Source of the DNA: Iodidimonas nitroreducens
Lineage (GTDB): Bacteria > Pseudomonadota > Alphaproteobacteria > Sphingomonadales > Rhodothalassiaceae
Direction of reading: 5' to 3'
DNA length: 47,879 nt
NCBI GenBank assembly: GCA_000710935.1
Contig: BAYV01000024.1
Span: 1 to 47,879 of the forward strand
In this document: positions 1-47,879 of the stretch, in pieces
Layout: each line of letters begins with the position of its first letter
Numbering within the stretch: the first letter of the stretch is position 1
Position numbers and translations under genes: made by a program
Notes under the pieces: generated by a model
The model's input: the letters and a program-made list of their open reading frames with translations, nothing else
What the model was told of the DNA's origin: nothing
Database searches by the model: none

Positions 1-2920
1 CGGTGCGCGCCTGCCGATCCACCCGCAGGGCGACTTCGATCACCGCCCCGCAATCCATGGCATAGCGCGCCGTGCCATCCTCAAGCCGATCAATCACCGC
101 CTTGACCGAGGCTTCGGCATTATCCTGCACATGGCCCATATAGCGATCCACCACAGCAAGCCCATAAAGATCGACGAGCCGCCTCACCTCGGCCACGCCC
201 CGCTCATTGGCGGCCAGCTTCGCCTTCAGATCGGCGATATTCTGATCGGGATTGCGCGCGGGCCATGGGCCTTCGCCCAAACCCTTGCGGAGATCATCCT
301 CCAGAAACCGGCCTTGGTGGCGGATCAGGCAGGGGGGGATCAGCACGCCTTCTTCGCGGATATCCTTTGATTGCGCCGGCATCGATCCCGGGGCGATGCC
401 CCCGATATCGGCATGATGGCCGCGCGAGGCGACATAAAACTGCGGCTCCCTTTGTGTGCCGCCCCCCTCATCGCCCCCCTCATCGCCCTCCATAAAAACG
501 GGGGTGACGACAGTAATATCGGGCAGATGCGTGCCGCCATTGAAGGGATCGTTCATCATCACCGCATCACCGGGATGAAATTGCCCCGCAAAGGCGGCCA
601 TCACTGCCTTTACGCTTTCCCCCATCGAGCCCAGATGCACCGGCATATGGGGGGCATTGGCGATCAGATTGCCATTGCGATCAAACACCGCGCAGGAAAA
701 ATCGAGCCGTTCCTTCATATTCACCGAATGGGCGGTGCGGGCCAGCACCACCCCCATATTTTCCGCCACGCTCATGAACAGATTATTGAACACCTCGAGC
801 AGCACCGGATCGGGCTTATCCTCATCACCCGTGCGCATCCGGCGTGCCGCCACCCGCTCCATCAACAGATCATCGCGATCGGTACGCACCGCCTGCCAGC
901 CGGGCTCCACCCCATAGGTTCCGGTATCATCCAGAATGACCGCGGGCCCTGCTATGGGGCGATCCACCGCCAGATCCTGCCGCCGATAGAAAGGCGCCTC
1001 TAAAAGCGCCAGCCTGCCATTCTCATCCCGGCAGGTGATCGGCCGATGCTCCAGCGGCTGATGCGATCCCGAACAGGCCTCAAGGGCCAGAGCGCTTTTC
1101 TCGCCCTTCGCCACGGCCTCCACGCTCACCGCATCCACGATCATCGGGCGGCCTTCATCAATGAAGCCGAAATTCTGCCGATGTGCCGCCTCGAAGGCCA
1201 GCTTTGCCTTCGCCACTGTTTCAAAGGGTACCAGAAGGGTGCTGTCGCTGCCGCGATATTTCACATGGACCTGACGTGTGCACAGGATCGCCTCGGCGCC
1301 TAAATCAGCGCCCGGATGATCCGGTGGCACCAGCTGATCGGCCAGAGCAGCGCGGGCTTCGCCCTCGATCTGATCAAGGGATCGGGTGATGGCCGCCTCA
1401 TGATCATCATCCAAAGTCAGATCAGCCGCCTGCTCGCGCAATTCCCGCAGATCGGCAAGGCCCATCCCCAAGGCCGACAAAACCCCCGATAAAGGATGCA
1501 GCAAAACCCGCGTCATCCCCAAAGCATCGGCCACTAAACACGCATGTTGCCCCCCCGCCCCGCCAAAAGCCACAAGGCTGTAGCGGCTGATATCATGGCC
1601 GCGTTCAACGGTGATTTTTTTGATCGCCCGGGCCATATGCTCCACCGCGATGGTGATAAAGCCCTGCGCCACCGCCTGCGCCGACATTTCAGCACCCTGC
1701 TGCGCTGTGATCTTTTGGGCCAGCGCCTCAAAAGCGGCCACCACGCCATCGCGATCCAGCTTTTGCGCCTGATCCGGGCCAAAAATGGCAGGGAAATGAT
1801 CCGGGGCCAGAATGCCACGCATCACATTGCAATCGGTGATCGTTAAAGGCCCACCCTTGCGATAGCATAAAGGCCCGGGATCGGCCCCCGCCGATTGCGG
1901 CCCGACCCGCAGGCGCTGACCATCAAAGGAACAGACCGAGCCGCCCCCCGCCGCCACCGTGTGGATCAGCATCTGCGGCACCATCAGCCGGGCCCCGGCA
2001 ATTTCCGCATCGAAACTGCGCTCATAAGCCCCGGCATAATGGGAAACATCCGTTGAGGTGCCCCCCATATCAAAGGCGATCACCCGATCATGACCGGCAG
2101 CCAAAGCCGTTTCCACCGCCCCCACAACACCCCCCGCAGGCCCCGATAAAATCGCATCCCGACCGCGAAAATGATCCGCCTTGGCCAGGCCCCCCGATGA
2201 GCGCATGAAAAAAAGCGGCACGCCCCCCAAAGCGGCATCGAGCCGGCTGACATAGCGGCGCAAAACAGGGTTGAGGCCGGCATCCGCAACGGTGGTATGC
2301 CCCCGGGGCACCAGCTTGATCAGGGGGGCCACATCATGGCTCATGCTGATCTGCGCGAACCCCGCTTCCCGCGCCAGTTCGGCCGCCCGCTTTTCATGGG
2401 CGGTAAACCGATAGCCATGCACAAAGGCAATCGCCACCGCCCGCAGCCCGGATCGCCGAGCCGCCTGCAAATCGGCCAACAAGCGCTCTTCATCCAGTGG
2501 GATCAGGATCTCGCCATCCGCCGAACAGCGCTCATCCACCTCGATCACATGGGAATAAAGCGGCGCGGGGCGGCGAATATCCAGATCAAACAGATGCGGC
2601 CGATTTTGCTGGCCGATCCGCAAAGCATCGCCAAAACCGCGGGTGATGAGCAGCGCAACCGGCTCGCCCTTGCGCTCAAGCAGGGCATTGGTGGCCACCG
2701 TGGTGCCCATGCGGATGCCGGAAATTTCGGCTTTCGGAAAAGGCGCATCATCAGGCACCGCCATCAAACGCCGCATCCCGGCCACCGCCGCATCATCATA
2801 ATGATCGGGATTATCTGATAAAAGCTTGGTGCTGATCAGGGTGCCATCGGGCCTGCGCCCGATGATATCGGTAAAGGTGCCCCCCCGATCAACCCAGAAT
2901 TGCCATTGGCCATCCGACAC
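1..2920 (-). CDS. Hydantoinase/5-oxoprolinase HyuA-HyuB fusion (3' end beyond window)
   Basis: The family performs ATP-dependent cleavage of 5-oxoproline, hydantoins or related lactams in the cytoplasm. The minus-strand frame stays open for 973 codons from a GTG at 2920 to the left edge; frame was checked at several internal points. The N-terminal HyuA-type nucleotide fold begins VDRGGTFTD near residue 9, followed by [14 protein letters not shown] near 80. A HyuB (oxoprolinase B) domain starts near residue 700 with an [16 protein letters not shown]-like segment around 725-745. Full-length fusions are about 1200 residues, so roughly 200 are missing off the window. No ATG lies between the upstream in-frame stop and the GTG, which makes GTG the likely start. 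Family assignment is firm; the exact substrate is not. Confidence 0.92.
461..491. repeat. In-frame 12 bp tandem repeat inside hyuB domain
   Basis: Two identical copies of gcccccctcatc lie at 461-472 and 473-484, followed by a partial third. On the coding (minus) strand the unit is four codons, adding a Gly-Asp-Glu-Gly repeat near residue 810. The reading frame is preserved, so this is probably a loop expansion by slippage. Confidence 0.85.
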
Positions 2921-3040
2921 CGCATGTTCCCCGCTCGGCTGAGAAAATATTTTGCTGCCATGGCTTATGAATCATAAGCGCAACAAAACAGAGCTAAGCG
3001 CCACGCAGAACAAACTTCAAGCCTTGTCGGTAAAATGATT

Positions 3041-3080
3041 GCCGGATCAATCGCCCCGGATCAATCGCCCCGGATCAATC
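3041..3080. repeat. 14 bp tandem repeat, about three copies, over a stop codon
   Basis: The unit gccccggatcaatc is present at 3053-3066 and 3067-3080, preceded by a 12-base variant at 3041-3052. The last copy contains the TGA (3075-3077) of the minus-strand membrane protein gene, so the duplication repeats the end of that gene downstream of itself. Confidence 0.9.
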
Positions 3081-3503
3081 GCCGGTAAAACCTTTTTTCA
3101 GGCGATCATCCAATGTGATGCAATCGAAATCGCGCAGGGCAAATTGAATCCACAAGCCTGCCAGAACGGGTATCGCCGCCCAGAACAAAAGATTGCCATC
3201 AAATCCCACCAGATACACCTTCCATGAGGCCACTGTGCTCACCGCATGCATCAAAAAGACCAGCAGATAGCTGAAGGTTTTCATGAAACCCAAAAGAAAA
3301 GCGATGAGAATGATCCCCTGCACCAGCCCCAGAACCCAGGTCAATTCCGCCGCCAGATCAACGCCATAGAAATTCGAGAAAACCCCCGCCGTGTGGGCGG
3401 GATTGACGAATTTATCCAGGGTCCAGATTCCCATGAACAGGAAAACGGCAATCCGTTGAAGCAATAATGGAAAAGCGGCTTTATTGGTGCTTGTCGAAAT
3501 CAT
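3075..3503 (-). CDS. Small integral membrane protein, DoxX-like size and topology
   Basis: This 142-residue protein has about four hydrophobic segments, near residues 14-28, 52-75, 78-92 and 105-122. A short charged tail follows (LDDRLKKGF). No catalytic or metal-binding motif stands out. The size and four-helix layout resemble DoxX/DUF-type membrane proteins, but the similarity is only topological and no function is assigned. It stands alone between the oxoprolinase gene and the divergent djlA-like gene. The 151 bp between the divergent starts should hold both promoters. The stop codon lies in a 14 bp tandem duplication. Confidence 0.75.
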   Translation of the reverse strand: MISTSTNKAAFPLLLQRIAVFLFMGIWTLDKFVNPAHTAGVFSNFYGVDLAAELTWVLGLVQGIILIAFLLGFMKTFSYLLVFLMHAVSTVASWKVYLVGFDGNLLFWAAIPVLAGLWIQFALRDFDCITLDDRLKKGFTGD

Positions 3504-3654
3504 ATCAGGTCCCTGTTTCTCCCATAGAACAAAACCCTATTCTGTGTGGGGGGGGAACGACAATGAACCTCTTATCACAACCCCGTGTATATTCATGGAA
3601 ATATGTGAAACGATTTTGCTGGAACCCATAAGCAGCGAAGGCTAGATAAACATC

Positions 3655-4326
3655 ATGTCGATTTGGGACTCATTATTTTCCGCCGCATCCGGCTTGCTTC
3701 GCCTTATCACGGGAAGTGAGAATGAGGATGATGCAACCCGAAAGATCACCTTTACCATCGGGGTGATCGCCTTATCCGCCAAAATGGCCAAGGCCGACGG
3801 ACAGGTGACGGAAGATGAAGTGGATGCCTTTCGCGCCATTTTCGATATTCCCCCCCATGAATTGAAAAATGTGGCCCGGGTCTATGATATGGCGCGGCAG
3901 GATACCGCCGGTTTCGAGGTTTATGCCAAGCAGGTGGCGGCCCTGTTCAAGGATCGTGCCATTATTTTAGAGGATCTGCTCGACGCCTTGTTTCATATCG
4001 CCCGAGCCGATGGTTCGGTGCATCCTTCAGAGCTTGATTTCCTGCACAAGGTGGCGGGCATTTTCGGTTTTAGCGATGCCGAATTCGAAGCCCTGTCGGC
4101 GCGCCATATCGGCACGGATCGCAACAGCCCTTATACGGTTCTGGGCGTTTCACCCGATATTGCCGATGCCGATCTCAAAGCCGCCTATCATCGACTGATC
4201 AAGGAAAACCATCCTGATCGCCTGATGGCCATGGGCCTGCCGCGCGAATTCATCAGTGTTGCCAATGATCGTTTGGCTTCCATCAATGCCGCCTATGATC
4301 GGGTAAAAGCCCAAAGAAACCAGTGA
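3655..4326 (+). CDS. djlA: DjlA-like co-chaperone (TerB domain plus C-terminal J domain)
   Basis: J-domain proteins stimulate the ATPase of DnaK. This 223-residue protein has a TerB-like helical domain (about residues 28-150) with two repeated acidic motifs, KADGQVTEDEVDAF near 46 and RADGSVHPSELDFL near 117. A compact J domain occupies about 158-221 with HPD at 186-188. Domain order matches DjlA. Classical DjlA has an N-terminal membrane helix; here the first 20 residues are only moderately hydrophobic, so membrane anchoring is uncertain. The ATG at 3655 is the first in frame. The EamA transporter gene follows 37 bp downstream in the same direction. Confidence 0.88.
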   Translation: MSIWDSLFSAASGLLRLITGSENEDDATRKITFTIGVIALSAKMAKADGQVTEDEVDAFRAIFDIPPHELKNVARVYDMARQDTAGFEVYAKQVAALFKDRAIILEDLLDALFHIARADGSVHPSELDFLHKVAGIFGFSDAEFEALSARHIGTDRNSPYTVLGVSPDIADADLKAAYHRLIKENHPDRLMAMGLPREFISVANDRLASINAAYDRVKAQRNQ

Positions 4327-4363
4327 TCATGCCGCCAAAACGCATCCTATCCCGGACTGCCGC

Positions 4364-5233
4364 ATGAGCCTTGGCCATATCCTGTTTGTTTTGCTCATCA
4401 CCCTGCTTTGGGGGGTGAATTTTGCGGCCATCGCGGTGGCGGTGGATCATTTTCCGCCCCTTTTGGCCAATGCCATACGCTTTGCCATGGTTTTGGCGGT
4501 TCTGTTTCCTTTTTTAAAGCCGGTCAGGGGGCAGATGAAAATTCTGCTGTCCCTTGCCTGTATTTTGGGGATTTTCCATTTCGGTAGTGTTTTTCTGGCG
4601 ATGGCGGTGTCTGCCGATCTGGCCCCCGTCGCGATCATTGCCCAAACCAATGTGCCTTTTGCAGTGATTTTGGCGGTTCTGTTTTTAGATGAGCGAATCG
4701 GCATCTGGCGGATTTCCGGCATTGCCCTTTCCTTTGCCGGCGTCGTGGTTTTGGGGTTCGAGCCGGGGGGCACCACCACCCTCACATCTATCGGCCTTGT
4801 TTTATTTTCCGCCTTTTCCTATGCCGTGGTGGCGATCCTGATGCGCCGGATCAAAGGGGCCCATCCCATGACCGTGCAGGCATGGACCGCTTTGGCCGCC
4901 ATTCCCGGTTCGCTTTTTTTATCGTCACTTTTCGAGTTTGGCCAAGCTGAAGCCTTGTTCGCAGCCCCATGGCAGGCCTATGCGGCCATCGCTTATTCCG
5001 CCCTTGGGGCCTCGATTCTGGGCCATGGCGGGATGAATTATCTTTACCAGAAATACCCGGTCACTCTGGTCAGCCCCTTTTTGCTGATGGCGCCGGTTTT
5101 TGCCGTGCTCACCGCCGTTTTATTCCTTGAAGAACATCTGAGCATCAGCGATCTTCTGGGCGGCGCGATGACCCTGCTTGGTGTTTTGATCATCAGCCTG
5201 CGGGCCCGACAAAAAGCCACCAACCGCCCCTGA
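4364..5233 (+). CDS. EamA/DMT-family transporter
   Basis: This 289-residue protein is almost wholly hydrophobic, with ten predictable membrane segments in two repeats of five. That is the EamA (drug/metabolite transporter) layout. The first repeat begins with the characteristic WGVNFAAIAVA segment near residue 16, and the second half contains an E-rich turn (LEEHLS) before the last helix. Members export amino acids or other metabolites from the cytoplasm; the substrate cannot be read from the sequence. It follows djlA by 37 bp and precedes the amidase gene by 27 bp, so it may be co-transcribed with both. Its stop codon sits in a 14 bp direct duplication. Confidence 0.88.
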   Translation: MSLGHILFVLLITLLWGVNFAAIAVAVDHFPPLLANAIRFAMVLAVLFPFLKPVRGQMKILLSLACILGIFHFGSVFLAMAVSADLAPVAIIAQTNVPFAVILAVLFLDERIGIWRISGIALSFAGVVVLGFEPGGTTTLTSIGLVLFSAFSYAVVAILMRRIKGAHPMTVQAWTALAAIPGSLFLSSLFEFGQAEALFAAPWQAYAAIAYSALGASILGHGGMNYLYQKYPVTLVSPFLLMAPVFAVLTAVLFLEEHLSISDLLGGAMTLLGVLIISLRARQKATNRP

Positions 5234-5251
5234 TCTGCCACCCCTGATCTG
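5227..5251. repeat. 14 bp-period direct duplication over a stop codon
   Basis: The sequence cccctgatctg occurs at 5227-5237 and again at 5241-5251. The first copy contains the TGA (5231-5233) that ends the EamA transporter gene. Confidence 0.85.
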
Positions 5252-5260
5252 GATATAGAG

Positions 5261-6025
5261 ATGGATAGCCACCTGACCCAAATCCATCGGCCTTCGCCCA
5301 ATTTCGGCCCCCGTCATCCGCTTTTGGGGCGGGATCTCCCCGATCTTGTGGTGCTGCATTATACCGGCATGATCAGCGCCAAAGCCGCGCTGGCCCGCTT
5401 ATGCGATCCGCGATCCTTAGTTTCGGCGCATTATCTGATTGATGAGGATGGCACCCTTTATGGGCTGGTGGCCGAAGATCATCGCGCCTGGCACGCGGGC
5501 AAAAGTTGCTGGGAGGGGATCAGCGATGTGAATAGCCGATCCATCGGGATCGAATTGGTCAATCCCGGCCATGGCTTTGGTTATCGGCCTTTTCCCACGC
5601 CGCAGATTGATCGGCTGATCGCCCTGCTGCACGATATCCGGCAGCGCCATCCCATCGCCGATTGGCATCTTCTGGGCCATAGCGATGTGGCCCCGGCCCG
5701 CAAAATCGATCCCGGAGAGCGCTTCCCCTGGGCTTTGCTGGCCCGACACGGTTTGGGCCTTTTTCCCGAAATCAAAGCCCTTGGCTCGGCGTGCAATATT
5801 TCTGTCACAGACTTGCAATATGACTTGATGGCCTTCGGCTATGATCTCGACCCTAATGGCCTTTATGATCATAAAACCATGCAGATCGTGCGGGCCGCAC
5901 AGCGTCATTTTACGCCCGATCATATCACCGGGGTGGCGCAGCCGGCGCTGGTCGCATTTTTAAAGGCCCTATGTTATGCCAAAGCCCAACAGGGCAAGGT
6001 CACAGACGAACAGGAGTTTCCATGA
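5261..6025 (+). CDS. N-acetylmuramoyl-L-alanine amidase (AmpD/AmiD type) with C-terminal peptidoglycan-binding-like domain
   Basis: The enzyme splits the amide bond between N-acetylmuramic acid and L-alanine in peptidoglycan fragments. The 254-residue protein has an Amidase_2 domain over about 25-160, with zinc ligands H33 (VLHYTG), H140 (LLGHSD) and D150 (KIDPGERFPW) and the conserved K148. Residues about 185-245 resemble a PG-binding-1 helical domain (YDLDPNGLYDHKTMQIVRAAQRHF). No signal peptide is evident, which favours a cytosolic AmpD-like recycling role over a periplasmic AmiD, though this is inference. The stop overlaps the next start in an ATGA at 6022-6025, so the two genes are translationally coupled. 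Confidence 0.9.
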   Translation: MDSHLTQIHRPSPNFGPRHPLLGRDLPDLVVLHYTGMISAKAALARLCDPRSLVSAHYLIDEDGTLYGLVAEDHRAWHAGKSCWEGISDVNSRSIGIELVNPGHGFGYRPFPTPQIDRLIALLHDIRQRHPIADWHLLGHSDVAPARKIDPGERFPWALLARHGLGLFPEIKALGSACNISVTDLQYDLMAFGYDLDPNGLYDHKTMQIVRAAQRHFTPDHITGVAQPALVAFLKALCYAKAQQGKVTDEQEFP

Positions 6026-7287
6026 CACTGCTTAAAACCGCCTGCACAGGCTTTGCTGCTTTTTTATGCATGGCAGCCTCTGCACCCGCTGATAGCGGCT
6101 TTCGGGCGGTTGCAAAAGATCGCCCCACGCTTTTGGCACAGGCTGAATTGGAAACCCCCAAAGCCTCGGCGCAGATGATCGAAAGCTGCCTGGAAAATCC
6201 CAATCGCACCTGCGCTTTGGCCTCGGCCCTTTTGGTCACCGCCGAAGAAGAATTGCCTATCGCCCGGGTTGATACGCTGATCGCTTTGGGCAAAAGCTTT
6301 GCGCGTATCGGGGATCAGGATCGCGCCGCCCAAACCCTTGATCTGGCCCTTGAGGCCGCGCGCGATATTGGCATTTCCATCGGCACCGAACAAAAGCTGG
6401 CCCTGATTGTCGGGCCGCTCACCGAAATCGGGCGCAGCGAAGAGGCCATCGCCATCGCCTCCGACCTTAATGATCGTTTCCTGAAAGCCGATGCCTTTGG
6501 CGAGATTGCTCTCGCCGAGGCCCGGCGCGGCAATATCGCCGCCGCACTGGATCATCTCGATCGCATCACGGAACCGCTGCTGGCTTTGCGTTCAACCGTA
6601 TCGATGATCGAATGGCTGGCCAATGAAGATCAAAATGATGCCGATCTTCCGGTATCCGCCCTGATGGATCGCCTTGATAATCTTGATCATGATCTGCTCA
6701 AGGCTTTGGGGGAAACCCGCCTCGCCCGGATCGAGGCAGAGCGCGGCCAGCCCGAAACGGCCCGGGATCTGATCGCCAAAGCCAGCGAAGCCCTGGGCGC
6801 TTTATCCCTCAATCATGAACGGGCGCGGCTTTATGCCGGGCTTGCCCTGGCCAGCCAGGCGCTGGGGGACCAAGCCAGTTACGAAGATTATGCGGATCGG
6901 GCGGCGAATCTGGCAGCGGGGGTGCGATCCGATTATGATCGCCCCATCGCCATTGCCGATGCCGTTCATGCTCTCACCCTTGGTGGCCATATTGATCGCG
7001 CGGCAAAGCTTGCGCAATCCGTCACGGGCCTGCGTGAACAAAGCGCCCTGATCCGGCGCTTGGCGGCTTTGCCCGGTTCCCGGCCCATTGTGCAGGCCTT
7101 GAGCGATCATCTGCTTGCCCTGCTGACCGAAGAAGATTCGCGTTTCGAGCGGGATCGGGCGCGGGTCGCCATGGCCGAGGCTTTGGGCGATGTAGCGGCT
7201 ATCGAGCAGGCCACCCGCATCATTGCCGCCATCGAAAGCGATGATGCCCAGGGGCAGGCTTTGGCGGTTTTAGCGCGGTCCTTATAG
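6022..7287 (+). CDS. Exported alpha-helical repeat protein, function unknown
   Basis: The ATG at 6022 is chosen over an in-frame start at 5971. It has a good Shine-Dalgarno (caggag, 6011-6016), overlaps the amidase stop in ATGA, and opens directly onto a signal peptide (MTLLKTACTGFAAFLCMAAS, then cleavage near SAPADSG). The mature part, about 395 residues, is built of paired amphipathic helices rich in Ala, Leu, Asp and Glu. It has TPR/HEAT-like spacing and recurrent IA.AL...GD..RA patterns near residues 85-110. No catalytic motif is visible. Coupling to the amidase gene suggests an envelope or peptidoglycan-related role. Confidence 0.8.
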   Translation: MTLLKTACTGFAAFLCMAASAPADSGFRAVAKDRPTLLAQAELETPKASAQMIESCLENPNRTCALASALLVTAEEELPIARVDTLIALGKSFARIGDQDRAAQTLDLALEAARDIGISIGTEQKLALIVGPLTEIGRSEEAIAIASDLNDRFLKADAFGEIALAEARRGNIAAALDHLDRITEPLLALRSTVSMIEWLANEDQNDADLPVSALMDRLDNLDHDLLKALGETRLARIEAERGQPETARDLIAKASEALGALSLNHERARLYAGLALASQALGDQASYEDYADRAANLAAGVRSDYDRPIAIADAVHALTLGGHIDRAAKLAQSVTGLREQSALIRRLAALPGSRPIVQALSDHLLALLTEEDSRFERDRARVAMAEALGDVAAIEQATRIIAAIESDDAQGQALAVLARSL

Positions 7288-7299
7288 GCTTTTATAAGG
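7280..7299. terminator. Short perfect hairpin between convergent genes
   Basis: Arms ccttata (7280-7286) and tataagg (7293-7299) flank a six-base loop. The stem contains the TAG stop (7285-7287) and lies in the 23 bp gap before the convergent nitroreductase stop. There is no proper T-run, so it may be a weak bidirectional terminator or an mRNA 3' end structure. Confidence 0.4.
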
Positions 7300-7310
7300 G
7301 TGGGGGCTGC

Positions 7311-7916
7311 TTATTCCCCCTCATCCGCCTCTGTGCCAAAAAAGCGCACCAGATCAGCAATATTCGGGCGCGGGCGTTCGGTAGGCTGTGCTGCGGCGCT
7401 GCCAAAAAACAAAAATCCGGCGATCCGGTCGCCTGAACCCAAGCCCAAATGGCTGTGCACGGCCGGGCTATATGCGGGCCAATCGGTTAGCCACTGCCCC
7501 ACATAGCCCAGCATATGCGCTGCCATCAGCATCGCCATGGCGCTGGCCCCGGCGGAAAGCTGCTGTTCCCATAGCGCGATGGGTTTGGCATCCGATGGGC
7601 AGGAGGCCAGCACCACCAAAAGCGGGGCCTGCCGGGCAAAGCCTTCCATCTTGGCTAATTGGGCTGAGGTGCAATCGGGGTTTTCCTGTTGAAAGGCCCG
7701 TATGATGATCGCCGACAGGGCTTCTTGCCCTTCGCCTTCAAATACGAAAAACCGCCAGGGCGTGAGCTTGCCATGATCGGGCACGCGCATGGCGGCTTCT
7801 AAAATCCGGGCCAATGCCGGGGCATCCGGCCCCGGGGCGATCATATCCCGGGTTTTCACGGATCGACGGGTCAATAAAACATCGATGGCTTCGGGTCGGG
7901 CCTTATTCAATGACAT
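7311..7916 (-). CDS. Nitroreductase family flavoprotein (YdjA-like)
   Basis: This 201-residue protein fits the minimal single-domain nitroreductases that bind FMN and reduce nitro or quinone substrates with NAD(P)H. The N-terminal LTRRSVKTRD (about 14-23) is the FMN-phosphate-binding Arg-Arg-Ser motif. AMRVPDHGKLTPWRFFVFEG (about 42-61) matches the YdjA subgroup. A helix rich in small residues at about 122-140 (GASAMAMLMAAHMLGY) is the usual dimer core. The gene is convergent with the helical-repeat gene and divergent from the sorbosone dehydrogenase-like gene. The true electron acceptor is unknown. Confidence 0.88.
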   Translation of the reverse strand: MSLNKARPEAIDVLLTRRSVKTRDMIAPGPDAPALARILEAAMRVPDHGKLTPWRFFVFEGEGQEALSAIIIRAFQQENPDCTSAQLAKMEGFARQAPLLVVLASCPSDAKPIALWEQQLSAGASAMAMLMAAHMLGYVGQWLTDWPAYSPAVHSHLGLGSGDRIAGFLFFGSAAAQPTERPRPNIADLVRFFGTEADEGE

Positions 7917-7992
7917 GGAACGTTCTCTGGTTGTCTTTAGCGGGATGAACCCTAAAATAGATTAAGCGCATTTCTCTCAAAGGAGGACCGTC

Positions 7993-9312
7993 ATGAAACG
8001 CTGGCCCACATATTCGTTGCTGATCCTTGGCTTGATGGCCCCGGCTCAACTCAGCGCACAGATACAAGATCCATCCGAACAAAAGCAAGATAGGGCGCAA
8101 TGGTCGGCAGAAAGCGGCACATTGGATCGTGATCTTTCGATCCGCCTGCCCAAGGGCTTCAAGGCCACCCTGTTTGCCGATGATCTGGGCCGGGCCCGGC
8201 ATCTGGCGGTACGCGCCGATGGCACGGTTTATGCCTCGCTCTATGGCGAAAAGGATGGCGGCTGGCTCTGGGCGCTCAATGATGATGACGGGGATGGCAA
8301 GGCGGATCGCCAGAAACTTTTTGGCGATTATGGCGGCACCGGTCTGGCGATCCATGATGGTTGGCTTTATTTCAGCTCGGATACCAAAATCGGCCGCTAT
8401 AAGCTTGGGGATGAACCCATGCCCACCAGCGCCCCGGAAACAATTGTCAGCGGCTTTCCTGAACAAAATACTCATGCCACCAAGCCCATGACCTTTGATG
8501 GCAAGGGGGCGATGTTTGTCACGGTTGGCGCGCCTTCCAATGCCTGTCAGGAACGCGCCCGCACCCCGGGCAGTATGGGGCTGAAGCCTTGCCCGCAGCT
8601 AGAACTTCAGGCCGGAATCTGGCGTTTTAATGCCAATGAAACGGGGCAGGTGCATGGCAAGGATGGCAGCCTTTATGCCACCGGTATTCGCAATGGGCTG
8701 GCCATGGATTGGAACAAAAGCGCCGATGCCCTTTATTTCCTCAGCCATGGCCGGGATCAATTAAGCCAGCTTTTCCCGCAATATTATAATGATCAGCAAA
8801 ATGCCGAATTGCCTGCGGAAGAATTTCACAAGGCTTATGAAGGCAGCGATCATGGCTGGCCCTATAGCTATTGGGATCATATCCGGGGCGAACGGATGGT
8901 GGCGCCGGAATATGGCGGCGATGGCAAAACACCGGTCAGCGATGCCGATTACGTCGAACCGCTCAGTGTTTTCCCCGGCCATTGGGCACCCAATGATCTG
9001 GTTTTCTATGATGGTACGGCTTTTCCCGATGCTTTCCGGCATGGCGCGTTCATTGCCTTTCACGGAAGCTGGAATCGCGCCCCCCTGCCCCAGGCGGGCT
9101 ATAATGTCGCCTTCATCCCCATGGATGCGGAGGGCACGGTGACCGGCGAACCCATCATTTTTGCCGATGGTTTCAAGGGAACGGATGAACTCGCCTCGCC
9201 CCGCGCCGCCAAGCATCGCCCGACCGGCCTTGCCATTGGCCCCGATGGTGCTCTTTATATTGCCGATGATGCCGCAGGGCGGATCTGGAAGGTGACCTAT
9301 GAAGGCCGTTAA
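7993..9312 (+). CDS. Exported sorbosone/glucose dehydrogenase-like beta-propeller (PQQ-dependent type)
   Basis: A strong Shine-Dalgarno (aggagga, 7981-7987) precedes the ATG. A signal peptide ends near residue 22 (LMAPAQLSAQ). The rest is a six-bladed GSDH/sorbosone dehydrogenase-type propeller, with repeats such as HLAVRADGTVYASL near 71, MTFDGKGAMFVTVG near 165, GIRNGLAMDWN near 233, GSDHGWPYSYWDH near 285 and PTGLAIGPDGALYIADD near 412. Family members oxidise aldoses or aldehydes in the periplasm using PQQ. Cofactor use here is inferred, as no PQQ genes are in the window. The next gene, a cytochrome c, overlaps it by 14 bp and is the obvious electron acceptor. Confidence 0.85.
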   Translation: MKRWPTYSLLILGLMAPAQLSAQIQDPSEQKQDRAQWSAESGTLDRDLSIRLPKGFKATLFADDLGRARHLAVRADGTVYASLYGEKDGGWLWALNDDDGDGKADRQKLFGDYGGTGLAIHDGWLYFSSDTKIGRYKLGDEPMPTSAPETIVSGFPEQNTHATKPMTFDGKGAMFVTVGAPSNACQERARTPGSMGLKPCPQLELQAGIWRFNANETGQVHGKDGSLYATGIRNGLAMDWNKSADALYFLSHGRDQLSQLFPQYYNDQQNAELPAEEFHKAYEGSDHGWPYSYWDHIRGERMVAPEYGGDGKTPVSDADYVEPLSVFPGHWAPNDLVFYDGTAFPDAFRHGAFIAFHGSWNRAPLPQAGYNVAFIPMDAEGTVTGEPIIFADGFKGTDELASPRAAKHRPTGLAIGPDGALYIADDAAGRIWKVTYEGR

Positions 9313-9721
9313 GGTCATTCTTGGCGGGCTGCTGCTCGCCGTCCCGGGGTCGCTTGCAGTGGCGAACGACGACAGCCTGAACAGCCATGGCAGGACGGTT
9401 TATGAGCAGCATTGTCTGGTGTGCCATCAGGCCGATGGGGGCGGCGTTCCCAATATGCAGCCCGAATTATGGTCATCGCCCCGGCTCAATGGTCCGGCTC
9501 CGGCGCTGATCCGCTTCATCTTGCATGGCAGCGCCGAACTGCCCCCCGAGCAGCGCAGCCATGATAATATCATGCCGGGCTTTGCCACGCTTATTGATGA
9601 GGATCTGGCCGCCCTGTTGAGCTATCTGCGCCAGACATTCGATAATGATGCCCCCGCCATCACAGCGGCGCAGATCGCCAGGGTCCGCGCCGCTGAACAG
9701 ATGTCGGCAGATGACAATTAA
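9299..9721 (+). CDS. Small periplasmic class I cytochrome c
   Basis: A signal peptide spans about residues 1-22. One haem-binding motif CLVCH lies at 39-43, and the likely axial methionine is M92 in NIMPGF. The 140-residue length suits a monohaem c-type cytochrome. The start lies inside the last codons of the preceding dehydrogenase gene, with ggaaggtg upstream as ribosome binding site. The two are therefore translated together, and this protein probably accepts electrons from the dehydrogenase and passes them towards the respiratory chain. This arrangement resembles other periplasmic alcohol/sugar dehydrogenases with a partner cytochrome. Confidence 0.9.
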   Translation: MKAVKVILGGLLLAVPGSLAVANDDSLNSHGRTVYEQHCLVCHQADGGGVPNMQPELWSSPRLNGPAPALIRFILHGSAELPPEQRSHDNIMPGFATLIDEDLAALLSYLRQTFDNDAPAITAAQIARVRAAEQMSADDN

Positions 9722-9777
9722 GAAACTATAAAGTACAAAATTATCAACCAATGAGAAACTTTAGGTAAGTTTTTTTG

Positions 9778-9805
9778 TTGACATAGACATAAAATCCCGT
9801 ACCCT
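9778..9805 (+). promoter_or_regulatory. Sigma-70-type promoter for a short transcript
   Basis: A perfect -35 TTGACA (9778-9783) is followed after 16 bases by TACCCT (9800-9805) as a plausible -10. No coding region starts soon after. Transcription would begin near 9812 and run into the strong terminator at 9907-9936. Confidence 0.55.
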
Positions 9806-9811
9806 GATCTC

Positions 9812-9936
9812 GTTGCATTCTATTTTGCAATTGCGGTCCCGATGCAATAGAGCGCCGCGTTCGTGGTTTTTTCCTGATCGTGCGCTTGAGCATTCCCCAA
9901 ACTTCACCCGCTGTGTTCTTCACAGCGGGTTTTTTT
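9812..9936 (+). ncRNA. Candidate small RNA, about 125 nt
   Basis: An intergenic stretch is bounded by a TTGACA promoter and a perfect intrinsic terminator, without a convincing reading frame. Internal pairing is visible: attgc (9830-9834) with gcaat (9844-9848), and a second small hairpin around ccgcgttcgtgg followed by six Ts (9867-9872) that could give a shorter species. The alternative is that the promoter is weak and the terminator simply ends the cytochrome c transcript. No known RNA family was recognised. Confidence 0.4.
9907..9936 (+). terminator. Strong intrinsic terminator
   Basis: The perfect nine-base stem cccgctgtg (9907-9915) / cacagcggg (9921-9929) has a five-base loop and a seven-T run (9930-9936). 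A partial echo of the 3' arm with Ts (cacagcggtttttt) follows at 9943-9956. It ends either the putative small RNA or the dehydrogenase/cytochrome c transcript. Confidence 0.9.
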
Positions 9937-9970
9937 ATGAGCACAGCGGTTTTTTGATGGCAGATGCACA

Positions 9971-10043
9971 GTCCTGACTTGCACAATATATTCATATTCG
10001 ATATGTATAAATCTGTTATATGAATAACTCCGACAGTCAGGAC
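9971..10043. promoter_or_regulatory. Nested inverted repeats before the DUF2807 gene
   Basis: The outer arms gtcctgact (9971-9979) and agtcaggac (10035-10043) are perfect nine-base complements. The inner arms tattcatat (9989-9997) and atatgaata (10018-10026) are also perfect and share the same centre, near 10007. The outer right arm carries the likely Shine-Dalgarno (agga, 10039-10042) six bases before the ATG at 10049. This could be a leader hairpin hiding the ribosome binding site, or paired operator sites. Confidence 0.6.
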
Positions 10044-10048
10044 ATCCC

Positions 10049-10690
10049 ATGTTGAAAAAGCGCATTCCCCTCACCATCCTTGCCGTGCTGATGATGGGCG
10101 CCGCCCCATCCTTGGCCGAGCCCATCACCCAACAACGCGACCTGCCCGCCTTTGAAAAAATCCGCATCAAGGGGGCAATGGATGCCAATATCATGGTTGG
10201 CGGAAGCCAATCGGTTGCCATCAGGGCTGAACAGGATGATCAGGACCGCATCAAAACCAGCGTCAAAGACAAAACGCTGATCATCGATATGAAGGGCCGA
10301 TTCCAGTCATCCGATAAATTGCTGGCCACCATCAGTGTGCCCAATCTTAATGCCATCATGATCGATGGATCATCGGATGCCACCATCAAGGGTATTAAAA
10401 CTGATCGCTTCTCTGCCGAGATCAGCGGCTCGGGCGATATTATGGCCGATGGCACCTGCGGATCCGCCGATTACGAGATCAATGGCTCCGGGGATATCGA
10501 TATGCGCGCCTTGCGCTGCGATCAGGTGGCCATCGAAATCAATGGCTCGGGCGATGCCGATGTCTATGCGGGCAAGGGCATCACGGTCGAGATCAATGGC
10601 TCGGGTGATGTGTCCGTAGCGGGCAAGCCACTGGTCAAATCCGTCTCGATTTCAGGGTCGGGCAATTTTGAAATGCATGATGGCGAATGA
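10049..10690 (+). CDS. Exported DUF2807 (GIN-domain) beta-helix-like protein
   Basis: A signal peptide of about 23 residues (LAVLMMGAAPSLAEP) leads into a DUF2807 domain, also called putative autotransporter adhesin head GIN domain. The C-terminal half shows regularly spaced turns: GSGD at 127-130, 146-149, 166-169 and 184-187, then GSGN at 203-206. Each is usually preceded by EI or INGS, as expected for stacked parallel beta strands. The molecular function of the family is not established; periplasmic or surface location is inferred from the signal peptide. Expression may be controlled by the nested inverted repeats directly upstream. Confidence 0.85.
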   Translation: MLKKRIPLTILAVLMMGAAPSLAEPITQQRDLPAFEKIRIKGAMDANIMVGGSQSVAIRAEQDDQDRIKTSVKDKTLIIDMKGRFQSSDKLLATISVPNLNAIMIDGSSDATIKGIKTDRFSAEISGSGDIMADGTCGSADYEINGSGDIDMRALRCDQVAIEINGSGDADVYAGKGITVEINGSGDVSVAGKPLVKSVSISGSGNFEMHDGE

Positions 10691-10810
10691 GGGCTTGATG
10701 CCCACCATGGCCCCTAAAGCCTCGACCGCCACAGCAGATGGCTTGCACTTGGCGGCCCAGATAGGCACACTCCCCCGCGGGCAAATAAGACACCATGGGG
10801 AGATGACACA

Positions 10811-11497
10811 ATGCGCTTATTCGAATTAACCGGCAGCGATGAGGAACTGAGCTTTTCCCCTTATGTGTGGCGCATTCGCATGGCGCTGGCCCATAAGGGG
10901 ATCGAGCCCGAGCGGGTTTTTACCCGCTTTGGCGATAAATCGGCCTTTGCCCCTTCGGGCTCATCCACTGTGCCGGTGATCGAGGATCAGGGCCAATGGG
11001 TCAGTGATAGCTGGGCCATCGCCTGCTATCTGGAAGACAGCTATCCCGAACGGCCTTCGCTTTTTGGCGGGGCTATTGGCCGGGGGCAGGCTTTTTTCAT
11101 GAAAAACTGGGTGGACCGGACGATTCTGGCAGGCTTGTTCCCGATGTTGGCGGCCGATATCTGCGCCTGCCTCGACCCCGAGGATCAGGACTATTTCCGC
11201 ACCAGCCGGGAAAAACGCCTTGGCTGCCGTTTGGAAGACGCAAAAGCCAATCGCGAACAGGCCTTGCCGCGCTTTCGCCAAAGCCTTGATCCCCTGCGCG
11301 CCACCTTGAAGGATCAGCCCTTTATCTGCGGCGATCACCCGGCTTTTGCCGATTATCTGGCCTTTGGGGCTTTTGTTTGGGCCCATTGTTGCTCTGATTT
11401 TCAGATTCTGGCTGATGATGATCTGATCTGCCAATGGCGATCGGCGATGTTTGATCTTTATGGCGGCCTTGCCCGCTCGGCAAAAAGAGCCGTTTAG
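10811..11497 (+). CDS. Glutathione S-transferase family protein (LigE/beta-etherase-like)
   Basis: This 228-residue protein has a thioredoxin-like N-terminal GST domain (1-85), with SFSPYVWRIRMALAHKGIEPE near 14-34 and the glutathione-contact STVPVIED at about 51-58, followed by DSWAIACYLED. An all-helical C-terminal domain follows to the end. The FSPYVWR start is the pattern of the LigE/beta-etherase-like group rather than the classical Tyr/Ser GSTs. The substrate is unknown. The gene stands alone between DUF2807 and the ABC transporter operon; agggagatgacac precedes the ATG. Confidence 0.87.
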   Translation: MRLFELTGSDEELSFSPYVWRIRMALAHKGIEPERVFTRFGDKSAFAPSGSSTVPVIEDQGQWVSDSWAIACYLEDSYPERPSLFGGAIGRGQAFFMKNWVDRTILAGLFPMLAADICACLDPEDQDYFRTSREKRLGCRLEDAKANREQALPRFRQSLDPLRATLKDQPFICGDHPAFADYLAFGAFVWAHCCSDFQILADDDLICQWRSAMFDLYGGLARSAKRAV

Positions 11498-11590
11498 CGG
11501 CCTTTATTGATCGTCTTCATGTCCTAAATAAGAGAGGCGGCGGGACGTTCAGCCCTGTTCCGTTTGCCCAATTTTTCACCAGGATTTCAT

Positions 11591-12577
11591 ATGCACGAGA
11601 ATAGTTTGATCAAAGCCCGCGGTTTGAGCCGCGCATTTGGCCCTTTTCTGGCTGTGGATGGTCTCTCCCTTGATGTTGGAAAAGGCGAGGTTCTGGGCTT
11701 TCTGGGCCCCAATGGCGCAGGCAAAACCACGAGCATGAAAATGCTCACCGGCTTTTTGCCGGCAACAGCGGGCGATGTCGAAATCTGCGGCATCGATATC
11801 AAAAAAAATCCCGTTGCCGCCCGCCGCCATCTTGGTTATCTGCCCGAAGGGGCCCCCCTTTATGACGATATGACGGTGGATGCTTTTCTCCATTTCATCG
11901 CCCGGGCGCGGGGGTTGGCAGGGGATGCGGCGGATCGGGCCTGCCAAAGGGCCGCGCGCGCCGTCAATCTTCTCTCGGTTCTGGGCCAGCCCATCGATAC
12001 CTTATCGAAAGGCTATCGCCGCCGGGTGGGGCTCGCTCAGGCCATTGTACATGATCCCGATGTGCTGATCCTTGACGAGCCCACCGATGGCCTTGATCCC
12101 AATCAGAAATATGAGGTCCGGCGTCTGATCGAACAGATGGCCCCGCATAAGGCGATTTTGATCTCCACCCATGTTCTGGAGGAAGTGGAAGCCCTGTGCA
12201 CCCGGGCGGTGATCATCGATCGCGGGCGGATCGTGGCCGATGGCACCCCTTCAGAGCTCAAATCCCGATCCCGCTATCATCATGCCCTGATGATCGAAAT
12301 CGACGAGAAGGATGCCGCACAAAGCCGCGCGGCTTTGGCCGACCTGCCCGGGCTTTCAGACATCGAACAGCTTGATGGACATGGCCTGAGCCGTCTCACC
12401 CTCTTTCCCGAAAAGGGGGGGGATATTCTGGATGCCGCCCGCCAGCGTCTTGGGGATCAGGGCATCATGATCCGCCAGATTTCGCTGGAGGCCGGACGGC
12501 TCGATGATGTGTTTCGGGCGCTCACGCATAATGATCTGGAACAAACACGCATCTCGACCACGGAGGACGCCGCATGA
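11591..12577 (+). CDS. ABC transporter ATP-binding protein, GldA-like
   Basis: This is the ATPase of an ABC-2 type transport system. The ATG at 11591, with agga at 11581-11584, is preferred over an upstream in-frame TTG at 11564. The Walker A GPNGAGKT is at 39-46, the ABC signature-like LSKGYRRR at 138-145, Walker B LILDEP at 159-164 and the switch histidine in STHVLEE. The signature is LSKGY instead of LSGGQ, as is common in this subgroup. The C-terminal 90 residues form a DUF4162-like regulatory tail. The stop overlaps the permease start in ATGA, forming the first gene of a four-gene operon. Confidence 0.92.
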   Translation: MHENSLIKARGLSRAFGPFLAVDGLSLDVGKGEVLGFLGPNGAGKTTSMKMLTGFLPATAGDVEICGIDIKKNPVAARRHLGYLPEGAPLYDDMTVDAFLHFIARARGLAGDAADRACQRAARAVNLLSVLGQPIDTLSKGYRRRVGLAQAIVHDPDVLILDEPTDGLDPNQKYEVRRLIEQMAPHKAILISTHVLEEVEALCTRAVIIDRGRIVADGTPSELKSRSRYHHALMIEIDEKDAAQSRAALADLPGLSDIEQLDGHGLSRLTLFPEKGGDILDAARQRLGDQGIMIRQISLEAGRLDDVFRALTHNDLEQTRISTTEDAA

Positions 12578-13314
12578 CATCCGCCATGAGAAGCATTTTC
12601 CGCCGGGAATTTTCCAGCTATTTCGCCACTCCCGTGGCTTATGTGTTCATCGTGATCTATCTGATGCTTTCGGGGATCTTTACCTTTTATGTGGGGGGAT
12701 TCTACGAACGCGGGCAGGCTGATCTATCCCCCTTCTTTACCTATCAGCCCTGGCTGTTTTTGTTTTTGATCCCGGCCATTTCCATGCGCCTGTGGGCCGA
12801 GGAACGCAAATCGGGGACCATCGAATTGCTGCTCACCTTGCCTTTGGGGGTGATGGATGCACTTTTGGGCAAGTTTCTGGCCGCCTGGGCCTTTACCAGC
12901 ATTGCCCTTTTGCTCACCTTTCCCATCTGGATCACGGTCAATTATCTGGGCGATCCCGATAATGGGGTGATTGCCGCCAGCTATATCGGGGCCATGCTGA
13001 TGGCCGGGGGCTATTTATCCATTGGGGTGGCCATGTCGGCGCTCACCCGCAATCAGGTGATCGCCTTTGTGCTGGCCATCGCATTTTGCTTCATTTTCAC
13101 CATGAGCGGCTTGCCCATCATCCTCAATTTTCTGGATGGCTGGGCGCCTGACTGGTTCATCACCCTGATCGCCAGCTTTTCCTTTCTCACCCATTTTTCC
13201 ACCTTGTCGAAGGGGGTTCTGGATGTGGGCGATCTGCTCTATTTCTTCAGCCTGATGGCTTTGTGGCTGTTTTTGGCCCATGTGATCATCGATGCCAAAA
13301 GGGAGGATGGCTGA
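12574..13314 (+). CDS. ABC-2 type permease, GldF-like
   Basis: This 246-residue membrane protein has six hydrophobic segments and begins with the ABC-2 coupling region RSIFRREFSSYFATPVAY (about residues 5-22). The motif WAEERKSGTIELLLTLP (about 70-86) is typical of the ABC-2/GldF permeases that pair with GldA-like ATPases. It starts within the stop of the ATPase gene and ends one base before the GldG-like start, so all are likely translated in sequence. The transported substrate of such systems in alphaproteobacteria is unknown; despite the name, gliding is not implied. Confidence 0.9.
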   Translation: MTSAMRSIFRREFSSYFATPVAYVFIVIYLMLSGIFTFYVGGFYERGQADLSPFFTYQPWLFLFLIPAISMRLWAEERKSGTIELLLTLPLGVMDALLGKFLAAWAFTSIALLLTFPIWITVNYLGDPDNGVIAASYIGAMLMAGGYLSIGVAMSALTRNQVIAFVLAIAFCFIFTMSGLPIILNFLDGWAPDWFITLIASFSFLTHFSTLSKGVLDVGDLLYFFSLMALWLFLAHVIIDAKREDG

Positions 13315-13315
13315 T

Positions 13316-15229
13316 ATGTCGAAAACCATGTTTTCATCCCTGCTGGTCGGGGCTTTGGGGCTGATTTTATTCATTGCGGTGAATATCATCATCAATCAGG
13401 GTCTGGGCTCGGCCCGGATCGATCTCACCGAAGATCGGCTTTATTCTATTGCCGATGGCACCAGAACCGTGCTGGATGATCTCGATCGGCCCCTTAATAT
13501 CAGCTTTTTCTTCTCCCAATCGGTGGCCCGGGATTATCCGCAGATCTTTTCCTATGGCCAGCGCATCCGCGATCTTTTGCGCGAATATGTAGCGCTGTCG
13601 GATGGGATGCTCAATCTGGAGATCATCGAGCCCGAACCCTTTTCCGAGGCCGAGGATCGCGCCGTGGCCGCAGGCCTGCAGGGCATCCCCACCGCATCGG
13701 GAGAGCAGATCTTCATGGGGCTGGTGGCCCGGGATCTGACCGATCAATCTGCCCTCATCCCCTATTTCAGCCAGGATCGGGCGGATTTTCTGGAATATGA
13801 TCTGACCAGGCTGATCGCCAATATCGCCAATCCGGAAAAGCCGAAGATCGGCCTGATCACCAGCCTGCCCATGATCCCCACCGATTATGCGGGGCCGGGC
13901 AGGCCCGCTCAACCGGGCTGGATGATTTATGAACAGCTCGATCAGCTTTTCGATATCGACAATCTTGGTGCTGATTTCACCGCCATTCCCGAAGAAACCG
14001 AGGCCCTTTTGATCGTTCATCCACCCGCGCTAGATGATCGCCAGCTTTATGCCATCGATCAATTTGTGATGGCGGGCGGCCATGTGGCGCTGTTCACCGA
14101 TCCTTATGCCGAAAGCACTTCGGGCTTTGATCCGATGATGGGTCTGGGCATGGGCGGCGCGCCGGAAAGCTCGTCATTGGCAAAACTCACCACGGCTTGG
14201 GGCTTTAAGATCACCGATGATCAGGTGGTTGGCGATGTGGATCTGGCCCAACGGGTGAATATGGGCAGTGGCGGACCCCGGGCGGTGCGGGATTATCCGC
14301 TTTGGCTTGCGGTGCGTGCCGAAATGATTGCGGGCGATGATCCGGTGAGCGCCAATCTCGAACAGATCAATCTCGCCAGCAGTGGGGCCATCAGCCTTAT
14401 CGAGGGATCGGGTTTGACTCTTGAGCCGCTTGTCTCCTCAAGCCCGGTCTCGGCCCTATTGCCCGGTTCTGTGGCCCGGGGGATGCCCGATCCCGATCAG
14501 GTGATGCGGATGATCACCCCTGATGATCAAAGCCATGTGCTGATCGCCCGGCTCAGCGGGGTGCTCAACAGCGCCTTTCCCGATGGTCCGCCTGCAAATG
14601 ATGAAGAAGACCATGATGATGAGGGGACACAGGAAAGTGGAGCACAAACCCATCTCGCCCGATCACAGGGAAAGATCAGCCTGATCGTGGGCGCAGACAG
14701 CGATTTTTTCGATGATCGCTTCTGGGTGCAGATACAGGAATTTTTTGGCGAGCGCATCCCCGTGCCCATTGCCGATAATGCCAATCTTTTGATCAATGCG
14801 ATGGAACAGCTCAGCGGTTCTGAAGCGCTGATCGGCCTGCGCAGCCGGGGGGTGACCCAGCGCCCCTTCAGCCGGGTTGAAGCCATTCGTCGCCAGGCGG
14901 AAGCCCGCTATCGTGAAAAAGAAGAAAATCTGCAAACCGAACTCGCCCAAACTGAAGCGCGACTGGCCGATCTGCAATCCGCCACCATGGATGGAGAAGT
15001 GCGCTTTTCCACCGAGCAGGATGCCGAAATCCAGCGCTTCCGCCAGCGGACCCTGGAGATTCGCCAAGACCTGCGGGAAGTTCAGCGCAATCTGATCGAA
15101 GACATCACCATGCTGGGGCGGACTTTGGCCCTGATCAACATCATCCTCGTGCCGGCTCTGCTGATACTCCTGGCACTGGGGCTGGGTTTCTGGCGGCGTC
15201 GGCTGCGCGCGCGAAAGGGCATTTCATGA
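13316..15229 (+). CDS. GldG-like auxiliary protein of the ABC-2 transporter
   Basis: This is a large periplasmic subunit anchored at both ends. A membrane segment lies near residues 7-27, then a DUF-type ABC_transp_aux domain with DLTEDRLYSIADGTR near 36 and the LFTDPYAE region near 254. A coiled coil rich in Glu, Arg and Gln covers about 520-595, and a C-terminal membrane helix about 607-630 ends in an Arg-rich tail. The ATG at 13316 is chosen because gggagga (13301-13307) precedes it at good distance; 13307 and 13292 are possible alternatives. An acidic insertion (NDEEDHDDEGTQ) interrupts the domain near residue 430. It is coupled to the next gene by ATGA. Confidence 0.88.
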   Translation: MSKTMFSSLLVGALGLILFIAVNIIINQGLGSARIDLTEDRLYSIADGTRTVLDDLDRPLNISFFFSQSVARDYPQIFSYGQRIRDLLREYVALSDGMLNLEIIEPEPFSEAEDRAVAAGLQGIPTASGEQIFMGLVARDLTDQSALIPYFSQDRADFLEYDLTRLIANIANPEKPKIGLITSLPMIPTDYAGPGRPAQPGWMIYEQLDQLFDIDNLGADFTAIPEETEALLIVHPPALDDRQLYAIDQFVMAGGHVALFTDPYAESTSGFDPMMGLGMGGAPESSSLAKLTTAWGFKITDDQVVGDVDLAQRVNMGSGGPRAVRDYPLWLAVRAEMIAGDDPVSANLEQINLASSGAISLIEGSGLTLEPLVSSSPVSALLPGSVARGMPDPDQVMRMITPDDQSHVLIARLSGVLNSAFPDGPPANDEEDHDDEGTQESGAQTHLARSQGKISLIVGADSDFFDDRFWVQIQEFFGERIPVPIADNANLLINAMEQLSGSEALIGLRSRGVTQRPFSRVEAIRRQAEARYREKEENLQTELAQTEARLADLQSATMDGEVRFSTEQDAEIQRFRQRTLEIRQDLREVQRNLIEDITMLGRTLALINIILVPALLILLALGLGFWRRRLRARKGIS

Positions 15230-16236
15230 CTGAAAAACAAACATCCATTCTGGGCTTTCTCACCCTTTTTGCCGTTTTGGCCGCAATCTGGCTGATTTTG
15301 GGCGAAAACAAGCCCACCCAGTCCATGCGCGATGAACGCCTGTTTCCCGATCTTTCACAAAAACTGCAGGAAGTAGAGAGCATCACCATCAGCGATCCCG
15401 GCAATAGCGTGCAGCTTATCCGCCGCGATGGCCTGTGGCTGATCGAGGAAAAACAGGACCATCCGGCGGATCAGGCCCTGATCGGCAGGCTTTTGCGCAG
15501 CCTGGCCGATGCCCGTATCAAGCTTGCCAAAACCAGCGATCCGGCCCTTTATGATCGCATCGGGCTTGATCCTGAGCAGGCCACGCGCCTGAGCCTGATG
15601 GATCAGGCTGGAGAGACGATGGCAAGCCTTGGTATTGGCAACCGAGAGGCAAATAATCGCCAGTTCGACAGCTTTGTGCGCCCCCTTGATGGCCCCCGCA
15701 GCTATCTGGTGAAGGGCCTGCCCGAAATCCGCCCGGAAGCATCAACTTGGCTGGATCCGGTTATTTTCCAGCTTGATCAAACCCAGATCGCCGGTATCGA
15801 GATCGTCCATCGGGATGGCGAACGCATCCTGATCAAACGCGATGATCCCGGCGATCCGCTCGGGCTGACCGATCTTGCCCCGGATGAACAGCCAAAGCCC
15901 ACCATGCCCGGCAATCTGGTGGCCGCAGCCTTTAGAGAATTGCGCGCCGAAGATGTGCGCCCGGCATCTGATTTCACAGAACAATCCGCAAAAGCTTCAA
16001 TCGGGCTGGTGACATTCGAGGGCGACAGCATGGATATGACGCTTTATGAGGCGGCGGATGAAACGGGGGATATGTGGGCGATTCTCACCATGGATGCGGC
16101 CCTTGATCAACAGGCTATCAGCCTTGATCGGGCCCGCTGGGCCTATCGCCTGCCCGCCGCCGCATCCTTTTCCCTGATCAAATCGCGCGATGATCTGATA
16201 ACAAAAGATGGCGGGAAAAAGGATGATGGGGCTTGA
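15226..16236 (+). CDS. DUF4340 domain protein
   Basis: The last gene of the GldA-type operon encodes 336 residues. An N-terminal membrane anchor (about 7-25, ILGFLTLFAVLAAIWLIL) is followed by a periplasmic DUF4340 region. This region has the repeated pattern of a beta-rich segment followed by strongly amphipathic acidic segments, including DGLWLIEEKQDHPADQALIGRLL near 70-92. DUF4340 proteins commonly accompany ABC-2 auxiliary genes, and their biochemical role is unknown. The start overlaps the GldG stop by four bases. The stop codon (16234-16236) is embedded in the -35 element of the putative htpG promoter. Confidence 0.85.
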   Translation: MTEKQTSILGFLTLFAVLAAIWLILGENKPTQSMRDERLFPDLSQKLQEVESITISDPGNSVQLIRRDGLWLIEEKQDHPADQALIGRLLRSLADARIKLAKTSDPALYDRIGLDPEQATRLSLMDQAGETMASLGIGNREANNRQFDSFVRPLDGPRSYLVKGLPEIRPEASTWLDPVIFQLDQTQIAGIEIVHRDGERILIKRDDPGDPLGLTDLAPDEQPKPTMPGNLVAAAFRELRAEDVRPASDFTEQSAKASIGLVTFEGDSMDMTLYEAADETGDMWAILTMDAALDQQAISLDRARWAYRLPAAASFSLIKSRDDLITKDGGKKDDGA

Positions 16237-16259
16237 CCCCGCGCGCCGCCGCCCCAAAT
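16232..16259 (+). promoter_or_regulatory. Sigma-32-like heat-shock promoter for htpG
   Basis: CTTGACC (16232-16238) and CCCCAAAT (16252-16259) are separated by 13 bases. This closely follows the known sigma-32 pattern CTTGAAA-N13-CCCCATNT. The htpG start is 88 bases downstream. The identity of the gene supports the reading; the GC-rich spacer means chance is not excluded. Confidence 0.6.
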
Positions 16260-16346
16260 CCACATCATCATCATGAACAAGCCTGACCGGATCGGCATAA
16301 CCAATCCGGGTGCCCCTCAGCATCCGGCGATAAAAGAGGATAGAGG

Positions 16347-18320
16347 ATGACACGGCAAGCCCAGATAGACCGAGACCATCAGCCCGCCGCCGAAAAGCCC
16401 AAAAACAATGAGGAACGGCGCGGTTTTGAAGCGGAAGTCTCTCGCCTGCTGAAGCTGATGGTGCATTCCGTTTATTCTGATCGCGATATCTTTTTGCGCG
16501 AACTTGTCTCAAATGCCTGCGATGCCTGCGACAAGTTGCGCTATGAAGCGCTGACCAAACCCGAGCTGCAGGCGGGCGAAGGCGATTTTGCCATCCATAT
16601 CAGCATCGATAAAAAAGCATCGATCCTGCGGATTTCCGATAATGGGATCGGAATGGATCATGATGATCTGATCAATCATCTGGGTACCATTGCCCGCTCG
16701 GGCACCGCCGCATTTCTGGAGAAGGTAAGCGGCGATCAAAAGCCCGATCTCTCCCTGATCGGGCAATTTGGCGTGGGCTTTTATTCCAGCTTCATGGTGG
16801 CGGATAGCGTGCGGGTGATCAGCCGCAAAGCTGGCAGTGCGGACGCCTGGGAATGGGAAAGCGATGGCGAGGGCAGCTATGTGATGCGGCCAGCCAGCCG
16901 TGATCAGCATGGCACCAGCATCGATGTGCATCTGAAAGCCGATGCCAAAGAATATCTGGAGCCATCCCGCCTGCGCACTATCCTGCAGCGCTATTCCGAT
17001 CACATCTCGGTGCCGATCTATCTGGATGATGGCGATCCCAAATCCGACCAGACTGCGGATGAAACCCCAAAGCCGGTGAATGATGGCTCGGCCCTTTGGG
17101 TGCGCCCGAAATCAGACATTACCCCGGACCTTTATACCGCCTTTTACCAGCATGTGGCCCATGCCCATGATGAACCGGCGCTGGTTCTTCATACCAAGGC
17201 AGAAGGGGTGATTTCCTACACCGCCTTGCTGTTCATCCCCCAGAACCGGCCGATGGATCTGTTTGATCCGGCGCGCAAACCCCGGGTGAAGCTTTATGTG
17301 AAGCGGGTGTTCATCAGCGATGACAATGATGAGCTGTTGCCCGGCTATCTGCGCTTTTTCAAAGGGGTGGTGGATAGCGAGGATCTCAGCCTTAATATCA
17401 GCCGGGAAATGCTTCAGCAAAATCCGGTGGTGCGCCGCATCCGCAAGGCCCTGACCAACAAGGCTTTGGCCGAACTTCAAAAAACTGCAGATAAAGACAG
17501 CGACCGCTATGGCAAAATCTGGGATGCCTTTGGCGCGGTTTTGAAAGAGGGGCTTTATGAAGATGCCGACCGCCGCCCGGCCCTTTTGAAGCTGGCGCGT
17601 TTCCGCTCCACCCATGCGGACGGTTTGATCTCGCTGGCCGATTATCTGGGGCGAATGAAGGACAATCAAAAAGCCATCTATTATGTGACCGGCAATGATC
17701 TGGCCGCCGTCCGACGCTCCCCACAGCTCGAAGGCTTTCGCGCCCGGGATGTCGAGGTTTTATTGCTCTGTGATCCGGTGGATGAATTCTGGCTCTCGGC
17801 GGTCAATGCTTATGAAGACAAGCCCTTCAAATCGATCACCCGTGGGGGCTCTGATCTGAAGGATCTGGAGCCAAAAGACCCCACTGCGGATGCGGAGACA
17901 AAAGATAAGGATGCCAGCGATCGCCATGATGCCGCGATTGACAGCCTCATCACCGCGCTCAAATCCCTTTTGGGGACGCAGATATCGGATGTGCGGAGTT
18001 CGGATCGGTTGACACAAACCGCTGCCTGTCTTGTTGCCGAAGACAATGGCCTTGATCTGCATCTGGAACGCATTTTGCGCCAGCATCAACAGCTTGATCA
18101 GATGGCCATGGGCAAAATCCTTGAGATCAACCCCGATCACAGCCTGATCAAAGCCATGGCCGCCCAATGCGCCAGCAAAGAAGGATATGACCGCTTGGCA
18201 GACAGCGCCGAACTGCTGCTGGATCAGGCCCGCATTTTAGAAGGCGAAGGCCCCAGCGACCCCACCGCCTTTGCCCAGCGCCTTGCCCGACTGATGGAGC
18301 AGGGCCTGCCCAGCCAATAA
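16347..18320 (+). CDS. htpG: Molecular chaperone HtpG (Hsp90)
   Basis: Cytosolic ATP-dependent chaperone. The 657 residues are slightly longer than the usual 620-650, with an extra N-terminal polar stretch of about 25. The GHKL ATPase domain carries FLRELVSNACDACDKLRYE (about 50-68), DNGIGM near 98 and GQFGVGFYSSFMVAD near 138. The middle domain contains KLYVKRVFISDD near 315 and the characteristic LNISREMLQQNPVVR near 350. A C-terminal dimerisation region follows. tagagg (16341-16346) abuts the ATG and aagagga lies further upstream. A sigma-32-like promoter and a downstream bidirectional terminator make this a single-gene heat-shock unit. Confidence 0.96.
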   Translation: MTRQAQIDRDHQPAAEKPKNNEERRGFEAEVSRLLKLMVHSVYSDRDIFLRELVSNACDACDKLRYEALTKPELQAGEGDFAIHISIDKKASILRISDNGIGMDHDDLINHLGTIARSGTAAFLEKVSGDQKPDLSLIGQFGVGFYSSFMVADSVRVISRKAGSADAWEWESDGEGSYVMRPASRDQHGTSIDVHLKADAKEYLEPSRLRTILQRYSDHISVPIYLDDGDPKSDQTADETPKPVNDGSALWVRPKSDITPDLYTAFYQHVAHAHDEPALVLHTKAEGVISYTALLFIPQNRPMDLFDPARKPRVKLYVKRVFISDDNDELLPGYLRFFKGVVDSEDLSLNISREMLQQNPVVRRIRKALTNKALAELQKTADKDSDRYGKIWDAFGAVLKEGLYEDADRRPALLKLARFRSTHADGLISLADYLGRMKDNQKAIYYVTGNDLAAVRRSPQLEGFRARDVEVLLLCDPVDEFWLSAVNAYEDKPFKSITRGGSDLKDLEPKDPTADAETKDKDASDRHDAAIDSLITALKSLLGTQISDVRSSDRLTQTAACLVAEDNGLDLHLERILRQHQQLDQMAMGKILEINPDHSLIKAMAAQCASKEGYDRLADSAELLLDQARILEGEGPSDPTAFAQRLARLMEQGLPSQ

Positions 18321-18360
18321 ACGGCGCGGCGTTCTACGCGACATCGAAGGCCAAAGAAAA

Positions 18361-18398
18361 CGCCCGCAGCCTGAGGACAGGTGCGGGCGTTTTGTTTT
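18361..18398. terminator. Bidirectional intrinsic terminator between htpG and petC
   Basis: The arms cgcccgca (18361-18368) and tgcgggcg (18382-18389) are extended inside by cctg/cagg. On the plus strand ttttgttttt follows. On the minus strand the preceding aaaa, in its reverse complement, gives a T-run as well. It separates the convergent htpG and petABC transcripts. Confidence 0.88.
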
Positions 18399-18436
18399 TC
18401 GGACAGTGGGGCGGAAAAGCCAAACTCAAGCCCAAA

Positions 18437-19255
18437 TCAGGCTTTCTCATCCTTACCAACCCAAGGCATCGCGCCTTTTTTGATGGGCCGCCAGATCCGG
18501 CGATTGGTGAGATAAAGCAGCACCACGAAAATCGACATGAAAATCATAAAGGAAAAGCCGATGGATTTGCGTTGTTCCATCGAAGGCTCGGCAAGCCAGG
18601 CCAGAAAAACCGTCACATCCTTTGCCATCTGCTCAACGGTAGCTTCGGTGCCATCTGCATAGCCAACCATGTCGTCATAAAGGGGTTGGGGCATGGCGAT
18701 TTTGTGACCGGCCATATAGGCATTGTAATATTGCCCGGGTGCCAGTTCGATATCCGCCGGTGGCTCTTCATAGCCGGTGAGCAGGGAATAGAGATAATCA
18801 GCGCCCCCCGGCCGGGCCTTCACAATCACCGATAAATCCGGGGGATAGGCCCCACCATTGGCCGCACGGGCGGCATTCTGATTGGGGAAAGGGGCCGGCA
18901 TCCGATCCGAAAGCTTGCCCGGACGCTCGAACATATCGCCAAAATCATCGGGGCCATCGGTGATCTGATATTCTGCGGCAATGGCTTTGGCCATCTCCTC
19001 GGAATAGCCAATGCCCTCAAGATTACGAAAGGCAAAATATTGAGCGCTATGACAGGATGAACAGATTTCCCGATACACCTGAAAACCGCGCTGGGCTGCA
19101 GCCCGATCAAAGGTGCCGAAAGGCCCTTCAAAGCTGAATTCAATATCTTTCAACTTCACCGCTTCGCCCGCCGCCAGAGCAGAGGGAGCCAATCCGAGAT
19201 TGGCAAATCCCAGGCTGGCCACAAGGCCAAGGATGAACGTTTTCTTGATGCGCAT
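18437..19255 (-). CDS. petC: Cytochrome c1 of the bc1 complex
   Basis: This is the membrane-anchored haem c subunit of quinol:cytochrome c reductase. The ATG at 19255 is preferred over 19279 because ccaggagaaa precedes it and it begins a clear signal peptide (MRIKKTFILGLVASLGFANL, cleavage near residue 29). The haem motif CSSCH is at 65-69, and the methionine ligand is probably in KIAMPQPLYDD near 186. A C-terminal membrane helix (FSFMIFMSIFVVLLYLT) is followed by a positively charged tail. It is the last gene of petABC, with the upstream cytochrome b stop 20 bp before this start. Confidence 0.95.
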   Translation of the reverse strand: MRIKKTFILGLVASLGFANLGLAPSALAAGEAVKLKDIEFSFEGPFGTFDRAAAQRGFQVYREICSSCHSAQYFAFRNLEGIGYSEEMAKAIAAEYQITDGPDDFGDMFERPGKLSDRMPAPFPNQNAARAANGGAYPPDLSVIVKARPGGADYLYSLLTGYEEPPADIELAPGQYYNAYMAGHKIAMPQPLYDDMVGYADGTEATVEQMAKDVTVFLAWLAEPSMEQRKSIGFSFMIFMSIFVVLLYLTNRRIWRPIKKGAMPWVGKDEKA

Positions 19256-19275
19256 TGCGTTTTCTCCTGGCCCTG

Positions 19276-20532
19276 TCATTCAGCCGGCTGGGCGGCTGGT
19301 TTCGCCCCTGCCTTATCACCCAGAACCGCTTGCGCGATCGACTGTGGCAGAGGTTTTGTTTTTTCAACTTTCCCAAGGATCGGCAGGATCAGCAGGAAAT
19401 GCGCGAAATAATAGGCCGTTGCCAACTGCCCGATTAAAATCCAGGCCCCTTCCGGCGGATAGGCACCGACCACACCCAGCACCACGCAATCCACCACCAG
19501 AAGCCAGAAAAACATCTTATAGGCCGGGCGGAAAATCGCCGAACGGATTTTCGAGGTATCGAGCCAGGGCAGGAAGAACAAAAGCCCCACAGCGGCAAAC
19601 ATCAGCAACACGCCGCCCAGCTTATCGGGCACGGCCCGCAGGATCGCGTAAAAGGGCAGGAAATACCATTCCGGCACGATATGCGCGGGCGTCACCATGG
19701 GATCAGCCGGAATATAATTATCGGGATGGCCCAGGGAATTGGGCATATAAAAAACGAACAGGCCGAAAAAGATCAGGAAAACCCCAACGCCCAGCGCATC
19801 TTTTGCGGTGTAATAAGGATGGAAGGGCACCTGATCCTGCGGCCCTTTCACATCAATGCCCAAAGGATTATTCGATCCCGGCAGATGCAAAGCCCAGATA
19901 TGCAAGATCACCACACCCACAATCACGAAGGGCAACAGATAATGGAGCGAGAAAAAGCGCTGCAAGGTGGGTTCATCAACCGAAAAACCACCCCATAAGA
20001 AGGTGACGATCTGATCGCCCACCAAGGGAATGGCGGAAAACAGATTGGTGATCACCGTGGCGCCCCAAAAGCTCATCTGCCCCCAGGGAAGCACATAGCC
20101 CATGAAAGCGGTGGCCATCATCAACAGCAGGATCACCACGCCCAGCATCCATAAAACCTCGCGCGGGGCTTTATACGAGCCATAATAAAGGCCGCGAAAA
20201 ATATGGATGAACACCACGATAAAGAACATCGAAGCGCCATTGGCGTGAATATAGCGCAAAAGCCAGCCATAATTCACATCGCGCATAATATGCTCAACAG
20301 AATTGAAAGCCCCCGCAACGGTGGGGGTATAGTGCATGGCCAAAACGATGCCGGTGGCGATCTGAATGACCAGACACAAACCGGCAAGGCTGCCGAAATT
20401 CCAGAAATAATTGAGATTACGCGGTGCCGGATAGCCGGCCCCCAAGGATCCATGAACCAAAGACAAAATGGGCAGGCGGTCATCGAACCAGCGCAGCGCA
20501 CCATTTTTGGGCTTGAAGCTTCCCGTTGACAT
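19276..20532 (-). CDS. petB: Cytochrome b of the bc1 complex
   Basis: This 418-residue, eight-helix membrane protein carries haems bL and bH and the quinol sites. The four haem-ligating histidines are visible as H96/H110 and H197/H211, each pair 14 apart. The Qo-site PEWY motif is at 287-290. The gene keeps the full-length bacterial b subunit (not split b6/IV). The C-terminus has an Ala/Pro/Lys-rich extension ([14 protein letters not shown]). It follows petA by 13 bp and runs directly into petC. Confidence 0.97.
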
Positions 20533-20545
20533 TCTTTAACGCTCC

Positions 20546-21091
20546 TTAGCCGATCAAGATACGGTCGTCGCTGATGAATTGATAATCCGGAACTTCCAGA
20601 TTGAGGGGTGCCGGGCCTTTGCGAATCCGCCCTGCGGTATCATAATGCGATCCATGGCAAGGGCAGAACCAGCCGCCAAATTCACCGGCCTCGCCCAGCG
20701 GAATGCACCCCAGATGGGTGCACACGCCCACCATCACCAGCCATTGTTCATGGCCGGGTTTGGTTCGCTCCGCATCGGTTTGCGGATCACGGAGATTGGA
20801 AATATCAACCGCTTTCGCTTCCGCCACTTCTTTTTCGGTGCGATTGCGCACGAAAACCGGCTTACCGCGCCACATCACCTTGATCGACTGGCCGGGTGCA
20901 ATGGCACTGATATCCACCTCGGCAGAGGCGAGGGCCAAAGTATCCTTTGATGGGTTCATCTGATGGATGAATGGCCACACGGCATAAGCCGCGCCCACCG
21001 CCCCCATCGCTGTCGTGGCGATATAGAGAAAATCACGGCGTGTGGTGCCGTTTTCATCGCTCTGTTCAACCGTGCTCGGGTTGCTGCTCAT
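20546..21091 (-). CDS. petA: Rieske iron-sulfur protein of the bc1 complex
   Basis: Carries the [2Fe-2S] cluster that takes electrons from quinol at the Qo site. Start 21091 gives 181 residues, with the Tat-type TRRDFL near 17-22 close to the N-terminus as in other bacterial Rieske proteins. A start at 21139 would add 16 charged residues and is less likely. The cluster ligands are in CTHLGC (124-129) and CPCHGSH (143-149). The single membrane anchor is at about 23-42. First gene of petABC; its promoter should lie in the 409 bp upstream region. Confidence 0.95.
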
Positions 21092-21500
21092 CTTTTCGTC
21101 CCACTCCTCGCCCCAATCATGCCGTACAAAGCTTTTCAAACCAGAGACTGAAAGGCTTCGCTTCCCGTTCCGGGCCGATTTGAAGGCCCGTTTCTGGTAA
21201 AAATATCACGTCTATCTATCGTTATCCGACACCCGCTCCTATGCGACAAGGGGTCACGCAGGGGCCAACACCGCCAAGAGACAGCCGGATCAAAGATAAG
21301 CGAGGTTTAGCCGGACCCTAGACATATTGCAATATTTAAACCCGCGACCCCTTTGGATCGGAAGATTTTGCGTGTTCATATCGTCTTGATGCCACCCGCC
21401 TGCAGCTGACCCGGCCCGCAGGGGCGATCCGCTTTATCTGGGCGCTCTATTCGGCAAAAGTTTATAGCGCTGTGATCTTAGCGCGTGATCTGGCTGCTTC
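21092..21500. promoter_or_regulatory. Non-coding region upstream of petABC
   Basis: This 409 bp gap separates the M16 peptidase stop from the petA start. No reading frame of note, RNA gene or strong terminator was seen. It presumably holds the petABC promoter. The only clear structure is the 12 bp palindrome at 21324-21335. Confidence 0.5.
21324..21335. promoter_or_regulatory. 12 bp perfect palindrome, possible operator
   Basis: The sequence ATATTGCAATAT is a perfect dyad in an AT-rich pocket, about 230 bp before petA. It does not match the FNR/CRP or Lrp consensus. It could be a binding site for a redox or metal regulator of the bc1 operon, but nothing in the window names one. Confidence 0.35.
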
Positions 21501-22811
21501 TTAGCCCGCCTTGAACAGAGCCTCCACCCGATCCGGATCGGGCAAAGTGCCCCGCCGCCCAACGCTGGCGATGCTCAGCGCCCCTTCAGACAAAAGCCGC
21601 TCGCACACCGAAACCAAAGCGCGGGCATCCACCGCCTCTACCTTTGCCACCATTTCTTCGGGACTGATGAAGCGATCAAACAGATGATATTGCCGGGCCA
21701 TATGTTCGATCCGGGCCGATGTGCTTTCAAGAGACATCAAAATCCCGGCCTTCAACTGTGCCCGGGCACGGGCGATTTCAACTTCAGGGGCATGATCGGC
21801 CATGGCCAGCATTTCACCGGCCATAACCTGCAAAAGTTCGCCCGCCTGTTCGGGGGATGTGCCGGCATAAATCCCGAACAATCCGCAATCCACATGGGAA
21901 TTGAGGAAGCTGTAAACCGTATAAGCCAGGCCGCGCTGCTCTCGCACCTCCTGAAACAGGCGCGATGACATGCCGCCGCCCAGAAGGGTCGAGAAAACCT
22001 GGCTCGCATAATAGTCGGGATCATCAAATGAAACCGAAGGAAAGCCCAGAGTGATGTGCAATTGTTCCGTTTCACGGTCCTTATGATAGGCCCCGCCCTG
22101 ATAGCGGGCAGGCTCGAAGGGCGTGGGGCTGCCCGTGGGGATGGCGGTGAAAAGATTTTCCGCCAAATCCACCACCGCCTGATGATCGATATTCCCGGCC
22201 ACGCTGAGGATGGTATTATCGCTGCGATAACGGCTTTTCAAAAAGCGCTTGACCGCATCGGCCTGAAATCCCCGCACCCGTTCGCGGCTACCTAATATGG
22301 GCCGACCAAGGGGCTGATCGGGATAGGCCACATCCTGCAGATAATCATGAATGATATCATCGGGCGTATCTTCCGCCTGCCCGATTTCCTGCAACACCAC
22401 ATCGCGTTCGCGATCAAGCTCAAGAGGATCAATCTGGGCATTGAGAAAAAGATCGGCGAGAATATCCATCGCCAAAGGCACATCATTTTTCAAAATCTTG
22501 GCATAAAACATCGTGTGATCGCGCGAGGTATAGGCATTGAGATGGCCGCCCACCGTCTCGATTTCCTCGGCAATATCGCGGGCACTGCGCCGGGCTGTCC
22601 CCTTGAACAGCATATGTTCCAAAAGATGCGACATCCCGTTTTCAGATGCCGCCTCGCAGCGTGCCCCGCTATCCACCATCAGCCCGATCGAGGCGGATTC
22701 CACCGATGGCATATGATCCGTAACGACCCGCAAACCGTTGGACAAACGGGTGAGTCGGGGCGCGCCGTGATCCTGTTGGCTGGCATCAGGGTGAAATTGA
22801 TTGTGAAGCAC
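21501..22811 (-). CDS. M16 family zinc peptidase (mitochondrial-processing-peptidase-like)
   Basis: Metallopeptidase of the pitrilysin/MPP-beta group. The 436-residue protein has the inverted zinc motif HLLEH (H62, E65, H66), preceded by the GMSHLLEHMLFKGT context. The downstream glutamate is probably E142 in QEIGQAED. The C-terminal M16_C half contains the glycine-rich LLGGGMSSRLFQEVREQRGLAY segment near 285-306. No signal peptide is seen, so it probably acts in the cytosol. It lies between surf1 and petABC on the same strand. Bacterial relatives gave rise to MPP and the core subunits of mitochondrial complex III. Confidence 0.93.
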   Translation of the reverse strand: MLHNQFHPDASQQDHGAPRLTRLSNGLRVVTDHMPSVESASIGLMVDSGARCEAASENGMSHLLEHMLFKGTARRSARDIAEEIETVGGHLNAYTSRDHTMFYAKILKNDVPLAMDILADLFLNAQIDPLELDRERDVVLQEIGQAEDTPDDIIHDYLQDVAYPDQPLGRPILGSRERVRGFQADAVKRFLKSRYRSDNTILSVAGNIDHQAVVDLAENLFTAIPTGSPTPFEPARYQGGAYHKDRETEQLHITLGFPSVSFDDPDYYASQVFSTLLGGGMSSRLFQEVREQRGLAYTVYSFLNSHVDCGLFGIYAGTSPEQAGELLQVMAGEMLAMADHAPEVEIARARAQLKAGILMSLESTSARIEHMARQYHLFDRFISPEEMVAKVEAVDARALVSVCERLLSEGALSIASVGRRGTLPDPDRVEALFKAG

Positions 22812-22864
22812 GTCTAAATCCTTGATCTTGCAGTCGGCTATATGGTTCGAAATGAAGCGAACCC

Positions 22865-23617
22865 CTATCCGCTTTGGGTTTTTGCCTTCTCTTTGGACGT
22901 CTCTTTGGCTCGGCGCAGCCCATAGAGGATATAAATCACCAAAAGCGCCAAAGCGAAGCTAAACCATGTGAGCGCATAGCCCAGATGATTATTGGGCAGG
23001 GCCAAAATGGTGGTATCCCCACGCGGCCACCCCCCGGGGGCATCGTGCAGACTATCGAGATAGACCGGCGCCACTTCCGCCAAACCGGAAGCCCGCGCCA
23101 TCGCCTCCAGATCGCGCCAATACCAGCGATTGCCTGCGGGATCATTCTCCGGGGTAAACAGATTGGGTTCCCCCGCCATTCTGACAAGACCCTCGATGGT
23201 GATGAGGCCAGAAACCAACCCTTCGGGGCGCCGCGCGGGCAAGAGCTTTTCGCCCGGCACATAGCCGCGAACCACCAGAACCGGCGCCCCGCCATCCCTG
23301 CGGATCAGGGGGGTGATGATATGAAAGCCGCGCCCCTGATGCAGATAAAGCTCATGCGCATGATCGAAAGTCCCGCGCACAGTCACCGGGCGATAGCGCC
23401 AATCCCGCAAAGCCGCATCCGCACTCAGATCTTTGGGCAGGGCCACAGGCGGCGCGCTGGTGCGGGCCTCGATCTCGGCCAGCAGCGCGGTTTTCCATGC
23501 CAGCCTTTGCACCTGCCATTGGCCTAGGGCGATGAGTGTCAAAACACCGATCAGCGTGAGCAGGCTGGGCCATAAACCGGGGGCAAAACGATGAGACAGC
23601 GGCCTAGACATCATCAT
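22865..23617 (-). CDS. SURF1 family cytochrome oxidase assembly protein
   Basis: SURF1 helps insert haem a during assembly of aa3-type oxidase. The 250 residues have two membrane helices, near 16-32 and 214-233, flanking a periplasmic domain. Landmarks are ALGQWQVQRLAWKTALL near 30-46, RYRPVTVRGTFDH near 74-86, and the conserved NHLGYALTWFSFALALLVIY near the C-terminus. The start overlaps the DUF983 gene by 14 bp; three consecutive ATGs (23617, 23614, 23611) make the exact start ambiguous. It is the last cta-type gene before the M16 peptidase. Confidence 0.92.
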   Translation of the reverse strand: MMMSRPLSHRFAPGLWPSLLTLIGVLTLIALGQWQVQRLAWKTALLAEIEARTSAPPVALPKDLSADAALRDWRYRPVTVRGTFDHAHELYLHQGRGFHIITPLIRRDGGAPVLVVRGYVPGEKLLPARRPEGLVSGLITIEGLVRMAGEPNLFTPENDPAGNRWYWRDLEAMARASGLAEVAPVYLDSLHDAPGGWPRGDTTILALPNNHLGYALTWFSFALALLVIYILYGLRRAKETSKEKAKTQSG

Positions 23618-24038
23618 CCATAGACGTGCCTTCTCCGGCCTTGTGGCGATATTGCAAAGCCACCATCATGGCTTTTAAAGGCCGCAAAAGCCCCAGCGAC
23701 AAGGCCAGAATAAGCGGCCCCCATAAAACCACATGCACCCAATAAGGCGGCTGAAATTGCGTTTCCACAAAAAGGGCGGCAAAGGTCACGATGAACCCAA
23801 CGATCAGGATGATGAACACCGCCGGACCATCGCCGCTATCGATACCGCTGAAATCCAGACCGCAGGATGAACAAGAAGGTTTGATGTTCAGAAAACCGGA
23901 ATAAAGGGCCCCATTCCCGCAACGTGGGCAGCGCGAGAAAAGTCCGGCCTTGAACAGAGAAACCGGCAGAAAGGAACTGCCGGTCTCGTTTGCTTCCTCT
24001 CCGAATCGCTGATCGGAATTTAAAGGCTCATGATTCAA
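23604..24038 (-). CDS. DUF983 family membrane protein
   Basis: DUF983 genes sit in cytochrome oxidase clusters of alphaproteobacteria; their role is unknown, though a metal or assembly function is suspected. Two CxxC pairs, CPRCG and CSSCG, form a probable zinc ribbon before two membrane helices (about IILIVGFIVTFAALFVE and VVLWGPLILALSLGLL). The frame is open back to an ATG at 24113, but that lies well inside ctaE. A TTG at 24038 overlapping the ctaE stop (TTGA) gives a 144-residue protein of normal family size and is chosen here tentatively. No strong ribosome binding site precedes it, so coupling to ctaE translation is likely. Confidence 0.8.
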   Translation of the reverse strand: MNHEPLNSDQRFGEEANETGSSFLPVSLFKAGLFSRCPRCGNGALYSGFLNIKPSCSSCGLDFSGIDSGDGPAVFIILIVGFIVTFAALFVETQFQPPYWVHVVLWGPLILALSLGLLRPLKAMMVALQYRHKAGEGTSMDDDV

Positions 24039-24841
24039 TGGGTTACTGATCCCGCGCCCCAGATATAGATGCTGGCGAACAAAAACAGCCAAACCACATC
24101 CACAAAATGCCAATACCAGGCTGCAGCCTCGAAACCAAAATGCTTTTCGGTGGTGAAATGCCCCCGATAGGTGCGGATCAGGCAGATAAGCAAGAACAGC
24201 GTGCCGATAAAGACATGGAAACCATGAAAGCCGGTGGCCATGAAGAAGGTGGAGCCATAAATGCCCGATGACATGCCGAAAGCCGCTTCGCTATATTCAT
24301 AGATCTGCAAGGCACTGAAAAAGGCTCCCAAAAGAACGGTTGCCCATAAACCCTGCTTCAGACCCTGACGATCCCCATGCAGCAAAGCATGATGCGCCCA
24401 GGTGACACTGGTGCCCGAAAGCAGCAGAACCAGCGTATTCACATAAGGAATATGCCACGGATCAAAGGTCACGATCCCTTCGGGCGGCCACACCGAGCCG
24501 ATCTGTTCGGTGGGGAAAAGGGCGGCATTGAAATAAGCCCAGAACCACGCCACAAAAAACATCACTTCAGACGCAATGAACAGGATCATGCCATAGCGCA
24601 AACCGATCTGGACCACCGGCGTGTGATCGCCTTTCAAGGATTCCCGAACCACATCGCTCCACCATTCATACATGGTGTAAAGCACGCCGATCAGCCCCAA
24701 AGCAAACAGATAGCCAGAATAGGCCCGATCATGCATCAGACCAACGCCGCCAATTGCCAGCATCAAAACCGCAATCGAGCCGACCAGCGGCCAAGGGCTT
24801 GGATCGACAAGGTGATAATCATGTTTGACGTCGCCCGCCAT
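24035..24841 (-). CDS. ctaE: Cytochrome c oxidase subunit III
   Basis: This 268-residue membrane protein has seven hydrophobic segments, typical of aa3-oxidase subunit III, which stabilises the catalytic core and proton uptake. Family landmarks are HDYHLVDPSPWPL at 8-20, FIASEVMFFVAWFWAYF near 94-110, the WPPEGI segment, TSVTWAHHALLHGDR near 142-156, ATGFHGFHVFIGTLFL near 205-220 and the terminal WYWHFVDVVWLFLF. It follows ctaG by 55 bp, and its stop overlaps the presumed DUF983 start. Confidence 0.96.
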   Translation of the reverse strand: MAGDVKHDYHLVDPSPWPLVGSIAVLMLAIGGVGLMHDRAYSGYLFALGLIGVLYTMYEWWSDVVRESLKGDHTPVVQIGLRYGMILFIASEVMFFVAWFWAYFNAALFPTEQIGSVWPPEGIVTFDPWHIPYVNTLVLLLSGTSVTWAHHALLHGDRQGLKQGLWATVLLGAFFSALQIYEYSEAAFGMSSGIYGSTFFMATGFHGFHVFIGTLFLLICLIRTYRGHFTTEKHFGFEAAAWYWHFVDVVWLFLFASIYIWGAGSVTH

Positions 24842-24896
24842 GGTTATACTCTCTTTTATCTGTCGGGGAGGCCAAAGGCCCCTCCCTTATTGTTGG

Positions 24897-25514
24897 TCAC
24901 TCTTTAGATCGAGCGGTTTCGTTTATTGGCGCATCTGCAGCACCCTTATCAAGAGCGGCATGAATGTCATTAGCTGACGGTTCAGGCGTTTCCTGATAAA
25001 AGAAGGTGTAGGATAAAACAATCTGCGACACCCCATCGAGATTGTCTTCTTCGGCAATCGCGGGATCGATGAAATAGGTCACCGGCATATTCACCGTTTC
25101 ACCCGGCTGCAGGGTTTGTTCGGTAAAGCAAAAACACTCGATTTTCGAGAAATAAAGCCCCGCCTTATGGGGTGTGACATTGAAAACCGCCGTACCGGTA
25201 ATCGCCTTGTCCGATAGATTGGTGGCTTCATAAAAGGCCAAAGCCGTTTCGCCAACCTTCACGCTTTGGGTGGTTTGCACAGGCTTGAAGGCCCAGGGGA
25301 GCGCGCTATCCACGGACCCATCAAAACGCACCTCCATCACCCGATCGAGGATTTCCACCCCCGCCTGATCAACCCTTTGGGTGGTGCCCCCATAGCCGGT
25401 GACCTGACAAAAAAGCTGGTAAAGAGGCACCGCAAAAACCGCAAGCGATCCAGACGCCGCCAAGGCCAGCAGAGCCAGCCCCACAGCGCGCAGATTTTTC
25501 GTGGCCTGCGTCAT
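24897..25514 (-). CDS. ctaG: CtaG/Cox11 copper chaperone for the CuB site
   Basis: Cox11 delivers copper to the CuB centre of oxidase subunit I. The protein has 205 residues: an N-terminal membrane anchor (about 10-30), the membrane-proximal PLYQLFCQVTGYGG with C36, and the copper-binding CFCF (C127, C129) in KIECFCFTEQ. The family-typical MPVTYFIDPAI follows. Its ATG overlaps the stop of the small CoxF-like gene in ATGA (25511-25514), which supports both starts. Part of the continuous ctaC-surf1 operon. Confidence 0.95.
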   Translation of the reverse strand: MTQATKNLRAVGLALLALAASGSLAVFAVPLYQLFCQVTGYGGTTQRVDQAGVEILDRVMEVRFDGSVDSALPWAFKPVQTTQSVKVGETALAFYEATNLSDKAITGTAVFNVTPHKAGLYFSKIECFCFTEQTLQPGETVNMPVTYFIDPAIAEEDNLDGVSQIVLSYTFFYQETPEPSANDIHAALDKGAADAPINETARSKE

Positions 25515-25633
25515 GCCGACAACTCCTGCAATTTGACCAAAGTCACAATGAAAAACACGATGACCATGCCCACCAGAACAAGCGCCAGACCGATATTGCG
25601 CTGCTTGCGCCGCTTTTCAAATTCAGGGTCCAT
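25511..25633 (-). CDS. Small CoxF-like single-helix protein in the oxidase operon
   Basis: This 40-residue open frame is tucked between ctaB and ctaG. It begins [20 protein letters not shown] and ends VKLQELSA. The basic N-terminus followed by one membrane helix (about residues 14-32) is the layout of the small CoxF-type proteins found at this position in alphaproteobacterial oxidase clusters. Translational coupling is visible on both sides: its ATG shares a base with the ctaB stop (TGATG at 25631-25635), and its TGA overlaps the ctaG start (ATGA). Function is unproven; an assembly role is inferred from context. Confidence 0.88.
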   Translation of the reverse strand: MDPEFEKRRKQRNIGLALVLVGMVIVFFIVTLVKLQELSA

Positions 25634-26577
25634 CAGCCTGCCCAGCCCAATATGCTTTCAATGCCCAAAGTGGCAAAGATCAGGAACAGATAAAGAATCG
25701 AAAAGGTGAACAGGCGCTTATCACCCCCGGCATCCCCCCGATAAAGCCGCCACGCACGATAGATGAAGATCGCGCCTAAAAGGGTTGAGACCACGCCATA
25801 GGCAGTGCCTGCAAAGCCCAGAATGAAGGGGGCCACCCCGCTCAAAGCGAGCAACAGGCTATAGAGCAGGATTTGCCGCCGGGTTTCCGGCTCGCCTGAT
25901 GTAGTGGGGAGGATCGGCACCCCGGCCCGGGAATAATCCATCTTCACAAACAAGGCCAAAGCCCAGAAATGCGGCGGGGTCCACAAGAAGATGATGGCAA
26001 ATAACACCAGTGAATCGATGGTCACCGATCCGGTGACGGCGGCATAGCCGATCATCGGCGGAAAGGCCCCCGCCGCCCCGCCAATCACGATATTCTGCGG
26101 CGTGCGACGCTTGAGCCACATGGTATAGACCAGAACATAAAAAACGATGGTGAGCGCCAAAAGACTTGCCGCCACCCAATTGATTGCCAGCCCCATGAAG
26201 GTGACCGACCCCACCGCCAGAACCATGCCAAAGCCCAGGGCATCAGAAGGCGTGAGCCGCCCCGATGGCAAAGGCCGCTTGGCCGTGCGCGCCATCACCC
26301 GATCAATATCGGCATCAAACCACATATTGAGGGCCCCAGCCGCCCCCGCCCCGATGGCAATGCACAACACCGCCACGAAGCCGAGCACGGGATGCAGCGC
26401 CCCCGGTGCCATTAAAAGCCCGACAAGGCCGGTAAACACCACAAGCGACATCACCCGAGGCTTCATCAGCCGCGCATAATCACGCACATCCCCACCCCAT
26501 GAGGGGGCAAGCGGTTCCTCGCCCAAGGGGATATTCAGGGGGCTGTTCGCGGCCAGTGTTTTGGCAGAGTCGCTCAT
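25633..26577 (-). CDS. ctaB: Protohaem IX farnesyltransferase (haem O synthase)
   Basis: Adds the farnesyl chain to protohaem, the first step to haem A for the aa3 oxidase. The 314-residue UbiA-family protein has about nine membrane helices. The prenyl-diphosphate/Mg motif is NMWFDADID (N84, D88, D92), followed by [10 protein letters not shown] (97-106). The [19 protein letters not shown] start is typical of CtaB. A second conserved loop is [13 protein letters not shown] near 213-225. It lies 39 bp after ctaD and is joined to the CoxF-like gene by overlapping stop and start. Confidence 0.95.
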
Positions 26578-26616
26578 GATGTGATCAGCCTCATTGGTCG
26601 GTTAGGAATGAACGGC

Positions 26617-28269
<1,653 letters not shown>

Positions 28270-28286
28270 TCAATATTGCATAAAAC

Positions 28287-29216
28287 TTAGCGACCAGCCG
28301 AGGCCAGACGCTTGAAATCCGAAGCCGAGGCATATTCGGCGCGGGTCCGCTCGACCCAAAGCTTGAACTGCTCCTCGCTCACCACCTCAACCACAATGGG
28401 CATATAGGCATGGCGGATGCCGCATAATTCCGAGCATTGGCCATAATAGGTGCCGATCTCGGTTGCCTTGAACCATGTTTCGTTCAGCCGCCCGGGCACC
28501 GCATCAACCTTCACGCCAAAGGAAGGAATGGTCCAGCTATGGAGCACATCCGATGCCGTCACCAGCATCTTCACCACCGTGTTCACCGGCACCACAATCC
28601 GGGTATCGGTATCGAGCAGGCGATAGGTTTCGGGCAGTGTGTCGCGAACCAGAAAATCCGCCAGTCTTTGCTCGGCAGCGCGGCGATTTTCCTGCGATTC
28701 TGCCGACTTATCCGTATAAAAGCTTTCCGCCAGCATCAGCGCATCAAAGCTCATATTCTCATAATCGGGATATTCATAGGTCCAATACCATTGATGCCCC
28801 GTGGCTTTGATCACCAGATCGGCTTTCGGGGTTACATCCTGAGCATAAAGCAGCTTGAAGCTGGGAATGGCGATCAGCACCAGAATAAGGATGGGCACCG
28901 CCGTCCACACCACTTCAATCACGGTATTATGCGATACTTTTGAAGGCTTCGGATTGGCTTTCCGACGATAGCGGACCATCACCCAACCCAGCAAAGCCGC
29001 CACCAAAAGGGTGATCACCGTGATGATCACCAGCAAAAGATCATGAAAAGACGTCAGCTGCTCCATCACCGGTGTTGCCGCCGGTTGCAGGCCCATCAGC
29101 CCATCTTCCCCTTTACGCACGACCTGCGCCATGGCTGGCGAGACGGCAAATCCCGCAAGGGCTGCTAAAGCGCCGATCATGGCCAGACCGATCATGCCGA
29201 AAAGCTTCTTCATCAC
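28287..29216 (-). CDS. ctaC: Cytochrome c oxidase subunit II
   Basis: Accepts electrons from cytochrome c through the dinuclear CuA centre. The protein has 309 residues: a signal peptide (about 1-30, cleavage after SPAMA), two membrane helices (about 58-80 and 103-123) and a periplasmic cupredoxin domain. CuA ligands are all present: H226, C261, E263, C265, H269 and M272 (GQCSELCGIRHAYMP). The WYWTYEYPD aromatic patch is at 143-151. It is the first gene of the oxidase operon; the 352 bp upstream region is shared with divergent tldD. Confidence 0.98.
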   Translation of the reverse strand: MMKKLFGMIGLAMIGALAALAGFAVSPAMAQVVRKGEDGLMGLQPAATPVMEQLTSFHDLLLVIITVITLLVAALLGWVMVRYRRKANPKPSKVSHNTVIEVVWTAVPILILVLIAIPSFKLLYAQDVTPKADLVIKATGHQWYWTYEYPDYENMSFDALMLAESFYTDKSAESQENRRAAEQRLADFLVRDTLPETYRLLDTDTRIVVPVNTVVKMLVTASDVLHSWTIPSFGVKVDAVPGRLNETWFKATEIGTYYGQCSELCGIRHAYMPIVVEVVSEEQFKLWVERTRAEYASASDFKRLASAGR

Positions 29217-29568
29217 TCAATCCCGCATCAGGAGTTTATTTTACAGGTTTTGGCCCGAAAGCCCCGCCCTTTACCGTTTTTATCAAGCCTTATCTGCCCC
29301 TTCATACGCAAAGAACCACGCTTTGCAGATGAGACAAATTGCCCGGCCCCTTCTTCCAACTCTGAACCCAGCCGCCTGCAGCCAGAAGATCATGGCGCGG
29401 ACATATAGCAGGAGATCACCCAAGGGCAAACATCAAGATCACCCTATCCACCCATTTACGGCCTTTAAAGATGTCCACAAACATCTTAATTATAGGTGAT
29501 CACCTAAGACTCGCAGATTTTTAAACCAGATATCAGCGCACTTTCCAGAGCACAAGAACAGGATCATT
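29217..29568. promoter_or_regulatory. Divergent promoter region between ctaC and tldD
   Basis: This 352 bp stretch has no convincing gene. It contains a 14 bp perfect palindrome (29493-29506), a small hairpin gatgt/acatc (29469-29484) just before it, and GATCACC three times within about 90 bp. Expected to carry promoters for both the oxidase operon and tldD. Confidence 0.55.
29493..29506. promoter_or_regulatory. 14 bp perfect palindrome TAGGTGATCACCTA
   Basis: A perfect dyad centred on GATC lies 62 bp before tldD and 276 bp from ctaC. Two further half-site-like GATCACC sequences lie upstream of it. This is the form of a dimeric-repressor operator; the regulator is not identifiable from the window. 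Confidence 0.5.
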
Positions 29569-31002
29569 ATGAGCCTTCATCCCGACTTTTTCTATACACA
29601 TGCCCAAATGGATCAAGGCGCTGTGGAACGCCTCACCGATCGCAGCCTGATGGGCCTTGATGATGGCGAACTTTATTTGGAATACAGCCAATCAGAAGGT
29701 CTGGCGTTTGATGATGGCCGGTTGAAATCCGCCTCATTCGATACGGCTCAGGGCTTTGGCTTGCGCGGTGTGATGGGGGAAGCCACCGGCTATGCCCATG
29801 CATCCGAGCTGTCGGAAGCCGCGATCCTGCGCGCTGCCGAAACCATCCGGGCCGTGAAAAACGGCCATTCCGGCCATCATGCCGAAACCATCGCCCCGCC
29901 GCCGCCGGGCACCAATCGCCACCTCTATAGCCCCGATAATCCCCTTGATGCCCATGAATTCTCGCAAAAAGTGGCGCTTTTGGCTGGCATCGATGCCTAT
30001 GCCCGAAGCCTTGACAGCCGGGTGGTTCAGGTCTCGGCCTCCCTCGCCGGGCGCTGGCAGGTGGTGGAAATCCTCCGCCCCGGCGGCATCCGGGCGCGGG
30101 ATATCCGGCCTCTTGTGCGGCTCAATGTTTCGCTGGTGATGGCCAATGGAGACCGTTTGGAAAGTGCCAGCTTTGGCGGTGGCGGACGCCATGGCTATGA
30201 TGATTTCTTCAATGAGGCGACATGGAAATATTATGTCGATGAAGCTTTTCGTCAGGGCGAGGTCGCGCTAGAGAGCGTGGATGCGCCAGCAGGCACCATG
30301 CCTGTGGTTCTGGGGCCGGGCTGGCCGGGCATCTTACTCCATGAAGCCATCGGCCATGGCCTTGAAGGCGATTTCAACCGCAAGAAAACCTCGGCCTTTT
30401 CCGGCCTGATGGGTGAGCGGGTGGCCTCCAAGGGCGTGACGGTGGTTGATGATGGGACGCTCGACAACCGGCGCGGATCACTTACCATCGATGATGAAGG
30501 CACCCCCACCAGCCGCACGGTTCTGATCGAAGATGGCATCCTCACCGGCTATATGCAGGATCGCACCAATGCCCGGCTCATGGGGATGACCCCCACCGGC
30601 AATGGCCGCCGCGAATCTTATGCGCACCAACCCATGCCGCGCATGACCAATACCTATGCGCTGGCGGGCGCGCATGATCCCGGCGAGATTCTGGCCAGCG
30701 TCCCGGATGGGCTTTATGCGGTCAATTTCGGTGGCGGACAGGTGGATATCACCTCGGGTAAGTTCGTTTTCTCCTGCACCGAAGCCTATCGCATCCGGGG
30801 CGGCAAGATTGCCGAGCCGGTGAAAGGGGCGACGCTGATCGGCAATGGCCCTGATGTTTTGACGCGGGTAAAGATGATCGGCAATGATCTCGCCCTAGAT
30901 AATGGCGTGGGCACCTGCGGCAAGGCCGGGCAATCGGTGCCTGCGGGCGTGGGCCAGCCAACCATGCTGATCGATGAACTGACTGTGGGCGGCACGGCCT
31001 GA
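29569..31002 (+). CDS. tldD: Metalloprotease TldD
   Basis: TldD pairs with TldE/PmbA in a zinc protease that degrades unfolded peptides and processes some peptide natural products. The 477-residue protein is of standard length. The zinc motif HEAIGHGLEGD lies at about 258-268, and the N-terminal nucleotide-like region LYLEYSQSEGLAFDDGRLKSASFD is typical of TldD. The C-terminal LIGNGPDVLTRVKMIGNDLALDNGVGTCGK includes the conserved cysteine. No tldE is visible in the window. Divergence from ctaC is a familiar alphaproteobacterial arrangement. Confidence 0.96.
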   Translation: MSLHPDFFYTHAQMDQGAVERLTDRSLMGLDDGELYLEYSQSEGLAFDDGRLKSASFDTAQGFGLRGVMGEATGYAHASELSEAAILRAAETIRAVKNGHSGHHAETIAPPPPGTNRHLYSPDNPLDAHEFSQKVALLAGIDAYARSLDSRVVQVSASLAGRWQVVEILRPGGIRARDIRPLVRLNVSLVMANGDRLESASFGGGGRHGYDDFFNEATWKYYVDEAFRQGEVALESVDAPAGTMPVVLGPGWPGILLHEAIGHGLEGDFNRKKTSAFSGLMGERVASKGVTVVDDGTLDNRRGSLTIDDEGTPTSRTVLIEDGILTGYMQDRTNARLMGMTPTGNGRRESYAHQPMPRMTNTYALAGAHDPGEILASVPDGLYAVNFGGGQVDITSGKFVFSCTEAYRIRGGKIAEPVKGATLIGNGPDVLTRVKMIGNDLALDNGVGTCGKAGQSVPAGVGQPTMLIDELTVGGTA

Positions 31003-31052
31003 TCATTTTCGGTGGGCTTTGCCGCTGATTTGAGCTAAATTGAGATGGATGT

Positions 31053-31079
31053 TAACAGAGTATTAAAGTGTCTCTGTTA
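31053..31079 (+). promoter_or_regulatory. 8 bp inverted repeat upstream of an acidic protein gene
   Basis: The arms taacagag (31053-31060) and ctctgtta (31072-31079) are perfect complements around 11 bases. It lies 57 bp before the ATG at 31136 and after the tldD stop. It lacks a T-run, so an operator or 5' leader hairpin is more likely than a terminator. Confidence 0.4.
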
Positions 31080-31135
31080 GGTATAAGGGTCAGATTCGGG
31101 TAGACCGAGTCGTTTTAACGGTTTTGGAGAGCAAA

Positions 31136-31495
31136 ATGGCAATCATTGGTGACAGCGGTCTTGCGGGGCTGGTTTCCGGGAATGCACAGGCAAGCCAGAC
31201 CAATGCACCGCAAACGCGGGACAATACCGGGGCTGGTGGTGCCAATGCCCGGGGCGGTTCATCCGACCGTGGTGAGGGTGTGATCATTGATCTGTCTTCG
31301 GCTGCTCGTTCGGTTGTGGAAGCGCCGCGTGATGGGGTGAACAGCACCCCCGCTGATGCTGGCCCCGGTGATCGCGATGTGCAGGCTGATCGGGCCGAAG
31401 CGCGCGATGATACCGCCGAAGTGCGTGCCGAAGAGGCGGATGCCCGCCGCGATGCCAGCGCAGAACGCCGCGAAAGTGTGGATCTTCAGGTCTAG
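31136..31495 (+). CDS. Acidic low-complexity protein, function unknown
   Basis: This gene was not recognised. The ATG at 31136, after ttggagagcaaa, is better than an in-frame TTG at 31124. The 119 residues begin with a short hydrophobic stretch (MAIIGDSGLAGLVSG). A Gly/Asn/Thr/Gln-rich part to about 50 is followed by a short ordered-looking IIDLSSAARSVVE. A highly charged Asp/Glu/Arg/Ala tail with possible coiled-coil periodicity ends ERRESVDLQV. There is no signal peptide or cysteine. Codon use follows the neighbours. It is probably largely disordered. It sits alone between tldD and a terminator, with an 8 bp inverted repeat upstream. Confidence 0.65.
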   Translation: MAIIGDSGLAGLVSGNAQASQTNAPQTRDNTGAGGANARGGSSDRGEGVIIDLSSAARSVVEAPRDGVNSTPADAGPGDRDVQADRAEARDDTAEVRAEEADARRDASAERRESVDLQV

Positions 31496-31551
31496 GCTCG
31501 ACAGTTTCGGGCGCACCGCTTCGCTCGGCCCTGATCGATCAGCCTTTCTCG

Positions 31552-31577
31552 CCCCGGTCCTTCAGGCCGGGGTTTTT
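31552..31577. terminator. Intrinsic terminator between convergent genes
   Basis: The arms ccccgg (31552-31557) and ccgggg (31567-31572), with a nine-base loop, are followed by five Ts. It ends the acidic-protein transcript, 25 bp before the trkH stop on the opposite strand. Confidence 0.8.
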
Positions 31578-31602
31578 CATAGCAAGGCCCTGATCCTCAA
31601 GC

Positions 31603-33057
31603 TCAACCCCGCCAATAATCCGGATCAAGCAGCACCAGAACAGTGAACAGCTCCAGCCTGCCCAGTAGCATGGCGGCGGATAAAACCCATTTGGCCTCAT
31701 CCTGCAATGATGAAAAATTTCCCGCCGGCCCGATGATCTCCCCCAAGCCCGGCCCAACATTGGCAAAGGCCGTGGCCGAGGCCGACAAGGCGGTGACGAG
31801 ATCAAGCCCCATCGCCGCCAAAAGCACCGTTGTAATGGAAAAAGCCCCCACGAAAACCGCAAGGAAGGCCAGCACCGATGCCTGCACATCCCGGGTCACA
31901 TGCAGCCCGCCATAATTAAGCACATCCACCCGATGCGGGCTGATCAACTGCCGCACATAAGCCTGCACCGCCGTCCACAATATCTGATGGCGATAGATCT
32001 TGATCCCCCCCGATGTCGATCCGGTGCAGCCGCCCACAAAGGTCAGCGCAAAAAACAGGCCCACCGCCAAACTGCCCCATAAGGTATAATCCGCTGTCGC
32101 AAAGCCGGTGGTGGTGACGATCGACACCACATTGAAGGCTGCGAGCCGCAGCCCTTCCTCCAGGGATTGCGCCTGCCCGTTGCTGGTCAGCCATATCCCC
32201 AAACTGATCGACACAAAGGCAAGGAAAAACAAAAAGGCCTTGATCTGCACATCATTGAACAGGGCCCCATGCTGGCCCCGCACAAAGCGGATATAGGCCA
32301 CGAAGGGAATCCCCCCCGCCAGCATGAAAAGGGTCCCCCCCCATTGCAGATGCGCCGATTCAAAATAGCCGAATGAGGCATCATGGGTTGAAAAGCCGCC
32401 GGTCGACAAAGTGGACATGGCATGGCCCATAGCATCGAAAGCACTCATCCCCATGGCATAATAGGTGATCGCGCAGATGAGGGTGAGGCCAGAATAAATC
32501 AGGCTGATATAAACCACGAACTGCCGGGCCCGGGGGACGATCCGACCCGAGCGCTCGGAACTCTCCGTTTCAAAGAGCTGCATCCCCCCTACGCCCAGAA
32601 AGGGCAGCATGATGATCGCCATCAGGATGATCCCCACCCCGCCGATCCATTGCAGAAGATGCCGCCACAGCAAAATACCCGGCGGCTGCTGTTCCAGCCC
32701 CGCAATCACTGTAGAACCGGTGGTGGTGAGGCCGGAGATGGATTCAAAGACCGCATCGGGCAAAGACAGGGCATTGCCATAAAAAAGGAAAGGCAAAGCC
32801 CCCGCCGCCGACACGAAAATCCAGGCAAATGTGGTAAGAGCAAAGGCCTGCCGCCGCGAAATCTCAGCCGGGCTGCCGCTGCGGGTGGCCAGATAAAGAG
32901 CCCCCCCCACAAAAGCGGTGAGCGCCGATGACGAGAAGAAAACCATCCAATCGGGATTGCCATTGACCACATCGGCCAAAGCCGAAAAAATCATGGCCAC
33001 GGCCATCACGATCAGCAACATCCCGCAAATATTCAGAATCGGCCGAAAATCAATCAT
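31603..33057 (-). CDS. trkH: Trk-type potassium transporter membrane subunit TrkH
   Basis: This 484-residue inner-membrane K+ channel-like subunit normally works with the NAD-binding protein TrkA. The four selectivity-filter loops are visible: TTTGST near 111, STGGFSTH near 222, TTTGFAT near 320 and AFANVGPG near 436. The RRQAFALTTFAWIFVSAAGALPF segment near 68-90 and WRHLLQWIGGVGIILM near 131-146 are family landmarks. A trkA is not in the window. The two upstream genes on this strand are the HAD phosphatase and rpmJ, 87 bp or more away. Confidence 0.95.
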   Translation of the reverse strand: MIDFRPILNICGMLLIVMAVAMIFSALADVVNGNPDWMVFFSSSALTAFVGGALYLATRSGSPAEISRRQAFALTTFAWIFVSAAGALPFLFYGNALSLPDAVFESISGLTTTGSTVIAGLEQQPPGILLWRHLLQWIGGVGIILMAIIMLPFLGVGGMQLFETESSERSGRIVPRARQFVVYISLIYSGLTLICAITYYAMGMSAFDAMGHAMSTLSTGGFSTHDASFGYFESAHLQWGGTLFMLAGGIPFVAYIRFVRGQHGALFNDVQIKAFLFFLAFVSISLGIWLTSNGQAQSLEEGLRLAAFNVVSIVTTTGFATADYTLWGSLAVGLFFALTFVGGCTGSTSGGIKIYRHQILWTAVQAYVRQLISPHRVDVLNYGGLHVTRDVQASVLAFLAVFVGAFSITTVLLAAMGLDLVTALSASATAFANVGPGLGEIIGPAGNFSSLQDEAKWVLSAAMLLGRLELFTVLVLLDPDYWRG

Positions 33058-33144
33058 GGATTTTGCTGCCTTGGCCGAGGATCAGAGAGAGGGCCATGGG
33101 TCAGGGCTTTAGACCAAAGAGCAGAAGAAAAACGGCCCCGCTGA

Positions 33145-33759
33145 TCATAAAGGCAGACCAAGGCGCAGCAGATCCTGCTCCAGAGTTTCAGGACCTGTGA
33201 ACACAAGGCCTTGCAATCCTCGTTCAATCGCCGCCTCCACATTATCTGGCCGATCATCGATGAAAACGCTGTGTTCGGCACGAACCCCAAATCGTTTGAT
33301 CGCCAGATCGTACAGCCGGGGATCGGGCTTGACCATCCCTTCAGCGCCTGAAACGACGATATCGCGAAAACGGTCGGAAAATCTGAACCGGCGGCGAAAA
33401 TCGGGAAAGGTTTCGGCGGAATAATTGGTCAGCGCAAAAACCGGAACCCCCGCATCATCAAGCTGTTCGAGAATCGCCACCGATCCGTCGATGGGGCCAT
33501 CGATGGTCTCGTCCCAACGCTCGTAAAACAGGGCGATGAGATCGGCATATTCGGGAAATTGCTGCTGACGCGTCTTGATGTTTTCGGCAAACGGCACCCC
33601 CAGATCATGCTGAGTGTGCCATGAAAGCGGCACGACCGTTTCAAGAAACCAATCCAGTTCCTTTTCATCTTCGATCAATTGGCGATAAAGCCTGCGGGGA
33701 TTCCAGCGGACCAGAACATTCCCGATATCGAAAATGACTGCCTGCACCGGCGCTGACAT
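33145..33759 (-). CDS. HAD-superfamily phosphatase, YihX-like
   Basis: This cytosolic HAD-IA hydrolase has 204 residues from the ATG at 33759, the normal size. The open frame continues upstream to 33906 but adds sequence without family character. Motif I is IFDIGNVLV with nucleophile D11; the usual second Asp position is altered, as in the YihX sugar-phosphatase subgroup (FDLGNV). Motif II is ALTNYS near 109. Motif III lysine is in GMVKPDPRLY near 146, and motif IV is FIDDRPDNVEAA near 170. The substrate is unknown; a small phosphorylated metabolite is likely. Confidence 0.88.
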   Translation of the reverse strand: MSAPVQAVIFDIGNVLVRWNPRRLYRQLIEDEKELDWFLETVVPLSWHTQHDLGVPFAENIKTRQQQFPEYADLIALFYERWDETIDGPIDGSVAILEQLDDAGVPVFALTNYSAETFPDFRRRFRFSDRFRDIVVSGAEGMVKPDPRLYDLAIKRFGVRAEHSVFIDDRPDNVEAAIERGLQGLVFTGPETLEQDLLRLGLPL

Positions 33760-33916
33760 TGGCAGGACCCCGTTTTTCTCAAGATGTTGCAAAAAGCCAG
33801 ACATGAAGGCGCCGCGCCAAAACCCCTGATCGGGAATCCCAACGCGGCGATTTTTCTGTCTTGCCCGCAAGGCAAAGCACGCGACAAAGCCCAAGCCCCA
33901 CCGCAATGCTTGCTGA

Positions 33917-34042
33917 TCAGCCCTGGCGTGCCTTGAAACGACGATTCGTCTTGTTGATCACATAGGTGCGACCTTTGCGACGAATAACCCGACAATCGCG
34001 ATGGCGCGATTTCAGTGATTTGAGTGAATTTCTGACTTTCAT
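33917..34042 (-). CDS. rpmJ: 50S ribosomal protein L36
   Basis: A 41-residue very basic protein that is easy to miss by length. It begins [20 protein letters not shown] and ends RRFKARQG. This is the alphaproteobacterial-type L36, keeping the [15 protein letters not shown] core with a single Cys and His instead of the full four-ligand zinc site. It is a monocistronic-looking gene with its own strong promoter (34122-34150) and about a 70-base leader. The HAD gene follows 157 bp downstream. Confidence 0.96.
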
Positions 34043-34121
34043 AACGTCAACCCGTCATCGCCACAGGAACCAGCATGATGACATGCCGAAACCGGGATCA
34101 TTAATCTGATTAGAGCGCGCG

Positions 34122-34150
34122 ACCATATGGGCACAGCCATGGACTGTCAA
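34122..34150 (-). promoter_or_regulatory. Strong sigma-70 promoter of rpmJ
   Basis: On the minus strand, a perfect -35 TTGACA (34150-34145) and a -10 TATGGT (34127-34122) are separated by 17 bases. The predicted transcript starts near 34115 and gives a leader of about 70 bases before the rpmJ ATG at 34042. Confidence 0.8.
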
Positions 34151-34180
34151 GCACCCTGTTGGTCGCTTTAATGGCATTAA

Positions 34181-34239
34181 AATCCAGATAAGGCGGCCCC
34201 GCGCCTGAAAATAATCCAGAGAAGGCGGCCCCGCGCCTG
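34181..34239. repeat. 27 bp direct repeat, two copies
   Basis: Copies at 34181-34207 and 34213-34239 differ at one base (aatccagat/gaaggcgg... ending gcgcctg) and are separated by five bases, a 32 bp period. They lie just upstream of the rpmJ promoter. The shared core ggcggccccgcgcc is GC-rich. Confidence 0.9.
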
Positions 34240-34506
34240 CATAAGTGGGATCAAGGCCGGGTCGCCTTCCCTTTTCCGCGCCTTGTAAGGTGCGGTGATA
34301 TGCCGGCACTTTCGAGCGACCGGTGCGCCCATCAGCGTCGGTGATAGGATTATACATGAAATCACGGCTTTTCGCACCCCGATTTTAGACGCAAAAATGC
34401 ACCATCAGACTTAAAAAGCGCTATCATCCATCGCCCTGATGAGTAAGGGACACAGATCGAAGGCTTGCAATCAAACCGGCTCCCTTGGTAATTTGTAGAG
34501 ATGATC

Positions 34507-35112
34507 ATGAACACACGCATAATGAGAACTCTGGCACTCCTTTTCCTCATGGGGATGGTGGGAGCCTGTGCCGGGCCGCAATTCAAGGCTGAGGTGGTGC
34601 GCTTCCACACGGCACAGATCGATGCAACCAATGGCCGAACCATCACCATCAAGCCCGCCCGCAAAGAGCTTGAAACATTGGAATTTGGCGCCATTGCCGA
34701 AATGCTGGGGGCCGAGCTCGAAAAGCACGGCTTCAGCCCGGCAGGTGATCAGCCCCCCGAGATCATCGCCGAACTTGATTATATCAACAGCCCGGCGGCG
34801 GCAGCGCCCAAAGATCAAGGCACGATCAGCATCGGTGGCGGCAGCTTTGGCCGCAGGGGGGGCATTGGCGGCGGCGTCAGCTTCCCCGTTGGCGATGATG
34901 AGCCTGAAACCGTGTTTCGCCGCCGCCTTGAACTGGTTTTGATCGATGCCGCCAGCGGCAACAGGATCTGGGAAGGCCGGGCCCTATCCACCGGGCGGGT
35001 GGATGATAAAACACGCATCATCCCGCTTTTGGCACGGGCCCTTTTGCAGGATTTTCCCGGCCCTTCAGGCCGCACGACACAGGTCACCCTGAACCCTGAT
35101 CCCGGTTCCTGA
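34507..35112 (+). CDS. Putative DUF4136-like lipoprotein
   Basis: The signal sequence ends in a lipobox (GMVGAC, lipidated Cys near residue 21), predicting an outer- or inner-membrane lipoprotein of about 200 residues. ATGs at 34501, 34507 and 34522 are all possible; 34507 has gtagag at usable distance. The mature region carries TITIKPARKELETLEF and FGAIAEMLGAELEKHGF, then a Gly-rich loop (GGGSFGRRGGIGGG) and RRLELVLIDAASGNRIWEGRA. That pattern resembles the DUF4136 lipoproteins, of unknown function. It precedes the M14 peptidase by 110 bp in the same direction. Confidence 0.78.
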   Translation: MNTRIMRTLALLFLMGMVGACAGPQFKAEVVRFHTAQIDATNGRTITIKPARKELETLEFGAIAEMLGAELEKHGFSPAGDQPPEIIAELDYINSPAAAAPKDQGTISIGGGSFGRRGGIGGGVSFPVGDDEPETVFRRRLELVLIDAASGNRIWEGRALSTGRVDDKTRIIPLLARALLQDFPGPSGRTTQVTLNPDPGS

Positions 35113-35222
35113 GGCCCCTATTCCTGAAAACCCGATACCGAAGTTTTCAATCTTCCTCATCAACATGCCCGGCCACGGCCCGGCGCTTCATCATCACAGC
35201 AACCCTTTGAGAAACAAAGCAT

Positions 35223-36350
35223 ATGGATATCACCAGCAATTTCGACGGCGGGAATATTGAAGTTCTCGGCCCCGGCGGCCCCCACAGAATTCGTCTGGCC
35301 ATAAAAAAGGATCATCAATCGGATTTTTTCCAGTGGTTTTATTTCCGTGCCACCGGTGCCCTGCGGGCCGATTGCCGCATTCTGATCGAAAATGCATCGC
35401 AAAGCGCCTATCCCGATGGCTGGCACAATTATAATGTAGTGGCATCCTATGATCGCCAAACATGGTTTCGCGTGCCCACGGAATATGATGGCACAAGGCT
35501 GATCATCAATCATCGGCCGGAATATGATGTGGTGTGGTATGCTACCTTCGCCCCTTATTCCATGGAGCGTCATGCCGATCTGATTGCCAGTGCATCGGTC
35601 AATCCTTTGGTCCGCATCAGATCCATTGGCCAAAGCCTCGATGGCCAGGATATCGATATGATCGAAGTGGGCAGCGGCGGCGGACAAGAAGGCAAAAGAA
35701 TCTGGTTCATCGGTCGCCAGCATCCGGGGGAAACCATGGCCGAATGGTGGATGGAAGGCCTGCTTGATCGCCTTCTTGATACCGATGATCCGGTCACCCG
35801 CAGCCTGTTATCGAAGGCGCGTTTTTATATCATTCCCAATATGAACCCCGATGGATCACGGCGGGGGCATCTGCGCACCAATGCCGCCGGGGTCAATCTC
35901 AACCGGGTGTGGAATGATCCCGATGAGAAAAACAGCCCCGAGGTTTATTGGGCGCGGCGCAATATGGAACGTTTGGGCGTTGATTTTCATATGGATGTGC
36001 ATGGCGATGAAGCCCTGCCCTATAATTTTCTCGCCGGTTTCGAGGGCATCCCTTCGATCAATGAAAAGCAGTTGCGCCTGTATCATCGCTATCAGGCAAC
36101 TTTGGCCCGCTTGAGCCCGGATTTCCAAACCGAACATGGCTATCCCAAGGATGCCCCCGGCACATCCGATCTCAAGAAATGCACCGATTGGGTGGCGGAA
36201 CGATTCGGCTGCCCGGCCATGACTTTGGAAATGCCCTTCAAGGACAATGCCAATGATCCCGAGCCCACATTCGGCTGGTCGCCCGAGCGATCAAAGCATC
36301 TCGCCCGCCATTGCCTTGATGCCCTTCATGAACTGATCGACGATCTGTGA
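35223..36350 (+). CDS. M14 zinc carboxypeptidase, cytosolic-carboxypeptidase-like
   Basis: The 375-residue enzyme has a beta-rich N-terminal domain (about 1-125) of the type found in cytosolic carboxypeptidases (CCP/AGBL), then an M14 catalytic domain. The zinc ligands are H167 and E170 (RQHPGETMAEWW) and H260 (DVHGDE). The catalytic glutamate is probably E336 in TLEMPFKD. FYIIPNMNPDGSRRGH and NAAGVNLNR are conserved substrate-pocket segments. There is no signal peptide, so it acts in the cytosol. Related enzymes remove C-terminal amino acids, often glutamate, from proteins or peptides. It precedes dedA by 25 bp. Confidence 0.9.
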   Translation: MDITSNFDGGNIEVLGPGGPHRIRLAIKKDHQSDFFQWFYFRATGALRADCRILIENASQSAYPDGWHNYNVVASYDRQTWFRVPTEYDGTRLIINHRPEYDVVWYATFAPYSMERHADLIASASVNPLVRIRSIGQSLDGQDIDMIEVGSGGGQEGKRIWFIGRQHPGETMAEWWMEGLLDRLLDTDDPVTRSLLSKARFYIIPNMNPDGSRRGHLRTNAAGVNLNRVWNDPDEKNSPEVYWARRNMERLGVDFHMDVHGDEALPYNFLAGFEGIPSINEKQLRLYHRYQATLARLSPDFQTEHGYPKDAPGTSDLKKCTDWVAERFGCPAMTLEMPFKDNANDPEPTFGWSPERSKHLARHCLDALHELIDDL

Positions 36351-36375
36351 GGCTTGGCATGAAAAAGGGCTGACC

Positions 36376-36990
36376 ATGGATTTCGATTGGGCGCTCAGGA
36401 TCATGGAGCATCTGGCGGGCCAGCCTTTGCTGTTCATCGCCCTCGCCATCGGGCTGAGCTTCATCTCTGAAGATGCGGTGACCGTGGGCACCGCCCTTCT
36501 GGCCGCACAGGGCCTGATCGGCTGGCCTTTGGGCTTCCTCGCCGTGAACATCGCGATCATTCTGGGCGATGGGGCCCTTTATGGCGCAGGCGCCCTGGCG
36601 GCCCGCTACCGCTTCATGCGCAGGCTGGTGGCCACGCGCCGCATCTATCAAACCAAACGCTGGGTGGAACAAAGGCTGGGGCCCATTCTGCTGGCCACCC
36701 GCTTCATGCCCGGCACCCGCTTTCCCACCTATACGGCCAGCGGCTTTTTCGGCTTCTCCTTTCCTTTCTTCATCGCCATCCTCAGCCTGGGCTCGGTTTT
36801 ATGGACCGGCCTTGTGTTCATCGTGATCTTTTATGCCGGGAAGCCCTTTCTCGATGCCCTTGGTCCATGGAAATGGCTGGGGGCGATCATCATTTTATTG
36901 TTTGGCTTGGTTGTTCCGCATTTTATTGGCCCCATATGTGCGCGGATATTCGGGGTTCGCCCCCTGCCTGAGGATCACCATAGATCATGA
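36376..36990 (+). CDS. DedA/VTT-family membrane protein
   Basis: DedA proteins are inner-membrane proteins linked to lipid (undecaprenyl-phosphate or phosphatidylethanolamine) translocation. The 204-residue protein has the re-entrant layout and family residues: acidic pair E32-D33 (SFISEDA), D65 (ILGDGALYG), and the basic motif RFMPGTRFPTYTASG at 109-123 with R109 and R115. The stop overlaps the ATP-grasp start in ATGA (36987-36990), indicating coupled translation. The M14 peptidase lies 25 bp upstream. Confidence 0.9.
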   Translation: MDFDWALRIMEHLAGQPLLFIALAIGLSFISEDAVTVGTALLAAQGLIGWPLGFLAVNIAIILGDGALYGAGALAARYRFMRRLVATRRIYQTKRWVEQRLGPILLATRFMPGTRFPTYTASGFFGFSFPFFIAILSLGSVLWTGLVFIVIFYAGKPFLDALGPWKWLGAIIILLFGLVVPHFIGPICARIFGVRPLPEDHHRS

Positions 36991-38132
36991 CTGCACCCCT
37001 GATGACTGCCCCTGAAAAGTCTGACACTGAACGTCCCATAGCGGCCCCCCATGCCAATATGCCCGCCCTTGATGAAAGCGCGCAAAAGCTGTCGTTTTTT
37101 GAATTCTGGCCCCAGTGGCTGTTTTATACTCCGGTAATCCTTTGGTGGCTTTGGCTCAGCCTGCGCTATGGCGGCCCCGCCTTGCCCACGGCGGCCAATC
37201 CGGGCTTTCCCAATGGCGGCTTTGTGGGGGAAAGCAAGGCGCAGGTGTTCTCGCGCTTTGGTGTGAAGGCAAAAGCCGCCCTCGCCCCGTTCATCTGCTT
37301 TTGTGCCGATCATCAGGCCAAAGATCAAAGCCTGAGCGTGATGGCCGAGGCGCGGGGATCGGGCCTTGATTATCCGCTGGTCGCCAAGCCCGATATGGGC
37401 TGCCGGGGGGCGGGCGTGCAGGTGGTGCGCAATGATCGCGATCTTGACCGCTATATCGCAAGCTTTCCCGATGGGGCCCGGATCGTCTTGCAAAAGCTGG
37501 TGGATCAGCCGGGCGAGGTGGGGCTTTTTTATGTGCGGTCGCCATCGCAAAAGCAGGGGCGGCTGTTTTCTATGACCTTGAAATATTTTCCCACGATCAT
37601 CGGCAATGGGCGGGATCATCTGGAACGCCTGATCATGGATGATCCCCGTGCCGGGCAATTGCCCCATCTTTATCTGAAGCGAAATGCAACCCGGCTCGAT
37701 GAAATCATCCCCAAAGGCGAGCCCGTGCGCCTCGCTTTTGCCGGAAGCCATTCAAAGGGCGCGATTTTCCGTGATGGCCGCCCCTATATCACCGAAGCTT
37801 TGACCCAAGCCATCGACGCACTGGCCCGCGATATCGATGGTTTTTATATCGGTCGCTTTGATGTGCGCTTCAGTGATTTCAAGGCCCTGCAAGAGGGCCG
37901 CGATTTCACCATCATCGAGGTCAATGGCGCGGGCGGCGAAGCCACCCATATCTGGGATTCGCGGATGACCCTTAAAAAAGCCTATGGCGATCTGTTTGAG
38001 CAATTCTCGATGCTGTTTGCCATTGGCCGGGACAATCGCAGGCGCGGCGCACCGCCCATCAATCTATTGGAATTTTATCGGGCATGGCGCCACGAAGCCC
38101 GGCTGGTGCGCGGCTATCCGCCCACGGATTGA
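36987..38132 (+). CDS. Membrane-anchored ATP-grasp enzyme
   Basis: The protein has 381 residues. A Pro-rich start is followed by a hydrophobic, Trp-rich segment (about 42-60), probably a single membrane anchor. The ATP-grasp core has DYPLVAKPDMGCRGAGVQVV (128-147) as the lysine and glycine-rich lid, YIGRFDVRF near 292, and the metal-binding end FTIIEVNGAGGEATHIWD with E311 and N313. ATP-grasp enzymes join a carboxylate to an amine using ATP; the substrate is unknown. Coupling to dedA points to an envelope or lipid-linked substrate. The 3' end overlaps the convergent DUF2336 gene by 19 bp. Confidence 0.85.
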   Translation: MTAPLMTAPEKSDTERPIAAPHANMPALDESAQKLSFFEFWPQWLFYTPVILWWLWLSLRYGGPALPTAANPGFPNGGFVGESKAQVFSRFGVKAKAALAPFICFCADHQAKDQSLSVMAEARGSGLDYPLVAKPDMGCRGAGVQVVRNDRDLDRYIASFPDGARIVLQKLVDQPGEVGLFYVRSPSQKQGRLFSMTLKYFPTIIGNGRDHLERLIMDDPRAGQLPHLYLKRNATRLDEIIPKGEPVRLAFAGSHSKGAIFRDGRPYITEALTQAIDALARDIDGFYIGRFDVRFSDFKALQEGRDFTIIEVNGAGGEATHIWDSRMTLKKAYGDLFEQFSMLFAIGRDNRRRGAPPINLLEFYRAWRHEARLVRGYPPTD

Positions 38133-39079
38133 TTGACGCCCATTTCCCACGCCCCCAAAAGCCGGGTGGCCTGTTCATCGCGATAGCCCGCCCGGCGGAT
38201 CAGCTTCAGCACATGGGTGGCGCTATGGGCGCTGATAATCCGCTCGATGGTGATGATATCGATGCCGGTTTTATAGGCCATCACACTTTCAAAAAAGCGC
38301 AATCCGCCGCGCTTGGTAATATCGACCAGATAGCGATCGGTCAGCGCCCCGCGCTGTTCAAGCTGCCGGATATGTTCATTGAGCGCCCCCCGGCTTGCCC
38401 CTTCCAACCATTTCAAAACGGTATCGGCCCGGCTTGCGGCGGCCAAGGCATCGGCTTTTTCAGCCGACAGATCATAATGCGCGATTAAGCCATCACGGCA
38501 GGCCTGCGACACATGATCCACCAGCCGCTGAACGATTTCGAGGGGCAGATCCCCCCGGCGGCTCAGATGATCCATCATCGCCCGATTACCGCTGAAGCGA
38601 TTGAGGATGGGGCCACAGGCGCGTTCGATTTCGGCACCGGGATTGCGGATCAGATAGGTCACCGGCCGTTCGCCGCCGGTTTCCGCAATGGCCACCGCCA
38701 CGATATCGGGCACATGGGATCGCCGGGCGATGGCAATCTGCGCATGTTCATCCAATTCACGGGCCAGCCGCGCCAGATCGTCTTCTTTAAAAACAGAGAC
38801 GTGCTGCAAAAAAGGCGAGGATACATCTTCGACATCGCGGGCAATTTTCTCGGCCAGATCAAGGGGCAGATAACCGGCCCGGCGCAATTCAAATGCCAGA
38901 GTTTGGCGCACTTCCACGCTCAGATCATGGGCAAGGGTGCGGGCCACGTCTTCCACGACCTGCCGCTCGCCCGGGTCGTGCTTTTCAAGGAGAAACAGCC
39001 CGACCTTGCGCGCCAGAACAACTTTTTCAAGCTGTGCGCGGCTCGATGACGGGGGCAATCTCAATCCCTTGAACTCCAT
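38114..39079 (-). CDS. DUF2336 protein
   Basis: DUF2336 is an alphaproteobacterial helical family of unknown function. The 321 residues are all alpha-helical, with HEAT-like repeats such as DLSVEVRQTLAFELRRAGYLPLDLAEKIARD near 51-81 and IARRSHVPDIVAVAIAETG near 116-134. There are no membrane segments or signal peptide. The segment IARDVEDVSSPFLQHV is clearly similar to part of the PAS protein encoded at 41037-42377. Its last 19 bp overlap the convergent ATP-grasp gene, which may cause antisense interference. Confidence 0.87.
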   Translation of the reverse strand: MEFKGLRLPPSSSRAQLEKVVLARKVGLFLLEKHDPGERQVVEDVARTLAHDLSVEVRQTLAFELRRAGYLPLDLAEKIARDVEDVSSPFLQHVSVFKEDDLARLARELDEHAQIAIARRSHVPDIVAVAIAETGGERPVTYLIRNPGAEIERACGPILNRFSGNRAMMDHLSRRGDLPLEIVQRLVDHVSQACRDGLIAHYDLSAEKADALAAASRADTVLKWLEGASRGALNEHIRQLEQRGALTDRYLVDITKRGGLRFFESVMAYKTGIDIITIERIISAHSATHVLKLIRRAGYRDEQATRLLGAWEMGVNQSVGG

Positions 39080-39209
39080 AAATTGACGCCTGCTTTGAAT
39101 TTCATAAGGTTGATTTTACGATAGTTAGCCTTAACAGGGTCTATAGAAGCATGATTAATCGGGGGTTACGGCCTCTGTCCACTTGGCCGCTGCAAAGCCT
39201 TATGCGCCC

Positions 39210-40310
39210 TCAAAAAACGGCCATGCCCGGCCTTGCGCCAGAGATGTGCGCCAGAACACATTTTCGTGTGACCATCACATACCAGGGCAAAATCCCTTGG
39301 CGACCATGAAAGCCCACATGCCCGCCGCCCCGGCTGATCGCCACCTGAACATGGCCCCCATCGGGCCAATCGGCTGCCTGATAAGCATCAAGGGGAATCC
39401 AGGGATCATCATCCCCATGCAGGGCAAGAACCGGCAGGCGGATCCGTGAAAGCCCGTGGGCCGCCGAAGCCCGGTAATAATAATCGTCGGCATTGCGAAA
39501 ACCATGGGCAGGAGCCACGATCCGATCATCGAAATCGCGAATGCTGGCAACCGCCCGCAGGCGCATTTGCAGATCATCATCCGATGGTGCCCATTGCGCG
39601 CCATCCCGCTTCATCCAGCGCAACAGGGCCTGATGATAGATGCGATTGCGCGGCGCGGCAATGCGCGCCCCCGCCGCCGCCAGATCCAAAGGGGCGCTGA
39701 TGCTCATGATCGCCAAGGGGTGCGCGGCTTCAAGCTCAATCTCGCCCGCCCCCAATTGCCCCGCCAGGCGCAAAAGCATATGCCCGCCCAAAGAAAAGCC
39801 GATGGCCAGCACCGGCTGACCGGGCCTTTCCGCATGAAGCCACGCCAGCACATCGCACAGATCATCGGTCAGCCCCCCATGATAAGGGCCAGAGCTGCTG
39901 GCCGCCGATGGCCCCGCCCCGCGCAGATTAAGGCGGATCACCTCAACTCCGCAGCCCTCAAACCCAAGCGTGGCAAGGCGCAGATAGGCGCTATCCTCGC
40001 AGCCGCCAAGGCCGTGCACCATAAGGACGATGGGCGAGGCCCCCAGCTTTTCCTGTTTCGCCTTTGCCAGATCAAAAGGCGCATTGGAAAGCGCCGACAA
40101 AGCCCCAAAAGATGGGGATCGCAAAGGGATCAAAAGCCGCCTTTCCACCCCCCATAAAGCTTTGGGGGGTGCAACCAAGCGATTGCGCAGGGTTTGCAGA
40201 TCGCCCCCGATCCAGGGCCAGCGTGGCTGAAAATCCGGCACATCCGCCCAAAAGGGCGCGTGCGGGCTGCCGGCCAAAAGCCTGAAGCCACGCCCGCTGT
40301 TCATCCCCAT
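39210..40310 (-). CDS. Alpha/beta hydrolase, YheT family
   Basis: This 366-residue hydrolase has the YheT/EMB8 layout. The oxyanion segment VLMVHGLGGCEDSAYLR is near 94-110, followed by LNLRGAGPSAASSSGPYHGG. The nucleophile elbow is GFSLGG near 171-176. The acid is probably in LALHGDDDPWIP near 305-316, and the catalytic histidine in GGGHVGFHG near 341. The natural substrate of YheT-type esterases is unsettled. The gene lies 9 bp downstream of the Lrp-type regulator and is probably co-transcribed with it. A second ATG at 40304 is an alternative start. Confidence 0.9.
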   Translation of the reverse strand: MGMNSGRGFRLLAGSPHAPFWADVPDFQPRWPWIGGDLQTLRNRLVAPPKALWGVERRLLIPLRSPSFGALSALSNAPFDLAKAKQEKLGASPIVLMVHGLGGCEDSAYLRLATLGFEGCGVEVIRLNLRGAGPSAASSSGPYHGGLTDDLCDVLAWLHAERPGQPVLAIGFSLGGHMLLRLAGQLGAGEIELEAAHPLAIMSISAPLDLAAAGARIAAPRNRIYHQALLRWMKRDGAQWAPSDDDLQMRLRAVASIRDFDDRIVAPAHGFRNADDYYYRASAAHGLSRIRLPVLALHGDDDPWIPLDAYQAADWPDGGHVQVAISRGGGHVGFHGRQGILPWYVMVTRKCVLAHISGARPGMAVF

Positions 40311-40319
40311 GGGCGATGC

Positions 40320-40802
40320 TTATTTTTTCGGGAGCGGCAAAGGCACCCCGGGCACCCGCTTTGACGAGCGGATGGTGAGCGAGGTTTTGACACTTTCAAC
40401 ATTGGTCGAGGAGGTGAGTTCGGAAGTCAGAAAGCGCTGAAATTCAGCCAGATCCCGCGCCACAATTTTGAGAATGAAATCAATTTCGCCATTGAGCATA
40501 AAGCATTCCCGCACCAATGGCCAATCGGCGACTTTCCGCTCGAAAGCCTGCAAATCAGCATCGGCCTGACTGCGCAGAGAGACAAGAGCGAAAACAGTGA
40601 TCCCAAAGCCCAGGGCTTCCTGATCGAGATCGGCATGATAGCCCCGAATGAAGCCCGATTCTTCGAGGGCCCGCACCCGGCGCAGGCAGGGCGGCGCGGT
40701 GATCCCCACCCGTTCGGCCAGATCAACATTGGTCATCCGACCTTCATCTTGCAGGGACGTGAGAATTTTCATATCCACTGCATCAAGCTTCACTCTGGCC
40801 AT
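40320..40802 (-). CDS. Lrp/AsnC family transcriptional regulator
   Basis: DNA-binding regulator of amino-acid-responsive genes. The ATG at 40802, with atggag upstream, gives 160 residues, the family norm; an ATG at 40823 would add seven. An N-terminal helix-turn-helix lies at about 22-46 (MTNVDLAERVGITAPPCLRR), followed by the linker RALEESGFIRGYHADLD and a RAM ligand-binding domain with GEIDFILKIVARDLAEFQRF. It is the first gene of a two-gene unit with the YheT hydrolase. An AT-rich inverted repeat at 40858-40875, 56 bp upstream, may be its own operator. Confidence 0.93.
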   Translation of the reverse strand: MARVKLDAVDMKILTSLQDEGRMTNVDLAERVGITAPPCLRRVRALEESGFIRGYHADLDQEALGFGITVFALVSLRSQADADLQAFERKVADWPLVRECFMLNGEIDFILKIVARDLAEFQRFLTSELTSSTNVESVKTSLTIRSSKRVPGVPLPLPKK

Positions 40803-40857
40803 CGTCTTTCGCTCCATCTGCATGTGACAGACGCATTTCGCGCCTTTTCCCCAAAAA

Positions 40858-40875
40858 TATTATAACAATATAATA
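40858..40875. promoter_or_regulatory. AT-rich inverted repeat upstream of the Lrp-type gene
   Basis: TATTATA (40858-40864) and TATAATA (40869-40875) are perfect complements around four bases. The minus-strand copy also offers a -10-like TATAAT. Lrp-family proteins often bind AT-rich dyads and regulate themselves. Confidence 0.45.
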
Positions 40876-40966
40876 ATCAATGGTCAGGATATTTCCAGCC
40901 CTTCCCTGCTGAAATTTAGAGGGTTTGCGTTCTGCGAATAAACAGTGCAAACTCTGCGCGGGACAA

Positions 40967-41024
40967 GCGCGGGGGCGCTTTCGGGAACGGAACAGGCGCG
41001 GGGGCGCTTTCGGGAACGGAACAG
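40967..41024. repeat. Perfect 29 bp tandem duplication
   Basis: Two adjacent identical copies (40967-40995 and 40996-41024), each beginning gcgcgggggcgctttcgg, lie 12 bp before the ATG of the DUF2336-like/PAS gene. No mismatch exists, so the duplication is recent or maintained. Each copy contains an aacggaacag segment. Confidence 0.93.
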
Positions 41025-41036
41025 GGCAAGACGACC

Positions 41037-42377
41037 ATGCATCAAGAGGAAACGGAACGCGCTGATCATCAGCGCAGAACCGGCGCATCAGTTCTATACG
41101 CCGAGCCGGAACAGAATTTTGAGTTTGGGCGGGATTTGATCCCTGATAGAGGGCATCAGAATCAGGATGTCGCCATGGATCATATGGATGGCAATCGCGA
41201 ACATACCGAGCTTTTCATCGCTCTGGCCCGGCGTTTGCTGCACGAAGATCGTGAAGACGAGCCGGAACGCCGGGGCCATCTTTTGCGGATGCTGGAAAGC
41301 CTGATGCCCCAGGCCGCCCCCACAGCCCGGCGCAAAATGGTGCAGCATCTGGCCAGCCTGCCCGCGCCGCCAAAGGATCTGGCCAGCCTTTTGGCCACCG
41401 ATGAAGCCAGCATCAGTACCCCGCTTTTGCGTCAGGTGCCTTTCAGCCCCCCCGAATTGATCCAGTTGATTTCCAAAACCGGCCCCGATCATCATATCGA
41501 AATCGCCAGACGTGCCGATCTCACCCTTGATGTCTGGCTGGCCTTGGCCCGTGTTACCGCCCGGCATTTGCAACAGCCCAATAAAAGCGCCGCCAGCCCG
41601 AAATCTGCTGAGGCCAAAGCCCCCCTATCGCCGCAATCAAATCCAAACCCTGAACCGCTTGCCCCCCAAGCTGCGGCCAAGACTGCCCCTAAGCCCGCCC
41701 CTAAGCTTGAGCCCCAACCCAATCCAAAGGCTCAACACAATCTGGAATCGGCGAAAAATCTGGAGCCGCAACTGAACACGACGCCCATCCCTGCCCGCCC
41801 CAAACATCTGGAGCCTTTGGTGGATCAATCCGATGATAGCTGGCAATTTGAAACCGCCCGGGATGGCCGGATCACCCGGCTTTCCCCCAATGCGGTGCAG
41901 GCTTTTGGCGCGTCGATGCCTGCGCTTTATGGCGAATTTCTGACCTATGCCCTTGATCTGCACGCCGCCGCCCCAACAGCCGATGATATTGCCCGGGCGA
42001 TGGCCCGCCATGTGCCTTTGCAAGATCTGGTTTTTCAAACCATGCCAAAAAATCAGCCGGCCCGACGCTGGCGTTTGCGGGCCCAGCCGCGCTTTTCCTT
42101 TCCCGAAGGCCGATTCGAGGGGTATATCGGCACCGTGCGCGATCTTGATCGCATCACCAGCCCCGATGCGGGCGGGCGTCATCGCAGCCCTGTTGATCGC
42201 GCCGATGATCTGCTTGATCGCATGGCCCGGGCGGCGGATCGTTTGTCGCAATCCACCACCTCGCCCGAACTGGAAGATTACGCCAAAACCATGCGCGATT
42301 GTGTGAAGGCCCTGAAAGCCCTGCCCCTTGGTTCGACGCAGTCCCGCCCTGATCGGCGCGCCTATCACCATGATTGA
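41037..42377 (+). CDS. DUF2336-like / PAS domain protein without kinase domain
   Basis: The N-terminal half (about 50-180) is helical. It contains LLATDEASISTPLLRQVPFS and HIEIARRADLTLDVWLALAR, matching the repeats of the DUF2336 protein at 38114-39079. A linker of about 85 residues, rich in Pro, Lys, Ala and Asn, follows. A PAS-like domain (about 278-385) reads WQFETARDGRITRLSPNAVQAFG and ends FEGYIGTVRDLDRI. The last 60 residues are helical, but no HisKA H-box or ATPase is present before the stop. Upstream in-frame starts are possible (41037 is the first ATG; 41175 and 41184 are others). A role in signalling is inferred. Confidence 0.8.
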   Translation: MHQEETERADHQRRTGASVLYAEPEQNFEFGRDLIPDRGHQNQDVAMDHMDGNREHTELFIALARRLLHEDREDEPERRGHLLRMLESLMPQAAPTARRKMVQHLASLPAPPKDLASLLATDEASISTPLLRQVPFSPPELIQLISKTGPDHHIEIARRADLTLDVWLALARVTARHLQQPNKSAASPKSAEAKAPLSPQSNPNPEPLAPQAAAKTAPKPAPKLEPQPNPKAQHNLESAKNLEPQLNTTPIPARPKHLEPLVDQSDDSWQFETARDGRITRLSPNAVQAFGASMPALYGEFLTYALDLHAAAPTADDIARAMARHVPLQDLVFQTMPKNQPARRWRLRAQPRFSFPEGRFEGYIGTVRDLDRITSPDAGGRHRSPVDRADDLLDRMARAADRLSQSTTSPELEDYAKTMRDCVKALKALPLGSTQSRPDRRAYHHD

Positions 42378-42534
42378 TTCCCCACGCTTGATTTTCCTCA
42401 GCACAGCCGCATCTTGCGCCCATGGGTTTTGAGGATTAAATAACTGAAAGTTCGACGCATCGCTTTGGCGGTGCTTTTTGTTATTGCCCATCCATGAAAA
42501 CCCGCCCCACCCGGCGGGCAGCCGGAGAGACCCG

Positions 42535-43536
42535 ATGCCCCAAAGCCAAGCGCCCGCCCCCCATCACAGCAAAATTCTGATCATCGGATCGGGGCCTGCG
42601 GGCTATACGGCGGCGATTTATGCGGCACGGGCGAATCTAAGCCCCACCATCGTCGCTGGCCTGCAACCGGGCGGCCAATTGACCATCACCACCGATGTGG
42701 AAAATTACCCCGGCTTTGCCGATGTGATTCAGGGCCCATGGCTGATGGAACAGATGAAGGCTCAGGCCCTGCATGTGGGGACAGAATTGATCGAGGACAT
42801 CATCACCGATATCGATCTCGACAGCCGCCCTTTCCGCGCCACCGGCGATAGCGGCAGGCTTTATACCACCGATTCTGTGGTAATTGCCACCGGCGCGCAG
42901 GCCCGCTGGCTGGGCATCCCATCCGAGGAAAAATTCAAGGGCTTCGGGGTCTCCGCCTGCGCCACCTGCGATGGTTTTTTCTATCGCAACAAAGAAGTGA
43001 TCGTGGTGGGCGGCGGCAATACCGCCGTGGAAGAAGCGCTTTATCTGACCAATTTTGCCTCGAAAGTAACGCTGGTTCATCGCCGCGATCATCTGCGGGC
43101 GGAAAAAATCCTGCAAGATCGCCTTTTTGCCCATGAAAAGATCGAAGTGATCTGGGATCATCAGATCGATGAAATCTTAGGCGATGAAAATCCCCTTGGG
43201 GTCACCGGGGCGCGGCTGGCCCATAGCCGCAGCGGCGAAACCCGGATCGTGCCCGCCCATGGGGTGTTTATCGCCATTGGCCATGTGCCCGCCACCAGCC
43301 TGTTCAAGGGCAAGCTGAGCATGGATGGCCATGGCTATATCAAAACCGCGCCGGATTCCACCGCCACGGATATTCCCGGGGTTTATGCGGCGGGGGATGT
43401 CACCGATGATATTTATCGTCAGGCCGTAACGGCGGCGGGCATGGGCTGCATGGCCGCGCTGGAGGCCGAGCGTTGGCTTGCGTCCGAAGCCGCCCAAAGC
43501 AGCAAGGCAGCAAAAGGCAAGCAGGCGGCGGAATGA
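42535..43536 (+). CDS. trxB: Thioredoxin-disulfide reductase
   Basis: NADPH-dependent flavoenzyme that keeps thioredoxin reduced. The ATG at 42535 has ccggagag upstream and gives 333 residues; an in-frame TTG at 42478 is rejected. The FAD-binding GSGPAG is at 18-23, the redox-active CATC at 142-145 and the NADPH-binding GGGNTA near 160-165. The C-terminal FAD motif GVYAAGDVTDDIYRQAVTAAGMGCMAALEAERW is complete. A short Ala/Lys-rich tail follows. It is convergent with the flavin reductase gene, with a 13 bp triple repeat across both stops. Confidence 0.96.
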   Translation: MPQSQAPAPHHSKILIIGSGPAGYTAAIYAARANLSPTIVAGLQPGGQLTITTDVENYPGFADVIQGPWLMEQMKAQALHVGTELIEDIITDIDLDSRPFRATGDSGRLYTTDSVVIATGAQARWLGIPSEEKFKGFGVSACATCDGFFYRNKEVIVVGGGNTAVEEALYLTNFASKVTLVHRRDHLRAEKILQDRLFAHEKIEVIWDHQIDEILGDENPLGVTGARLAHSRSGETRIVPAHGVFIAIGHVPATSLFKGKLSMDGHGYIKTAPDSTATDIPGVYAAGDVTDDIYRQAVTAAGMGCMAALEAERWLASEAAQSSKAAKGKQAAE

Positions 43537-43570
43537 TCAGGCCAAATAATCAGGCCAAATGATCAGGCGA
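43532..43570. repeat. 13 bp tandem repeat, three copies, over two convergent stop codons
   Basis: Units at 43532-43544, 43545-43557 and 43558-43570 (aatgatcaggcca with one change in each of the last two) span the whole gap between trxB and the flavin reductase gene. The first copy contains the trxB TGA (43534-43536). The third contains the opposing stop (43563-43565). Confidence 0.9.
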
Positions 43571-44123
43571 GCGGCCGCAAAACCCCATCATGAAAGAGCA
43601 GGGCATTGGCCGTGCGGCTGATCACCTGCTCCACCTGCCCCACGATGATGCGGTGATCGCCGCCGGGATAATCGGCATATTTGCGGCATAAAAAAACCGC
43701 CACCGCGCCTTCGGGGATGGGGATATCCTCGCCCAAGGGGTGCCATTCCACATGGTGAAAGCGCCCATCCTGAAAGCGCTTGTCTTCCGGTCCGGCAAAT
43801 TGCCGCGCCAGTTGGCCCTGATCTTCGGCCATCACGCTGACCACAAAATGTTCGGCCCTGATGAAATCAGCAGCCCGCGAGGCTTGATGATCTACGCTCC
43901 ACAAAACCAGCGGCGGTTCCAGGCTCACCGATGAAAAGCTGTTGATGGTGATGCCGATGGGCTGGCCTTCTGCCCCCTGCGCTGTCACCACCGCCACCCC
44001 GGTGGGAAAGCGGCCCAATGCTGCACGAAAAGCCCGCCGATCATGATCAATGGGCAATCCATGGCTTTGGTCAAAGGCAAAGCGGCTGTGCCCTTCATCT
44101 GGCTTGTTATTCTGTTCGGTCAT
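43563..44123 (-). CDS. Flavin reductase (FMN-binding split-barrel) family protein
   Basis: The 186-residue protein matches the flavin reductase-like family that supplies reduced FMN/FAD to oxygenases (HpaC type). Landmarks are FRAALGRFPTGVAVVTAQG near 32-50, GITINSFSSVSLEPPLVLWSVD near 57-78 and FVVSVMAEDQGQLARQFAG near 93-111. The late DHRIIVGQVEQV contains the conserved His. No partner oxygenase lies in the window, so it may be a general reductase. The N-terminal 25 residues are polar and variable. Confidence 0.9.
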   Translation of the reverse strand: MTEQNNKPDEGHSRFAFDQSHGLPIDHDRRAFRAALGRFPTGVAVVTAQGAEGQPIGITINSFSSVSLEPPLVLWSVDHQASRAADFIRAEHFVVSVMAEDQGQLARQFAGPEDKRFQDGRFHHVEWHPLGEDIPIPEGAVAVFLCRKYADYPGGDHRIIVGQVEQVISRTANALLFHDGVLRPLA

Positions 44124-44198
44124 GATCGGCGGTCTGTTCCGTTTATGCGTGGGTCATAGATAGGGGGACTGGTGCCGGGGTTTTAACATGGATAGAGA

Positions 44199-45116
44199 TT
44201 AATGCGCCGGGTTTTTAAGGCTTTCATAAACAGCGCGCAAAAAAGCTTCGGGGTTGATGAAACCGCTGCCCCATGCCTCGTCATAGGCGGCCATGGGCCG
44301 GGCGGCAATCACCTCGTCCAGGCTTTTACCATCGGCGATCATCGGCCGCACCCGATCCCGCGCGGTTTCCAGCACATTCAGATAAGCCCGCACCCGTTCG
44401 CGATCCGCCAGCGGACCATGCCCCCCGATGAACATGGTTTTTTCATCGGCCAAAGCCATCGCCTTGATCACCCCATCGATGATGCCCAGAAGATTGCCGC
44501 CGCTTTCCACATCGATGAAGGGATAGCGATCAACGAACAACAGATCGCCCATATGGATCACATTGCTTTCGGGGAAATGGATGATGCTATCGCCATCGGT
44601 ATGGGCATGGGGCATGTGATAGGCCCGGGCATCTTCACCCAGATGAAAGCTAAGCTGATCATTGAAGGTCAAAACCGGCAAAGCGGCTTTGGGCCGGGCT
44701 TCGGTATTGCGGCGTTCATTGCTGAAGCGTTGCGGCTGGGCCAGCCTGCGATACACATGATCATGGGCCACGATCACCACGCCCCCTTCGCCCAGATTTT
44801 CATTCCCGCCGGTATGATCGCCATGCCAATGGGTATTGAGCAGGAATTTCACCGGCCCGCTGTCAAGGCTGGCGATGGCCTCCAATATCCGCTCGGTCAA
44901 GGGCGCAAACTGATCATCGATCAGAATCACCCCGTCATCACCGGTCAGCACGCCGATATTGCCCCCGGCCCCATAGAGCACATGCACATTGCCCGCCACC
45001 GGCTCGATCTTGATCTCCACATCGGAAAAATCGCGCTGGGCTGCGGCCGAATGGCTCAATCCTGCGGCCAGCAAAAGCGCGGCCAAAGCCCGCTTTCCAT
45101 CAAATCCGTTTGCCAT
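44199..45116 (-). CDS. Exported MBL-fold metallo-hydrolase
   Basis: The ATG at 45116, preceded by gaggggg, starts a signal peptide (cleavage near SHSAAAQ, residue 27); an upstream ATG at 45131 is less likely. The metallo-beta-lactamase fold has the zinc motif HWHGDH (H96, H98, D100, H101), with HAHTDGDS near 169 and the late GGHGPLADRERV. The form is close to the periplasmic MBL proteins of the quinoprotein-relay/SoxH-like and subclass B-related group; a true beta-lactamase is not indicated. It follows the acyl-CoA ligase gene, whose stop lies 14 bp upstream of this start, so they are likely co-transcribed. Confidence 0.88.
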   Translation of the reverse strand: MANGFDGKRALAALLLAAGLSHSAAAQRDFSDVEIKIEPVAGNVHVLYGAGGNIGVLTGDDGVILIDDQFAPLTERILEAIASLDSGPVKFLLNTHWHGDHTGGNENLGEGGVVIVAHDHVYRRLAQPQRFSNERRNTEARPKAALPVLTFNDQLSFHLGEDARAYHMPHAHTDGDSIIHFPESNVIHMGDLLFVDRYPFIDVESGGNLLGIIDGVIKAMALADEKTMFIGGHGPLADRERVRAYLNVLETARDRVRPMIADGKSLDEVIAARPMAAYDEAWGSGFINPEAFLRAVYESLKNPAH

Positions 45117-45130
45117 TGAAATCCCCCTCA

Positions 45131-46960
45131 TCAGTATGTTTTATCACCATCGGGCTGATGATGTTTACCATGACCACCATAAAGCCCTTCGATACGGCTG
45201 CGATAGACTTTCGAGATCACATGCCTGCGAATTTTCAAGGTTGGGGTCATCTGCTCATTTTCGATGGAAAAAGCTTCATCGGCCAAAGCAAAGCGGCGCA
45301 GCCTTTCGGGGCTGGCCAGCCGCTTGTTCACCCGGCTCACCGCTTCATCCAAAGCCGCGTGCAAATCCTTGTTATCCGCCAGCGCCTTGAGATCGGGGGC
45401 ACGGCCTGCGGCTTTCGCCCATGCCCCCAGCCATTCGGCATCGGGCACGATCAGCCCCACCAGATAGGGTTTTTCATCGCCATAAATCATCACCTGCGCA
45501 ATTTCGGGTTCAAGGGAAAGCATCCCCTCCACCCTTTGCGGGGAGATATTTTCGCCCTTATCCGAAACGATGATATCCTTTTTCCGATCCGTGATGAATA
45601 AATGGCCATCCGCATCGAATTGGCCGATATCGCCCGTATGCAGCCAGCCCTCGCGCAGGGCCAGATGGGTGGCGCGCTCATCGCCCCAATAGCCGGCCAT
45701 CAAAAGATCGCCGCGCACCAGAATTTCGCCATCCTCGGCAATTTTCACCTCCACACCTTTCATCGGCGGGCCCACGCTGTTGACCTTGGACTGATGGGGC
45801 CGGTTGACCGAGATGATCGGCGCGGCTTCGGTTTGGCCATAGCCCTGCAATAAAGGCAGGCCCAGCCCGATGAAAAACGATCCCACCTGCCGGTTCAGCG
45901 GCGCGCCGCCCGAAACCAGCGCCTTCAATCGCCCGCCAAAGCGCCGCCGCACCTTTGCCCGCACCAGCCGATCCAGCAGCCGATCCATGATATCATCGAG
46001 CCGATCCAGCCTGCCGCCCTGTTCATGGCGTTTCACCCCCAATGCCAAAGCTTTATGGAAAAGCTTTTGCTTGAGGCCGCCCTCTTTTTCCACCTGCCGC
46101 AAAACCCGCTGACGAAGCATTTCAAACAGCCGGGGCACCACCACCATGATGGTGGGGCGCGCTTCGGCCATATTGGCGGCGAGCTTATCCAGCCCTTCAG
46201 CATAAAAAATCTCGGCCCCTATGGCCACCGGCAGGGCCTGGCCCGCACTATGTTCATAGGCATGGCTCAGCGGCAAAAAGGAAAGGAAACGATTACCGGA
46301 AAGCCCGATCTCCGCCAAAACATCGCAGGCCCCCATACAATTATGCAAAATCGCTTTATGGCTGATCATCACCCCTTTAGGTGCGCCCCCGGTGCCGGAT
46401 GTATAGATCAAACAGGCAATATCATCGGGCCTGATCTGCCGGGCTGCCGCCTCGATCCGCTCCACACAGGCGCTTTGCTGGGCCAGAATATCCTGCAGGC
46501 GCAAAATCCGGGCATTGATGCTTTGGGCCAGTTTCGTGTCATCGATCGCGATCACAAATTCGACAGGATCGCTTTGATGCACGGCGGGCAGCACCATGCG
46601 GGCAAGCTTGGGGCTGCTGATGATCACGCCCTTCGCCCCGCTGTTGTTCAGGATGTGCTGATAATCGGCGGTGGTGGATGTGGTATAGGCGGGCACGCTG
46701 ATGGCCCCGGCGGCCATGATGGCAAAATCGGCGATCAGCCATTCCGGGCGATTTTCAGAAACCAGCATCACCCGATCCCCACGCCCGATCCCCTGCGCCA
46801 TCAGGGCGGCGGCCAGCCTCGCGACCTTGTCGGCCACGTCAGTCCAGCTTTGGGGCTGATAGCGGCCATCACGCTTGGTATATAAAAAAGGCTTTTTACC
46901 GTTTTTGTTGGCTTGATCAAAAAGCAGGGAAACCAGATTGGCGGGTGCGTCCAATGTCAT
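45131..46960 (-). CDS. Long-chain acyl-CoA synthetase (AMP-forming)
   Basis: Activates fatty acids to acyl-CoA through an acyl-AMP intermediate. The 609-residue protein is close to the FadD15/ACSL-like group. The P-loop YTSGTGGAPKGVMISH lies near 186-201. The A5 motif is GYGQTEAAPIISVN near 374-387, the A7 motif WLHTGDIGQFDADGHLFITDRKKD near 439-462, and the C-terminal lysine is in QMTPTLKIRRHV. The ribosome binding site aaaagga precedes the ATG. It lies upstream of the MBL-fold gene; the family is clear, the chain-length preference is not. Confidence 0.93.
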   Translation of the reverse strand: MTLDAPANLVSLLFDQANKNGKKPFLYTKRDGRYQPQSWTDVADKVARLAAALMAQGIGRGDRVMLVSENRPEWLIADFAIMAAGAISVPAYTTSTTADYQHILNNSGAKGVIISSPKLARMVLPAVHQSDPVEFVIAIDDTKLAQSINARILRLQDILAQQSACVERIEAAARQIRPDDIACLIYTSGTGGAPKGVMISHKAILHNCMGACDVLAEIGLSGNRFLSFLPLSHAYEHSAGQALPVAIGAEIFYAEGLDKLAANMAEARPTIMVVVPRLFEMLRQRVLRQVEKEGGLKQKLFHKALALGVKRHEQGGRLDRLDDIMDRLLDRLVRAKVRRRFGGRLKALVSGGAPLNRQVGSFFIGLGLPLLQGYGQTEAAPIISVNRPHQSKVNSVGPPMKGVEVKIAEDGEILVRGDLLMAGYWGDERATHLALREGWLHTGDIGQFDADGHLFITDRKKDIIVSDKGENISPQRVEGMLSLEPEIAQVMIYGDEKPYLVGLIVPDAEWLGAWAKAAGRAPDLKALADNKDLHAALDEAVSRVNKRLASPERLRRFALADEAFSIENEQMTPTLKIRRHVISKVYRSRIEGLYGGHGKHHQPDGDKTY

Positions 46961-47027
46961 TGATCTTTATCCTTTTATCGTCACTCCCCGCTTTTTTCTT
47001 AGCCCAATCCTGCCGCCCAAACCATCG

Positions 47028-47429
47028 CTAAAAATGACCTTCTTTTCCTTCGCCCCCCTCAATCGTCACATTGGCGCGCAGCCAAAGATCCAGTGCATCC
47101 ATTGTAAATGTGGCGGTTTCATAAAGGCCGATGATAAAGGCATGAATATCCTCGGCCTCGGCCATGATCTTCGCCCCGTTGATCGCAAGGAACGTATAGC
47201 AAACGGCAAAAGCGGTGCGTTTATTCCCGTCGATGAAAGGATGGTTCTGCGCAAGGCTTTCCCAAAGGGCCGCCGCTTCTGCGATCAGATCGGCATAATA
47301 GCCGGTTTGCGGGCGATAAAGGGCGGCTTCCAGCATTCCCCGGTCGCGTAACCCTGCCGCACCGCCATAACGTTCTATCTGGTCATCATGGATCATCAAA
47401 ACTTCGATAAGGGTCAGATAGTCCGTCAT
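47028..47429 (-). CDS. Doc-type (Fic-fold) toxin
   Basis: The 133-residue protein is the size of death-on-curing toxins, which phosphorylate EF-Tu (Doc) or otherwise modify targets with a Fic fold. The Fic core HPFIDGNKRT is at 63-72, and the N-terminal VLMIHDDQIERYGGAAGLRDRGMLEAAL is typical of chromosomal Doc. The start overlaps the antitoxin stop in ATGA (47426-47429), the usual antitoxin-first order. The core differs from phage P1 Doc (ANKR) by having the canonical GNKR, so whether it phosphorylates or AMPylates cannot be told. Confidence 0.92.
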   Translation of the reverse strand: MTDYLTLIEVLMIHDDQIERYGGAAGLRDRGMLEAALYRPQTGYYADLIAEAAALWESLAQNHPFIDGNKRTAFAVCYTFLAINGAKIMAEAEDIHAFIIGLYETATFTMDALDLWLRANVTIEGGEGKEGHF

Positions 47430-47656
47430 TCAGCCAGCTTTTTATAAAGCGGCGCATAGCGATCATGGCTCGCCTGATAGGCAGCCATCACATGCGCGCG
47501 GGGCCTGCCCTGCCTGCGTTTTTCGATCAGATCGGCCAGGGCTTCATCAACTAAAGCCTGCAACTGCCGTCCTTCATCCTGTGCCAGATCGCGGATTGCC
47601 GATAAAATCTCGGGATTGACCTGTGTGGCGAATTTTTCTCGCCTTTTCGTTTCCAT
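47426..47656 (-). CDS. Antitoxin partner of the Doc-type toxin
   Basis: The ATG at 47656 is preferred (aggagac at good distance) over an in-frame start at 47701 that lies inside the operator palindrome. The 76-residue product has an N-terminal ribbon-helix-helix-like part (EKFATQVNPEILSAIRDLAQDEG, then LQALVDEALADLIEKRR). The flexible C-terminal tail HVMAAYQASHDRYAPLYKKLAE should neutralise the toxin. It is translated just before the toxin and probably represses the pair by binding the dyad upstream. Confidence 0.87.
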   Translation of the reverse strand: METKRREKFATQVNPEILSAIRDLAQDEGRQLQALVDEALADLIEKRRQGRPRAHVMAAYQASHDRYAPLYKKLAE

Positions 47657-47687
47657 GGCCTGTCTCCTTGATCCTAGCATCCGTTTG

Positions 47688-47703
47688 TCATGATATATCA
47701 TGA
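47688..47703. promoter_or_regulatory. 16 bp perfect palindromic operator of the toxin-antitoxin pair
   Basis: TCATGATATATCATGA is a perfect dyad 32 bp before the antitoxin start. A related half-site (gaaatatca) follows at 47702-47710. Position and symmetry suit autoregulation by the ribbon-helix-helix antitoxin. Confidence 0.7.
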
Positions 47704-47760
47704 AATATCAAGATCAGCCAGCACGCCAAAGCCCCCCCGCATCACCCCGCCCCCTCTTCC

Positions 47761-47875
47761 GTCACCCCGGGCTTGACCCGGGGTCCATTCTTCCTTCCGT
47801 CACCCCGGGCCACCCCCTCTTTCGTCACCCCGGGCTTTTTTACTTTCGTCACCCCGGGCTTGACCCGGGGTCCAT
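47761..47875. repeat. Cluster of GTCACCCCGGGCTTGACCCGGGGTCCAT-type palindromic intergenic repeats
   Basis: Full 28-base copies lie at 47761-47788 and 47848-47875; truncated copies lie at 47799-47810 and 47824-47836. Each full copy contains the hairpin accccggg/cccggggt around cttga. Repeats of this type are widely scattered in alphaproteobacterial intergenic DNA. The last copy reaches the window edge, so the cluster may continue. Confidence 0.9.
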
Positions 47876-47879
47876 CTCG

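Follow-up and report, generated by a model that had tools for sequence, protein, structure and literature searches.

Proteins of the MprF type are aminoacyl-phospholipid synthase/flippases, which use aminoacyl-tRNA and have a flippase fold other than that of the DedA proteins. The ATP-grasp folds nearest to the ligase described here act on amino-acid or peptide carboxylates, and to our knowledge there is no settled route by which ornithine-type lipids cross the inner membrane. Ornithine lipids occur widely as membrane lipids free of phosphorus (PMC12493201, PMC12186959); an ornithine-taurine lipid, cerilipin, comes from Gluconobacter (PMC4484230). The pathway of flavolipin, a dipeptide-type aminolipid, is called unknown in PMC10191378, so that for flavolipins at least no enzyme is assigned to the joining of the second residue. 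For the DedA proteins, PMC10127716 treats E. coli DedA proteins as COG0586 members, links a pair of arginines in the second re-entrant tip to C55-P binding, and describes as unsettled what two of the three subfamilies carry.

The window, a stretch of 47,879 nucleotides from Iodidimonas nitroreducens, carries three same-strand genes in which a gap of 25 bp separates the M14 and DedA genes and the DedA and ATP-grasp genes overlap by 4 bp, according to the ORF calls (Table 1). Coordinates, strand and spacing agree with the first-pass annotation, and its three family labels were borne out by profile matches and by the fold model of the ATP-grasp protein. The M14-DedA spacing varies: in G290, a genome of the same genus, it is 112 bp (locus L274). 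In that genome an ORF that by eye resembles the DUF4136 gene precedes the M14 gene. The DUF2336 gene, whose match to the SpbR model falls under the cut-off, recurs at loci of relatives and is not part of the DedA/ATP-grasp system.

Table 1. Genes of the locus and its two flanks, in positions of the window.
Feature	Coordinates	Strand	Basis
Lipoprotein-like gene (DUF4136), separated by 110 bp from the M14 gene downstream	34501..35112	+	ORF, profile
M14 carboxypeptidase, bacterial CCP-like, 375 aa	35223..36350	+	ORF, family profiles, 3l2n alignment
DedA/VTT membrane protein of the ATP-grasp-paired clade, 204 aa	36376..36990	+	ORF, profile, tree
ATP-grasp ligase, unnamed family, 381 aa	36987..38132	+	ORF, fold model, conserved residues
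DUF2336 gene, convergent, downstream boundary of the unit	38114..39079	-	ORF, profile

Gene neighbourhoods were compared in two sets of loci. The first comprises 80 ATP-grasp loci with up to 10 kb on each side, and its counts are not independent events, since some of its loci nearly duplicate one another (L095 and L097, with L091 and L094 also alike in appearance); its gene orders exclude L101, L102, L112 and L118, in which the ATP-grasp ORF was not picked. The second comprises 40 loci, of which 30 are alphaproteobacterial and overlap the first set (e.g. L070 and L261, each on a contig of 599,286 bases) and 10, apparently distinct, come from other classes. A search of 398 genomes with the ATP-grasp protein gave 68 matches at E <= 0.001, 14 of them full length (>400 bits); the other 54 were partial, scored below 41 bits and were set aside as general ATP-grasp cross-hits. 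Co-occurrence statistics, in which phylogeny is uncorrected, refer to a class sample of 289 genomes and to 40 relatives, two samples that share some genomes.

The conserved unit consists of the DedA and ATP-grasp genes. In the first set, ATP-grasp is preceded by a same-strand DedA gene at 75 of the 78 testable loci, 70 of them within 1.5 kb (three fused) and five at 2.1-3.1 kb, and in the second set the two are at most 1.1 kb apart, centre to centre, or fused at 36 of 40 loci (four fused). The pair is present in Gluconobacter (L111, L113, L117), and Salinivibrio has it with no Ols-like gene nearby. The model of a fused protein has high local confidence but gives no domain interface, because its pTM is 0.67 and confidence in the linker (190-225) is below 50; its structural comparison returned ATP-grasp matches only, with the DedA part barely covered. 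A search of mainly open-access literature gave no description of the pair. Thus, of the coupled membrane unit proposed in the first-pass annotation, the tie between DedA and ATP-grasp stands, and a membrane molecule is still the likeliest substrate of the bond-forming enzyme, whereas the M14 enzyme as the removing half is not supported: M14 is near at 11 of 80 loci and usually apart from the pair, the pattern that the annotation itself had named as refuting.

The M14 gene product matches Peptidase_M14_N (3.2e-39) and Peptidase_M14 (3.7e-21), aligns over its full length with 3l2n (2.7e-124), and keeps the HPGE, VHGDE and TLEMPF motifs in that alignment, as expected of a cytosolic-carboxypeptidase-like enzyme. 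That it removes what the ATP-grasp enzyme adds is largely refuted, and we give the idea hardly any credence. In its favour, M14 adjoins the pair on the same strand both in the window and in G290, it lies within 3.2 kb at 5 of 40 second-set loci, all from the window's order, and at the first-set locus L047 it is next to DedA. Against it, other genes separate M14 from DedA in 10 of the 11 first-set loci with M14 nearby, and the two genes lie about 40 kb apart in G292. Among the 40 relatives M14 occurs in 38 and ATP-grasp in 12; 27 of the 28 without ATP-grasp keep M14, and G291 has ATP-grasp without M14. The class sample likewise revealed independence, with 23 genomes having a strong M14 match, 25 having ATP-grasp and two having both, our own included (Fisher p = 1.0); this count drops the weak M14 matches (E 1e-4 to 1e-12) of G049, G174, G183, G270, G227 and G238, the last two in ATP-grasp genomes, and a partial, stop-containing ATP-grasp match of G218. 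On the proximity counts, the class-wide independence and the retention of M14 without ATP-grasp, we reject the M14 enzyme as functional partner. The gene is most likely a syntenic neighbour and a bystander, and the case shows that synteny among close relatives is not to be taken as function. In the first set, the loci with M14 nearby bear the titles of more than one order, L078 being labelled Sphingomonadales.

The ATP-grasp protein falls below every Pfam and NCBIfam cut-off, its best matches being PF02222 (7.2e-4) and cyanophycin synthetase (4.1e-6). It reaches 25 of 850 bits for TIGR02068 and 16 of 143 bits for TIGR00768, and does not attain the curated cut-offs of the RimK, cyanophycin synthetase and Ddl families proper. 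Its predicted structure is an ATP-grasp fold (pLDDT 91.2, pTM 0.89), which among known structures best matches 7txv, a cyanophycin synthetase (Z 15.5, with an rmsd of 4.5 across 272 residues). The next matches include LysX/ArgX and RimK (Z of about 12-14), glutathione synthetase and Ddl, all enzymes that make amide bonds; carbamoyl-phosphate synthetase and synapsin are also among the matches. The motifs GGFVGESK (K84), KPD (K134), D292 and E311-x-N313 stand out, and these five residues, K84, K134, D292, E311 and N313, are invariant in 46 of 46 family rows and 40 of 40 second-set rows. By analogy in the alignment, K134, D292, E311 and N313 would be residues of the nucleotide/Mg-binding type, and K84 may be a nucleotide-binding lysine. 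An aromatic segment at about 43-61 reaches a Kyte-Doolittle maximum of 0.87 in the window protein and 1.41 in the family, and in 43 of 46 family members it ranks first among the protein's 19-mers for interface preference. Since it is polar for a transmembrane helix and so interface-seeking, an interfacial aromatic helix is likelier; the membrane segment announced in the first-pass annotation is thus probably retained as an interface helix, and not as a standard transmembrane one.

The RimK-like scores and fold would also suit an enzyme that modifies a protein or small peptide at the membrane, in the manner of RimK or graspetide ligases, with DedA structural or accessory. Consistent with this are DoxX-like neighbours at 31 of 80 loci and YHS neighbours at 23 of 80, and the weak match of one DoxX-like representative to HvfX (E 0.0012, 19 bits against a cut-off of 80). 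We regard such a target as quite unlikely, as the gene orders, read with ORFs of at least 70 or at least 110 aa, show no recurrent gene for a small precursor peptide, and lipid-synthesis genes recur instead.

The lipid-synthesis genes are of the ornithine-lipid type, and those scanned with the OlsF and OlsB equivalog models of NCBIfam score under the cut-offs. In all 10 sampled genomes of other classes, each with a full-length ATP-grasp (five families, six of the ten in one genus), an OlsF-like ORF lies on the same strand 1.5-3.8 kb from ATP-grasp, centre to centre; these ORFs measure 1740-1821 bp and match home-made profiles of both OlsB and O-acyltransferase, and DedA is also nearby in nine of the ten (the exception is L253). 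OlsF-like ORFs also stand beside ATP-grasp in Photobacterium and Vibrio replicons. In L079, a deltaproteobacterial MAG, such a gene follows a fused DedA-ATP-grasp gene by 111 bp, and its product has both acyltransferase domains and scores 390.5 bits across nearly the whole OlsF model (cut-off 620). Twelve betaproteobacterial loci have an OlsB-like gene upstream on the opposite strand, which is therefore not co-transcribed with ATP-grasp (140 and 143 bits against NF052554 in the two scanned). A Variovorax replicon has an OlsB-like gene 9 bp downstream of ATP-grasp on the same strand, with no DedA found nearby, and six alphaproteobacterial loci have an OlsF-N/GlsA-like acyltransferase downstream. 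Seven plasmid regions, from 28 plasmid records matched, include three with an Ols-like gene and five with DedA, which is fused in one of these and on the opposite strand in another.

The window itself has no ornithine-lipid gene adjoining the pair, and within the DNA examined none appeared at any of the 30 alphaproteobacterial second-set loci or at 61 of the 80 first-set loci. The OlsB-like gene of the window's genome lies on another contig (313.3 bits for NF052555, cut-off 320). The Acetyltransf_5 domain, which is common (188 of 289 class genomes) and not specific to OlsB, matching also in E. coli, is found in 24 of the 25 class-sample genomes that carry ATP-grasp and in 164 of the remaining 264 (p 2.8e-4, phylogeny uncorrected), and among relatives in 12 of 12 genomes with ATP-grasp against 16 of 28 without (p 0.007, likewise uncorrected). 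We consider it very doubtful that the ATP-grasp enzyme itself joins a fatty acid to an amino acid, with DedA exporting the resulting N-acyl amide, as at the OlsF-linked loci both acylations are already encoded and the nearest folds use amino-acid or peptide carboxylates. The linkage to aminolipid genes would nevertheless fit this route as well, and an ATP-grasp enzyme is named in acyl-histidine formation in PMC11631085.

The DedA protein matches the VTT/DedA domain PF09335 with 43.2 bits (cut-off 33.9; E 6.6e-11), and alone it has no PDB sequence match at E <= 1. In a tree that draws on 40 VTT regions, taken from a larger match list, and leaves out proteins of at least 300 aa, the 18 sampled ATP-grasp-paired DedAs form one clade (support 100/98), which falls inside the group of E. 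coli YohD, YabI, DedA, YghB and YqjA on a 24-row branch (97/91); we take these E. coli proteins to be COG0586 members. The second re-entrant tip has R109 and R115 (R130 and R136 in YghB), which are invariant in the 18 aligned rows, YghB included. At the first tip the protein has E32-D33, of which D33 aligns with YghB D51 and E32 is extra, and it has no acidic residue aligned with YghB E39. The features of COG0586 are thus present as regards the tree grouping and the two arginines, and absent as regards the full set of first-tip acidic residues.

These features bear on an alternative in which DedA is the lineage's C55-P flippase and the ATP-grasp enzyme modifies a lipid-carrier-linked envelope precursor or sugar. 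The grouping with COG0586-type DedAs and the kept arginines, tied to C55-P binding in PMC10127716, agree with it, as do the position of this DedA as the only such protein by motifs among the four VTT proteins of the genome, the absence of DUF368 flippases in 40 of 40 relatives, and a UppP/BacA cluster at 19 of 80 loci (18 titled Acetobacteraceae or its genera and one 'Proteobacteria bacterium'; the BacA match was checked in one representative). Nevertheless we judge it unlikely: an acidic counterpart of E39 is missing, UppP is on the same strand at only 15 of the 19 loci, and the OlsF/OlsB linkage seen in several lineages has no place in it. Relatives such as G299, G303, G314 and G320 have neither the paired DedA nor a canonical COG0586 DedA, and therefore the paired DedA is not the order's only possible C55-P flippase; the stronger proposal that it is the only one is weakened accordingly.

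Because relatives of the pair often stand beside ornithine-lipid genes, the pair probably remodels and moves amino-acid lipids. We put at about 0.5 the probability that DedA and ATP-grasp form a functional unit of aminolipid metabolism in which the ligase extends the head group and DedA flips the lipid; we infer the lipid substrate, the amide bond and the flipping. The aromatic N-terminal helix would hold the enzyme to the inner membrane on the cytoplasmic side, where it would use ATP to activate a carboxylate as acyl phosphate. It would then form an amide bond in extending the head group of an ornithine-lipid-type acyloxyacyl amino-acid lipid supplied by OlsB/OlsA or OlsF, for example by coupling the ornithine carboxylate to an amine (taurine, for instance) or to an amino acid. 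Either this product or a precursor of it would be flipped across the inner membrane by the DedA partner. Several observations speak against the aminolipid reading. DedA retains the arginine pair linked to lipids that carry phosphate, a group absent from ornithine lipids; L253 and the Variovorax replicon combine ATP-grasp with an Ols-like gene where no DedA was found nearby, and Salinivibrio has the pair with no Ols-like gene near it; within the DNA examined, only 19 of 80 first-set loci and 0 of 30 alphaproteobacterial second-set loci have an ornithine-lipid gene, which the window too lacks next to the pair; and the recurrent YHS, DoxX-like, DinB-like, NRDE-like and alpha/beta hydrolase neighbours are not accounted for.

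More tentatively, the ATP-grasp enzyme may be the ligase still missing for aminolipids with two residues, the ornithine-taurine lipid of Gluconobacter being an example, and DedA an aminolipid flippase that carries something other than undecaprenyl phosphate or a phospholipid. If so, the genes for synthase, ligase and flippase would lie close to one another in genomes of gamma-, beta- and deltaproteobacteria. A ligase-DedA pair beside an ornithine-lipid synthase makes the joining of the second residue, the crossing of the lipid and the cargo of DedA testable.

Compared with known systems, the M14 gene product matches the bacterial CCP-like enzymes 3l2n, 4b6z, 3k2k and 4a37 over its full length. 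The ATP-grasp protein shares the fold and the catalytic-type residues of cyanophycin synthetase, RimK and LysX/ArgX, and differs from them in its aromatic helical N-terminal segment, its membrane partner and its passing of no cut-off. The paired DedA resembles the COG0586 C55-P flippases UptA, YghB and YqjA in tree position and in the two second-tip arginines, but forms a clade of its own without an E39 equivalent, and the fused L079 protein reaches 27 of 250 bits for the UptA model NF052604. Genes like OlsB/OlsA, OlsF and GlsA/GlsB adjoin the pair in several lineages; the pair resembles neither the Ols nor the Gls acyltransferases and would act after or beside these synthases. The proposed logic is that of MprF, a head-group-modifying enzyme joined, sometimes in a single chain, to the flippase for its product; here, however, the ligase is of the ATP-grasp type, its partner belongs to the DedA/VTT family, and the two are linked to genes of the ornithine-lipid type.

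The three consecutive genes of the window agree in coordinates, strand and spacing with the first-pass annotation. The first encodes a full-length cytosolic-carboxypeptidase-like enzyme of the bacterial type, with matches to Peptidase_M14_N (3.2e-39) and, over its whole length, to 3l2n (2.7e-124). The DedA protein scores above the VTT cut-off, and the third protein passed no cut-off among the curated family models. The predicted structure of the third protein (pLDDT 91.2, pTM 0.89) has an ATP-grasp fold. Structure comparison placed this model nearest to cyanophycin synthetase (Z 15.5 over 272 residues), followed by LysX/ArgX, carbamoyl-phosphate synthetase, glutathione synthetase, RimK, synapsin and Ddl. 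The catalytic-type residues are intact: K84, K134, D292, E311 and N313 are invariant in all 46 aligned members and in all 40 rows of the second set of loci described below. In 43 of the 46 members, no other 19-residue stretch is more interface-seeking than the N-terminal aromatic helix, which is fairly polar compared with a usual transmembrane helix.

The three neighbouring genes (M14, DedA and ATP-grasp)
Gene	Position	Strand	Remark
M14 carboxypeptidase	35223-36350	+	ORF at the coordinates of the first-pass annotation
DedA	36376-36990	+	25-bp gap after the M14 gene
ATP-grasp	36987-38132	+	4-bp overlap with the DedA gene

The neighbourhood of the ATP-grasp gene was analyzed in the best 80 of at least 580 confirmed relatives in named genome contigs (set one), and in a second set of 40 loci (30 alphaproteobacterial and ten from other classes). 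DedA is encoded upstream, on the ATP-grasp strand, in 75 of the best 80 loci, at 2.1-3.1 kb in five and within 1.5 kb in 70, the latter including three DedA-ATP-grasp fusions (L079, L091 and L094). No DedA was found in the DNA examined around ATP-grasp in L086, L089 and L096, and L098 and L107 were not scorable, since the contig begins at or inside the gene. In the second set, DedA is fused (L020, L257, L265, L267) or at most 1.1 kb away in 36 of the 40 loci, and was not found near ATP-grasp in L253, L266, L273 and L281. Azospirillum lipoferum 4B carries an annotated fusion with profile matches, Paracoccus denitrificans PD1222 has DedA nearby on the opposite strand, and in Komagataeibacter xylinus E25 no DedA lies close to ATP-grasp. 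In a 91-row tree, all 18 paired DedAs that were sampled fall into a single clade (support 100/98), nested within the branch that holds E. coli YohD, YabI, DedA, YghB and YqjA (97/91) and separate from YdjX/YdjZ and YqaA. The directly observed pairing, fusion and single clade of sampled partners therefore indicate that DedA is a subfamily of its own that accompanies the ligase.

The first-pass annotation had proposed that the M14 enzyme removes what the ATP-grasp enzyme adds, with DedA as the membrane step between them. The M14 gene is found in the examined DNA of 11 of the 80 best loci, and in ten of them it is separated from DedA by intervening genes, most of them encoded on the opposite strand; in the second set it is near ATP-grasp in 5 of 40 loci, always in the gene order of the window. 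Across the class sample of Alphaproteobacteria, M14 matches strongly in 23 genomes and ATP-grasp occurs in 25, with two genomes in common (Fisher p = 1.0): the window's own and G116, which carries the two genes on separate contigs. Among 40 relatives, M14 is present in 38 and ATP-grasp in 12; 27 of the 28 without ATP-grasp retain M14, and one (G291) has ATP-grasp without M14. Since M14 is rarely near ATP-grasp, is independent of it across the class sample and owes its neighbourhood to synteny among relatives, the "adds and removes" pair is unsupported. Of the proposed unit, the ligase and the membrane step are supported by the conserved DedA pairing, and the hydrolase drops out. By eye, the M14-DedA interval contains minus-strand aquaporin-like and arsenate-reductase-type phosphatase-like genes, both in L053, L054, L065 and L080, and one or both in L050, L060, L064 and L078.

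Neighbour clustering in the best 80 loci revealed two outstanding neighbour kinds around the pair, clusters c15 and c42. From scans of one representative each, and later a second, the best-scoring NCBIfam model for c15, an Acetyltransf_5 protein, is OlsB, the ornithine N-acyltransferase (140 bits, cut-off 350), and c42 scores against the O-acyltransferase half of OlsF (165 bits) and against the enzyme GlsA of glycine-lipid synthesis (105 bits, cut-off 260). The c15 profile detected OlsB-like genes in 12 betaproteobacterial loci, upstream of the unit on the opposite strand, and the c42 profile an acyltransferase in six alphaproteobacterial loci, downstream on the same strand. In L079, from a deltaproteobacterial MAG, a single ORF 111 bp after the fused gene matches both profiles and is OlsF-like (390 bits across nearly the whole model, cut-off 620). 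Neither profile matched in 61 of the best 80 loci, and no gene of either type was found in the window; the OlsB-like gene of its genome (313 bits, cut-off 320) lies on a different contig.

The ornithine-lipid idea was tested in a phylum sample of 398 genomes that were not used to form it, which gave 14 full-length ATP-grasp matches, ten of them outside the class. In each of the ten loci outside the class, an OlsF-like ORF of 1740-1821 bp shares the strand of ATP-grasp at a centre-to-centre distance of 1.5-3.8 kb, upstream of it in L257 and downstream in the other nine; DedA is also present in nine and absent from L253. These loci span five families, a single genus supplying six of them, and therefore represent at least five family-level observations. 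Gene-by-gene order, examined in five of the ten, is DedA, ATP-grasp, DinB-like, NRDE-like, YHS, DoxX-like (missing in L252) and OlsF in L247, L252 and L256; OlsF directly follows ATP-grasp in L253 and precedes the fused gene in L257. The DinB and NRDE labels were assigned visually, guided by the c19 representative's Pfam match and the Salinivibrio annotation. DedA, ATP-grasp, YHS, DoxX-like and OlsF-like genes follow one another in a Photobacterium sp. GJ3 replicon and a Vibrio sp. THAF191d replicon; in Variovorax, a replicon carries an OlsB-like gene 9 bp downstream of ATP-grasp, with no DedA found nearby. No Ols-type gene was found near ATP-grasp in the 30 alphaproteobacterial loci of the second set. 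YHS, DoxX-like, DinB-like and NRDE-like genes are recurrent companions of the DedA, ATP-grasp and OlsF-like genes in L247, L252, L253, L256, L289 and L291; the DinB and NRDE labels, given by eye, apply to the first four.

In the class sample, Acetyltransf_5 is present in 24 of 25 genomes with ATP-grasp versus 164 of 264 without (p 2.8e-4, phylogeny ignored); the single exception, G223, is 57% complete. The relatives, which share some genomes with the class sample, gave 12 of 12 versus 16 of 28 (p 0.007, phylogeny ignored). Linkage and co-occurrence of the pair with ornithine-lipid-type genes were thus both observed directly. G289, a close relative from the window's genus with a 100% complete genome, has M14 and three Acetyltransf_5 matches with no ATP-grasp match, and offers a natural knock-out of ATP-grasp for lipid comparison.

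The best reading of the pair is that the ATP-grasp ligase extends an amino-acid lipid and DedA moves this lipid across the membrane. At the inner membrane face, the ligase would add a residue through an amide bond, and the paired DedA would then carry the product across. Alternatively, the paired DedA may have a role with undecaprenyl phosphate (C55-P): it retains both arginines tied to C55-P binding (PMC10127716), although it lacks one of the two acidic residues considered there, and UppP (BacA-type) occurs in 19 of the best 80 loci. No DUF368 flippase and no COG0586-type DedA was found in G299, G303, G314 and G320, genomes of the window's order. A protein substrate for ATP-grasp is also possible, as is direct N-acylation by analogy with acyl-histidine formation (PMC11631085).

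Around the pair, an alpha/beta-hydrolase is found in 28 of the best 80 loci (e.g. L083:4578-5444 and L075:8359-9231); its N-terminus appears signal- or lipoprotein-like by eye, and it is possibly a periplasmic lipid hydrolase. In L103, L108, L109 and L115 (Acetobacteraceae- or Proteobacteria-titled), the pair has an AsmA-type gene upstream, with a Pfam match for L109 only; this gene is interesting with regard to outer-membrane lipid transfer.

We found no description of the DedA/ATP-grasp pair in the open-access papers searched. Among known aminolipid systems, Vibrio cholerae is reported to have two functional OlsF enzymes, one of which closes a putative four-gene operon (PMC12186959). For glycine-serine lipids, PMC10191378 calls the route unknown and suggests serine addition to the glycine lipid. 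According to PMC4484230 and PMC12493201, Gluconobacter makes an ornithine-taurine lipid, a known product that would need a ligase of the kind proposed for the amino-acid lipid, and three Gluconobacter loci (L111, L113 and L117) carry the DedA/ATP-grasp pair.
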